A stretch of DNA of 44,697 nt, taken from Nitrospirota bacterium (GTDB taxonomy: Bacteria > Nitrospirota > Thermodesulfovibrionia > Thermodesulfovibrionales > Magnetobacteriaceae). This document shows, piece by piece, positions 1-44,697 of the stretch. The number at the start of each line of letters is the position of its first letter. The stretch's first letter is position 1. The stretch is from positions 1-44,697 of the forward strand of contig JADFYO010000027.1 of NCBI GenBank assembly GCA_015233015.1, read 5' to 3'. A program made the translations under genes and the position numbers. The notes under the pieces were generated by a model. It was not told the origin of the DNA. It made no database searches and was given only the letters and a program-made list of their open reading frames with translations.

Positions 1-161
1 TGTAAAATTGACACTCTCAAAGAGAAAATTCCGCACTTACGCTCTTCTTAACTCCACATCTCGTAACTTATTAATACACTATACGTATAACCAGTACCTC
101 TTTTGTCTTCACCGAGAATTGCTGATTAAGCGAATGGAATCTATGACAGATCTGTCTGAAA

Positions 162-281
162 ATGCTACAATTACATAGAAGAGGTAAAATTGAAGCCACG
201 AGGGACAATTCAATGAGCGGTACAAAATATGAGATAGGCATCGTCGCCGGCCTTGTTGATAGGCTCATGCTCAGGATTTAA
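162..281 (+). CDS. possible small upstream ORF (39 aa)
   Basis: A short open frame ends 8 nt before the start of the hybrid kinase. An internal ATG at 213 has a GAGG 9 nt upstream, giving a 22-residue alternative. The C-terminal part reads IGIVAGLVDRLMLRI, mildly hydrophobic. No family is recognised. Its close spacing to the kinase start would allow translational coupling, but it could equally be chance. The rest of 1-289 holds no convincing gene: the longest minus-strand frame there looks spurious. A TATACGTATA palindrome lies at 80-89. Confidence 0.2.
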   Translation: MLQLHRRGKIEATRDNSMSGTKYEIGIVAGLVDRLMLRI

Positions 282-289
282 GGCTCCCC

Positions 290-3010
290 ATGAGAAAGCT
301 ATGCCACTATGCCCAGGACTTAATTGACAGCTCGATAGATATGATTGTCGCCGTCGATATGGACAGGACAATCATAGAATTCAACAAGGCTGCCGAGGAG
401 GTATTCGGATACGAGGCTCAGGAGGTGCTTGGCCAGAAAGTCGATATTCTGTACAATGACCCGGCCGAGGGACATGAAGTATATAAGTCGCTGGTATTGG
501 TTGAGCGCTATCGGGGTGTCATAGCAAACAAGAGAAAAAACGGCGAGGTGTTTATGGTATATCTTTCGGCCTCCACGCTGAAAGATATTGACGGCAAACC
601 CGTCGGGGTTATGGGAATATCCCGCGACATAACGGAGCAAAGGGCGGCGGAGGAGGCTATCTCCGCTTCAGAAAAGAGGTACCGCTCCCTCGTTGAGAAT
701 ATGAACGAGTTCGTTGCCGAAATTGACCCCCAGGGGCAATTGTATTTTGTTAACAAGTATTTATCTGAAAGCACAGGTTATAGTGCCGATGACCTGATCA
801 ATTCGAATTTCTACTCATTCGTCCATCCTGACGATAAAGAGGGATTATATGCCCGATGCCTGCAAGCTTGGGGTAGCGGCGGGAAGATAAGGGGCTGCGA
901 ATTCAGATTTAGAAACAAAGACGGCTCTTACATAAATCTGCTCACAAACGCTGACCCAGTGTATGATTACACGGGGAAGCCGAGGTCTGTTCTGTTCGTT
1001 TCATTTGATATTACGGCGCGCAAGACGGTTGAAGAGCAGATGAAAGACGCCAAAGACACGGCGGAGGCGGCCAATGCGGCAAAGAGCGAGTTCCTCGCCA
1101 ACATGAGCCACGAACTGCGTACCCCGATGAACGGGATTATTGGAATGGCCGAACTGCTCCTGGACACTCCCCTTAATAAAGAGCAGAGAAAGTATCTGTC
1201 GATGCTAAGGGAGTCGGCCGGCTCACTTTTATCGCTTCTGAACGGCATTCTGGATTTTTCAAAAATAGAGGCCGGCAAACTTGAACTTGAGGAAATCGAT
1301 TTCGACGTTCGCGATATAGTTGAACAGGCCGTAGAATCCATTAGTGTCCATGCGCACAAAAAGGCGATATTGTTTTTATCCCATATTTCTAAAGACGTAC
1401 CCGATATGCTCAGAGGAGACCCCGTACGCATTAAACAAATCATCGTCAATCTGGCGGGAAACGCTATAAAATTTACCGAAATGGGCGAGGTCGTCATCAG
1501 GATTGAAACATGCCCGTCCCCCATGTCCAATGACGAGTCGCTTCGTGTCCGCGTCTCAGACACCGGTCCCGGCATCCCCCAAGACAAGATAGCTCAGATT
1601 TTTGAGAGCTTTACGCAAGTCGATGGCTCTACCACAAGGAGATACGGAGGTACGGGCCTCGGGCTTGCTATAACGAAGAAACTCGTAACCCTTATGCGCG
1701 GCGATATACAGGTTCAAAGCGAAGAGGGGAAGGGCAGCACCTTTGACTTAACCCTCAGGCTGAGACAGGCAGCGCAGCTCCCTGTCTCAAAGCAGAACAT
1801 TATGGTGAAACTTGCCGGTAAGCGTGTGCTGCTGATAGACGGCCATGAGTTGAGCAGGACAATAATCAGAGAGATGGCAGAGGCCGCGGGGATGGAAGTC
1901 CGTGAGGCAAAAGACGCTGCAACTATCCTCTCCTGCATTGAATATGCGGCAGAAATAAACGAACCTTTCGACATCATCCTCATGGATTCCGGTATTGGCG
2001 ACATAGACCCGGCCGATCTCACAGAGCTGATAAAGACCGATCCGCTAACATTTGAGACAGATGTAATCCTTCTGGTCAACGGGCAGGACAAGGCGGCTGA
2101 GACCCGATGGAAGGCTCTTAATATCTGGGGCTCGCTCTCTAAACCAATAAAACGCGCCTCACTCTATGATTCCATTCACCTTGCATTGGGGGGCTTCTTA
2201 AGTGAGACTTCAGTGGCTAAGACGTGTTATACTAAAGCACCGGATGTAAAAAGGAACTACTACAAGATACTCCTCGCGGAGGATAATATCGTCAACCAGG
2301 AGATTGCCATAGGCATGATAGAAAAATACGGCCATTCCGTATCTGTTGCGGGCACTGGCTCAGAGGCTATTGCGTCACTCAGGAATGGACGCTTCGATGT
2401 TGTGCTTATGGATGTCGAAATGCCTCAGATGAACGGCCTCGAGGCAACCCGCCGCATAAGGAACTCTAAATCGGGGGATTTCGATTCCAACATACCGATA
2501 ATCGCTATGACGGCAAACGCCTTTAAAGATGATAAGGAGCGCTGCCTCAGTGCCGGGATGAACGACTATATCTCCAAACCTATATCGATGGTACAACTAT
2601 TGGAGGTAATCGAACGCACGATGGACGGCGTTTCGTCGCTAAAGGCAGCCCCTGAGGCGGTCATTCCGGTCAGCGTAGTATTCGACAAAGAAGACTTGTT
2701 TAACAGGCTCGACGCAGATGAAGAGTTTATCGGGAAAATCTGTGCCATATTCAAAGATGACGCCGTAGTGCATATGGCCAAATTAAAGGACGCCCTTAAC
2801 GCCGACAACGCGGCGGAGGTGGAAATCATAGCGCATACGATAAAGGGCATGGCATCGAATTTAAGCGGGATAAGGGCAAAGAACGAGGCGATGCGAATGG
2901 AGATGGCCGCGAGAAAGTCAGACCTGTCGCAGGCGAAATCGATTTATCCACAACTGCAGGAGGAGATAAACGACTTGCTTGCCGCCATTGCCGGCATTAC
3001 CGGTTCATAG
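290..3010 (+). CDS. Hybrid sensor histidine kinase (PAS-PAS-HisKA-HATPase-REC-REC-Hpt)
   Basis: A multi-step phosphorelay kinase of 906 aa with no predicted membrane segment, so probably a cytoplasmic sensor. In order: PAS 1 (about 7-117), PAS 2 (about 128-245), HisKA with the phospho-accepting His274 in SHELRTPMNG, an HATPase with N-box NLAGNAIKFT and G-boxes DTGPGIP and GGTGLGLA, receiver 1 with Asp566, receiver 2 with Asp708 in LMDVEMPQMNG, and an Hpt domain with His849 in AHTIKGM. Receiver 1 has only one acidic residue at its strand-1 end (IDGH) and may be a poor phospho-acceptor; receiver 2 is canonical. The start is supported by an AAGG 6 nt upstream. The stand-alone receiver 27 nt downstream is the likely output partner of the Hpt domain. 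The signal sensed by the PAS domains is unknown. Confidence 0.93.
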   Translation: MRKLCHYAQDLIDSSIDMIVAVDMDRTIIEFNKAAEEVFGYEAQEVLGQKVDILYNDPAEGHEVYKSLVLVERYRGVIANKRKNGEVFMVYLSASTLKDIDGKPVGVMGISRDITEQRAAEEAISASEKRYRSLVENMNEFVAEIDPQGQLYFVNKYLSESTGYSADDLINSNFYSFVHPDDKEGLYARCLQAWGSGGKIRGCEFRFRNKDGSYINLLTNADPVYDYTGKPRSVLFVSFDITARKTVEEQMKDAKDTAEAANAAKSEFLANMSHELRTPMNGIIGMAELLLDTPLNKEQRKYLSMLRESAGSLLSLLNGILDFSKIEAGKLELEEIDFDVRDIVEQAVESISVHAHKKAILFLSHISKDVPDMLRGDPVRIKQIIVNLAGNAIKFTEMGEVVIRIETCPSPMSNDESLRVRVSDTGPGIPQDKIAQIFESFTQVDGSTTRRYGGTGLGLAITKKLVTLMRGDIQVQSEEGKGSTFDLTLRLRQAAQLPVSKQNIMVKLAGKRVLLIDGHELSRTIIREMAEAAGMEVREAKDAATILSCIEYAAEINEPFDIILMDSGIGDIDPADLTELIKTDPLTFETDVILLVNGQDKAAETRWKALNIWGSLSKPIKRASLYDSIHLALGGFLSETSVAKTCYTKAPDVKRNYYKILLAEDNIVNQEIAIGMIEKYGHSVSVAGTGSEAIASLRNGRFDVVLMDVEMPQMNGLEATRRIRNSKSGDFDSNIPIIAMTANAFKDDKERCLSAGMNDYISKPISMVQLLEVIERTMDGVSSLKAAPEAVIPVSVVFDKEDLFNRLDADEEFIGKICAIFKDDAVVHMAKLKDALNADNAAEVEIIAHTIKGMASNLSGIRAKNEAMRMEMAARKSDLSQAKSIYPQLQEEINDLLAAIAGITGS

Positions 3011-3037
3011 TTAATATAATAAAAAGGGAGGAGGACA

Positions 3038-3439
3038 ATGAGAATATTAATTGCCGAAGATGATTTTACAAGCCGCACCTTGTTACAGCATTTCTTAGCC
3101 CCATATGGAGACTGCGACGTGACCGTAAACGGTGTTGAGGCAGTCGAGGCCTTTATGCTCGCGGTCGATGAAGGGCAGCCCTACGACCTCATCTGTCTGG
3201 ATATAATGATGCCAGAGCTGGATGGAATAAAGGCATTGAAGTCAATACGCGAAAAGGAAAGGTCTATGGGCATCGTACCGAAAGACGAAGCAAAGGTAGT
3301 GATGACGACGGCCCTTGATTCTCCAAAGGATGTAATAGAGGCCTACTACAGGGGCGGCTGCACGGACTATCTGACAAAGCCCATCGATACGCAAAAACTG
3401 TTAGACCTTATCAGGGGATATGGCCTTACAGGTAAATAG
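3038..3439 (+). CDS. CheY-like single-domain response regulator
   Basis: A stand-alone receiver domain of 133 aa. It shows the acidic pair in IAEDD (residues 8-9), the phospho-acceptor Asp55 in CLDIMMPELDG, the Thr in MTTA and the conserved Lys in YLTKPID. It has no DNA-binding or enzymatic output domain, so it should act by protein-protein contact or as a phosphate shuttle. A very strong ribosome site (GGGAGGAGG) precedes the ATG. It directly follows the hybrid kinase on the same strand, which suggests that the kinase Hpt domain is its phosphodonor. Confidence 0.92.
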   Translation: MRILIAEDDFTSRTLLQHFLAPYGDCDVTVNGVEAVEAFMLAVDEGQPYDLICLDIMMPELDGIKALKSIREKERSMGIVPKDEAKVVMTTALDSPKDVIEAYYRGGCTDYLTKPIDTQKLLDLIRGYGLTGK

Positions 3440-3467
3440 GTGTGTGCTGAGATCTCAAGCAAACTGA

Positions 3468-4646
3468 ATGAAATATAAGATAATAAACAGGAAAAAACTC
3501 ATTGCGACTGCAACAGCCGACATGATGGGCGGGTTGCTCCACGCCCCGTTTGATTTATTCAAACGGCAAAAGGAAATAGACCCAAAACAGATAAGCACCA
3601 TACTGGTAGTTCGTACCGCCTACATTGGCGACGCCATAATGACGCTGCCAATGTTAAAACCCCTGAGAGACGGCTTTCCAAACGTGAAAGTTACCTTTTT
3701 GACCTCACGCGCGGCAGCTGCCGCCCTTCAGACCAACCCGTATATCGACGATATAATCACCTATGATCCGTTCTGGTTCTATGGCGCGAATAATAAGGGA
3801 ACAAATGGAAAAGGCAAAAAGGGCTATTTTACATTCATGCGGGAGTTAAGGAAGAGGAAGTTTGACCTCGTAATCGAGGCAAGGGGCGACATCAGGGAAA
3901 TTCTGCTCCTTGTTAAGCCGCTGGACGCCAGATATAAAGTAAGCTACGGCGTTGGCGGAGGCGGATTTTTATTGACACATGTCGTGCCCTACGCGGGGCT
4001 TAAGCATAAGGTAGAGTATCATCTCGATATTGCAAGATATTTGGGCTGCCCCGTCGACGATTGTCAGTGGGGCATTTATCTGACGAAGGAAGAGAATGCC
4101 AATACAAGGAAACTCCTGCGGGACAATGATATAAAGAGACCCTTTGCCGCGGTTCACCCCGGCGCAAGGATTCCCCTTAAACAATGGCAATTGCAGCGAT
4201 ACGCGGCTCTCTATGACAGGATAGAGACAGAACTGGGCATAAGGACAGTCATAACCGCCTCTGACAAGGACACGGACTACGTAAAAGACATATTAAGGCT
4301 GATGAGGACAAGGCCGGTGGATTTAACGGGGAAGCTGACGCTTAGAGAACTTGCCGGTGTGCTTGGCAGTTCGCGCTTTTTTGTTTCTAACGACAGCGCC
4401 CCGATGCACATAGCCGCCTCGATGGGTGTGCCTGTTGCGGCCGTTTTCGGGCCTTCGAAGAGCATCGAGACCGCCCCCTATGGGACGCTCCACCGGGTCA
4501 TAGAGAAGGATTTCCCATGCAGATACACCTGCGATGAAAACTCCTGCAGACACACGCGTTTCCATGCCTGTATGGAAGCAATAGAGGTGGACGACGCCAT
4601 GTCAGCCATAAAGGATTTAATAAAGGAGATAAATGTTCAGATTTGA
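3468..4646 (+). CDS. Glycosyltransferase family 9 (heptosyltransferase-like)
   Basis: A protein of 392 aa resembling ADP-heptose:LPS heptosyltransferases. After an N-terminal extension of about 40 residues comes the GT9 start (ILVVRTAYIGDAIMTLPML). The C-terminal half has VHPGARIPLKQW, the donor-site segment FFVSNDSAPMHIAASMGVPVAAVFGPS and the Cys-rich tail (PCRYTCDEN...HACM) typical of the family. It should transfer a sugar to lipid A core or a related glycan at the inner membrane. It is the first gene of a four-gene operon with overlapping ends (14, 4 and 8 nt), so it probably works with the Fe-S protein, radical SAM enzyme and GT2 that follow. The acceptor cannot be told from sequence. Confidence 0.9.
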   Translation: MKYKIINRKKLIATATADMMGGLLHAPFDLFKRQKEIDPKQISTILVVRTAYIGDAIMTLPMLKPLRDGFPNVKVTFLTSRAAAAALQTNPYIDDIITYDPFWFYGANNKGTNGKGKKGYFTFMRELRKRKFDLVIEARGDIREILLLVKPLDARYKVSYGVGGGGFLLTHVVPYAGLKHKVEYHLDIARYLGCPVDDCQWGIYLTKEENANTRKLLRDNDIKRPFAAVHPGARIPLKQWQLQRYAALYDRIETELGIRTVITASDKDTDYVKDILRLMRTRPVDLTGKLTLRELAGVLGSSRFFVSNDSAPMHIAASMGVPVAAVFGPSKSIETAPYGTLHRVIEKDFPCRYTCDENSCRHTRFHACMEAIEVDDAMSAIKDLIKEINVQI

Positions 4647-5892
4647 CGCGATAACAGTTGACAGCGTGAGAGAGATAAAATCGGGGATTAAGCAGCTCCT
4701 CAGCGATAAATACTCCGACATGTTTCCAACTGACAGGAAGAGTAAAATCCTTATCAAACCCAACCTTAACAGCAACATGAATGCCCTTACGGGCAACACC
4801 ACAGACCTTAGGGTTGTGGCAGCCGTAATAGAATATCTGCAGGACTGCGGCTACAAGGCAATTACGATTGGCGAAGGGACAAACAGCGGTTATTATCGCA
4901 GCAACATAAGTGTTGTGCAACGGTTGAGATACGACGAGCTGGGGCTTCACTATGGCGTTATGATAAAGGATTTTAACTACTCCGATACGTCGCCTGTTTC
5001 TTTCGAAAGGGGTGTTGAGGCCGGTGTTGCGAGGGAATGCACAGAGGCCGATTTTCTTATAAATATGCCGAAGATTAAGACCCACTTCGAGGCCGGCATG
5101 ACCGTGTGCCTGAAAAATCTGATTGGCTGCCTGGTGGGGCAGGAAAACAAGAAAAAGGTTCACGGCGCCCTTTCAGACAACATTGTAAATCTTAATCTTG
5201 CCATAAAACCAAACCTGCACATAGTTGACGGCGTAATATCTATGGAGGGGCTTGGCCCCACGCGCGGCACGCCGCTGCTGACAGGAGTTATATTCGCCGG
5301 GAATGACCCATATGTAGTGGATCTGATGTGCGCTCGGTTTGCGTCTTTTCCTTACCAAAAAATTGGCCCCCTTGCCGCGGCAAAGAGGAGAGGGATTATC
5401 ACAGACGAGCACCTGAATTTCGTAAAGACAATTCCCCTTGAGCGTATTTATAAATTTAAGCCTCCAACGGCAGGCCCGCTTGCCACGTTTATACACAGCC
5501 CGAAAAGGCAGAAATATTTCCTTGCAATCAGGCGCACACCTCTGTTTAACTATCTGTGTTCGACGGAGATTGTAGGAAAACTCCTCTATATGACCGGCCT
5601 GAGGCAGGATGTATTCATCAGAGACGAGATGCAGTGGGAGGGGTTATCCCTTAAAAAGGAAAAATGCACTGACTGTGGTATCTGCGCCCGATACTGCCCA
5701 ATAGAGATAGAACTGCCGCGGGCGTTTGACAAGTCAGCGGGGATAGACAGGCATTGGCAGGAAAAATGTTTACAGTGCCTCTACTGTTTTAGCGTGTGTC
5801 CCAAGTCGGCGATAGAGTTTCACGGCACACTGGGATTTATGGAGGAACAGGAAAGACAATACGGTGAAATTATAAAGCGGATGGTGAAATGA
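4633..5892 (+). CDS. DUF362 protein with C-terminal 2x[4Fe-4S] ferredoxin domain
   Basis: A protein of 419 aa. The N-terminal part is a DUF362 domain (ILIKPNLN near residue 38; NMPKIKTHFEAGMTVCLKNLIG near 140-160; GLGPTRGTP near 210). A bacterial ferredoxin-like domain at about 343-400 has two clusters, CTDCGICARYCP (first Cys is residue 345) and CLQCLYCFSVCP. DUF362 proteins have no well-established reaction; the ferredoxin domain suggests electron transfer. It overlaps the upstream GT9 gene by 14 nt and the downstream radical SAM gene by 4 nt, so it may donate electrons to the radical SAM enzyme; that link is inferred from position only. Confidence 0.88.
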   Translation: MFRFDAITVDSVREIKSGIKQLLSDKYSDMFPTDRKSKILIKPNLNSNMNALTGNTTDLRVVAAVIEYLQDCGYKAITIGEGTNSGYYRSNISVVQRLRYDELGLHYGVMIKDFNYSDTSPVSFERGVEAGVARECTEADFLINMPKIKTHFEAGMTVCLKNLIGCLVGQENKKKVHGALSDNIVNLNLAIKPNLHIVDGVISMEGLGPTRGTPLLTGVIFAGNDPYVVDLMCARFASFPYQKIGPLAAAKRRGIITDEHLNFVKTIPLERIYKFKPPTAGPLATFIHSPKRQKYFLAIRRTPLFNYLCSTEIVGKLLYMTGLRQDVFIRDEMQWEGLSLKKEKCTDCGICARYCPIEIELPRAFDKSAGIDRHWQEKCLQCLYCFSVCPKSAIEFHGTLGFMEEQERQYGEIIKRMVK

Positions 5893-7373
5893 AAAAAGAC
5901 GATCGTTCAGCATTCAGGGTAACGTTTCTAAACCCGCCCTATATCAAAAAATTCTCGAGGCCGCAGCGAAGTCCCGCGGTTACAAAGAGCGGCACGCTCT
6001 ACTATCCTATGTGGCTTGCCTATGCGGCCGGAGTGTCTGAAAACGCCGGTTTTTCTATTGACCTGATAGACGCCCCCGCTGCTGACCTCGACGTGTCTGC
6101 CGTTACTCAGAGGATAAGGGACTTCGGCCCGTCTCTTGTCGTAGTCGATACAAGTACGCCGAGTATTTACAATGACGCGGCGGTTTGTGACGCGCTTAAG
6201 TTTGCGCTCCCCGCCTCTTTCATCGTCCTCGTTGGAACGCATGTCTCTGCCCTGCCCGAGCCTTCCCTTAAACTCACCACAGCGATAGACGCCGTGGCTG
6301 TGGGCGAATATGATTATACAATCGCAGAACTCGCCGGGGCGTTATATAATAAAACGCCTCTTGCCGCCGTTGCCGGCCTCTGTTTCAAAGACGGCACAAA
6401 CTCCGGCGCCAGACCCCCGATTGAAAACTTAGACGAACTGCCGTTTGTAAGCCGCGTTTATAAGCGCTTTCTGAATATGGAGAACTATTTTAATCCCAAT
6501 GCGCTGTTTCCAATGGTGACGATTACGACGAGCCGCGGCTGTCCGCATGAGTGTACATTCTGTGTATATCCGCAGACGCTGATGGGCCATAAGCTGAGGC
6601 AGCGAAGCGTGGAAAATTGCCTCGAAGAAATAGAATATATAGTGAGCGCATTCGATGGTGTGAAGGCGGTTTTTTTTGAGGACGACACGTTTACGGCCAA
6701 CCGCAAGCGCTGCGTGGAGCTATCCGAGGGGATTATCAAGAGGAAAATAAGGATTTCGTGGACGGCAAATGCCCGTGCCACGCTGGACTTTGAGACTATG
6801 AAGGTGATGCGCAGGGCGGGCTGCCGCAGCCTCTGCGTGGGGTTTGAAAGCGGGAGCCAGGAGATGCTTGACAACATAAAAAAGAGGACTGTTGTGCAGA
6901 ACATGGGTAAATTCATGGAAGATGCGAGGAAGGCCGGGATATTAGTTCATGGATGCTTCATGGTTGGTCTGCCGGGTGAGACAAATAAGACAATGGAAAT
7001 GACGCTTGCCCTTGCAAAGAGGCTTAATCCCGACACCGTGCAGTTCTATCCCATGATGATATATCCGGGGACAGAGGCCTATGACTGGTACAGCGAAATG
7101 GGGCTTCTGACGACAAAGGATTTCTCCAAATGGCTTACCCCAGCGGGTCTGCACAATACAGTAATAAAGACTCAAGCGCTGTCCGCGGAGGCACTTGTAC
7201 GTTTTTGCGATAACGCCAGAAGGGAGTTTTATTTGCGTCCTGCGTATTTACTTTATAAACTCCGTCAGGTTATTATACATCCTGAGGAACTTGAAAGGAC
7301 TGTGAAATCTGCGAGGACATTTGTGAAATATCTGCTTAGAGGTTCGGATTATAGAAGAGAAACCCATGATTAA
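5889..7373 (+). CDS. B12-binding domain radical SAM protein
   Basis: A protein of 494 aa with an N-terminal cobalamin-binding-type Rossmann domain (about 10-155; VVVDTSTPSIYNDA, VLVGTHVSALPE, VAVGEYDYTIAEL) followed by a radical SAM barrel with the cluster motif CPHECTFC (Cys218, Cys222, Cys225), FFEDDTFTANRKR and LCVGFESGSQEML. Enzymes of this architecture are often methylases or perform other radical chemistry on lipids, antibiotics or cofactors. The C-terminal 100 residues (after about 390) are basic and may bind substrate. It lies between an Fe-S protein and a GT2 in an overlapping operon. A role in modifying a glycolipid is plausible but unproven. A related protein is encoded at 17090-18472. 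Confidence 0.92.
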   Translation: MKKDDRSAFRVTFLNPPYIKKFSRPQRSPAVTKSGTLYYPMWLAYAAGVSENAGFSIDLIDAPAADLDVSAVTQRIRDFGPSLVVVDTSTPSIYNDAAVCDALKFALPASFIVLVGTHVSALPEPSLKLTTAIDAVAVGEYDYTIAELAGALYNKTPLAAVAGLCFKDGTNSGARPPIENLDELPFVSRVYKRFLNMENYFNPNALFPMVTITTSRGCPHECTFCVYPQTLMGHKLRQRSVENCLEEIEYIVSAFDGVKAVFFEDDTFTANRKRCVELSEGIIKRKIRISWTANARATLDFETMKVMRRAGCRSLCVGFESGSQEMLDNIKKRTVVQNMGKFMEDARKAGILVHGCFMVGLPGETNKTMEMTLALAKRLNPDTVQFYPMMIYPGTEAYDWYSEMGLLTTKDFSKWLTPAGLHNTVIKTQALSAEALVRFCDNARREFYLRPAYLLYKLRQVIIHPEELERTVKSARTFVKYLLRGSDYRRETHD

Positions 7374-8355
7374 GGCATCGGTAATCGTCCCGGCCTATAA
7401 CTCGGAGAAGACCATATCCCTCTGCATAGAGGCCCTGCTCAGGCAGACCTGCCCTCAGGAAACCTATGAAATCATTGTCATTGACGACGGTTCAACCGAC
7501 AAGACAGGGGAGATAGCCAGCGGCTATCCGGTCAGGTATCATCGAAAACAAAACGGCGGTCCGGCGTCAGCAAGAAACATGGGCGTACGGGAGGCGGCAG
7601 GGGAGATAATCCTTTTTACCGACGCCGACTGTGTGGCTACACCCTCGTGGATAGAGGAGATGCTGCAGCCATTTGAAGACCCCCATGTCTCGGCGGTAAA
7701 GGGGGCATACAGGACGAACCAGCGGCAGCTGACGGCAAGGTTCGTACAGGTGGAGTTTGAGGAAAGGTTTCAGATGCTGAGAAACTCCAGGCACATCGAC
7801 ATGATAGACACATACGCGGCCGCATTTAGAAAGGAGGTGTTTCTATATGCGGGAGGATTTGACGAATCATTCACGGCTGCCAATAACGAAGACACCGACC
7901 TGTCGTATAAACTTTCAAGGGCGGGGCATAAGATGGTGTTTAATGGTAACGCCATAGTGTTTCATTTGAACCATCCTGCGTCGGCGCTGAGGTACGGCAG
8001 GATTAAATTTCAACGCGGCTACTGGCGTATGGTAGTTTATAAGAGATACCCTGATAAGATGATTAAGGATACATACACGCCTCAGAGCCTGAAGCTGCAG
8101 ATTCTGACACTTTTTGGCGGCTGTTTTTTCCTCGCCCTTTCGTCGTTTATTCATGCGGCGTCGTATGTGTCTTTGTTATCATTTATAATGTTTTTATTTT
8201 CGGCTTGCGGGTTTGCCAGTTTTGCGTTTAAGAAAGACAAGGTTGTGGGGATGTTGTCGCCGTTTTTCATAGCGCTGAGGGCCTTGTCCATAGGACTTGG
8301 TGTACTATATTATTTTACCGGCGGTGCGTGCCGTTTTAATACCCCACCCGGATGA
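7366..8355 (+). CDS. Glycosyltransferase family 2, membrane-anchored
   Basis: A GT-A fold inverting glycosyltransferase of 329 aa: start ASVIVPAYNSEKTI, IVIDDGSTDKT, FTDADC (the metal-binding DXD region), GGFDESFTAANNEDTDLSYKL (acceptor-side motif), then two or three hydrophobic segments between about 245 and 318 that would anchor it in the inner membrane. It would add a sugar from a nucleotide or polyprenyl donor to a growing surface glycan. The start codon overlaps the end of the radical SAM gene by 8 nt. It is the last gene of the operon begun by the GT9; the next gene converges from the other strand. Confidence 0.92.
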   Translation: MIKASVIVPAYNSEKTISLCIEALLRQTCPQETYEIIVIDDGSTDKTGEIASGYPVRYHRKQNGGPASARNMGVREAAGEIILFTDADCVATPSWIEEMLQPFEDPHVSAVKGAYRTNQRQLTARFVQVEFEERFQMLRNSRHIDMIDTYAAAFRKEVFLYAGGFDESFTAANNEDTDLSYKLSRAGHKMVFNGNAIVFHLNHPASALRYGRIKFQRGYWRMVVYKRYPDKMIKDTYTPQSLKLQILTLFGGCFFLALSSFIHAASYVSLLSFIMFLFSACGFASFAFKKDKVVGMLSPFFIALRALSIGLGVLYYFTGGACRFNTPPG

Positions 8356-8382
8356 ATAAATTATGGTGCAATGTTGTGGGTA

Positions 8383-9039
8383 TCAACGATTCCCCATCGT
8401 AAGACACAACGGCGAGTTGTTCTTTGGTGAATTAACCATCGTGGATACATCATGGGCCTCCATTTCGCCGTCGGGATAAGGTATCAGAAGAGCAGACAAG
8501 CCATCGGCATTCGGCCCAAGCCACAAGTCGTAGTTATCCTTATGAATGATAACCGGCATCCTGTCGTGTATCTTCGCTATCAGGGCGTTAGCCTGTGTGG
8601 TGATTATAGTACATGTGTGAATGACGCCGCCCTCGCCTGTTGTCAGAGTGCTATATAAACCTGCAAAGCCGAATGGCGTAGTGGAAGATTTCAGGCGTAT
8701 GAACACGGGGGTCTTGCCATTGGGGCTTTGTCTCCATTCATAAAATCCATCGGCAACGACGAGACACCTGTGGCTTTTGAATGCGGCGCTGAAGGCACGA
8801 TTTACCGCCACGGTCTCAGCCCTCGCGTTTATCGCAGCCTTAGAGACGTCTTTAGCCCAATGCGGGACAAATCCCCATCTGCACAGCAGAAGCCGCTTCC
8901 TGTCGTCATTGACAATGACCGCGACAACCTGCGACGGGGCAATATTATACGACGGGGGAATATCCAAACCGCCGCCGTCGGCGTCGAACTCCCGCAGTAT
9001 TGCCTGAGTATCAGATGTTCTTACAAAACGCCCGCACAT
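8383..9039 (-). CDS. yedK: SOS response-associated peptidase (HMCES/YedK family)
   Basis: A protein of 218 aa that begins MCGRFV, so Cys2 becomes the N-terminal nucleophile after Met removal. This residue forms a thiazolidine crosslink with abasic sites in single-stranded DNA. Other family landmarks are YNIAPSQ, RWGFVPHWAKD, INARAETV, CLVVADGFYEW and IHDRMPVI. The protein therefore probably shields abasic sites at replication forks. The gene stands alone on the minus strand. A 27-bp palindrome (9060-9086) sits in its presumed 5' leader, and a TATAAT-like box lies on the minus strand at 9120-9125 but without a good -35. Confidence 0.95.
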   Translation of the reverse strand: MCGRFVRTSDTQAILREFDADGGGLDIPPSYNIAPSQVVAVIVNDDRKRLLLCRWGFVPHWAKDVSKAAINARAETVAVNRAFSAAFKSHRCLVVADGFYEWRQSPNGKTPVFIRLKSSTTPFGFAGLYSTLTTGEGGVIHTCTIITTQANALIAKIHDRMPVIIHKDNYDLWLGPNADGLSALLIPYPDGEMEAHDVSTMVNSPKNNSPLCLTMGNR

Positions 9040-9059
9040 GGGTCTTTATTTCCTGAATA

Positions 9060-9086
9060 TTAGACAAAAAGGATTCATTTGTCTAA
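9060..9086. repeat. Palindromic intergenic repeat, copy 1
   Basis: Perfect 9-bp arms TTAGACAAA (9060-9068) and TTTGTCTAA (9078-9086) around a 9-nt centre. The 18 nt ATTAGACAAAAAGGATTC (9059-9076) recur exactly, in reverse orientation, at 18540-18557, so this is a dispersed element and not simply an operator of the adjacent gene. A cruciform or RNA hairpin is possible. Confidence 0.7.
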
Positions 9087-9132
9087 TTATTGAAAATATC
9101 AATAAATAAATCTTTCCCCATTATACCCAATT

Positions 9133-9654
9133 TCAGTCCTCGAAAATGTCTTTGATATTGACTTGAAGCCCCTCGATGACCTTAGACGTAACCACGCCCT
9201 CAATCTCTGCGATGGAGTGTGTCTTATATTTATCGTTCTCAATTGTTAAGATCTCGACGGCCTTCAGCTCCGGTACGACTATCCAATACTCCGGCACTTT
9301 GTATTTTTCATAGAGACCCCTTTTAACTACCATATCCATTTTGTAAGTCCCATGAGATACAATCTCACAGACCATATCCGGTACGCCGCGAATCCAGTCC
9401 TGCTCTATAGCCACGTTCTCTTTTCGGATAAACAGTATATCGGGTTGAAGGCGGTTAATCCCTTCTTCTAAGATTACGTCAAGAGGAGAGAAGTATAATT
9501 CGCCTAACCCTTTGGCCTCAACATGGCGGTCTATTATTATGGTGAGCTTCTTTGTTATTTTTTGGTGTTTCCTGAGCGGACTTGGCGACACAACTTCCTC
9601 CCCGTTGATAATCTCCGTTAAGTCTAAATCCCGTTCGATTGTAAGTGTTTCCAT
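9133..9654 (-). CDS. Uma2 family (DUF820) PD-(D/E)XK-like nuclease
   Basis: A protein of 173 aa with the DUF820/Uma2 fold. Key segments are GEEVVSPSPLRKHQ near the N terminus, LQPDILFIRKEN (Asp of the nuclease core), PDMVCEIVS (Glu) and KRGLYEKYKVPEYWIV. The fold suggests a restriction-endonuclease-like metal-dependent nuclease, but the biological role of this very common family is not established. The gene lies alone between yedK and the restriction enzyme gene. A second full copy is at 14888-15469 and a remnant at 16504-16587, so the family has been duplicated or acquired repeatedly here. Confidence 0.88.
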   Translation of the reverse strand: METLTIERDLDLTEIINGEEVVSPSPLRKHQKITKKLTIIIDRHVEAKGLGELYFSPLDVILEEGINRLQPDILFIRKENVAIEQDWIRGVPDMVCEIVSHGTYKMDMVVKRGLYEKYKVPEYWIVVPELKAVEILTIENDKYKTHSIAEIEGVVTSKVIEGLQVNIKDIFED

Positions 9655-9767
9655 GAGTTATATTCTACATTCAACCTGACGGGTTTGTCTATCCCATATT
9701 TCTAACGATTTAAAGACAAGAACTGCCTAACGCCTCATGGGATAAGGTTTTTGACCTCGAACCCCGA

Positions 9768-10496
9768 TCAGATTGAAGAATTGAACTTTATAAGGGCTTC
9801 CCAGTCTATTGTGCCGGCTGTGCAAAATGCCCTGCCGAACTCAAATGTGAAGACATTAATTAGTTTCGCATACGATTCGTAGAACTCATCGTTCTTTTCT
9901 TTTGCCTTATACCCGAGTGGTTCGATTATGTTAATGTATAAGGAAGCGTTACCAGAGATGAATTCCCAGAACCGCTGACCACAGAGTTTTAAGTAATCCC
10001 CCTTGTCGGGATTATTGTCTTTGCCATAGCAGCAACCGTTTACTGATACAATGTTAACCTTTAATGTGTTTGTACTCAGGATTTTCCTTGCCTTTTTGAA
10101 ATTATCTTTCATTTTATTAATCTGACTGCTGTTGCCCCAATTCGGGCCAGATTTAATTGCGACAATATATTTTATATCGTCTTTATCGAATTCGAGGTCT
10201 ATTCCCTCGGCAGCCGATTTCTTGCCGCCATAGACCTCGGCACAGATGAAAACAGCCAATCCTTCCAGAAATTCGCCAAAAATGGTTTCTTCTTGTGAAG
10301 ACAGAAAGGCATCGAGGAGCGTTTTAATTAAGTCCTGAGCGGTCAGAATATTTTTTGCTTTGAATAGGTATGGATTTTTTCGTTTTAATATCTGGTTCAA
10401 CCTGAGCTTCTCAAGGTTTTGTATCCTCTTTTTATGAAATACACCAATGTTATATTCTACATATTGTCTTATAATATCTATGCTGAGTTCTTTCAT
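9768..10496 (-). CDS. PmeII-like type II restriction endonuclease
   Basis: A protein of 242 aa resembling the PmeII family of type II restriction enzymes. The central region shows an apparent PD-(D/E)XK core: GIDLEFDKDDIKYIVAIKSG, followed by NWGNSSQINKMKDNFKKA, NGCCYGKDNNPDKGDYLKLCGQ and FWEFISGN, which I recognise from that family. It should cut DNA at a short specific site not protected by the partner methyltransferase. Its start lies 3 nt beyond the methyltransferase stop, so the two are translated together with the methyltransferase first. The recognition site cannot be read from the sequence. Confidence 0.8.
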   Translation of the reverse strand: MKELSIDIIRQYVEYNIGVFHKKRIQNLEKLRLNQILKRKNPYLFKAKNILTAQDLIKTLLDAFLSSQEETIFGEFLEGLAVFICAEVYGGKKSAAEGIDLEFDKDDIKYIVAIKSGPNWGNSSQINKMKDNFKKARKILSTNTLKVNIVSVNGCCYGKDNNPDKGDYLKLCGQRFWEFISGNASLYINIIEPLGYKAKEKNDEFYESYAKLINVFTFEFGRAFCTAGTIDWEALIKFNSSI

Positions 10497-10499
10497 AAC

Positions 10500-11324
10500 T
10501 TAAAATAAACAATATTTTACGGGGGCAATTTTCTCTTTTACCATTTCATAGTACTCGTAAATGACCTCGATGCCAATTGAGTTTCTCATCATTCGCTGTG
10601 CTACAATGATAGTTGTCCCCGAACCCATGAACGGGTCAAGAACTGTATCTCCAGCCTTTGTAAATAATTTAATGAACCACTCGGGCAGGGCCTCGGGAAA
10701 TGCCGCGCTGTGGTCTCTATTACCGCATTCCGTCGCAAGATGTATAACATTAGTTGGATATACCTTATCCCTGTTTAACCAATTTGATATGTTTTTACCA
10801 AAATTACTTCCACTTTTTGATAAATCCCGCACTTTGTCCGTGTCGCTCAGATTTCTTAATCTGCCCGCTGCCCAGTCACCTACGGGAACCATTACCTCAT
10901 CCTGATACATGTTGAACTTTTTATTTTTATTAAACTGTAACAGCCTCTCCCATGCGTCACGAAAACGGTTTGGCCATCTGCCGGGATAACAGTTCTTCTT
11001 ATGCCAGATAAATTCCTCAGTCCAAAGCCATCCCTGTTTTCGCATCTCCAGTATTGTCTCGATAACGTATGTATGTCTTTCACCTTCTGCCACCCTCTCT
11101 TTGATATTCAATATAAATGTCCCGTCTGGTTTTAACACCCTCAATAACTGAGATGAAATCGGTAAAAACCATTCCGCATATCCATCGGGACTAATACCTC
11201 CGTAGGTGCTTTTCCTGCTGTCGGCATAGGGCGGCGACGTAAATATCAAATCAACGGAATCATCTTGTATCCGGCTTAGTTCTTCCCCGCAATCGCCGTG
11301 TATAAGGTTAGTGAACGCTTCCAT
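10500..11324 (-). CDS. Site-specific DNA methyltransferase (beta class, N4C or N6A)
   Basis: A protein of 274 aa. Catalytic motif IV (TSPPY, in LIFTSPPYADSR near residue 30) precedes motif I (DPFMGSGTTI near residue 236), the order of the beta class of amino-methyltransferases. The SPPY form is more common in N4-cytosine enzymes, although N6-adenine is possible. It would protect host DNA from the nuclease encoded immediately downstream. The start codon is 1 nt past the CPBP gene stop, so the restriction-modification pair is read as part of the hisA-hisF-CPBP transcript. No controller-protein gene is visible. Confidence 0.9.
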   Translation of the reverse strand: MEAFTNLIHGDCGEELSRIQDDSVDLIFTSPPYADSRKSTYGGISPDGYAEWFLPISSQLLRVLKPDGTFILNIKERVAEGERHTYVIETILEMRKQGWLWTEEFIWHKKNCYPGRWPNRFRDAWERLLQFNKNKKFNMYQDEVMVPVGDWAAGRLRNLSDTDKVRDLSKSGSNFGKNISNWLNRDKVYPTNVIHLATECGNRDHSAAFPEALPEWFIKLFTKAGDTVLDPFMGSGTTIIVAQRMMRNSIGIEVIYEYYEMVKEKIAPVKYCLF

Positions 11325-11325
11325 G

Positions 11326-11931
11326 CTATTTATTATATACCTTTAACGCGGCTTCGTCAAACGGCGGCAGACGCGGGTCGCCGCTGTCTTTGTAAACAAA
11401 CCGGAGATAAATCAGGGCGCCAAGATCATAGGCGAAATGTGCTGAAACCGGAACGGTAACGCCGTTAAAATAGAGACACAACTCACCGAGATAAAAGCTC
11501 ATTGCCGTGGCGAATATGAAATACGCGGGCGTCAGGAAGTGGAATAATCCGAATATCAGGCTTGACCATACGATACCTATCTTTGCCTGAAGCACACCCC
11601 TGAACATCAGCTCCTCTCCCAGTCCGGCCATAAGCGATATGAGCACAATGTCCAGTGCCTTAGCCTCGGCAAACAACAGCCGCACATCGTTTAATATAAC
11701 CTTCCTGAAGGAGCTTAGAAAGCGCGGCGGCTTTATGCAGAACGAGATAAATAGCAGAAGCGGCAACAGTGAAAAAAGCAGTCCCATCAGGAAATCGTGA
11801 AGGATATGTTCATAAGAAGGGATGAAAACGATATTCTTAAAAAACAATTTGGCCACACCTATGGCTATAGCAAGCAGCCCGCCCTCTGTCAGGATGGCAA
11901 GGGTTAAGAGTTTTTTCCTGGATAGCAGCAT
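11326..11931 (-). CDS. CPBP family intramembrane metalloprotease
   Basis: A multi-pass membrane protein of 201 aa. The CPBP (Abi/CAAX protease-like) motifs are present: GEELMFRGVL (Glu-Glu...Arg), FGLFHFLTP (His) and SAHFAYD (second His). The first hydrophobic segments span about 8-30 and 42-65. Family members cleave prenylated or other membrane peptides, and some serve in bacteriocin self-immunity. It starts 3 nt after the hisF stop and ends 1 nt before the methyltransferase start, so it is cotranscribed with both. Its substrate is unknown. Confidence 0.88.
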   Translation of the reverse strand: MLLSRKKLLTLAILTEGGLLAIAIGVAKLFFKNIVFIPSYEHILHDFLMGLLFSLLPLLLFISFCIKPPRFLSSFRKVILNDVRLLFAEAKALDIVLISLMAGLGEELMFRGVLQAKIGIVWSSLIFGLFHFLTPAYFIFATAMSFYLGELCLYFNGVTVPVSAHFAYDLGALIYLRFVYKDSGDPRLPPFDEAALKVYNK

Positions 11932-11934
11932 TCT

Positions 11935-12789
11935 TTAGAGGCGCATCGTAACGCCCCTGGAGTGAAGATACTCCTTGGCTTCCCTTATGGTGTGCTCCCT
12001 GAAGTGAAAGATTGAGGCCGCCAGCACCGCGTCGGCCTTTCCATCGGCAAGGGCGTCGTAGAGATGACTAAGCTCCCCCGCGCCGCCTGAGGCTATGACC
12101 GGTATGTTTACGGCTTCAGATACCGCGCGGGTCAGCTCTATGTCATAACCTATTTTGGTGCCGTCTCTGTCCATGCTTGTCAGCAGTATCTCCCCTGCGC
12201 CAATCTCTTCCATATACCGCGCCCACCTGACCGCGTCTATGCCCTTTGCCCGTCTGCCGCCGTGCGTAAAAACCTCCCACGCCGCAGTGTCATCGTGTGA
12301 TACAATATCAAGATATGAGAGGGGTTTATTTCCCTTCAGCCACTCTGGCAGACCGTCCTTGTCTCCCGTGCTGACCTTGTCTTTATTGAAGCGCTTTGCG
12401 TCTATGGCCACCACTATGCACTGGCTTCCGAAGCGTGCCGATGCCTGCGCTATGAACTCCGGGTTGTTGACCGCGGTGGTGTTTATCGATACCTTGTCGC
12501 ATCCCGCGTTTAATAGATCTCGAATGTCGTCTAACGAGCCTATGCCGCCACCAACTGTGAGCGGAATAAATACGTCTGTCGCGGTCTTTTCTACCACGTC
12601 AAGCATAATTTTGCGTTTCTCGTGTGAGGCGGTTATATCGAGATAGGTCAGCTCGTCGGCGCCCTGTTCGTCATAAAACACGGCGTTTTCGACAGGGTCG
12701 CCCGCATCCCGAATATTTACGAAGTTAATCCCCTTTACAACCCTTCCATCTCTAACATCGAGACACGGTATTATTCTCTTAGCCAGCAC
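11935..12789 (-). CDS. hisF: Imidazole glycerol phosphate synthase cyclase subunit HisF
   Basis: The cyclase subunit of histidine biosynthesis: it converts PRFAR plus ammonia from HisH into IGP and AICAR. It is a TIM barrel with catalytic Asp11 in [14 protein letters not shown] and a second catalytic Asp in VVAIDAKR, plus [15 protein letters not shown] and the phosphate-binding VIASGGAGE. At 284 aa it is about 30 residues longer than usual: between VVAIDAKR and WEVFTHGGR there is an extra segment (about residues 132-160) where typical HisF has only a few residues. It starts 5 nt after hisA ends. No hisH is seen in the window. Confidence 0.96.
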
Positions 12790-12794
12790 CGTTG

Positions 12795-13517
12795 TTAACC
12801 CCTCCTGACGAGAGCTATGGCCTCGCCCAATGCAATGGCGCCTGAATAGACCGCCTTGCCGGTTATTATGCCGTAGAGGCCCTTTATCTTCATCAGATTG
12901 GCGATGTCCTTTAGTGAGGCCACACCGCCTGAGGCCGTGACGGGGATTCCTACAAGATTGGCTATCTCCTCAGTGGCCTCCACGTTCGGGCCCATGAGCA
13001 TCCCGTCCTTTGCTATGTCGGTGTAAATAATCCCCGACGCACCGGCCTCCTCAACCTCTTTGGCCAGGACAGAGGCCATTATCTCCGTAACCTCTTCCCA
13101 TCCCCTGATTGCGACGAGGCCTTTTTTGGCGTCTATGCCTACCACTATCTTATTCGGGTATTTCAGACATGCCTCACGCAGGAGCGCGGGGTCTTTGATT
13201 GCTATTGTGCCAATGATAATCTTGTCGATGCCGATTGAAGCAAGGAGTTCTATCCTCTTTAAATCACGTATGCCGCCTCCTACTTCGAGCCGGCAATCGA
13301 CAGTCTTTCTAATATTCTTAATACTCTCGATGTTTTTCTGCTCACCGGTAAATGCCCCGTCAAGGTCAACGATGTGTATAAGTTCTGCCCCCTCGCGCAC
13401 CCATCTTCTGGCCGTTTCAGCGGGGTCGCCGGAATACTTCGTTACATCTTCTTTTCTGCCTTGCAGGAGCCTTACACAAGCGCCATCCTTTAAATCTATC
13501 GCCGGTATTATGAGCAT
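12795..13517 (-). CDS. hisA: HisA, ProFAR isomerase
   Basis: 1-(5-phosphoribosyl)-5-[(5-phosphoribosylamino)methylideneamino]imidazole-4-carboxamide isomerase, the step before HisF in histidine biosynthesis. It has 240 aa, the normal length. Visible landmarks are the catalytic Asp in [25 protein letters not shown], the second Asp in [18 protein letters not shown] and the phosphate-binding [16 protein letters not shown] ribosome site lies just upstream (plus strand 13519-13528). It is the first gene of a minus-strand operon continuing through hisF, CPBP, methyltransferase and restriction enzyme. Confidence 0.96.
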
Positions 13518-13623
13518 TTTCCCTCCATCATTAAAGCCTCCATATCGCTGGATAAGACACTGTATCCCAATGGCATAGCGGCATTAGTTTAACAGAGGAT
13601 AGCGATAAAGGCAAGTGCTGTGT

Positions 13624-14619
13624 CTATGATTTTATGTCATATTGTTTGATTTTTGCCCTAAGCGTATTTCTGTTTATGCCGAGTATCCTGGAAGTTCTCA
13701 GCTGATTTCCTTTCGTTTCCCTCAAAACTATGGTTAAAAGGGATTTTTCTACTTCCGATATTATGGCGCCGTAGAGGCTGCCGCCCTTAATTTCGCCAAT
13801 GTCGGCGAGGTATTTGTTCAGTTTTTCATTGAGAAATTCATAGATGGAGTATTTTGATGGGACGTCGAGGATTAAATCATTGTGCTGGATTATAGGTGTG
13901 TCGGAGAGTAATGCGGATTTTTTTATGGCATGGGACAGTTCCCTCAGATTATCGGGCCAGTCGTAGCCGGTTATGAATTTCACCGCGGCCTCTGAGAATT
14001 CCTTGTGACCGGTTTCGTACCTTTTCCTGTAATAATCAAGTAAATACACGGCCAGGGGCAGCAGGTCTTCTTTCAGCTCCCTTAAAGGCGGCAGCTTTAT
14101 CTCCAGAGATTTGAACATCTTGTACAAATCTTCATGGAAGTGACCTTTTTTCACTGCCTCAGAAAGTTTCCTGTTCGTGGAGCCTATTACTCTGATGTCA
14201 GACTTGAAAGCATGAGTAGCGCCGAGTGGACGGTACTTCTTTTCTATGATAAACTTGTAGAGTTTTATATGGAGACCGGCGTCTATATCAGCGATGTCAT
14301 CGATATACAGAGTGCCTCCGCTGCCTTTGGCAAGGATGCCGGGTTTATCTGCAACAGCGCCGGTAAATGCGCCTTTTTTCCATCCGAAGAGTTCTTTTTC
14401 GGCAATGTCTGCCGAAATGGCAGATGTGCTGAGCGTTAGAAAGGGCTTGTGTTTCCTTTCGCTTTCAGAGTGGATTTTTCTGGCAAGGAGTTCTTTAGTA
14501 AAACTGTCCTCGCCGCTTATCAACACGCTCATGTTGTTTAATAAAGCCGCTTTTTCGGCGTCTTTTACCGCCTTAAGCATTTTTGTATTTTTTGTTAAGC
14601 GTAAAGCATCAACTTCCAT
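13624..14619 (-). CDS. Sigma-54 activator-like AAA+ protein with degenerate ATPase motifs, Fis-type HTH
   Basis: A protein of 331 aa from the Met at 14619 (an in-frame ATG at 14679 would add 20 residues in frame-shifted former glgA sequence, so I prefer the shorter form). It keeps the sigma-54-contacting GAFTGA loop (KKGAFTGAV), STNRKL, LPPLREL.EDLLPLA and a C-terminal Fis-type helix-turn-helix (NQLRTSRILGINRNTLRAKIKQY). The ATPase is abnormal: Walker A reads GEDSFTKE where the family has GESGTGKE, Walker B reads TLYIDDI with Asp in place of the catalytic Glu, and the segment normally FREDLYYRL reads FHEDLYKMF, losing both arginine fingers. It lacks an N-terminal receiver. It probably binds DNA but may not hydrolyse ATP. 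Confidence 0.85.
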   Translation of the reverse strand: MEVDALRLTKNTKMLKAVKDAEKAALLNNMSVLISGEDSFTKELLARKIHSESERKHKPFLTLSTSAISADIAEKELFGWKKGAFTGAVADKPGILAKGSGGTLYIDDIADIDAGLHIKLYKFIIEKKYRPLGATHAFKSDIRVIGSTNRKLSEAVKKGHFHEDLYKMFKSLEIKLPPLRELKEDLLPLAVYLLDYYRKRYETGHKEFSEAAVKFITGYDWPDNLRELSHAIKKSALLSDTPIIQHNDLILDVPSKYSIYEFLNEKLNKYLADIGEIKGGSLYGAIISEVEKSLLTIVLRETKGNQLRTSRILGINRNTLRAKIKQYDIKS

Positions 14620-14701
14620 AAGCTGCCTTGTCACAAAGACGCGAGTCCCCGCCGGCCTTTGCGCTGGGGGCAATCTCATGGGTTACCATCACTATGTACA
14701 T
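14609..14701 (-). pseudogene. glgA: Remnant of a glycogen synthase (glgA) 5' end
   Basis: A 30-codon frame starts at 14701 with a good ribosome site (AAGGAG 8 nt upstream). Its first 18 residues, MYIVMVTHEIAPSAKAGG, match the characteristic GlgA N terminus, in which the Lys-x-Gly-Gly binds ADP-glucose. After AGG the frame leaves the family (DSRLCDKAAYGS) and stops at 14609-14611. The stop lies within the first codons of the sigma-54-like gene, an 11-nt overlap. This looks like a deletion that fused the start of a glgA gene to the upstream side of the regulator gene. The short frame may now serve as a translationally coupled leader. Confidence 0.65.
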
Positions 14702-14809
14702 TTAGTGAACTCCTTGTAAGTTTATTTATCAGAGCTCGGGATTAGCAAGTCTATCATAAATTAATGGGAAAAAACACTAAACAATCGTTGCGGCATGGAA
14801 GCGCATTCT

Positions 14810-14838
14810 TTCGTTAATAGTAAAAAATTTGTTAAAAT
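14810..14838 (+). promoter_or_regulatory. Putative sigma-70 promoter for the Uma2 gene at 14888
   Basis: TTCGTT (14810-14815), a 17-nt spacer and TAAAAT (14833-14838), about 50 nt before the start codon in an AT-rich stretch. A GAGGGAGG-type ribosome site follows at about 14870-14878. The match is moderate. Confidence 0.4.
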
Positions 14839-14887
14839 AATGCTGCAATATATTCCAACGTCTCAGTGATGAGGGAGGATTTCATAT

Positions 14888-15469
14888 ATGACAGCAACCG
14901 CGGAGCTATGGACTTATGACAAATACCTTACACTTGGCGAGGAGACCAGAAGCGAGATAATCGAAGGAGACCTGACTATGACGGCTGCCCCCGGCTTTAG
15001 CCACCAGAATGTTTCTTCAGAACTTGATTTTATCCTTAAACAATTTATCAAAAAAAATGGACTGGGCTATATCGTAACTGCCCCAACGGATGTGATCTTA
15101 AGCGATGTGAACATTGTACAGCCTGATATAGTCTTTATCTCTAAGGCACGCAGGGGTATAATAAAAGAGCGCGGCGTATTCGGCCCCCCCGACCTTCTTG
15201 TCGAGATAATCTCCCCCTCGTCGCACTACAGGGATGTCCATGTAAAAAAGGCATTGTATGAGCGCTTTGGTGTGGCGGAGTTCTGGATAGTCAACCCGTA
15301 CATGAAGGCGGTAGAGGTGCTGGCGCTTAATCAGGAAGGCCGCTATGAGCTTATCTCTGATGGGTGTCTGATGGCCGACGGCAAGGAGAAGGTGGCTTCA
15401 AGGGTAATAGAGGGGCTTACGGTTGACCTGACAGAGATATTTACAGAGGATTTTACTACGGAGAGATAG
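14888..15469 (+). CDS. Uma2 family (DUF820) PD-(D/E)XK-like nuclease, second copy
   Basis: A protein of 193 aa with the same domain as the 9133-9654 gene. It shows EIIEGDLTMTAAPGFSHQ, VQPDIVFISKAR (core Asp), PDLLVEIISPSSHYRDVHVKKALYERFGVAEFWIV (Glu and Lys of the nuclease core) and VIEGLTVDLTEIF. The function of the family is not established. The stop codon directly abuts the ATG of the following DUF296 gene, so they form a two-gene unit. Confidence 0.88.
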   Translation: MTATAELWTYDKYLTLGEETRSEIIEGDLTMTAAPGFSHQNVSSELDFILKQFIKKNGLGYIVTAPTDVILSDVNIVQPDIVFISKARRGIIKERGVFGPPDLLVEIISPSSHYRDVHVKKALYERFGVAEFWIVNPYMKAVEVLALNQEGRYELISDGCLMADGKEKVASRVIEGLTVDLTEIFTEDFTTER

Positions 15470-15907
15470 ATGAAATATAAGACGGCAAGTGTGGGAAGGG
15501 TATTCGTTTGCAGGCTTAACGATGGGGATGACCTGTTGAAGTGTCTGGAGGAGCTTGTGAAGCAGGAGGGTGTGAAGGCAGCGATTTTTCATGTAGTTGG
15601 AGGGATGAAAGGCGGTAAAATAGTAGTAGGCCCGGAGACCGAGGAGATGCCGCCCATACCTGTATATAGAGAGATAACTGAAAGCCACGAAGTAACGGGC
15701 ATGGGCACGATATTTTACAAGGAAGGTCAGCCGTCGGTGCACTTTCACGGCGCATTTGGAAAGAAGGACACGGTAAAGATGGGGTGTCTGAGGGAGTTTT
15801 CTAAGACCTTCATAGTCCTCGAGGCGATAGTAACCGAATTAAAAGGCATAGACAAAGTCACACGCAGGCTTGACCCTGTCACGGGGATATATCTTCTGGA
15901 CGTATAG
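15470..15907 (+). CDS. PPC/DUF296 domain protein
   Basis: A protein of 145 aa that consists of a single PPC (DUF296) domain: VFVCRLNDGDDLLKCLEELVKQEGVKAAIFHVVGGMKGG, followed by PVYREITESHEVTGMGTIF and PSVHFHGAFGKKD. In plants this domain accompanies AT-hooks; in bacteria it occurs alone and forms trimers. A His pair in VHFHG could bind metal. It is probably not a classical DNA-binding regulator on its own. It is translated directly after the Uma2 gene with no gap. Confidence 0.87.
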   Translation: MKYKTASVGRVFVCRLNDGDDLLKCLEELVKQEGVKAAIFHVVGGMKGGKIVVGPETEEMPPIPVYREITESHEVTGMGTIFYKEGQPSVHFHGAFGKKDTVKMGCLREFSKTFIVLEAIVTELKGIDKVTRRLDPVTGIYLLDV

Positions 15908-15947
15908 GTTGGACTTGTAATATTACTATGAACCTGGAGGTTAAACA

Positions 15948-16490
15948 ATGGCGGAAGAGAAAAAAGAACCTTGGATTAATTATCTGGCCATGACTACTGT
16001 GCTGTTTGCCGTGCTGGCTACACTTTCCACATTCAAGGGGGGCGGCTTTTCGACAAGGGCGCTGCTTTCTCAGTCACAGGCGTCCGACCAATGGGCTTAT
16101 TATCAGGCTAAGAGCATAAAGGGTTACATTAAAGAACTTCAAAAAGATAAATACGAGACAGAACTAAAATACGCCGGACAAAATCTCTCCGCCGACGGTA
16201 TAAGGCACTACAGCGAGCAAGTTGCCTCCATTGACGGGAAAATAAAAAAGTACGAGACTGAAAAGGCCGAAATCATGGCAGAGGCCAAGAGGCTTGAGCA
16301 CCAGCGCGACGACGCCCAACAACACTCAAAGGCTTTTGGCATGGCAATCATATTTCTGCAAATCTCTATTCTGCTTGGCTCCATCGCAGCCCTTATGAAA
16401 AAGAAGCCCATCTGGTTTATAAGCATGTTAATAGGCGCGGCTGGTGTCGTATGCTTTGTAAACGGGTTTCTACTTTTCCTTCCGGGCTAA
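15948..16490 (+). CDS. DUF4337 family membrane protein
   Basis: A protein of 180 aa with a strong ribosome site (CTGGAGG). The N-terminal hydrophobic segment (about 12-28) is followed by the DUF4337 signature STFKGGGFSTRALLSQSQASDQWAYYQAKSIKG (split across residues 27-60), a long coiled-coil-prone charged region (about 60-125), then two C-terminal membrane segments (about 128-145 and 152-175). Members of the family are uncharacterised. The topology suggests a periplasmic coiled coil held between membrane helices, as a hypothesis only. Confidence 0.82.
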   Translation: MAEEKKEPWINYLAMTTVLFAVLATLSTFKGGGFSTRALLSQSQASDQWAYYQAKSIKGYIKELQKDKYETELKYAGQNLSADGIRHYSEQVASIDGKIKKYETEKAEIMAEAKRLEHQRDDAQQHSKAFGMAIIFLQISILLGSIAALMKKKPIWFISMLIGAAGVVCFVNGFLLFLPG

Positions 16491-16503
16491 CCGGCCAAAC
16501 CAA

Positions 16504-16587
16504 TGTGACTACGCCTTCAAGCTCCGCTATTGAGTGCTTCTCATAGCAGTTATTTTCTACGAATAGTATCGCAATTGTCTTAAAACC
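16504..16587 (-). pseudogene. Remnant of a Uma2 gene (C-terminal part)
   Basis: Reading the minus strand from 16587, the 28 codons give residues that align with the C-terminal region of the Uma2 protein at 9133-9654. For example ENNCYEKHSIAELEGVVT corresponds to ENDKYKTHSIAEIEGVVT. The match ends at GVVT, and there is no upstream nuclease core. It lies just outside the hicAB promoter, so it marks the boundary of an insertion or deletion. Confidence 0.7.
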
Positions 16588-16603
16588 GGGCATATGTTAT
16601 AAT
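16575..16603 (+). promoter_or_regulatory. Promoter of hicAB, apparently leaderless
   Basis: TTGTCT (16575-16580), a 17-nt spacer and a perfect TATAAT (16598-16603). The hicA ATG is at 16610, the position expected for the transcription start, and no Shine-Dalgarno precedes it. The mRNA would therefore start at or next to the initiation codon. Confidence 0.6.
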
Positions 16604-16609
16604 TAAACA

Positions 16610-16813
16610 ATGCCACGGAAGATCCGAGAGCTTGTCAGTGATTTAAGAGATGCCGGTTTTTATGAGATTTCCGGGGCTGGCAAGGGATCTCATCGTAAAT
16701 TTGCACATGCCTATTACGCAGGCGCGGTAACTCTGACCGGAAAATCTGGCGATGATGCTAAAATGTATCAGGAAAAACAAGTAAAACAGGCCATAGAGGT
16801 GGTGACAAAATGA
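16610..16813 (+). CDS. hicA: HicA family toxin (mRNA interferase)
   Basis: A protein of 67 aa with the HicA double-stranded-RNA-binding-like fold. It has PRKIRELVSDLRDAGFYEI and the catalytic His region GKGSHRKFAH, followed by VTLTGKSGDDAKMYQEKQVKQAI. HicA cleaves mRNA until neutralised by HicB. The gene overlaps hicB by 4 nt, with the toxin first as in many hicAB loci. The start is fixed by the promoter geometry: the -10 box ends only 6 nt before the ATG. Confidence 0.88.
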   Translation: MPRKIRELVSDLRDAGFYEISGAGKGSHRKFAHAYYAGAVTLTGKSGDDAKMYQEKQVKQAIEVVTK

Positions 16814-17031
16814 AAAAATCTGACCGGTACCTTAAATGGGTGCAATGGAGTGAAGAAGATAATGCCTATATTGGAAAGTGCCCTGATCTGATAACGGGTA
16901 TTCACGGCGACGACCCTGTAAAATTATACAACGAATTATGCGAAACCGTTGAAGATGTTATCAATCATTTCGAGGTAGAAGGACGCATTCTTCCTGTTCC
17001 CCGTACCCGCCCTATGCAGGAAGTTGTCTGA
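16810..17031 (+). CDS. hicB: HicB family antitoxin
   Basis: A protein of 73 aa with the partially degraded RNase H-like fold of HicB: KWVQWSEEDNAYIGKCPDL (YIG.CPDL is the family hallmark) and KLYNELCETVEDVI. It is short and ends soon after the fold (LPVPRTRPMQEVV), with no C-terminal DNA-binding domain that I can recognise. Autoregulation would therefore need a different mechanism or partner. It starts within the last codons of hicA. Confidence 0.85.
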   Translation: MKKSDRYLKWVQWSEEDNAYIGKCPDLITGIHGDDPVKLYNELCETVEDVINHFEVEGRILPVPRTRPMQEVV

Positions 17032-17089
17032 ACATAGATAATTCCACGTCAATAATGATATACTGAATGCCTGCGATGGAGGCTAATAC

Positions 17090-18472
17090 ATGAAAAATAT
17101 ATCGTTTATCGAAATACGCTCACCGGATTCCAATATATTCAGGCGCTTCCCTATTCCGCGCGTTGGGGCGGTGTTGCTTTCGACGATTTTAAAAGCAAAG
17201 GGCCATAACGTCAGGGTGTTTATCGAGGATATTGCGCGGCCAGACTGGCAGTTCGTTGAGAAATCAGACATCGTCTGTATCTCCACTATTACCTCAACCG
17301 TTCACTACGCCTACGCTATAGCAGACCGGCTGAAAAGGCTCGGCGCTGTCGTCGTAATCGGCGGAGCACATACGACGTTTATGCCCGATGAGGCTATGGG
17401 ACACGCAGACTTCGTCGTTCGCGGCGAGGGGGATATCGCACTTCCCGCACTCGTCGATTATCTTGAAACTGGTGCTCCCGTAATTGAATCAATAGGCAAT
17501 CTGACATACAGAAATACCGCGGGCGTAATAATCCATAACCCGCAAGGCGAGTTTATTAAGGACCTCGACACGCTGCCGCTCCCGGATTTTGGTCTTGTTC
17601 ACAAGTGGAAGAACTCCAATATACTGCCCGTTGCCACGTCGCGCGGTTGCGCTTTTAACTGCCGGTTTTGCCTCGTGTCGCCTATGTTTGGGAGGAAATA
17701 CCGCTTCAGGTCAGTCGAGTCCGTAATGGGTGAGCTGCGAACTCGGGTTAAGGTATCGCAATCCCCTATATTTTTCGTCGATGACAACTTTGCCGCCAAC
17801 AGGAAAAGGGCAAAACTAATCCTTCAGGGCATGGCCGAAATAGGTCTGAAGCCGCGCTGGTCGGCAATGGTGCGCCCCGATATCGCCAAAGACGAAGAGC
17901 TGCTAAAGATTATCGCAGATACAGGAAAACCCACTGTATGTATCGGCTTTGAGTCCATTAATCCAGAGGCACTCAAGGAGTATGAAAAAAAACAGACACT
18001 GGAAGACAATATTACAAGCATAAAGAAGATTAAGGCGCACGGTATTAAAATCCACGGCATGTTCGTCTTTGGAAGCGATACAGATACGGTAGATACGATA
18101 CATAGAACAACGGAGTTTGCAACATCAATGGGGATTGATTCAGTACAGTACATGATACTAACCCCGCTTCCCGGCACAAAGATATATGACGATTTTAAGG
18201 CGCAGGACAGGCTCCTGCATACGGACTGGTCCAAATACGATATTCACCATGTGGTCTATAAACCCGCGCTGATTACCACCAATGATCTACACTTTGAGAC
18301 ACTAAAGGCTATGAGGGGATTTTATTCGGTGGATTATATTTTGCGGCGCATGTCCCGTCTGGATTGGTTTTACAGCGGCTTTGGCATATACAGCCGGAGC
18401 GTTATAGGTAAGGCAATCAAGAACGCGGCCAGTGTTGACTGCCTCTGCAATCTGAAATCAGCGGGGTTGTGA
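17090..18472 (+). CDS. B12-binding domain radical SAM protein, second copy
   Basis: A protein of 460 aa. The N-terminal half is a B12-binding-type Rossmann domain (about 1-150; VGAVLLSTILKAKGHNVRVF, VVIGGAHTTFMPDEAM, VRGEGD). The radical SAM barrel starts at about 180 with SRGCAFNCRFC (CxxxCxxC), followed by FFVDDNFAANRKRAK and VCIGFESINPEAL. The C-terminal tail (about 380-460) carries a short membrane-active-looking stretch, SRLDWFYSGFGIYS. Substrate unknown. The gene stands alone, unlike the paralogue at 5889-7373, which lies in a glycosyltransferase operon. Confidence 0.92.
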   Translation: MKNISFIEIRSPDSNIFRRFPIPRVGAVLLSTILKAKGHNVRVFIEDIARPDWQFVEKSDIVCISTITSTVHYAYAIADRLKRLGAVVVIGGAHTTFMPDEAMGHADFVVRGEGDIALPALVDYLETGAPVIESIGNLTYRNTAGVIIHNPQGEFIKDLDTLPLPDFGLVHKWKNSNILPVATSRGCAFNCRFCLVSPMFGRKYRFRSVESVMGELRTRVKVSQSPIFFVDDNFAANRKRAKLILQGMAEIGLKPRWSAMVRPDIAKDEELLKIIADTGKPTVCIGFESINPEALKEYEKKQTLEDNITSIKKIKAHGIKIHGMFVFGSDTDTVDTIHRTTEFATSMGIDSVQYMILTPLPGTKIYDDFKAQDRLLHTDWSKYDIHHVVYKPALITTNDLHFETLKAMRGFYSVDYILRRMSRLDWFYSGFGIYSRSVIGKAIKNAASVDCLCNLKSAGL

Positions 18473-18530
18473 AAGTCAGTCAAGGGGCTTATAGACTTTG
18501 TTGAAGATAAACGATTAATTTACGAAAACC

Positions 18531-18557
18531 TAGACAGAAGAATCCTTTTTGTCTAAT
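18531..18557. repeat. Palindromic intergenic repeat, copy 2
   Basis: Arms TAGACA (18531-18536) and TGTCTA (18550-18555). The 18 nt 18540-18557 are the exact reverse complement of 9059-9076. The left arm differs from copy 1 by a few bases, so the element is drifting. It lies about 60 nt after the stop of the radical SAM gene. Confidence 0.65.
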
Positions 18558-18675
18558 GTTTTACATATGACGTTTTTTCACGAGATATACAGTTTTACCT
18601 AAGCCTCGTTTGTTATATTTAAAGTGTTTGAGTTTGCTCATTATCCCACGACCACATGAAAACGCGCAAAAGGAC
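18558..18675. other. Intergenic stretch without a recognised gene
   Basis: AT-rich sequence between the palindromic repeat and the presumed sigZ promoter. The full gap from 18473 to 18796 holds only that repeat and promoter. A competing frame from 18756 runs into the sigZ coding region in another phase and looks spurious. Confidence 0.5.
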
Positions 18676-18705
18676 TTGCGAAAAGATTTAAAAGTGGTTT
18701 AAAAT
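18676..18705 (+). promoter_or_regulatory. Putative promoter of sigZ
   Basis: TTGCGA (18676-18681), an 18-nt spacer and TAAAAT (18700-18705), about 90 nt before the sigZ start. It is a plausible housekeeping promoter but not a strong match. Confidence 0.35.
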
Positions 18706-18796
18706 CCTATGACAGTGAGGACTTTTCCCACATCATGTAGAAAGCATGGCCTGAAATGCTTTATGCAGTACTGGTTAACTTTCTCAATGGCTTTTT

Positions 18797-19336
18797 ATGG
18801 AAAATCTCTGGCAAGAACATAAAACGCGGCTACGCAACTACATCGCTAATCGTGTCCGAAATCACGATGATGCTGATGACATCCTCCAAGATGTGTTTCT
18901 CAAGGTACACACTAACCTACATACAGTTAAATCTCCAGGCGGCGTCTCGGCTTGGTTATATCGTATCGCCAAGAATGCGATTATCGACCATTACAGGAAA
19001 CAAAAACCTTGGGAGAAATTGCCCGATGAACTGGCTGCCCCTAAGCAGGAACACGATTATATCGCCGAACTGGCGTTATGCCTTCAGCCGATTATTGCCG
19101 ATCTGCCGGAAATCTATCGAATGGCCCTTTTATTGTCTGAGATTGAAGGTCTGCCACAGAGGGAAGTGGCGCATCGGCTGGAGATATCCCTTTCAGGCGC
19201 AAAATCAAGAGTACAGCGCGGACGCGAAATACTTCGGCGACGTCTCTTAGAATGTTGTGCAATAGAAACCGGAAGATGCGGTATTGTCGGCTACGAGGTT
19301 ATAGACAAGAAGTGTAATTGTGACAACCGTACATAA
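18797..19336 (+). CDS. sigZ: RNA polymerase sigma factor, SigZ-like (sigma-70 family, ECF-type)
   Basis: A protein of 179 aa with sigma region 2 (RNYIANRVRNHDDADDILQDVFLKV, then GGVSAWLYRIAKNAIIDHYRK) and region 4 (LPEIYRMALLLSEIEGLPQREVAHRLEIS, split over about 110-140, then GAKSRVQRGREILRRRL). The C terminus adds a Cys-containing tail (CCAIETGRCG, KKCNCD), which is a normal feature of SigZ and could sense metal or thiol stress. No anti-sigma gene is seen next to it. The ATG has no clear Shine-Dalgarno. An arsM gene follows 79 nt downstream. Confidence 0.88.
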   Translation: MENLWQEHKTRLRNYIANRVRNHDDADDILQDVFLKVHTNLHTVKSPGGVSAWLYRIAKNAIIDHYRKQKPWEKLPDELAAPKQEHDYIAELALCLQPIIADLPEIYRMALLLSEIEGLPQREVAHRLEISLSGAKSRVQRGREILRRRLLECCAIETGRCGIVGYEVIDKKCNCDNRT

Positions 19337-19415
19337 TATTGCGTCTTTTTATCACGATCTCCGTCTTTACGATGAGGCATGTTATGTGCCACAACTACAT
19401 TAACTGGAGGTTGAG

Positions 19416-20435
19416 ATGACAAGGTACGAAAGAAGTGACCAGAGTGCAGAGGGATGCTGTGGAGGGCCTGCGCCGGAAGGAGTATCGGCCTGTTGTGTTA
19501 AAGACGCACAAGCAAAGTCTATCGGAGAGAGCGGTTGCGGATGTGACGGCTCAACTGCCAAGGCAAGCGACGGAGAAACTGCATGTTGCCGCTCTGATAG
19601 CCCCGCTCTTGAAGAGACAAAGGAGAGCAATGCACACGAGCTAAAGCATGATGAAATACGTCAAGCTGTGCGGACGCAATATAGTCGCGTGGCTATAAGC
19701 AACGGCTGCGGCTGTGCCCCCGACGACTCGGGCTGCTGCGGATCGAAATCGGGAGACGCCAAATCTCTGTCCCATGCAATAGGGTATTCTGCTGCTGAAA
19801 CCGAATCCGTGCCTGAAGGGGCTAATATGGGATTAGGCTGTGGCAATCCACAAGCGATTGCCAGCCTGCGAGCCGGCGAGATTGTAGTTGATCTCGGGAG
19901 CGGCGGCGGATTTGACTGTTTTCTTGCGGCGCGGCAGGTCGGAGCGAATGGTCACGTTATCGGCATCGACATGACGCCCGACATGGTCTCAAAAGCGCGA
20001 AGCAATGCGAACAAGGGGGAATATCAAAATGTCGAGTTCCGCCTTGGCGAGATAGAAAACATGCCCATAGCCGACGCCACGGCAAACGTGATTATTTCCA
20101 ACTGTGTAATAAACTTGTCGCCAGATAAACATCGCGTCTTCTCCGAGTCTTATCGGATTTTGAAACCCGGTGGACGGTTGGCTATTGCGGATATTGTCGC
20201 CTTTGCCGAACTGCCAGAGGAAATCCGCAAAGATATGGCACTGTTTACCGGATGCATGGCCGGTGCGTCGCTGGTTAGAGAAATTGAGGAAATGCTTCGT
20301 TCAATTGGTTTTCAGCAGATCCGAGTGTCTCCCAATGATGAGAGTAAGTCGTTTATTAGCGGCTGGGCTCTAGGCGTAGCTATCACGGATTATGTCGTAT
20401 CAGCAACTATCGAAGCAGTTAAACCGGCAAGCTAA
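19416..20435 (+). CDS. arsM: Arsenite S-adenosylmethionine methyltransferase with Cys-rich N-terminal extension
   Basis: A protein of 339 aa that methylates arsenite using SAM, giving methylated and volatile arsenicals. The SAM site reads IVVDLGSGGGFDCFLAARQVG (motif I, about 158-178), with IGIDMTPDMVSKAR. The As(III)-binding cysteines fall in NGCGCAPD...GCCG, in ISNCVINLS and in FTGCMAG. Ahead of the enzyme are about 70 residues with four Cys clusters (GCCGG, ACCV, GCGCDG, ACCRS), a metallothionein-like arrangement longer than the usual start. A TGGAGG ribosome site supports the start at 19416. Codirectional with sigZ. Confidence 0.92.
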   Translation: MTRYERSDQSAEGCCGGPAPEGVSACCVKDAQAKSIGESGCGCDGSTAKASDGETACCRSDSPALEETKESNAHELKHDEIRQAVRTQYSRVAISNGCGCAPDDSGCCGSKSGDAKSLSHAIGYSAAETESVPEGANMGLGCGNPQAIASLRAGEIVVDLGSGGGFDCFLAARQVGANGHVIGIDMTPDMVSKARSNANKGEYQNVEFRLGEIENMPIADATANVIISNCVINLSPDKHRVFSESYRILKPGGRLAIADIVAFAELPEEIRKDMALFTGCMAGASLVREIEEMLRSIGFQQIRVSPNDESKSFISGWALGVAITDYVVSATIEAVKPAS

Positions 20436-20455
20436 CATTACGGTCAAGAGGGACT

Positions 20456-20494
20456 GGTATTAACACTGCGGGCTTTGCCCGCTTTGTTAATACC
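20456..20494 (+). terminator. Strong hairpin after arsM
   Basis: A long inverted repeat: GGTATTAACA (20456-20465) pairs with TGTTAATACC (20485-20494), and GCGGGC pairs with GCCCGC inside, with a TTT loop. There is no U-run after it, so it may be a factor-dependent or bidirectional terminator, or a palindromic element. Confidence 0.55.
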
Positions 20495-20506
20495 CTGCTT
20501 CTGCAA

Positions 20507-20606
20507 CTATAGACAAAATGAACCATTTTGTATAGGATTTCCTTGATGAATGTCTGTAAACCCGCATGTTTCCTCTAGGCCGGTAAGGCCAAAACTATAC
20601 AAAATG
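20507..20606. repeat. Nested inverted repeats between arsM and brnT
   Basis: CATTTTGTATAG (20524-20535) is perfectly complementary to CTATACAAAATG (20595-20606), 12-bp arms 59 nt apart. A third related arm, ATAGACAAAATG, lies at 20509-20520 and can pair with the first. A GGCC...GGCC mini-hairpin sits inside. The arms resemble the TTAGACAAA palindromes at 9060 and 18531. It could be a small non-autonomous element or a folded RNA. Confidence 0.45.
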
Positions 20607-20638
20607 ATGAAGGCGCGGCACTTCCCCCTACTTTTGTC

Positions 20639-20667
20639 TTGACATAAACCACGAATGTGGTTACAAT
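20639..20667 (+). promoter_or_regulatory. Leaderless promoter and likely operator of brnTA
   Basis: A consensus TTGACA (20639-20644), a 17-nt spacer and TACAAT (20662-20667). The brnT ATG follows at 20673, where the transcript should start, and there is no Shine-Dalgarno. The spacer contains the inverted repeat AACCAC-GAAT-GTGGTT (20647-20662), a fitting site for the ribbon-helix-helix antitoxin BrnA, which would then block RNA polymerase. Confidence 0.7.
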
Positions 20668-20672
20668 AAAGC

Positions 20673-20942
20673 ATGATATTTGAATTGTCTGAACAAAAAC
20701 GGCTTACCGTTCTGAAAACGCGTAATCTCGATTTTCTGAAAGCACGGTATCTATTTGACGGCAGACCTTTGCAGACTGTTCCATCGCCAAGAGGGGAAGA
20801 GGCGTGGTGGGTTAGCGTAGGAGAAATAGACGGTCAATTTGTTGCCGTTGTATGGACGCGGCGTGATGACGCCATTCGTATTATCACCATGAGGAGGGCA
20901 AGAGATGAAGAAGAAAGAAAATATCGTGCGCTATACGGCTGA
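20673..20942 (+). CDS. brnT: BrnT family toxin
   Basis: A protein of 89 aa related to BrnT ribonucleases of the RelE-like fold. The family C-terminal motif is clear: VAVVWTRRDDAIRIITMRRARDEEER (given here in part), ending KYRALYG. The N terminus (MIFELSEQKRLTVLKTRNLDF) differs from the common FEWDxxK start, so I set the start by the leaderless promoter. It overlaps brnA by 38 nt, with the toxin first, as usual. Confidence 0.82.
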   Translation: MIFELSEQKRLTVLKTRNLDFLKARYLFDGRPLQTVPSPRGEEAWWVSVGEIDGQFVAVVWTRRDDAIRIITMRRARDEEERKYRALYG

Positions 20943-21246
20943 AGAGCTTGCCGCTATGTGCGAGCGCGGCGAGGACCGCACCGATTGGGCGAAGGTTGAT
21001 GCTATGACGGAGGAGGAGTTAGAGGCCAGCATCGCCGCCGACCCCGACGATGTGCATGAACCATTGGACTGGAGTCAAGCATTTGTCGGGTTGCCCCCGG
21101 GCAAGAAGCATATCAATATCCGCGTGGATGCCGATGTGCTTGACTGGTTCCGCAGCAAGGGCAAAGGATACCAAACTTACATGAACAGCGTGCTGCGTGC
21201 TTTTGTGGCGAAGCAAGGCTCAGGACAAGCCGGCAACAGGCTGTGA
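20905..21246 (+). CDS. brnA: BrnA family antitoxin
   Basis: A protein of 113 aa with the typical BrnA C-terminal ribbon-helix-helix: KKHINIRVDADVLDWFRSKGKGYQ, then TYMNSVLRAFV. The N-terminal part (residues 5-55) is acidic, TDWAKVDAMTEEELEASI being characteristic, and wraps the toxin. It should neutralise BrnT and, with it, repress the promoter at 20639-20667. The start within brnT has GAGGAGGGCAAGAG upstream, a good ribosome site. Confidence 0.87.
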   Translation: MKKKENIVRYTAEELAAMCERGEDRTDWAKVDAMTEEELEASIAADPDDVHEPLDWSQAFVGLPPGKKHINIRVDADVLDWFRSKGKGYQTYMNSVLRAFVAKQGSGQAGNRL

Positions 21247-21372
21247 GCGACAATAGAGACAATTAAGGATACATCCTGATTATTATCGGGACAAGGCCGC
21301 AATGGCGGCAGATTTATTTATTGGTATTTTTGTTTAACACTGTCTCTGGACAAGATGATTGATGTATAGCGC

Positions 21373-21401
21373 TTGCAAAGTTACTCACCAATTGATATAC
21401 T
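21373..21401 (+). promoter_or_regulatory. Putative promoter for hicB-hicA'
   Basis: TTGCAA (21373-21378), a 17-nt spacer and TATACT (21396-21401), 77 nt upstream of hicB. Unlike the hicAB and brnTA promoters here, it leaves a normal leader. Confidence 0.5.
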
Positions 21402-21478
21402 CTAATCATGTGCGGTCAACTTAAAGACATAGCGACGTTCTGCAAACGGCATAAATTAATTAAAAGGATATTTTTGTT

Positions 21479-21694
21479 ATGATATTCAATATAATCCTTG
21501 AGCCTGAAGATGAAGGCGGTTTCAGCGTGACAGTCCCTGCCTTGGACGGTTGTTTTACAGAAGGTGATACTGAAGAGCAGGCCGTTGAAAATGCCAAAGA
21601 AGCCATACATGCTTATATAGAAGGACTTGAAAAACTGAATCAGATAAAATCAGGAACTGATGTCATTTTGAAAGAAGTGGAAACGGCACTTTGA
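21479..21694 (+). CDS. hicB: HicB family antitoxin, second locus
   Basis: A protein of 71 aa with the HicB fold: FNIILEPEDEGGFSVTVPALDGCFTEGDT (split around residues 3-30), then EEQAVENAKEAIHAYIEGL. The antitoxin precedes the toxin remnant, the reverse of the order at 16610-17031. Its partner hicA has been cut off after about 24 codons (see the entry at 21691), so this is probably an orphan antitoxin, which could still buffer other HicA toxins. Confidence 0.83.
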   Translation: MIFNIILEPEDEGGFSVTVPALDGCFTEGDTEEQAVENAKEAIHAYIEGLEKLNQIKSGTDVILKEVETAL

Positions 21695-21870
21695 GCAAAA
21701 CTTTCTCTGGAAAAGATATTGTCAAAGCATTGAGGCGCAAAGGCTTTGTTGTTGACCGCCAACCCATACGCCATAGGGCCGCCTTAAGTGCTCATACAGG
21801 TGGTCAATTTGCTCCGGTGCTATCGCTTTGTTGCCAAAGCCAAAAGAATTCTTTTCTCTACCTCTCTTAA
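21691..21870 (+). pseudogene. hicA: Truncated hicA toxin remnant
   Basis: A TTG start overlapping the hicB stop (TTGA) gives LSKTFSGKDIVKALRRKGF, then VVDRQ, the expected N-terminal half of HicA. After about 24 residues the frame leaves the family and runs into the 3' end of the mazF-like gene on the other strand, stopping at 21868. The catalytic His segment is absent. A deletion or insertion joined this locus to the MazF-like pair. Confidence 0.72.
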
Positions 21871-22155
21871 ATCCAAAGAGCTTAAACTGCCAATGCGGTG
21901 GCGCACTACACTTGGTTGCAGAGTAGCTAATTTAATCCTCACCCACGAAGGCAATAAGAGATTAGCTCCCTGCCAGTCCTTAATCTCATAGTCATAAACA
22001 GTGGTTTGAGGTACAGAAGTAATCATTGCGATAATAACGTTCCCTGTTTCTATTTCATAATTGCCTTCGCTAACAACTAAAGCCGGCCTGGTTTTAGCAG
22101 CCGTTAAATCAGTGAAAGGGAAAGGAACTAAGACTATATCCCCTTTATTATACAT
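21820..22155 (-). CDS. MazF/PemK family toxin (mRNA endoribonuclease)
   Basis: A protein of 111 aa that begins MYNKGDIVLVPFPFTDL, the standard MazF/PemK start, with KTRPALVVS, NVIIAMITS and the C-terminal PSVVRHRIGSLSSLDL. It should cleave mRNA at short sequence motifs. A longer frame from 22215 would run into the antitoxin gene and lacks homology, so I use 22155. It overlaps the upstream antitoxin gene by 8 nt and is read from the same transcript. Confidence 0.88.
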   Translation of the reverse strand: MYNKGDIVLVPFPFTDLTAAKTRPALVVSEGNYEIETGNVIIAMITSVPQTTVYDYEIKDWQGANLLLPSWVRIKLATLQPSVVRHRIGSLSSLDLREVEKRILLALATKR

Positions 22156-22354
22156 GATATTTTTCGTGCCAGTGGTCATAAACAGAGTCTGTATCGTTAT
22201 CCCAATCACGAGCAAAGCTGGGTAAAGACAAGCCTGTCCACTCTTTAGGTAAATCTAACGACGGGGGAACCGCTCCTCGTTTTAATACATCTACCAGTTC
22301 TTTTATCTTCCTGGCCGTTTCTTCTGGCAACCCTTTGACATCAATGACCTCCAT
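22148..22354 (-). CDS. Putative antitoxin of the MazF-like toxin
   Basis: A protein of 68 aa: MEVIDVKGLPEETARKIKEL, then VDVLKRGAVPPS and an acidic, aromatic C terminus (FARDWDNDTDSVYDHWHEKYHV, split) suited to wrap a toxin. The start at 22354 is chosen over 22381 because AAGGAGG sits 9 nt upstream. It lies 37 nt downstream of the penicillin-binding protein gene on the same strand, with no obvious promoter between. The family is not clearly recognised. Confidence 0.72.
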   Translation of the reverse strand: MEVIDVKGLPEETARKIKELVDVLKRGAVPPSLDLPKEWTGLSLPSFARDWDNDTDSVYDHWHEKYHV

Positions 22355-22391
22355 TTTTTTATATCCTCCTTGGTTTAGCATAACATGAACA

Positions 22392-24605
22392 TTACTCTTC
22401 TTTCATAAAATTAATCCAGATAGGGAGTGCGGCGTGAGACCCTGACATTCCTTCGCCTATCGGGCGGTTTTCATCCCTGCCAACCCACACGCCTACCGTC
22501 AAATTATCGTCGAAGCCAATAAACCACGCGTCTTTGTAACTGTCGGTTGTGCCGGTCTTGCCAAATACCGGCCTGTTCAGAGACTTTGCCGCTATCGATG
22601 TCCCCTCGGTGACTACCGCGCTGAGTACGTCGCGCATCTTTGAGACGTTGGCAGGGTCTATGGCCTGAACTCCTTTAGGTGCGTTGTCTTCGACATGGAT
22701 ATTGTATCTGTCGGTTATTTTTTCGTAACCCATCGGCTCGAACCTCTTCCCATTTGCGAAGGTCGTATATGCGTAGGTCAGCTCAATGAGCGTCATTTCG
22801 GAGACCCCTATGGCAGAAGGCAGATGGGGATATATATTGCTCGTTACGCCAATTGACCGGGCAGTCGCTATCACCTTATCCATCCCGATAGAGTTTGCCA
22901 GAGCTACTGTAGCCGCGTTCAGAGAGCGTGAAAGCGCCGTCCTTAGCGTTACCCTTCCGTAGAATTTGTTTGTATAGTTGTGCGGGGTCCACTTCTCACT
23001 CCCATCTTTCGATAAGTAAGACACTGCCATGTCATCGATTGTATCATCCGGCGAATAGCCATTTTTAAATGCCGTTAAGTAAACGATTGGTTTAAAGACA
23101 GACCCTGTCTGCCTCATTGCCTGAGTTGCCCTGTTAAACTGCGATTTGTGATAGTTTGTTCCTCCGGCCATTGCCCTGATAGCCCCTGTGTTTAAATCTA
23201 CGGCAATGAGGGCGGCCTCAACCCCGGGCATCCCCGCCCTGGCCAGCGCCGCGGCCCCGTTTGTCACGGCTCGTTCCGCCTTTCTCTGTAAGTTCAGGTC
23301 AAGCGTAGTGTATATCTTAAAGCCGGCAGTGTAGAGCCTGTCGCCGAATTTTTGTTCCATAATGTTGCGAATGTACTCGACAAAATATGGGGCGGCGTAT
23401 TTTCTCCTGTAGATATATTCAGGTACCGGTTTTCTGATAGACGCAGCATAGACCTCAGTGTCGATAAATCCCCTGTCAAGCATTGATTTCAGGGCGAGAT
23501 TTCTCCTTGTGAAAGCCTTCTTAGGGTCTTTAAAAGGCGAATAAACAGATGGAGCCTTTGGGAGTGCCGCAAGCATGGCGGCTTCGGCTACGCTGAGGTC
23601 TTCGGTCTTTTTCCCGAAGTATGTCTGTGCCGCCGCTTCTATCCCGTAGGAGCGGGCACCAAAGTATGCCTGATTCAGGTAAAACGCCAGAATTTCATCT
23701 TTTTTGTACCGGCTTTCTATTTGCATCGATATGGCGGCCTCTTTTATCTTTCTCGAAATGCTTTTCTCAGGGGTGAGAAACAGCATCTTGGCAAGCTGCT
23801 GTGTTATAGTGCTGCCGCCCTGAACGGCGTTGCCTGCCCTGATATTGTTTATAAAAGCAGCACTTGTCCTAAAGAAATCTATCCCGTGGTGCTCGTAAAA
23901 ATGCGCGTCCTCAACGGCAATGAAGGCGTCTTTGACGTGTTTCGGGATCTTATAAAACGACACAAACTTTCGCCTTTCCAAATAAAACTCCGCTAACTCG
24001 ACCCCGTCTGAAGTATATAGAAAGGACGATTCAAATGGGACATAACTCTCCAGCATCTGTACTTTTGGCAGGTCGGACATATTATAAAAAATGAATCCCC
24101 CGGCTATCCCCGCCGCAATGGCCGACGCCACTGCTGCCGCCATAATAATTTTCTTCATGAACATGATATAAGGATTATCGCGGGTTCCCGCGAATAAACC
24201 GGCTAAAAAAACGAAGTACGTCTTAATCCTCAGGAATGCCTTATTTTTTATAAAATGTATTTCCCTGATTTTAAGAGTAACATCATCAGGGTTGATGGGG
24301 TCGGAGAAGCAACAGTCCTTTTTGATACCCGCGGATGTGAAGGACGGGATCTCCGCGGGGTCGGCAAATAAGATAATCTCAGCATCATGAAATCTGCTGT
24401 GCAGGGAAGTTATTATCTTAAATTCCCTGGATTGATAATGCTTTGTGTCAAAGACAATTATGGACGGTCTGCGCCTTCTTACCGCATATTCGAGTTCATG
24501 GCTGTTGTCAAAGAGCTTCGCCTTGAACCCGCCGTTTTCAATTATCTTTAGTAATAAGCTGCCCCTTGTCTTATCGACTGAAAAGACCAGTATGGGTACG
24601 GCCAT
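22392..24605 (-). CDS. Class A penicillin-binding protein with N-terminal receiver-like domain
   Basis: A bifunctional peptidoglycan synthase of 737 aa. Residues 1-120 form a CheY-like domain (ILVFSVDK with acidic Asp11; IIVFDTK with a possible phospho-acceptor Asp53; SDPINP, where Asp102 replaces the conserved Lys). A membrane helix follows (152-174), then GT51 transglycosylase (about 195-365; catalytic Glu232 in AVEDAHFYEHHG; GGSTITQQLAK) and transpeptidase (about 445-720; SVFK with Ser502, SLN 561-563, KTG 683-685). The receiver would lie in the cytoplasm and the enzyme outside. The start is 7 nt after the actin-like gene stop. An internal Met148-150 (MFMKK) could give a receiver-less form. 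Confidence 0.93.
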   Translation of the reverse strand: MAVPILVFSVDKTRGSLLLKIIENGGFKAKLFDNSHELEYAVRRRRPSIIVFDTKHYQSREFKIITSLHSRFHDAEIILFADPAEIPSFTSAGIKKDCCFSDPINPDDVTLKIREIHFIKNKAFLRIKTYFVFLAGLFAGTRDNPYIMFMKKIIMAAAVASAIAAGIAGGFIFYNMSDLPKVQMLESYVPFESSFLYTSDGVELAEFYLERRKFVSFYKIPKHVKDAFIAVEDAHFYEHHGIDFFRTSAAFINNIRAGNAVQGGSTITQQLAKMLFLTPEKSISRKIKEAAISMQIESRYKKDEILAFYLNQAYFGARSYGIEAAAQTYFGKKTEDLSVAEAAMLAALPKAPSVYSPFKDPKKAFTRRNLALKSMLDRGFIDTEVYAASIRKPVPEYIYRRKYAAPYFVEYIRNIMEQKFGDRLYTAGFKIYTTLDLNLQRKAERAVTNGAAALARAGMPGVEAALIAVDLNTGAIRAMAGGTNYHKSQFNRATQAMRQTGSVFKPIVYLTAFKNGYSPDDTIDDMAVSYLSKDGSEKWTPHNYTNKFYGRVTLRTALSRSLNAATVALANSIGMDKVIATARSIGVTSNIYPHLPSAIGVSEMTLIELTYAYTTFANGKRFEPMGYEKITDRYNIHVEDNAPKGVQAIDPANVSKMRDVLSAVVTEGTSIAAKSLNRPVFGKTGTTDSYKDAWFIGFDDNLTVGVWVGRDENRPIGEGMSGSHAALPIWINFMKEE

Positions 24606-24612
24606 TCAGGCG

Positions 24613-25689
24613 CTATTTCTCTTCGGCAATGGCCAGCTGCAGAGCACCCTTTGCCGTTGTGTTCAGGGGGTCTTCTGCCATCCGCACCGATGAAAACTGC
24701 AGCGGTAAACGGTTTGCCTTCAGTAGTTTTTCAAACTTCTCCCGTACACCCGCAGGCATGGCAGTGCCTCCGCTTAGGACAACCGAGATGGGTTTGGAGA
24801 GTCTGGGCACACTCTCCGATGTCGTTATAACGCGCTGAATGCTCAGAATCAAGCTCTCAAGCAGGTCTTCGTAATATATCGACAACGAAGTCTCAATTTT
24901 ATTTTTAGGCTCTTTCAGGAGATTAAGCTCTTTTTCTTTTATGAGTTTAATTCTGGTAGCAGACTCGCCCACCGCCGCCCCTACCATTGTGTCAACATAA
25001 TCCCCGCCCTTTTGGATGCTGTAAGAAAACACCGGTACGGACAGATATGAAAAGCACACATTGCACATCCCTCCGCCCATGCTTATCCCTATGCCGGTAT
25101 AACTCTCTTCGGCAAGTTCACTCATTATGACGGCAAATCCCTCGTTGATAGCAATTGCAGTGTATCCCATGTCCTGCAGGGTGCGCTTCAGAATGGTATC
25201 ATGGTGAAGTACGGAAATCTTGGTATCGATGGGTTCGCCGGGAATGCTGTAACAGACCAGCTCTCCCTGATTTTTAGGTGGCGGGACAAGTGTCTTAATT
25301 ATCGACTGAATAACGTTTAACGCCTCATCCTCCTTGGCGCTCAAGAGGCCGCTTTCTACCGGTCTTCTGGTGTCTGTATTAAATGTGTTGGCAAATGTGT
25401 CGGCCGCATTGCCGATTATATAATAACTCCCGTTTTGAGAGAAATATAAGACATCGTTTTTGAGCAGTGTCATTCCGGTAATCTTGGATGCAGGGACAGT
25501 AAAGAATGCGTTTAATTGTTTAGTTATTTGAATGCTCGCTCCCCTTGCGCGGGCTGAAACGATGTTAGTCGTACCAATATCAAGACCTATGGGACCGCCG
25601 AAGTGCTCTATCTCTTTAGGGCGGTCGGTTTGGATGACACCTTTTTGATTCGCTGCCGCAGCCTTTGCATCCTCGTTCTTGTCACTCAT
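24613..25689 (-). CDS. Actin/Hsp70-superfamily ATPase-like protein
   Basis: A protein of 358 aa with the actin-fold nucleotide motifs: phosphate 1 GLDIGTTNIVSA (about 34-45), phosphate 2 GIGISMGGGMCNV (about 198-210) and adenosine VVLSGGTAMPAG near the C terminus. The phosphate-2 Asp of MreB (DIGGGT) is a Ser here, so ATP hydrolysis may be altered. It resembles MreB, FtsA and EutJ-like proteins but I cannot assign it to one. A hydrophilic N-terminal tail (about 1-30) precedes the domain. It is coupled to the receiver-PBP1A gene, which implies a role in positioning cell-wall synthesis. Confidence 0.8.
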   Translation of the reverse strand: MSDKNEDAKAAAANQKGVIQTDRPKEIEHFGGPIGLDIGTTNIVSARARGASIQITKQLNAFFTVPASKITGMTLLKNDVLYFSQNGSYYIIGNAADTFANTFNTDTRRPVESGLLSAKEDEALNVIQSIIKTLVPPPKNQGELVCYSIPGEPIDTKISVLHHDTILKRTLQDMGYTAIAINEGFAVIMSELAEESYTGIGISMGGGMCNVCFSYLSVPVFSYSIQKGGDYVDTMVGAAVGESATRIKLIKEKELNLLKEPKNKIETSLSIYYEDLLESLILSIQRVITTSESVPRLSKPISVVLSGGTAMPAGVREKFEKLLKANRLPLQFSSVRMAEDPLNTTAKGALQLAIAEEK

Positions 25690-25754
25690 ACAATTGCCTC
25701 CTGTATTGCAGTTTTATTTCAACATTAATATCAATGCCGCCTATGCCGTCCATG

Positions 25755-25818
25755 CCGGCTGATTACAGCCGGTAATAACTTTAAACATTGGGTAACATAA
25801 CAAATCACGCGATTTGTT
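25755..25818. other. Two hairpins between divergent genes
   Basis: CCGGCT-gattac-AGCCGG (25755-25772) and AACAAATC-acgc-GATTTGTT (25799-25818) lie between the actin-like gene (minus) and the UDP-glucuronate decarboxylase gene (plus). They may be operators or transcription punctuation; nothing else is recognisable in 25690-25934. Confidence 0.4.
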
Positions 25819-25934
25819 GTCAAGGCTGCCGCAGTGCCATGTCAGGATAATATACATAGTTCCGGCACAGTTCCGATTTGATTTTTTTTGAATAATAGTA
25901 TATTGTATTAGTGTACTATGGATATTTGTAATAA

Positions 25935-26879
25935 ATGAAAACAAAAAAACGAATACTTATAACGGGCGGGGCCGGGTTTTTAGGCTCCCATCTATGTGAG
26001 AAGCTGCTTGAGGACGGCAACGAGGTGGTTTGCCTCGATAATTTCTATACCGGCAGAAAAAGCAATATCATTCATCTGATGGGCAATTGTTTCTTTGAGG
26101 TATTGCGGCATGACATATGCTTCCCGCTATATGCAGAGATCGACGAAATATATAATCTTGCCTGTCCGGCGTCGCCCATCCACTATCAATTCGACCCCGT
26201 GCAGACTACAAAGACCTCCGTACATGGCGCTATAAATATGCTTGGATTGGCGAAACGCCTTAAGATTAAAATCCTCCAGGCCTCAACATCCGAGGTTTAC
26301 GGCGACCCGGCCGTCCACCCTCAGGTGGAGAGTTACTGGGGTAATGTCAATACTATCGGGCCACGGGCATGTTATGATGAGGGCAAACGATGCGCTGAGA
26401 CGCTTTTTTTCGATTATCACAGGCAGCATGGCCTGAAAATTAAGGTAGCACGTATCTTTAATACCTATGGCCCCAGAATGTTCCAGAATGATGGACGTGT
26501 TGTCAGTAACTTCATCGTTGCAGCCCTGAAACAGGAGGACATCACTGTCTATGGAGACGGTTCTCAGACAAGGAGTTTCTGCTATGTTGACGACCTGTGC
26601 GATGGATTGATAAAGCTGATGAACTCCCCCGATGAGATTACAGGTCCGATTAATCTTGGCAATCCCGGCGAGTTTACAATCCTTGAATTGGCCCGCAAGA
26701 TTATTCATATGACTGGCTCAAGGTCAAAAGTTATCTTCTTACAACTCCCTGCCGATGATCCCACACAAAGACAACCTGATATAACCATGGCGAAAAATGT
26801 GCTTGGCTGGGAGCCATCTGTGCCGCTCGATGAGGGGCTTGTTAAGACTATCGATTACTTTAAGGAAGTCTTACAATAA
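25935..26879 (+). CDS. UDP-glucuronic acid decarboxylase-like SDR (UDP-xylose synthase)
   Basis: An extended short-chain dehydrogenase of 314 aa. The NAD site is [17 protein letters not shown]; the substrate region has [25 protein letters not shown] and [16 protein letters not shown], which contains the YxxxK catalytic pair; then [11 protein letters not shown] and [13 protein letters not shown]. These motifs are those of UXS enzymes, which oxidise and decarboxylate UDP-glucuronate to UDP-xylose. The product would feed surface glycans, possibly with the glycosyltransferases near 3.5-8.4 kb. The start is 245 nt from the divergent actin-like gene. Confidence 0.92.
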
Positions 26880-26894
26880 ATCTCCAATACCGCT

Positions 26895-27662
26895 GTGAAA
26901 CACATATTCCTGAGCCTTCAATATGACGGCACAAACTATAGCGGCTGGCAGAGGCAGCCAAACGTGGTCACTATACAGGGGTTGATTGAAGAGGCATTGT
27001 TTAAAATTACTGGCCATGCCGCCGCCCTTTCCGGCGCTGGAAGGACTGACGCCGGAGTTCACGCGTTAGGCCAGACCGCTTCGTTTTTTACCGGCAGCCG
27101 CCTTACGCCGGACACTGTTCAAAAGGCGCTGAATGCCTTGCTGCCCGGCGATATCAGAGTATGCAGCGCCGTGTATGTCTCAGACGATTTCCACTGCCGT
27201 TTCTCGGCTAGGCGTAAACGCTATTTCTATGTTATATTAAACGATTCCCCCGCCTCGCCCTTTATTTACCGCTATGCGTGGCAGGTTAAACATGCCCTCG
27301 ATATCGCGGCTATGCAACAGGCTGCCATGAGCCTCGTTGGCAGATACGATTTTAAATCCTTTTGTGCCTCAGATACGGATGTGGATAATACTGTCAGAGA
27401 GGTCTTAGGCATAACAATCGAGGCGCAGTCTTCCATTGCCTTTATGAATGCCGAAATAAAAGGAAAATTCATAACAATAACGATAGAAGCGGACGGCTTC
27501 CTGCGCCATATGGTAAGAAACATCACCGGAACTCTGGTCGATGTGGGAAGAGGAAAGACCTGTGCCGAAGATATTGAATACATCCTTAACGCTAAGGACA
27601 GAAAAAAGGCTGGTATGACAGCCCCCGGGCGCGGCCTGTTTCTCGAAAAGGTTTATTACTGA
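26895..27662 (+). CDS. truA: tRNA pseudouridine synthase A (TruA)
   Basis: A protein of 255 aa that makes pseudouridine 38-40 in the tRNA anticodon arm. It starts with GTG. The catalytic Asp is in GAGRTDAGVHALGQ (Asp52), and the other landmarks are LPGDIRVCSA, CRFSARRKRYFY and FLRHMVRNITGTLVDVGRGK. It follows the decarboxylase gene by 15 nt and overlaps the convergent DksA-like gene by 7 nt. Confidence 0.95.
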   Translation: MKHIFLSLQYDGTNYSGWQRQPNVVTIQGLIEEALFKITGHAAALSGAGRTDAGVHALGQTASFFTGSRLTPDTVQKALNALLPGDIRVCSAVYVSDDFHCRFSARRKRYFYVILNDSPASPFIYRYAWQVKHALDIAAMQQAAMSLVGRYDFKSFCASDTDVDNTVREVLGITIEAQSSIAFMNAEIKGKFITITIEADGFLRHMVRNITGTLVDVGRGKTCAEDIEYILNAKDRKKAGMTAPGRGLFLEKVYY

Positions 27663-28069
27663 AAGGACTGCTCCTTTTCTACCTGCTCAATCTTTTCCCT
27701 TTTTTCCTTACACTCAACACAGTGTACGGCGTATGGCAGCACTTTCAATCGCGCCGCGCTTATTTCTATTCCGCAGTCGTCGCATATTCCGTATGAACCA
27801 TCGTTGAGCTTCCTCAAGGCCTCGTCTATTTTATTAAGTTTAAGCTTGTGATGGTGCAGCTTTTGGAGTATAATATCCTCGTTGACATCGACAACAGACC
27901 AGTCTCCGTCATCGAGGGCAGCCTCGACAAGCTGTTTTTCGTCCCCTTTGACAAAATTCCCTATCTCTGTCTTTGCCTCTTTTAAAATTATCTGCCTCTC
28001 CTGAAGGAGAGTTTTCCTTATGTTTTTTGCCCTTTCGTCCAAATTTACGGCATCGTTGTCATTGTCCAT
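27656..28069 (-). CDS. TraR/DksA family zinc-finger protein
   Basis: A protein of 137 aa. A coiled-coil-prone N-terminal half (KTLLQERQIILKEAKTEIGNF, ILQKLHHHKLKLNKIDEALRKL) is followed by the DksA zinc finger CDDCG...CVECK with YGICDDCGIEISAARLKVLP. It probably binds in the RNA polymerase secondary channel and alters promoter response. It is placed after frr and a small ORF on the minus strand and overlaps truA tail-to-tail. Confidence 0.88.
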   Translation of the reverse strand: MDNDNDAVNLDERAKNIRKTLLQERQIILKEAKTEIGNFVKGDEKQLVEAALDDGDWSVVDVNEDIILQKLHHHKLKLNKIDEALRKLNDGSYGICDDCGIEISAARLKVLPYAVHCVECKEKREKIEQVEKEQSFQ

Positions 28070-28095
28070 AGAGTATCCTTATATATTCCGCCGTA

Positions 28096-28248
28096 TCAGA
28101 CGCCGGTTTTGTCCTCAGATTTATCTTCAAGCACCCCTTCTTTATACAACTCGACGATGCTTTTTACTTTAATACCAGCAGATTTCAGGGCCTTTTGCAC
28201 ATCAGGGAGCTTTGAGTCCTCTACCTTTAACATAAAATTACTAAGCAC
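28096..28248 (-). CDS. Small hypothetical protein (50 aa) downstream of frr
   Basis: A frame from GTG at 28248 (or TTG at 28254, overlapping the frr stop as TTGA) to TGA at 28096. GGAGG is located in the last frr codons, 8-9 nt ahead of the GTG. The product is MLSNFMLKVEDSKLPDVQKA, then LKSAGIKVKSIVELYKEGVL and an acidic tail. It has a compact alpha/beta pattern. No family is recognised. Its position between frr and the DksA-like gene suggests it is cotranscribed. Confidence 0.5.
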   Translation of the reverse strand: MLSNFMLKVEDSKLPDVQKALKSAGIKVKSIVELYKEGVLEDKSEDKTGV

Positions 28249-28250
28249 AA

Positions 28251-28808
28251 TCAAACCTCCATTATCTCTTTTTCCTTGTGGGCAAGTACATCGTCAACGT
28301 GTTTAATAAAAGAATCCGTCACCTTTTGGACTTCTTCCTGGGCCTTCTTCGTCTCGTCCTCGCTTATGTGTTTATCTTTTTCGAGTTTCTTTAGTTCCTC
28401 GTTAAATTCCCTTCTGATGTTTCTGACCGCAACTCTGGAGTCCTCGGCCTTCTTTTTTACCACCTTAACCAGCTGTTTTCTCCTTTCTTCGGACAGCGGG
28501 GGGATTGTTATCCTGATAGCCTTCCCGTCGTTGTTTGGCGTAAGGTCGAGGTCGGACTTCAGTATGGCCTTTTCTATAGCTGGGATTATTTTCTGCTCCC
28601 ACGGGGAGATACTTATGGTTTGCGGGTCAGGGCAGCCCAGCGCCGCAACCTGATTAACCGGTGTGGGCGTACCGTAGTAGTCAACCATTATATTATCTAA
28701 CAGGGATAGAGAAGCCCTTCCCGTTCTTACAGAACCGTACTCCTTTTTCAGATGTTCTATTACTGTGTTCATCTTGGCGTTGAGTTTTTTCTCAAATTCT
28801 TTGTCCAT
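28251..28808 (-). CDS. frr: Ribosome recycling factor
   Basis: A protein of 185 aa, the normal length. It has VRTGRASLSLLDNIMVDYYGTPTPVNQVA, split across residues 25-55, then ISPWEQKIIPAIEKAI, NDGKAIRITIPPLSEERRKQLVKVVKK and VRNIRREFNEELKKL. With EF-G it splits ribosomes after termination. It starts 2 nt after pyrH and is part of the rpsB-tsf-pyrH-frr cluster. Confidence 0.97.
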   Translation of the reverse strand: MDKEFEKKLNAKMNTVIEHLKKEYGSVRTGRASLSLLDNIMVDYYGTPTPVNQVAALGCPDPQTISISPWEQKIIPAIEKAILKSDLDLTPNNDGKAIRITIPPLSEERRKQLVKVVKKKAEDSRVAVRNIRREFNEELKKLEKDKHISEDETKKAQEEVQKVTDSFIKHVDDVLAHKEKEIMEV

Positions 28809-28810
28809 AA

Positions 28811-29527
28811 TCAGCCCCCTACGAAAGAACCGACTTTTTCACCGAGCAAGGCTCGTTTGATAGCGCCCTTGTTTTTCATGTTAAATACGATAATGGGCAG
28901 GTTATTGTCCATACACAATGTAATGGCGGTTGAGTCCATTACGCTGATACCTTGTTTGAGGACGTCTGCGTGCGTGATTTGGTCAATCATCACCGCTTCG
29001 GGATTTTTAACAGGGTCTTTGGTATATACGCCGTCAACCTTTGTGGCCTTGAAGATAATGTCGGCGTCTATTTCCATTGCCCTGAGGGCTGCCGCGGTGT
29101 CCGTTGTAAAATAGGGATTGCCCGTGCCGGCGGCAAATATTACCACCCTTTCTTTCTCGAGATGCCTGATAGCCTTCCTTCTTATATAGGGCTCGGCCAG
29201 CTCACGCATATCTATGGCCGATTGAACCCTTGTGGGAATCCCAACCTTTTCGAGGGAGTTTTGCAGTGCCAGGGCGTTTATTACGGTTGCCAGCATACCC
29301 ATGTAGTCGGCGGTTGCCCTGTCTATTCCCTTTACTGAGGCCTCAACGCCTCTGAAGATGTTTCCGCCGCCTATGACAACCGCGATTTGCGCGCCGGTTT
29401 CATATGCCTCCTTTATCTCCTGTGCCGCATAGATTACCATTTCCTGTGAGATGCCATAGGAGCCGTCGCCTATCAGGGCCTCACCGCTTAACTTTAACAT
29501 CAGACGTTTATATTTTAAGTTATCCAT
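28811..29527 (-). CDS. pyrH: Uridylate kinase
   Basis: A UMP kinase of 238 aa from the amino-acid-kinase fold family: [82 protein letters not shown]. It phosphorylates UMP to UDP for nucleotide supply. Its place between tsf and frr is the classic order. Confidence 0.97.
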
Positions 29528-29539
29528 TGTCCGCAGTTC

Positions 29540-30136
29540 CTACGTTTCGTCCTGCTTTTCGCCAAGCTGATACCTGACAAACCGCCTGATCAGAATGTTT
29601 TCGCCGAGTTTCGCTATCTTTTCCACAACAACATCATGAATGGTCTGGTCGGGGTTTTTGACGAATGCCTGTCTGAGCAGACACTTTTCGGAGTAGAACT
29701 TCTCCAGCTTACCCTCTATTATCTTGTCTATCACGTTGGCGGGCTTACCCTTAACCTGATCCTTATATATCTCTTTTTCCCTCTCGATTATTGCGGCGGG
29801 GATTTCAGTCGGCTCTATGTATTCGGGGTTTGCCGCGGCTATGTGCATGGCGATGTCTTTTGCCAGCTGCTTATATTCGTCAGTTTTTGCAACGAAGTCA
29901 GTTTCGCAGTTCAGCTCTATCATAACGCCAATCTTATCCATGTGGATATAGGAGCAGATGAGGCCTTCGGACGCCTTTCTGCCGGACTTCTTTGCCGCCG
30001 TGGCAAGGCCTTTCTTTCTGAGGAAATCAAGGGCCTTTTCGAAATCGCCGCCGGTCTCTGTGAGGGCCTTTTTGCAGTCCATCATACCGGCGCCGGTCTT
30101 TTCCCTTAACTCCATGACCATGTTTGCGGATATCAC
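29540..30136 (-). CDS. tsf: Elongation factor Ts, short form
   Basis: A protein of 198 aa, the short type also found in Thermus-like lineages. It has the UBA-like N terminus [20 protein letters not shown], the TDFV motif ([16 protein letters not shown]) and a C-terminal [15 protein letters not shown]. It recycles EF-Tu by GDP exchange. Its start overlaps the rpsB stop by 4 nt. Confidence 0.97.
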
Positions 30137-30897
30137 GCTTTTACCTCCTCAAGTTCTTCCTGTTGTTTTTTCTCTTCTATCAGAATGTCTTGTGCCTTCT
30201 GTTCTTTCTCTCTAATCAGCATGTTTTTGCCTTCCATGATTGCGTCGGCCATTTTACCCGTTACGAGTTTCACGGCTCTGATGGCGTCGTCGTTGCCGGG
30301 GATGACGTAGTCAATTTTATCGGGGTCACAGTTCGTGTCAACAATGGCGACGATAGGGAGCGAGAGTTTTTGGGCCTCCATGACGGCGATGTTTTCGCGT
30401 CTTGGGTCTATGACGAACAGGACGCCGGGGTATTTTTTCATTTCTTTAATGCCGCCGAGATTTTTTTGCAGCTTAGTGCGTTCTTTTTCGTAGGCGAGGA
30501 CTTCTTTTTTTGTGAGCACGTCGTAGATGCCGTCGCTTTTCATAGTTTCTATCTTTTTCAGCTTTTCGATACTCTTTTTGATAGTGAAGAAGTTAGTGAG
30601 CATACCGCCGAGCCACCTTTGGTTGACGTAGTATGCGCCGACGCGTTCGGCCTCTTCGGCGATAGCGTCCTGGGCTTGTTTTTTAGTGCCGACAAACATA
30701 ATGGTCTCACCGGCGGCGGACATATCGCGGACGAAGTTATAGGCCTCTTCAATGCCTTTGACGGTTTTTTGGAGATCGATGATGTAGATACCATTTCTCT
30801 CGCCGAAGATATACTTCTTCATCTTAGGGTTCCACCTTTTTACCTGATGTCCGAAGTGGACGCCTGCCTCGAGCAGTTCTTTCATAGATACAACCAT
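30133..30897 (-). CDS. rpsB: 30S ribosomal protein S2
   Basis: A protein of 254 aa: [102 protein letters not shown]. It has a Glu/Lys-rich C-terminal tail. It is the first gene of the translation cluster. A ribosome site (AGGAGG) precedes the start, and the long 5' leader contains a hairpin (30934-30986). Confidence 0.97.
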
Positions 30898-30933
30898 AGT
30901 TAAACTACCTCCTGTTGGTTATTCCTCCGCTAT

Positions 30934-30986
30934 AGCTTTAGCGCCCTCTGTGCGGCCACAGCCGCGTGGGGACCCGTGCTAAAGCT
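30934..30986 (-). promoter_or_regulatory. Structured 5' leader of rpsB
   Basis: A 9-bp stem (AGCTTTAGC at 30934-30942 with GCTAAAGCT at 30978-30986) encloses a GC-rich inner hairpin (GCGGC-caca-GCCGC). It lies about 36-90 nt upstream of the rpsB start. A ribosomal-protein autoregulatory element is a reasonable guess; I cannot match it to a described class. Confidence 0.45.
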
Positions 30987-31283
30987 GCCATAATCGGCTG
31001 CATAGCGTGTGATTTTGTAATGGAAGGTAACATAAACGTTCAATATTTTGCAACAGGATTTCTAAGATAAATATTTTTGTGGGGATTTGATGGGGAATTC
31101 AGGTTTCAGTGCCTGTTTAGGTGGGGGCTTCATGTTTGTGACGTTGTGGCGCAGATGAGCCGGCACTTGTATAGCAGATTGTTTGTCATTCAGGATAATC
31201 GAAGATATGTTGACGAAACCAGACCATCAAAAGTATAATATTATAATAAATGAGAAAGAATTATTGTTGTTATCGAATCGATA
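30987..31283. other. Intergenic region between rpsB and cas3
   Basis: About 300 bp, AT-rich, without a recognised gene. The rpsB promoter should lie near 30990-31080 on the minus strand, but no -35/-10 pair stands out. Confidence 0.4.
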
Positions 31284-31301
31284 TGTTACCTAAAGGTAAC
31301 A
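31284..31301. promoter_or_regulatory. Palindrome upstream of the cas operon
   Basis: TGTTACCT-AA-AGGTAACA, 8-bp perfect arms, 82 nt before the cas3 start. It could be an operator controlling cas expression. Confidence 0.45.
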
Positions 31302-31382
31302 ACGGATAAGAATTATTTACAGAGTTTATAAATATATTTAGCAGGTGTGGTTACAGTAAATATGATTACCGGGGAGTGAATC

Positions 31383-33629
31383 ATGGCGCAAGACGAGATG
31401 ATTTATTTTGCACATTCGGTTGAAGGCCAACCTCAAGAACAATGGCATACGCTTGATAAACACCTCCTCGACACGGCTGAGCTTGCCTCCGGGTTTGCTG
31501 ATGAGTTCGGATGTGCCGGTTGGGGATATATATCAGGGCTATGGCATGATTTGGGAAAGTATTCGTTAGATTTTCAGAACAAGCTGCTTGCCTCATCAGA
31601 TGCTCATATAGAAACAAATAAGGGCAGGGTTGACCATTCGACGTCCGGGGCGATTTATGCCGTTGAAAAATTCAACAAGATGGGCAGATTGCTTGCCTAT
31701 CTGATTGCTGGGCACCATGCGGGGCTGCCGGATTGGCAGACCGCCACGGCAGGAGGTAAGAGCCTTGCTCATCGTTTAGAGAATAAAGAACTTCTTAAAA
31801 AGGTGTTCGATTGTGACAATCCTAATGGTTCGGTCATCCCTAAATATATTATTGGGCATCCGTTTCCAGATGTGAGATTTAGAACAAGAAATGGTCATGC
31901 CCTATGGATAAGAATGCTCTACTCCTGTCTTGTTGATGCCGACTTTTTAGATACTGAGACCTTCTATGAACCTGAAAAGACACGAAGTAGAAAAGGATAC
32001 CCTGTGCTGCGTGAACTTCTGCCCTTGTTTGAGACATATATTGCAGATAAATTGGAAAATGCTGATGATACACCGGTTAACCGCAAACGCGCTGAGATAC
32101 TCAGGCAATGTATAGAGATGTCGGCACATAAACCTGCAATTTTTACTTTGACGGTTCCTACCGGAGGGGGAAAGACGCTATCATCTATGGCCTTTGCGCT
32201 AAATCACGCCGATAAGCCGGATTACAAAAAGAAAAGGATAATTTATGTCATACCATATACGAGCATTATCGAACAGACAGCCGATGAGTTTAGAAAGATA
32301 TTTGGCGATGCCGTGTTAGAGCATCACAGCAATGTCGATGTTTCAAACGAGGACACTGAAACCACTAAAGCCAGACTGGCCTGTGAAAACTGGGACGCTC
32401 CGATTATTGTGACGACTTCGGTTCAATTTTTCGATTCACTTTTCTCCAATCGCTCAAGCAGGTGCCGGAAACTGCACAACATTGTAAACAGCGTTGTTAT
32501 TCTTGATGAGGTTCAACTGCTGCCGCCTCAATATCTTAATCCAATTCTTCGTTCGATAAAAGAGCTTGAGCAAAACTACAACGTAACTTTTGTCCTCTGT
32601 ACTGCGACACAACCGGCATTTACGCCGCAGAAGTCTATTGATTTTAAATTCGAGGGATTAAGCGATACTATTGAAATAATGAACAACCCTCAGTCACTTC
32701 ATGAATCATTCAGACGTGTTGATGTCCATGTGCCGGAGGATTTAATAAAGCCGCGCTCATGGGAAGACCTTTACTCTGAACTGGCGCTGCATCCGTCGGT
32801 ACTCTGCATAGTCAACAGGCGGGATGATTGCCGGATTCTTTACGAATTGGTACGAAAAGAAAATGAGGCTGCATTTCATCTCTCTGGCTGTATGTGTGGG
32901 CAGCATCGTTCTGAAGTGATTAATAAAATAAAGGAGAGGCTCAAAGCGAAGATTCCAACGTGTGTAATAAGCACACAGCTTGTCGAGGCAGGAGTTGATT
33001 TTGATTTTCCTGTTGTTTACCGTGCGCTTGCGGGGCTTGATTCGATTGCTCAGGCCGCGGGCAGATGTAACAGAGAAGGTCTTATTGAGAAAGGACGTGT
33101 CGTGGTATTTATTCCACCAAGTAAAAATCCGGCAGGGTATCTCCGGCAGGCTGGTGAAATAGGCCGCAGACTGCTTGCTGAAAAAACAGAAGATCCTCTT
33201 TCTCCTGATAGGTTTGAACGGTTTTTTAAAGAGCTGTTTTGGATTCAGGGGAGTAACCTTGATAAGCACGATATTCTAAAAGACCTTGACGTAGATGCGG
33301 ATTTGAGATTCAGCTTTTTCACTGCCGCTCAAAAGTTCAAGATAATTGATGACAAACAATATAGTTCTGTAATCGTAAGATACGGGAAAGGGGCTGATTT
33401 AATCGAACTGCTGAAGACAAAAGGGCCGGAGCGGTGGTTGATGAGACGGCTTCAGAGATATGTAGTAAATTTACCGAAATATATCCACGCAAGAATATAT
33501 GATGACGGTGGTATAAGTGAAGTGCATCCAGGGATATTTGTTCAGGCGCATGGCGCGATGTATAACGATAACCTTGGGTTTTGCCCTGATAAGTCTATGC
33601 TGTATGAGCCTGATGAGATAATGATCTGA
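31383..33629 (+). CDS. cas3: Cas3 nuclease-helicase (type I-C)
   Basis: The effector nuclease of the I-C system, 748 aa. An HD nuclease domain (about 8-200) has HTLDKHLLDTAEL, GLWHDLGKYSLDFQ and AGHHAGLPDW. The SF2 helicase follows: motif I PTGGGKTLSSMAF, motif II DEVQLL (in place of DEAH), motif III CTATQ, motif V STQLVEAGVDFDF and motif VI QAAGRCNREG. Cas3 unwinds and degrades DNA bound by Cascade. The operon begins here after a 480-bp gap and continues to cas2 at 38990 without internal promoters. Confidence 0.96.
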   Translation: MAQDEMIYFAHSVEGQPQEQWHTLDKHLLDTAELASGFADEFGCAGWGYISGLWHDLGKYSLDFQNKLLASSDAHIETNKGRVDHSTSGAIYAVEKFNKMGRLLAYLIAGHHAGLPDWQTATAGGKSLAHRLENKELLKKVFDCDNPNGSVIPKYIIGHPFPDVRFRTRNGHALWIRMLYSCLVDADFLDTETFYEPEKTRSRKGYPVLRELLPLFETYIADKLENADDTPVNRKRAEILRQCIEMSAHKPAIFTLTVPTGGGKTLSSMAFALNHADKPDYKKKRIIYVIPYTSIIEQTADEFRKIFGDAVLEHHSNVDVSNEDTETTKARLACENWDAPIIVTTSVQFFDSLFSNRSSRCRKLHNIVNSVVILDEVQLLPPQYLNPILRSIKELEQNYNVTFVLCTATQPAFTPQKSIDFKFEGLSDTIEIMNNPQSLHESFRRVDVHVPEDLIKPRSWEDLYSELALHPSVLCIVNRRDDCRILYELVRKENEAAFHLSGCMCGQHRSEVINKIKERLKAKIPTCVISTQLVEAGVDFDFPVVYRALAGLDSIAQAAGRCNREGLIEKGRVVVFIPPSKNPAGYLRQAGEIGRRLLAEKTEDPLSPDRFERFFKELFWIQGSNLDKHDILKDLDVDADLRFSFFTAAQKFKIIDDKQYSSVIVRYGKGADLIELLKTKGPERWLMRRLQRYVVNLPKYIHARIYDDGGISEVHPGIFVQAHGAMYNDNLGFCPDKSMLYEPDEIMI

Positions 33630-33650
33630 TAATTAAAAGAGGAGGATATT

Positions 33651-34292
33651 ATGGGAGGTTTACCAGAAAGGAGTAACGCTTTCCGGTTGAGAGTGTGGGG
33701 AAGGAACGCCTGTTTTACGAGGCCGGAGATGAAAGTCGAGCGAGTATCTTATGACGTAATGACGCCATCGGCAGCACGCGGAGTGCTTGAGGCGATCTTA
33801 TGGAAGCCCGCCATTCGATGGAAGGTGAACCAGATAGACGTTCTGAATCCGATTAAATGGGAATCTGTACGCAGAAACGAGGTAGGCTCACCAATGTCTC
33901 CAAAAGTAAGTGAAATGTTTATTGAGGAATATCGTCAACAAAAGGCAGGCCTATTTCTCAGGGATGTTGCTTATACAATACATGGCTTTTTTGAACTTAC
34001 AGACAAAGCGGAAAAGGCTGACACAGTAGTCAAGTTTACAGAAATGTTTCTGCGCAGAGCAGAGAAGGGGCAATGTTTTCACCGTCCGTATCTTGGTTGT
34101 CGGGAATTCGCGGCAGATTTTGAAGTCTTCACAAACGGTAAGGCGTTACTCATGCCGATTCCTGAAACACGAGACTTAGGCTGGATGCTATATGATATGG
34201 ATTTCAGAGGAAAGGAATCTGTTGCCCGTTTCTTTAGAGCAAACCTTAAAGAAGGTCGCATGATAATTAATGAAGACGAGGTGAGACCATGA
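33651..34292 (+). CDS. cas5c: Cas5c (Cas5d), crRNA-processing endonuclease
   Basis: A protein of 213 aa. In type I-C there is no Cas6, and Cas5c cuts the pre-crRNA at the base of the repeat hairpin, staying bound to the 5' handle. The RAMP-like N terminus (FRLRVWGRNACFTRPEMKVERVSYDVMTPSAARG, in pieces near 10-45) and GCREFAADFEV are typical. It overlaps cas8c by 4 nt. A GGAGGATATT ribosome site fixes the start. Confidence 0.93.
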   Translation: MGGLPERSNAFRLRVWGRNACFTRPEMKVERVSYDVMTPSAARGVLEAILWKPAIRWKVNQIDVLNPIKWESVRRNEVGSPMSPKVSEMFIEEYRQQKAGLFLRDVAYTIHGFFELTDKAEKADTVVKFTEMFLRRAEKGQCFHRPYLGCREFAADFEVFTNGKALLMPIPETRDLGWMLYDMDFRGKESVARFFRANLKEGRMIINEDEVRP

Positions 34293-36091
34293 TTTTACAG
34301 GCGTTGTATGATTTGTTTGACAGAAGGAAAGATGAATTACCAGAGGAGGGTTTTGAAGATAAGGAGATACCTTTCTTAATTGGCATCAACAGTAAAGGTG
34401 AGTTTGTTAGTTTGCAGGACACAAGAACGCTTGATGGTAAAAAATTAAATGGACGGAAATTCAGGGTGCCAAAAGGTGCTGGACGTTCCTCTCCGAAAGC
34501 GTGGCAAATGGCAAACCTGCTTTGGGATCATTACGGATATGTATTCGGCTATTCTAACTCTGATAGTGACAACGACAAAGAAAAGACTGAAAAACAGCAT
34601 GAAACCTTTGTAAAACAGATTCAAAAACTTGCTGCCACATATCCAAGCGATATAGAACTGAATGCCGTCATGGAGTTTTACAAGAACAAGCAACATGAAG
34701 ATGTTTTTAAGCACCCTCTATGGCTGGATTGTAAAAATATCGCCGGATGTAATCTTACTTTTCAGATAGATGGGGTAGGTCATATTTGCGACAATGACAA
34801 TGTCCGCGCGTATGTTTCATCTAAGATAAATCAATTAGAATCCGATAGAGATGAAGACGATGTCCCATTGCAAAAAAAAGAGGGCATTTGTTTGATTACA
34901 GGCAATCTGTCAACAATAGCCCGATTGCATCCCAGAACACCGATTGCGGGGGCAAAAAGCAATGCCAAGATCGTATCCTTTCAAAAAAAATCAGGATTTG
35001 ATTCATATGGCAAGGAACAGAGTTACAATGCGCCCGTTAGTGAGAAGGCGGCATTTGCCTATACAACGGCACTTAATTATTTGCTTGCTAAAGGTTCACC
35101 ACAGAAAATATATGTTGGTGACACAACTACTGTCTTCTGGGCTGACAAAAAGCATAAGGTTGAGGACTTATTTATTGAGATATTTGGAGAACCGGCGAAA
35201 GGTGAACCTGAACAAGATTATAAAAGTCTGATTTCAATGTTTCGGTCACCAGAAACCGGCGTAAAGGTCGAACTTGATCCAGAAACGAAATTTTACGTTC
35301 TTGGTCTGGCACCTAATGCGGCACGAATAGCTATTCGTTTCTGGTATGCTGGTACTGTGGGGGAAATTGTTGATAAGATGTGGCAGCACTTCGATGATCT
35401 GGAGATAGTAAAATCCCCAAATGAATGGAGAACTATCTCATTAAGAAATCTGTTGAGATCAACGGCACAGCAGGAAAAGGATAAAAACATATCGCCAAAT
35501 CTTGCCGGTGATTTCATGAAGGCGATACTTGCTGGCACACCCTATCCTGTGACACTTCTATCATCAGTTATACGGAGGATAAAGGCTGAACAGTCGAAAA
35601 AGGATAGTAATGGGAAACCTATGCAAAATGTTACATATCCGCGAGCAGCGCTTATAAAAGCCGTGCTTGTCAGACAATCACGGTATAGAAATGAAAAGGA
35701 GGAGATTGGCATGTCATTAAATCTAAGCAACATGAATATCGGCTATCGTCTTGGACGGCTTTTTTCAGTTTTAGAAAAGATTCAAGAAGAGGCAAACCCG
35801 GGAATCAACGCAACCATTCGGGACAGGTTCTACGGTTCGGCATCAAGTACTCCTGTAACGGTATTCCCATTTTTGATGAGATTGAAAAATCATCATCTCG
35901 CGAAGCTTGAAAATAAGGGGCGCGTCAAAAACATGGAGAAACTCATTGCAGAGATTATGGATTCAATAACAGAATTTCCCGGTCATCTTAGCCTTGATGA
36001 CCAAGGACGTTTTACTATCGGATATTACCACCAGAGACGGGATTTATATACTAAAAAAGACAAAACAGAGGAGGATCCAACAAATGACTAA
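34289..36091 (+). CDS. cas8c: Cas8c (Csd1), large subunit of I-C Cascade
   Basis: A protein of 600 aa, the usual size for Csd1. It begins MILQALYDLFDRRKDELPEEGF and contains GICLITGNLSTIARLHPRTP, KSNAKIVSFQKKSGFDSYGKEQ and FWADKKHKVEDLF, all recognisable for Csd1. It recognises the PAM and holds the complex together. The last 126 codons are also read separately from an internal start as Cas11c (next entry). It overlaps cas7c by 8 nt. Confidence 0.95.
   Translation: MILQALYDLFDRRKDELPEEGFEDKEIPFLIGINSKGEFVSLQDTRTLDGKKLNGRKFRVPKGAGRSSPKAWQMANLLWDHYGYVFGYSNSDSDNDKEKTEKQHETFVKQIQKLAATYPSDIELNAVMEFYKNKQHEDVFKHPLWLDCKNIAGCNLTFQIDGVGHICDNDNVRAYVSSKINQLESDRDEDDVPLQKKEGICLITGNLSTIARLHPRTPIAGAKSNAKIVSFQKKSGFDSYGKEQSYNAPVSEKAAFAYTTALNYLLAKGSPQKIYVGDTTTVFWADKKHKVEDLFIEIFGEPAKGEPEQDYKSLISMFRSPETGVKVELDPETKFYVLGLAPNAARIAIRFWYAGTVGEIVDKMWQHFDDLEIVKSPNEWRTISLRNLLRSTAQQEKDKNISPNLAGDFMKAILAGTPYPVTLLSSVIRRIKAEQSKKDSNGKPMQNVTYPRAALIKAVLVRQSRYRNEKEEIGMSLNLSNMNIGYRLGRLFSVLEKIQEEANPGINATIRDRFYGSASSTPVTVFPFLMRLKNHHLAKLENKGRVKNMEKLIAEIMDSITEFPGHLSLDDQGRFTIGYYHQRRDLYTKKDKTEEDPTND
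35711..36091 (+). CDS. cas11c: Cas11c small subunit from an internal start in cas8c
   Basis: In I-C systems the small subunit Cas11c is known to be translated from within cas8c. Here an ATG at 35711 (codon 475 of cas8c, same frame) has an ideal Shine-Dalgarno, AAGGAGG at 35696-35702, 8 nt upstream. It encodes 126 aa starting MSLNLSNMNIGYRLGRLFSV, rich in helix formers, as expected for Cas11. No separate cas11 gene exists in the locus. Confidence 0.85.
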   Translation: MSLNLSNMNIGYRLGRLFSVLEKIQEEANPGINATIRDRFYGSASSTPVTVFPFLMRLKNHHLAKLENKGRVKNMEKLIAEIMDSITEFPGHLSLDDQGRFTIGYYHQRRDLYTKKDKTEEDPTND

Positions 36092-36968
36092 TCCAATTCA
36101 GAACCGCTATGACTTCGTACTTTTTTTTGATGTTAAAGATGGCAACCCAAATGGAGACCCCGACGCGGGGAATCTGCCGCGTGTCGACCCTGAAACCGGA
36201 CACGGGCTTGTTACCGATGTGTGTTTGAAGAGAAAGGTAAGAAACTATGTGCAGCTTATAAAAAACTGCTCTGTACCGTACGATATTTTTATCAAGGAGA
36301 AGGCTATCCTGAACAATCTGATTGATAAAGCACATGAAGAAGAAGATGTAAAGGCTAAAGAGAAGGGAGACAAAACAGAAGCAGCACGTCAATATATGTG
36401 CGGAAACTACTATGATGTCAGGACATTTGGGGCAGTCATGTCAACAGGAAAGAATGCCGGTCAGGTGCGCGGCCCCGTTCAACTTACCTTCTCGCGGAGC
36501 GTCGATCAGGTTGTACCGCTTGAACATAGTATTACGCGCATGGCGGTTGCAACTGAGGCGGAGGCAGAGAAACAGCAAGGGGATAACCGAACTATAGGAA
36601 GGAAGTTTACAATTCCTTATGGCCTGTATCGTTGCCACGGCTTTATATCTGCGCCATTTGCTGACAATTCAAATGGAAAAAACGGGACTGGTTTTAGTGA
36701 AGACGATCTAAAACTGTTTTGGGACGCACTTGTGAACATGTTTGAGTGCGACCACTCCGCTGCACGCGGTCATATGGCAACGAGAAAACTTATAGTCTTC
36801 AAGCATGACTCGGCACTTGGAAATGGGCCGGCACATAAATTATTCGATAAAATCAAGGCAACGGTTAATGATAAGACAAAGCCAGCGCGTGATTTTACCG
36901 ATTATACGATAACCGTGCCGAATCAATCCGATATGCCGCAAGGTGTAATCTTGGACGAAAAGCTCTAA
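36084..36968 (+). CDS. cas7c: Cas7c (Csd2), backbone subunit of I-C Cascade
   Basis: A protein of 294 aa. It opens with MTNPIQNRYDFVLFFDVKDG, followed by NPNGDPDAGNLPRVDPETGHGLVTD, and contains RNYVQL, YDVRTFGAVMSTGKNAGQVRGPVQ and SRSVDQVVPLEHSITRMAV. Several copies line the crRNA spacer in the effector complex. A longer frame from 35994 exists, but the ATG at 36084 has a GAGGAGG ribosome site and the family start, so I use it. Confidence 0.94.
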   Translation: MTNPIQNRYDFVLFFDVKDGNPNGDPDAGNLPRVDPETGHGLVTDVCLKRKVRNYVQLIKNCSVPYDIFIKEKAILNNLIDKAHEEEDVKAKEKGDKTEAARQYMCGNYYDVRTFGAVMSTGKNAGQVRGPVQLTFSRSVDQVVPLEHSITRMAVATEAEAEKQQGDNRTIGRKFTIPYGLYRCHGFISAPFADNSNGKNGTGFSEDDLKLFWDALVNMFECDHSAARGHMATRKLIVFKHDSALGNGPAHKLFDKIKATVNDKTKPARDFTDYTITVPNQSDMPQGVILDEKL

Positions 36969-37640
36969 TTGTACACTGAAGATGACCTGCTGCCGCTATC
37001 GGCGTTACAGCATCTGCTGTTTTGTGAGCGGCAGTGTGCGCTTATTCATATTGAGCAGGCATGGGATGAGAATCTCTTCACGGCTGAGGGCAGGATTATG
37101 CACGAGCAGGTTGACAGCGGCAAATCTGAAAGTCGGCGAGATATTAAAATCTCCACCGGCGTTGCCCTCCGGTCATTGGCTCTTGGACTGTCAGGTAAGG
37201 CCGATGTTGTCGAATTCCATAAGATTCGCAGCGATCCCGCTGTGAAAGGTTTAAAATGGCAGCCCTTCCCTGTTGAGTACAAACGCGGAAGCCCAAAAAA
37301 AGGTAATTACGATGTCGTTCAGCTCTGTGCTCAGGCAATGTGTCTTGAGGAAATGCTTGACGTCAGAATCGAACATGGGGCGATGTTTTATGGCAAGACA
37401 AGACGATGCCTCAACGTAATCTTCGACGCTGCACTTAGGCAGCTTACCGCACAAACCGCGATCAGGCTACATGAACTTATAGATTCGGGGGCGACGCCCT
37501 TTCCGCAGTTCGGCCCTAAATGTAAAAACTGCTCCCTCATCGAGATATGTCTGCCGCAGAATATGAAAAAGGGCCGCCCCGTCGAAAAATATATGGAAAT
37601 GTCCATTGCCAGAGGCATGGATGATATGGCGGAAGACTAA
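36969..37640 (+). CDS. cas4: Cas4 exonuclease
   Basis: A protein of 223 aa that starts with TTG directly after the cas7c stop (TAATTG). It has a RecB-like nuclease core (GKADVVEFH, PVEYKRGSPK) and the Fe-S cysteines (Cys in LLFCERQC, and the C-terminal CKNCSLIEICLP). In I-C, Cas4 trims prespacers and selects them by PAM during integration by Cas1-Cas2. It shares one base with the cas1 start. Confidence 0.93.
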   Translation: MYTEDDLLPLSALQHLLFCERQCALIHIEQAWDENLFTAEGRIMHEQVDSGKSESRRDIKISTGVALRSLALGLSGKADVVEFHKIRSDPAVKGLKWQPFPVEYKRGSPKKGNYDVVQLCAQAMCLEEMLDVRIEHGAMFYGKTRRCLNVIFDAALRQLTAQTAIRLHELIDSGATPFPQFGPKCKNCSLIEICLPQNMKKGRPVEKYMEMSIARGMDDMAED

Positions 37641-38695
37641 TGAAGCGATTATTAAATACCCTGTACGTTACGACACAAGGGGCATATCTCACGAAAGAGG
37701 GTGAGACGGTCGTCGTGAAGTCAGGCGATGATACGATGGTAAAGCTGCCGGTGCATAATTTGGGCAGCATCGTATGTTTTGGGCAGGTGATGAGCAGTCC
37801 AGCATTGATGGGATTTTGCGCTGAACGCGGTGTGTCGATAAGTTTTATGACGGAGTATGGGCGGTTTCTTGCAAAGGTGCAGGGGCCGGTATCAGGGAAT
37901 GTGTTATTAAGGAGGGAGCAATATCGCCGCGCTGACGACAGCGATGAGACGTTAAAAATAGCGAGGGCGGTGCTTACGGCGAAAATCTCCAATTGCCGAA
38001 CCGTGCTTAGACGCATGTTAAGGGATCATTCAGAATCACGCGACGGCGCGGCAGCCTCGAAATTTAACATAGACGCAGTGTCAAGTGCGGCCGACAGATT
38101 AGGCATGTCTATCGGCAGGCTGCAACGTGTGGAATCTCTTGATGAGATAATGGGTGTTGAGGGAGACGCGGCGCATAACTATTTCGGCGTATTCGACAAT
38201 CTGATTATTTCACAAAAGGAGGAATTCTATTTCAGGGAAAGGAGCAGGCGTCCGCCGATGGACAATGTCAACTGCCTGTTATCTTTTTTATATACGATAG
38301 TGCTGCATGACATACGGTCAGCGTGTGAGACGGTGGGGTTGGACCCTGCGGTAGGGTATATACACCGGGACAGGCCGGGGCGTCCGGGTTTAGCGCTTGA
38401 TATACTTGAGGAATTCAGGCCATACCTTGCGGACAGGCTTGCGGTAAGTCTTATAAATCTGGGGCAGGTGCGGCCATCGGGGTTTAAGAAACAGGAGGCC
38501 GGAGGGGTTTTGATGGATGATGAGACGCGAAAAACTGTTCTGATTGCGTATCAAAAGAGGAAACAGGAGGAGCTGACACATCCATTTTTGAATGAAAAAG
38601 TACCGGTGGGATTGCTGTGTCATGTTCAGGCGATGTTATTAGCGCGGTATATTCGACAGGATTTGGATGGTTATCCGCCGTTCATATGGAAATAG
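37640..38695 (+). CDS. cas1: Cas1 integrase (type I-C)
   Basis: A protein of 351 aa. Catalytic residues can be placed in the IMGVEGDAAHNYFGVF segment (Glu), in PAVGYIHRDRPGRPGLALDILEEFRP (His and Asp/Glu region) and in the following conserved helix. It integrates spacers at the leader-proximal repeat with Cas2. The start overlaps the cas4 stop by 1 nt (TAATG). Confidence 0.96.
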   Translation: MKRLLNTLYVTTQGAYLTKEGETVVVKSGDDTMVKLPVHNLGSIVCFGQVMSSPALMGFCAERGVSISFMTEYGRFLAKVQGPVSGNVLLRREQYRRADDSDETLKIARAVLTAKISNCRTVLRRMLRDHSESRDGAAASKFNIDAVSSAADRLGMSIGRLQRVESLDEIMGVEGDAAHNYFGVFDNLIISQKEEFYFRERSRRPPMDNVNCLLSFLYTIVLHDIRSACETVGLDPAVGYIHRDRPGRPGLALDILEEFRPYLADRLAVSLINLGQVRPSGFKKQEAGGVLMDDETRKTVLIAYQKRKQEELTHPFLNEKVPVGLLCHVQAMLLARYIRQDLDGYPPFIWK

Positions 38696-38702
38696 GTGGA
38701 AA

Positions 38703-38990
38703 ATGCTGGTATTGATAAGTTATGATGTATCAATTGAGGGGGATGGAAAGAGGAGATTGAGGAGGGTGGCGAAGGCATGTCAGGATTATGGGCAGAGGGT
38801 ACAGTATTCGGTGTTTGAGTGCATAGTAGATCCGGGGCAGTGGACGCACCTGCGACAAAGATTGATAGATGAGATAGACGAGGAGTGTGACAGTCTGCGG
38901 TTTTATTTTTTGGGATCGAACTGGAAGCACCGGATAGAGCACATAGGGGCTAAGGGCACATATGATCAGGAAGGGCCGCTGATATTTTGA
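38703..38990 (+). CDS. cas2: Cas2 (type I-C)
   Basis: A protein of 95 aa that begins MLVLISYDVSIEGDGKRRLR, the Cas2 ferredoxin-like fold, with YGQRVQYSVFECIVD and LRFYFLGSNW. It bridges the Cas1 dimers during spacer acquisition. An in-frame ATG at 38667 would extend into the end of cas1 and has no family similarity, so the Met at 38703 is preferred. Confidence 0.95.
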   Translation: MLVLISYDVSIEGDGKRRLRRVAKACQDYGQRVQYSVFECIVDPGQWTHLRQRLIDEIDEECDSLRFYFLGSNWKHRIEHIGAKGTYDQEGPLIF

Positions 38991-39170
38991 AAATGCGAAC
39001 CCAAAGCGGACATATTTATACAAGGGCGGTTCGCGCAGATAAAATTATCTTATAATACAAAGAGTTACAAATAATGATCTTTGATAAGAAGAGAATAGGT
39101 TACACAAAACCGCCATGTAGGCGGAAAGTACATGTAAGAGCCTTGGCTATCAACGCTGTCAAAGGCGACA
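38991..39170 (+). promoter_or_regulatory. CRISPR leader
   Basis: 180 bp of AT-rich sequence between cas2 and the first repeat. A TATAAT box is at 39051-39056 (no good -35). A hairpin CCGCC-atgta-GGCGG is at 39110-39124. The last bases GGCGACA pair with the first bases of repeat 1 (GTCGCC) as a 13-nt palindrome spanning the junction. New spacers should enter at this end, and transcription runs through the array on the plus strand. Confidence 0.75.
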
Positions 39171-41779
39171 GTCGCCCCTCACGCAGGGGCGTGGATTGAA
39201 ACTTAAAGCAGTCAAAGGCCAATTCAAGGGACGTGGTCGCCCCTCACGCAGGGGCGTGGATTGAAACAGATATATCGAGGCGCTAAACGGCTCAAAGATT
39301 GTCGCCCCTCACGCAGGGGCGTGGATTGAAACTCATCAGGCGGAGGCGGTAATCTACCCGGCCCGAGTCGCCCCTCACGCAGGGGCGTGGATTGAAACGG
39401 CTACAACGTCATCAAACCCGATGCGATGGGCGGTCGCCCCTCACGCAGGGGCGTGGATTGAAACAATTGATACGACAAAGGCATTCCCGTGCCGTCATGT
39501 CGCCCCTCACGCAGGGGCGTGGATTGAAACCTCTACCTTTGCGTCCGTTGTTTCCTTGACGTGCGTCGCCCCTCACGCAGGGGCGTGGATTGAAACACGT
39601 TCGAAACCTGAAACTCTTAGGAGGTGTAGCAGTCGCCCCTCACGCAGGGGCGTGGATTGAAACTCATTACCTCGTCCATTGTTGCTATATGGTCAACGTC
39701 GCCCCTCACGCAGGGGCGTGGATTGAAACCTCATAATCTGTGTTATTGCCTGAAGACACTATGTCGCCCCTCACGCAGGGGCGTGGATTGAAACTATTAA
39801 CCGGCATTCCGTCAATAGAAAAAGATGCGTCGCCCCTCACGCAGGGGCGTGGATTGAAACAGCTTTGAGTTCCTGCTTCACATCGCCCGTTACAGTCGCC
39901 CCTCACGCAGGGGCGTGGATTGAAACAGTTATTGTCATTTTCCGTCGTCCCTTATACTAACGTCGCCCCTCACGCAGGGGCGTGGATTGAAACTAAGTCG
40001 TATAGCTACGCCGGTACAATGGATAGGGTCGCCCCTCACGCAGGGGCGTGGATTGAAACTTGTGCTGATTGAAGCTGAACGATTTCAGCGTCCGTCGCCC
40101 CTCACGCAGGGGCGTGGATTGAAACCCGCATGGTTGGCAGGCATGGTAAAGAAATCCGAGTCGCCCCTCACGCAGGGGCGTGGATTGAAACAGGCGTATC
40201 CCATACCTGCATCTGTCTAATCGTCTGGTCGCCCCTCACGCAGGGGCGTGGATTGAAACATCCTCAACTCGCAAGTCTCTATCTCCACTCAGCGTCGCCC
40301 CTCACGCAGGGGCGTGGATTGAAACGGCTTTGTTCCTATAGGGTTTTTACCTGCCTGTGTCGCCCCTCACGCAGGGGCGTGGATTGAAACTTTACCCGAT
40401 TAGGGGACAACCCTAACGGGCTATGTCGCCCCTCACGCAGGGGCGTGGATTGAAACCTGATGAGGAGCTTGATTATAACCTTGCTACTGCCCGTCGCCCC
40501 TCACGCAGGGGCGTGGATTGAAACCATTGAGACGCTGCCGGTGCCCCAGATGGGTTATGTCGCCCCTCACGCAGGGGCGTGGATTGAAACACAGGTGCGG
40601 AAACGAAAAGAAACGAGGGGAACCGTCGCCCCTCACGCAGGGGCGTGGATTGAAACTGTATCGATGGTCTGCTGATTGTAGAAAGCCCTGGTCGCCCCTC
40701 ACGCAGGGGCGTGGATTGAAACGGGCACTATTATGAAGAATTTACCGATCCTATAGTCGCCCCTCACGCAGGGGCGTGGATTGAAACAGGCAATACTTGA
40801 ATGCGGTCCAATACCTTCTTTGGTCGCCCCTCACGCAGGGGCGTGGATTGAAACAGATGTAATTTGCTGGCATAGACTTATAGTATCAGTCGCCCCTCAC
40901 GCAGGGGCGTGGATTGAAACACACCTATTTTACGGCAAAAACTACATATATCATTATGTCGCCCCTCACGCAGGGGCGTGGATTGAAACCATTTACTAGC
41001 TACGTGGCGTTATGCAATAACTGGTCGCCCCTCACGCAGGGGCGTGGATTGAAACAGCTATAAAGGCTTTTGCTACTATCTGCTTTATGTCGCCCCTCAC
41101 GCAGGGGCGTGGATTGAAACATTTACTAGCTACGTGGCGGCTACACGGCGTTAGGTCGCCCCTCACGCAGGGGCGTGGATTGAAACCATATTAACCTCTT
41201 TAATAATTTTATTTACTCAGTCGCCCCTCACGCAGGGGCGTGGATTGAAACAAATTACATACATCTTAATCAACATATGTTATACGTCGCCCCTCACGCA
41301 GGGGCGTGGATTGAAACATGATATAGCTAAACCACAAACTATAGATTATATGTCGCCCCTCACGCAGGGGCGTGGATTGAAACGTACTAACCAGTGTCAT
41401 CGGAGGGATTGAACCAGGGGCGCCCCTCACGCAGGGGCGTGGATTGAAACGATATGCGTCTCCGCGTATATCCTTGCAGGTGGGTCGCCCCTCACGCAGG
41501 GGCGTGGATTGAAACACGAAGTAATCAAAGAACTCCTCAAGCGCAGTATGTCGCCCCTCACGCAGGGGCGTGGATTGAAACTTAATAGTGCCGGAGTGAA
41601 TCGAGTCGTCATCGGTCGCCCCTCACGCAGGGGCGTGGATTGAAACATATTACGGCAAAGTAAATTCGGGGGACGCATGGGTCGCCCCTCACGCAGGGGC
41701 GTGGATTGAAACAAAGACAAATTGCCCTGTGGCTTGGACTGGGTATTGTCGCCCCTCACGCAGGGGCGTGGATTGAAAC
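39171..41779 (+). CRISPR. Type I-C CRISPR array, 40 repeats and 39 spacers
   Basis: The 32-bp repeat begins GTCGCCCCTC and ends GATTGAAAC. Its transcript folds into a 7-bp stem (CGCCCCT with AGGGGCG) around a CACGC loop, the form cleaved by Cas5c. I counted 40 repeats by start position from 39171 to 41748; spacers are 33-37 nt. All repeats look identical except number 35 (41419), which has G in place of T at position 2. Spacers 28 and 30 share 19 nt at their 5' ends. The last repeat is intact, and a truncated gene follows immediately. Confidence 0.99.
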
Positions 41780-43908
41780 TGATGAGAATGAAGATCTGCA
41801 CGATTTTCCACTCTAAAGAAGATATTTATAACCTTGTGTATAAGAAATTGAAAAATATTGGCCTAAAAACATTACTGTTTTTGAGAAATATAGAGGAAAT
41901 TATATGGTCATCGTTGTATGGGGAGCGGGGTCATTACATTAAAGAAACCAAGGAAATGGAGGGGGCTAAAAGAGTTACGGTAATATCCAAAGAGGACTTG
42001 GAAGAATACATCTTGGAAGAATACATAGTGCTTCAGAGGCCGATCACGATAGATGACAGGATTCTGAAGACTGAAGTTGCATACAAATTAGGTGAAGACA
42101 AGCAGGGTAAGGAAATAGTTGTGCCGGAGCCTGATTCAAAGCTTGTCGTGTATTTCCCTACTGAGAAGGTAACTTTTTTGAATTTTCTTGTCCAGGGTCC
42201 ATACAAGACCACTCCAAACCGTGAAAACATTCCCTCGGATGATGAGCAGAATAAAATGATTATTGAAGAGACAGGCAAATTGATCGCTGATAGCCTATCT
42301 GTTATTAAAAGATTAGGATATCTTGATACCAGCTTCATGAGCATACTTCCTATTCATCCTGAGCACAGAGAGAAGGAACCAATCTATTCGGCGCTTTATG
42401 AAAAAATAAAAGAGAAATTCCTGTCAGATGATGAGCTATTACCCACTGCGCAGGGTAGGATACACGCCTCACCGGGCACCGCTTTGCTGGCACGAGGCAA
42501 AGAACTAACTGAATTCCTAAATAATGAAGACATTCGCCTGCTTTTTTCCAAACAGCATTGGCTGGATACAAATATTACTTACGACAAAACAAGGGATCTG
42601 AGAGACTATTTGATCAATGAGCTTGGCATCAAAGAAGTTGATTTTGAAGTTTTTGCAAGGAGTCTAACGAAAGATTTTCTGAAAACGAAGTCAGATGAAT
42701 GGATGATAGGCTTTTATTCGCGGTTACTTGATCAAGAGGCTCTCTGGCGGGACAGACCTAAAGCCAGTATTTTAAGAACGAAGCCTATTATTCGATTAGA
42801 TAATGGCGAACACATAGAGCCGTTCGATGAGGAAAGAAAGGCGCAAGTATATTTACCATCAGAAAAAAGATCAGAATTTAAGACAGTTAAGCGTAAGCTC
42901 ATAGAAAACGAAAACGCTCTGAAATTCTTAAAGGAGCTTGGCTTATCAGAACCAGACCTCCTTGCTGAAGTCAAGGAATTCGTTCTTCCTAAATATTATT
43001 CAGGAGAGTTTCAGATCAATGAGATTTATTACGATGACTTCGAAAAACTGCTTACTGTATATGAAACCATTTCTTCAAACAAGAAGATGGAATACGTCTC
43101 ACAGCTAAAAGGTACTCCGTTTGTATCTTCTATCAATTACGCAAAGCAGGAAAAAATATGTAAGCCGACAGATGTATATTTTAACAGTGAGGAGCTTGAA
43201 AAATATTTCGCGGATAATGACAAAATCTATTTTGTATCAGGTGCTCTTATCGATAAATTAGGATCCGAAAGAGTGCCATCTTTTTTGCAGGAACTTGGCG
43301 TGGCAGACAGCCCAAGACGCATTCAAATTGAAGGGAGGCTTTCTGATGATGAGAAAGCGCGTCTGCGTAACAATGAAGGATGCACCTACGATATCCACCA
43401 GAAGGACTTTGATTATGAAGGATTGACTATTTTCCTAAATCGGATGTCGCCAGAAAACTCGTTTTTATTGTGGTCATTACTGCTAAGGGGCATTAAAGAA
43501 GTGGCTCGCAATTATTTCAAAGGCGAATATAGATGGTTCTATCGCACAGACCATACGGCACCGTTTGATGCTACCTTCTTGAAGTCACTCAAACAATCAA
43601 GATGGCTTGTTAATAGAGAGGGCAAGCTGGTCAAACCCTCAGATGTGACATTCGCGGAACTGCCTGATGAATTCAAAAAGGAAAGTCCGAATGTTGATGT
43701 ATTAATCAATGGGCTTCAATTTAAGCCAGCTATTGTCGACCAATTACCTCCAGAAGATAAAGAAAAATATGAACTTACTAAGGACTATACATCAGAAGAA
43801 CTTGCAAAAATTCTTGCTGATTATAAAAAGAAATCGGGTACTAAAAAGACGGAGGAACCTGATAAAGATGAAGAGGGATGGGAGCGGACCACAAACCAGA
43901 TGAAGTAG
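41780..43908 (+). pseudogene. Sacsin/DUF3883-type defence protein, N-terminal ATPase lost
   Basis: A frame of 708 aa from the Met at 41782, three bases after the last CRISPR repeat. Its first residues correspond to the part just after the GHKL ATPase of large sacsin-N-terminal-like proteins (KKLKNIGLKTLLFLRNIEEI, W). The rest is the long middle region (LYEKIKEKFLSDDELLPT, GRIHASPG, LRDYLINELGIKEVDF, FEKLLTVYETI, WLVNREGKLVKPSDV). Full-length relatives have about 270 extra N-terminal residues that bind ATP. It ends at 43908 by a frameshift, just before the DUF3883 domain. The gene is probably inactive, but both parts remain translatable. Confidence 0.75.
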
Positions 43909-44519
43909 ATATCGGCATTGAGGAAGCAGCCATTGCGGAGATAAAAATATCCGGTTTAGAAGGGCAAACAGAAACTTTAGAGTCTGCAAAGGGCGAAGAG
44001 AAAACGGAAGAGGGTAACGGCCAACCACAAAAGAAAGAGGGTGATGAAGTTACTGAAAGCCTAAGCGCCACAGACAAAAAGAAAATTGGCACATGGGGTG
44101 AAGAGGTTGTCTTTAATGCGCTTAAGAAGGAATACCTCCAGATGAACGAGAATCTCACTGCAACAGATTTCAGTTTCAAACTTTGTGATCCTGTCGGCAA
44201 TGAAATCGAGATAGTATGGCTCAATGTCAGGAACAACATCGGCAAAGGTTGCGATTTTGTAAGGAAGGAAAATGGCATTGAGGTAGAGTATATAGAGGTG
44301 AAGACAAAACTGGGAAGTCATGAAGAATTAATCGAGATTACCGGGAAACAATGGGAATCCGAACGAGCGCTCTATAATCGAGGCGAGGGGAATAAATACT
44401 CTATCTATATTGTATCGAATGCTGGTCAGTCAAAAGCCAAAATAATGAAGCTCAATGATCCGATAGCGCTTTGGAAAGAGGGTAAGCTATATGCTCATCC
44501 AGTAAATTTCAGACTCTAA
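43878..44519 (+). pseudogene. DUF3883 (NO VEIN-type) C-terminal domain, frameshifted off the 41780 gene
   Basis: A frame of 213 aa that continues the upstream gene in a different phase. After an acidic linker (about 1-65) comes DUF3883 with TWGEEVVFNALKKEY, KGCDFVRKENG and YIEVKTKLGS, a PD-(D/E)XK-like nuclease core (Asp in GCDF; Glu-x-Lys in IEVKT), and ITGKQWESERAL. Reading the junction, EEGW in the first frame joins HKPDEVDIG in the second if one base were added near 43885-43895, so a single-base deletion is likely. The domain is intact and may still be made from the ATG at 43878. Confidence 0.75.
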
Positions 44520-44642
44520 GTAGGTCGGCCTAATCTTGATAAAACCGCCGCGCAAGTATATATCATCTAAGTAAGCGTCAAGAAAACCGCATCTTTACAA
44601 GAGAAAAGTTAGCTGTCATAATGAGCCGAAAGAAGGAGGTTC

Positions 44643-44697
44643 ATGATGACGAGCAAAGGGAAGAAGGGATCAGTCTCAAAGGTATCGGGCAATTGGA
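44643..44697 (+). CDS. Start of a gene cut by the window edge
   Basis: An ATG at 44643 (or 44646) with AAGGAGG a few bases upstream opens a frame MMTSKGKKGSVSKVSGNW that runs off the window. The N terminus is basic. Nothing more can be said. The 44520-44642 gap has no recognised feature. Confidence 0.5.
   Translation, partial: MMTSKGKKGSVSKVSGNW

Follow-up and report, generated by a model that had tools for sequence, protein, structure and literature searches.

In the window, the whole 44,697-nucleotide stretch of DNA that was analysed, a penicillin-binding protein (PBP) of the PBP1A type carries a CheY-like pseudo-receiver at its cytoplasmic N-terminus and is encoded directly behind an actin-like protein. 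We propose that the pseudo-receiver is probably an actin-docking adaptor, in which case the fused PBP1A would be a synthase recruited by an actin and distinct from the MreB system; the binding itself we infer. Searches of the open-access literature found neither a described receiver-PBP fusion nor an actin-linked class A PBP, in agreement with the first-pass annotation, to which a receiver-fold domain on the cytoplasmic side of a class A PBP was not known as a described arrangement. That annotation missed the adjacent actin gene, as well as the separately encoded copies of the domain next to a magnetosome-type actin. Because the actin lies 7 bp upstream and the free domain also adjoins an actin of magnetosome type, the likely function shifts from a signalling input to a cytoskeletal adaptor.

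Domain layout of the fusion protein

The fusion gene (positions 22392 to 24605, minus strand, as are all features of the protein given below) has an ATG start and no internal stop and encodes 737 residues, which Pfam, TIGR02074 and AF2 resolve into a pseudo-receiver, a long helix, a membrane helix and a PBP1A. The GT51 transglycosylase domain (Pfam ID PF00912; residues 203 to 375, positions 23481 to 23999) is matched with an E-value of 1e-65 and the transpeptidase domain (Pfam ID PF00905; residues 466 to 701, positions 22503 to 23210) with an E-value of 1e-31, and the protein scores 603.6 bits against the curated NCBIfam PBP1A cut-off of 508.75 bits (TIGR02074). GT51 Glu233, the SxxK Ser502, SLN at residues 561 to 563 and KTGT at residues 683 to 686 are all present and invariant among 23 aligned sequences (17 fusions, 6 plain PBP1As), so that the initial reading of two complete domains with all catalytic motifs holds.

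The full-length AF2 model runs from the receiver through the long helix (residues 106 to 139, positions 24189 to 24290), in which the final receiver helix extends toward the membrane, and a single predicted membrane helix (residues 145 to 177, positions 24075 to 24173), also indicated by its hydrophobic sequence, to the PBP. The long helix contains a short hydrophobic stretch with basic residues on both sides, and the model confidence is low at about residues 121 to 140 (pLDDT about 47). The N-terminal part and the PBP are conserved together across five genera of one family, and both are under purifying selection, with dN/dS values of 0.06-0.13 for the N-terminal part and 0.06-0.12 for the PBP part. 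The N-terminal part is therefore neither a chance extension of the open reading frame nor an annotation artefact. An internal start at Met148, previously suggested as the source of a receiver-free isoform, was rejected, the position not being conserved (the majority of homologues carry Val, Ser, Arg or Leu) and all homologues beginning at the receiver. In the MYbin6 assembly (L033:6001-8254), the fusion is present as two open reading frames of 326 and 423 residues, reflecting either a real break or an assembly error.

Residues 1 to 120 (positions 24246 to 24605) form the pseudo-receiver. There is no Pfam match in residues 1 to 141 of the fusion, and a PDB search with the single N-terminal sequence gives no match; a 25-sequence family profile was required, which matches Spo0F with an E-value of 2.5e-6. 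The structure predicted by AF2 on a 25-sequence alignment has the five-strand order of receivers (pLDDT 83.8, pTM 0.74), and its top Foldseek match is likewise Spo0F (E-value 7e-7). VIA-align gives a Z-score of 16.2 to a CheY-like receiver, and hhalign to local canonical receivers a probability of 95 with an E-value of 2.8e-8. The predicted (beta-alpha)5 fold of CheY, which had first been read from the letters of the sequence, is thus confirmed at the level of models and profiles.

The catalytic set of canonical receivers (DD, D, T and K) is replaced at four of its five positions, leaving only D53, a result on which three alignments agree. The acidic pair has become Ser9/Val10, the Thr is Ala81 and the Lys is Asp102. 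The first-pass annotation had recognised the exchange of the Lys correctly and had counted Asp11 and Asp53 as kept; Asp53 does occupy the phosphorylated position of receivers and is found in 33 of 34 sequences, but Asp11 aligns one position past the acidic pair and so lies outside it. The loss of catalytic residues is common to the whole domain family, free-standing relatives included, with Ser9 in all 34 sequences and residues that are mostly hydrophobic or small at the second position of the pair. Judged by these residues, the domain is a pseudo-receiver under the published definition of a receiver relative without at least one of the five catalytic residues (PMC12632262). With four of the five catalytic positions lost, gating by phosphorylation is unlikely, and of the two modes of gating suggested at first, phosphorylation and partner binding, the second is the better half.

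A comparable case is FrzS, a receiver fold without phosphorylation chemistry, whose pseudo-receiver controls polar localisation (PMC1974792). In FrzS the Asp is missing and the output is a coiled coil, whereas the domain described here keeps the Asp, has lost the acidic pair, the Thr and the Lys, and is joined to a periplasmic enzyme.

The partner actin and the free-standing form of the domain

The gene preceding the fusion (positions 24613 to 25689, minus strand), whose stop codon lies 7 bp before the ATG of the fusion, encodes an actin-like protein of 358 residues belonging to the Volactin family (Pfam ID PF25216; 281 bits, cut-off 35). A promoter-like sequence, TTGACA-18-TATGTT (positions 25794 to 25823, minus strand), precedes the actin gene by about 105 bp; sites of this kind occur in the region about as often as expected by chance, and the position of this one fits a two-gene operon. 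The phosphate-2 loop of the actin reads S-M-G-G-G and is invariant in all 21 actins of both operon types described here. A Ser in place of the Asp in this loop (SxGxG) is the signature of Mad28 (PMC10653835), and this published motif and the gene order, rather than direct comparison with a characterised Mad28, suggest that the partner actin is of the Mad28 kind.

The search for the same fusion in related genomes, proposed in the first pass, found it in 18 loci of magnetotactic Nitrospirota. The actin is directly upstream in 17 of them; in two of these (L025 and L042) the assembled actin gene is incomplete or broken. At L025:3101-4258 the actin is in two frames on a contig with a coverage of 3.6x, probably a sequencing error. 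The exception among the 18 is the most divergent fusion (genome G012, L045:7173-9362 on contig C34), which has no adjoining actin, the Volactin-type actins of that genome being located at contig ends elsewhere. Between genus-level clades, the actin is the only conserved neighbour of the fusion, with no wider conserved operon within about 8.5 kb besides generic low-identity hits. In several loci the ribosome-binding region of the fusion falls inside the end of the actin gene, and purifying selection is stronger on the actin (dN/dS about 0.02-0.05) than on the fusion (about 0.1). Genome G009 (nDJH13bin3) contains two fusions with an actin beside each; the two fusions are sisters in the PBP tree and the two actins in the actin tree, which indicates that the pair was duplicated together.

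The domain profile also finds proteins of 140 to 177 residues made of little besides the pseudo-receiver. Of the 16 loci that encode such free adaptors, 14 have a second Mad28-type actin immediately ahead of the adaptor and 15 have a ParA/MinD ATPase (mad29-like) immediately after it. The host genome carries this set on contig C55, next to feoB/feoA-like genes, and the combination of actin, free adaptor and ATPase recurs in three other families belonging to the order and class. All 16 free adaptors (e.g., L059:8969-9502) end in a conserved LxxDLxxFLxLK-like tail, which is absent from the fusions and may dock the ATPase encoded next. The loci match two published regions by gene order and motif rather than through named sequences: a region of LBB01 with mad28, mad29 and a "hypothetical protein" (PMC9376291), and a region of XS-1 with mad30, mad17, mad28 and an unknown gene (PMC10278575). 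The Mad28-Mad29 region of Nitrospirota magnetosome clusters resembles the operon in the window in that a relative of this pseudo-receiver comes after a Mad28-type actin. It differs in that its adaptor is free and precedes a ParA/MinD ATPase, whereas the adaptor in the window is part of a PBP1A fusion with no ATPase behind it. By gene neighbourhood, the pseudo-receiver travels with actins of the Mad28/Volactin type.

The two kinds of actin differ at their N-termini. No clear amphipathic helix is present in the 25 to 39 residues before the actin core in any of 14 PBP-linked actins, whereas most magnetosome-type copies have one; those of family f1 with a complete start have 70 to 106 residues before the core, with the amphipathic helix present.

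Two further loci contain actins of this family. In genome G010 (L129:6238-8891 on contig C18), a different Volactin-type actin is found near a mad29-like ATPase, and the 178-residue protein encoded between them has no Pfam match and is not a pseudo-receiver. In genome G272 (L128:4385-9033 on contig C14), a Volactin-family actin (315 bits) is encoded within a gas-vesicle cluster, between GvpF/GvpL-type genes and before GvpG, which suggests that actins of this family are linked to a further organelle.

Among 396 genomes of the phylum Nitrospirota, the profile search confines the fusion to the Magnetobacteriaceae, the weak phylum-wide hits (E-values of about 1e-5 to 1e-9) being longer response regulators and similar proteins. 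The fused and the free forms occupy the two sides of one branch in the receiver tree (97/98), which shows that they share a common ancestry. The PBP tree unites 16 fusion PBPs in a single clade (100/100) distinct from the plain PBP1As, with the PBP of G012 of uncertain placement. The PBP-linked actins form one group, with weak support (79/63, 80% of bootstraps), that neighbours the group of magnetosome-locus actins (99/96) and is separate from it. The simplest history would be that the actin-adaptor module was duplicated and the adaptor fused once to a duplicated PBP1A in the ancestor of a part of the Magnetobacteriaceae.

A proposed actin-recruited wall synthase and competing readings

The pseudo-receiver accompanies one kind of actin in two operons whose outputs differ, one having an ATPase and the other a wall synthase, so the property of the pseudo-receiver shared by both is most likely actin binding. 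The two-gene operon would accordingly be read as encoding a dedicated actin and the wall synthase recruited by it, with the pseudo-receiver as a phosphorylation-independent protein-protein adaptor docking on Mad28/Volactin-type filaments. In the magnetosome-associated operon the adaptor would act as a free protein, its C-terminal tail probably docking the adjacent ParA/MinD-like ATPase; in the PBP operon it would instead run into the membrane helix and the PBP1A. A filament on the inner face of the membrane would then hold and position a periplasmic enzyme with glycan-polymerising and cross-linking activity. Since the PBP-linked actin lacks the N-terminal amphipathic helix, the membrane helix of the fusion may also act as the membrane anchor of its companion actin. 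The gene linkage is compatible with direct binding or with a shared pathway.

Mad28 polymerises and interacts with MamK (PMC10653835). It also binds membranes and follows their curvature, and its N-terminal region is required for filaments, a truncated form making none (PMC12713370). The magnetosome chain is placed at positive curvature by Mad28 (PMC12748827). By analogy, a Mad28-related actin tied to PBP1A would place wall growth by geometry, and we infer that the partner actin forms filaments, physically binds the adaptor and contributes to cell shape, to curvature or to growth of the wall at local sites.

One of the closest known parallels is the MreB elongasome (MreBCD/RodZ, RodA-PBP2 and PBP1A), where an actin filament on the inner face directs peptidoglycan synthesis, as proposed here, and a PBP1A-type enzyme takes part. 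The actin here is of the Volactin/Mad28 type and the adaptor is covalently joined to the synthase, whereas MreC, MreD and RodZ make the link in the elongasome. The host keeps a separate MreB-MreC-MreD-PBP2-RodA operon, identified from sequence on contig C140, and a plain PBP1A of about 606 residues on contig C106. We consider it an evenly balanced question whether the module duplication and the adaptor-PBP1A fusion created a second, MreB-independent wall-building actin system, with the pseudo-receiver as a general docking module for Mad28/Volactin actins. So far, bacterial actins have been known to guide wall synthesis only by way of membrane-protein chains, the contacts within which have been hard to define, and here evolution has apparently fused the filament adaptor to the synthase. 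If the proposal is true, a second actin would be added to the wall-directing cytoskeletons, the evolution of the magnetosome cytoskeleton would be tied to cell shape in a group of strikingly varied shapes, and a function could be assigned to the unnamed protein that the magnetosome region encodes between mad28 and mad29.

An unlikely alternative is that the pseudo-receiver tunes the PBP allosterically, or senses a ligand or the redox state through a conserved face, while the actin is merely co-expressed, for example for shape or magnetosome work. The family has its own conserved set of residues (S9, D11, R14, G15, D53, C99, P103 and P106), located at the former active-site end, with Cys99 in 32 of 34 sequences. 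Regulated class A PBPs are also known, for example in the GpsB-PBP1 pair, where an N-terminal cytoplasmic element serves as a docking site. These tails are short and without a folded adaptor domain, and actins are not among their known partners; docking through the cytoplasmic N-terminus would be common to them and the fusion, which differs in its folded domain and its proposed actin partner. The conserved face, however, is common to the fused and free forms, and the free form has no PBP to tune, yet adjoins the same kind of actin, which speaks against this reading.

It is doubtful that the fusion is foremost a magnetosome factor, anchoring Mad28-type filaments to the wall or membrane and holding the chains, with PBP activity secondary. 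Mad28 does position magnetosome chains (PMC12748827), and the genomes with the fusion are magnetotactic: of 19 family genomes, 16 have a MamK that scores above the curated cut-off, and the remaining three are 73-84% complete. Against this, the PBP part retains its full set of catalytic motifs and evolves under strong purifying selection, and the PBP-linked actins form a group separate from the magnetosome-locus actins. Moreover, two well-assembled genomes (G010 and G011, 92% and 98% complete) have MamK and Volactin-type actins but no fusion, which is therefore not essential to magnetotaxis or this lifestyle.

A working receiver in which phosphorylation of Asp53 toggles peptidoglycan synthesis is very improbable: the receiver fold and Asp53 are there, but the metal-binding acidic pair, the Thr and the Lys are gone, and no kinase gene lies next to the actin-fusion pair.

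Host genome and neighbouring loci

The same-genus relatives of the host include Candidatus Magnetominusculus. Its own MamK, above the curated cut-off, is encoded on contig C22 beside cation-efflux proteins and genes resembling a magnetosome cluster. The window also contains a type I-C CRISPR-Cas locus (positions 31383 to 41500, plus strand), with Cas3 at 31383, Csd1/Cas8c at 34289 and Cas4 at 36969, behind which an array of about 39 repeats (GTCGCCCCTCACGCAGGGGCGTGGATTGAAAC) extends from 39171 on.
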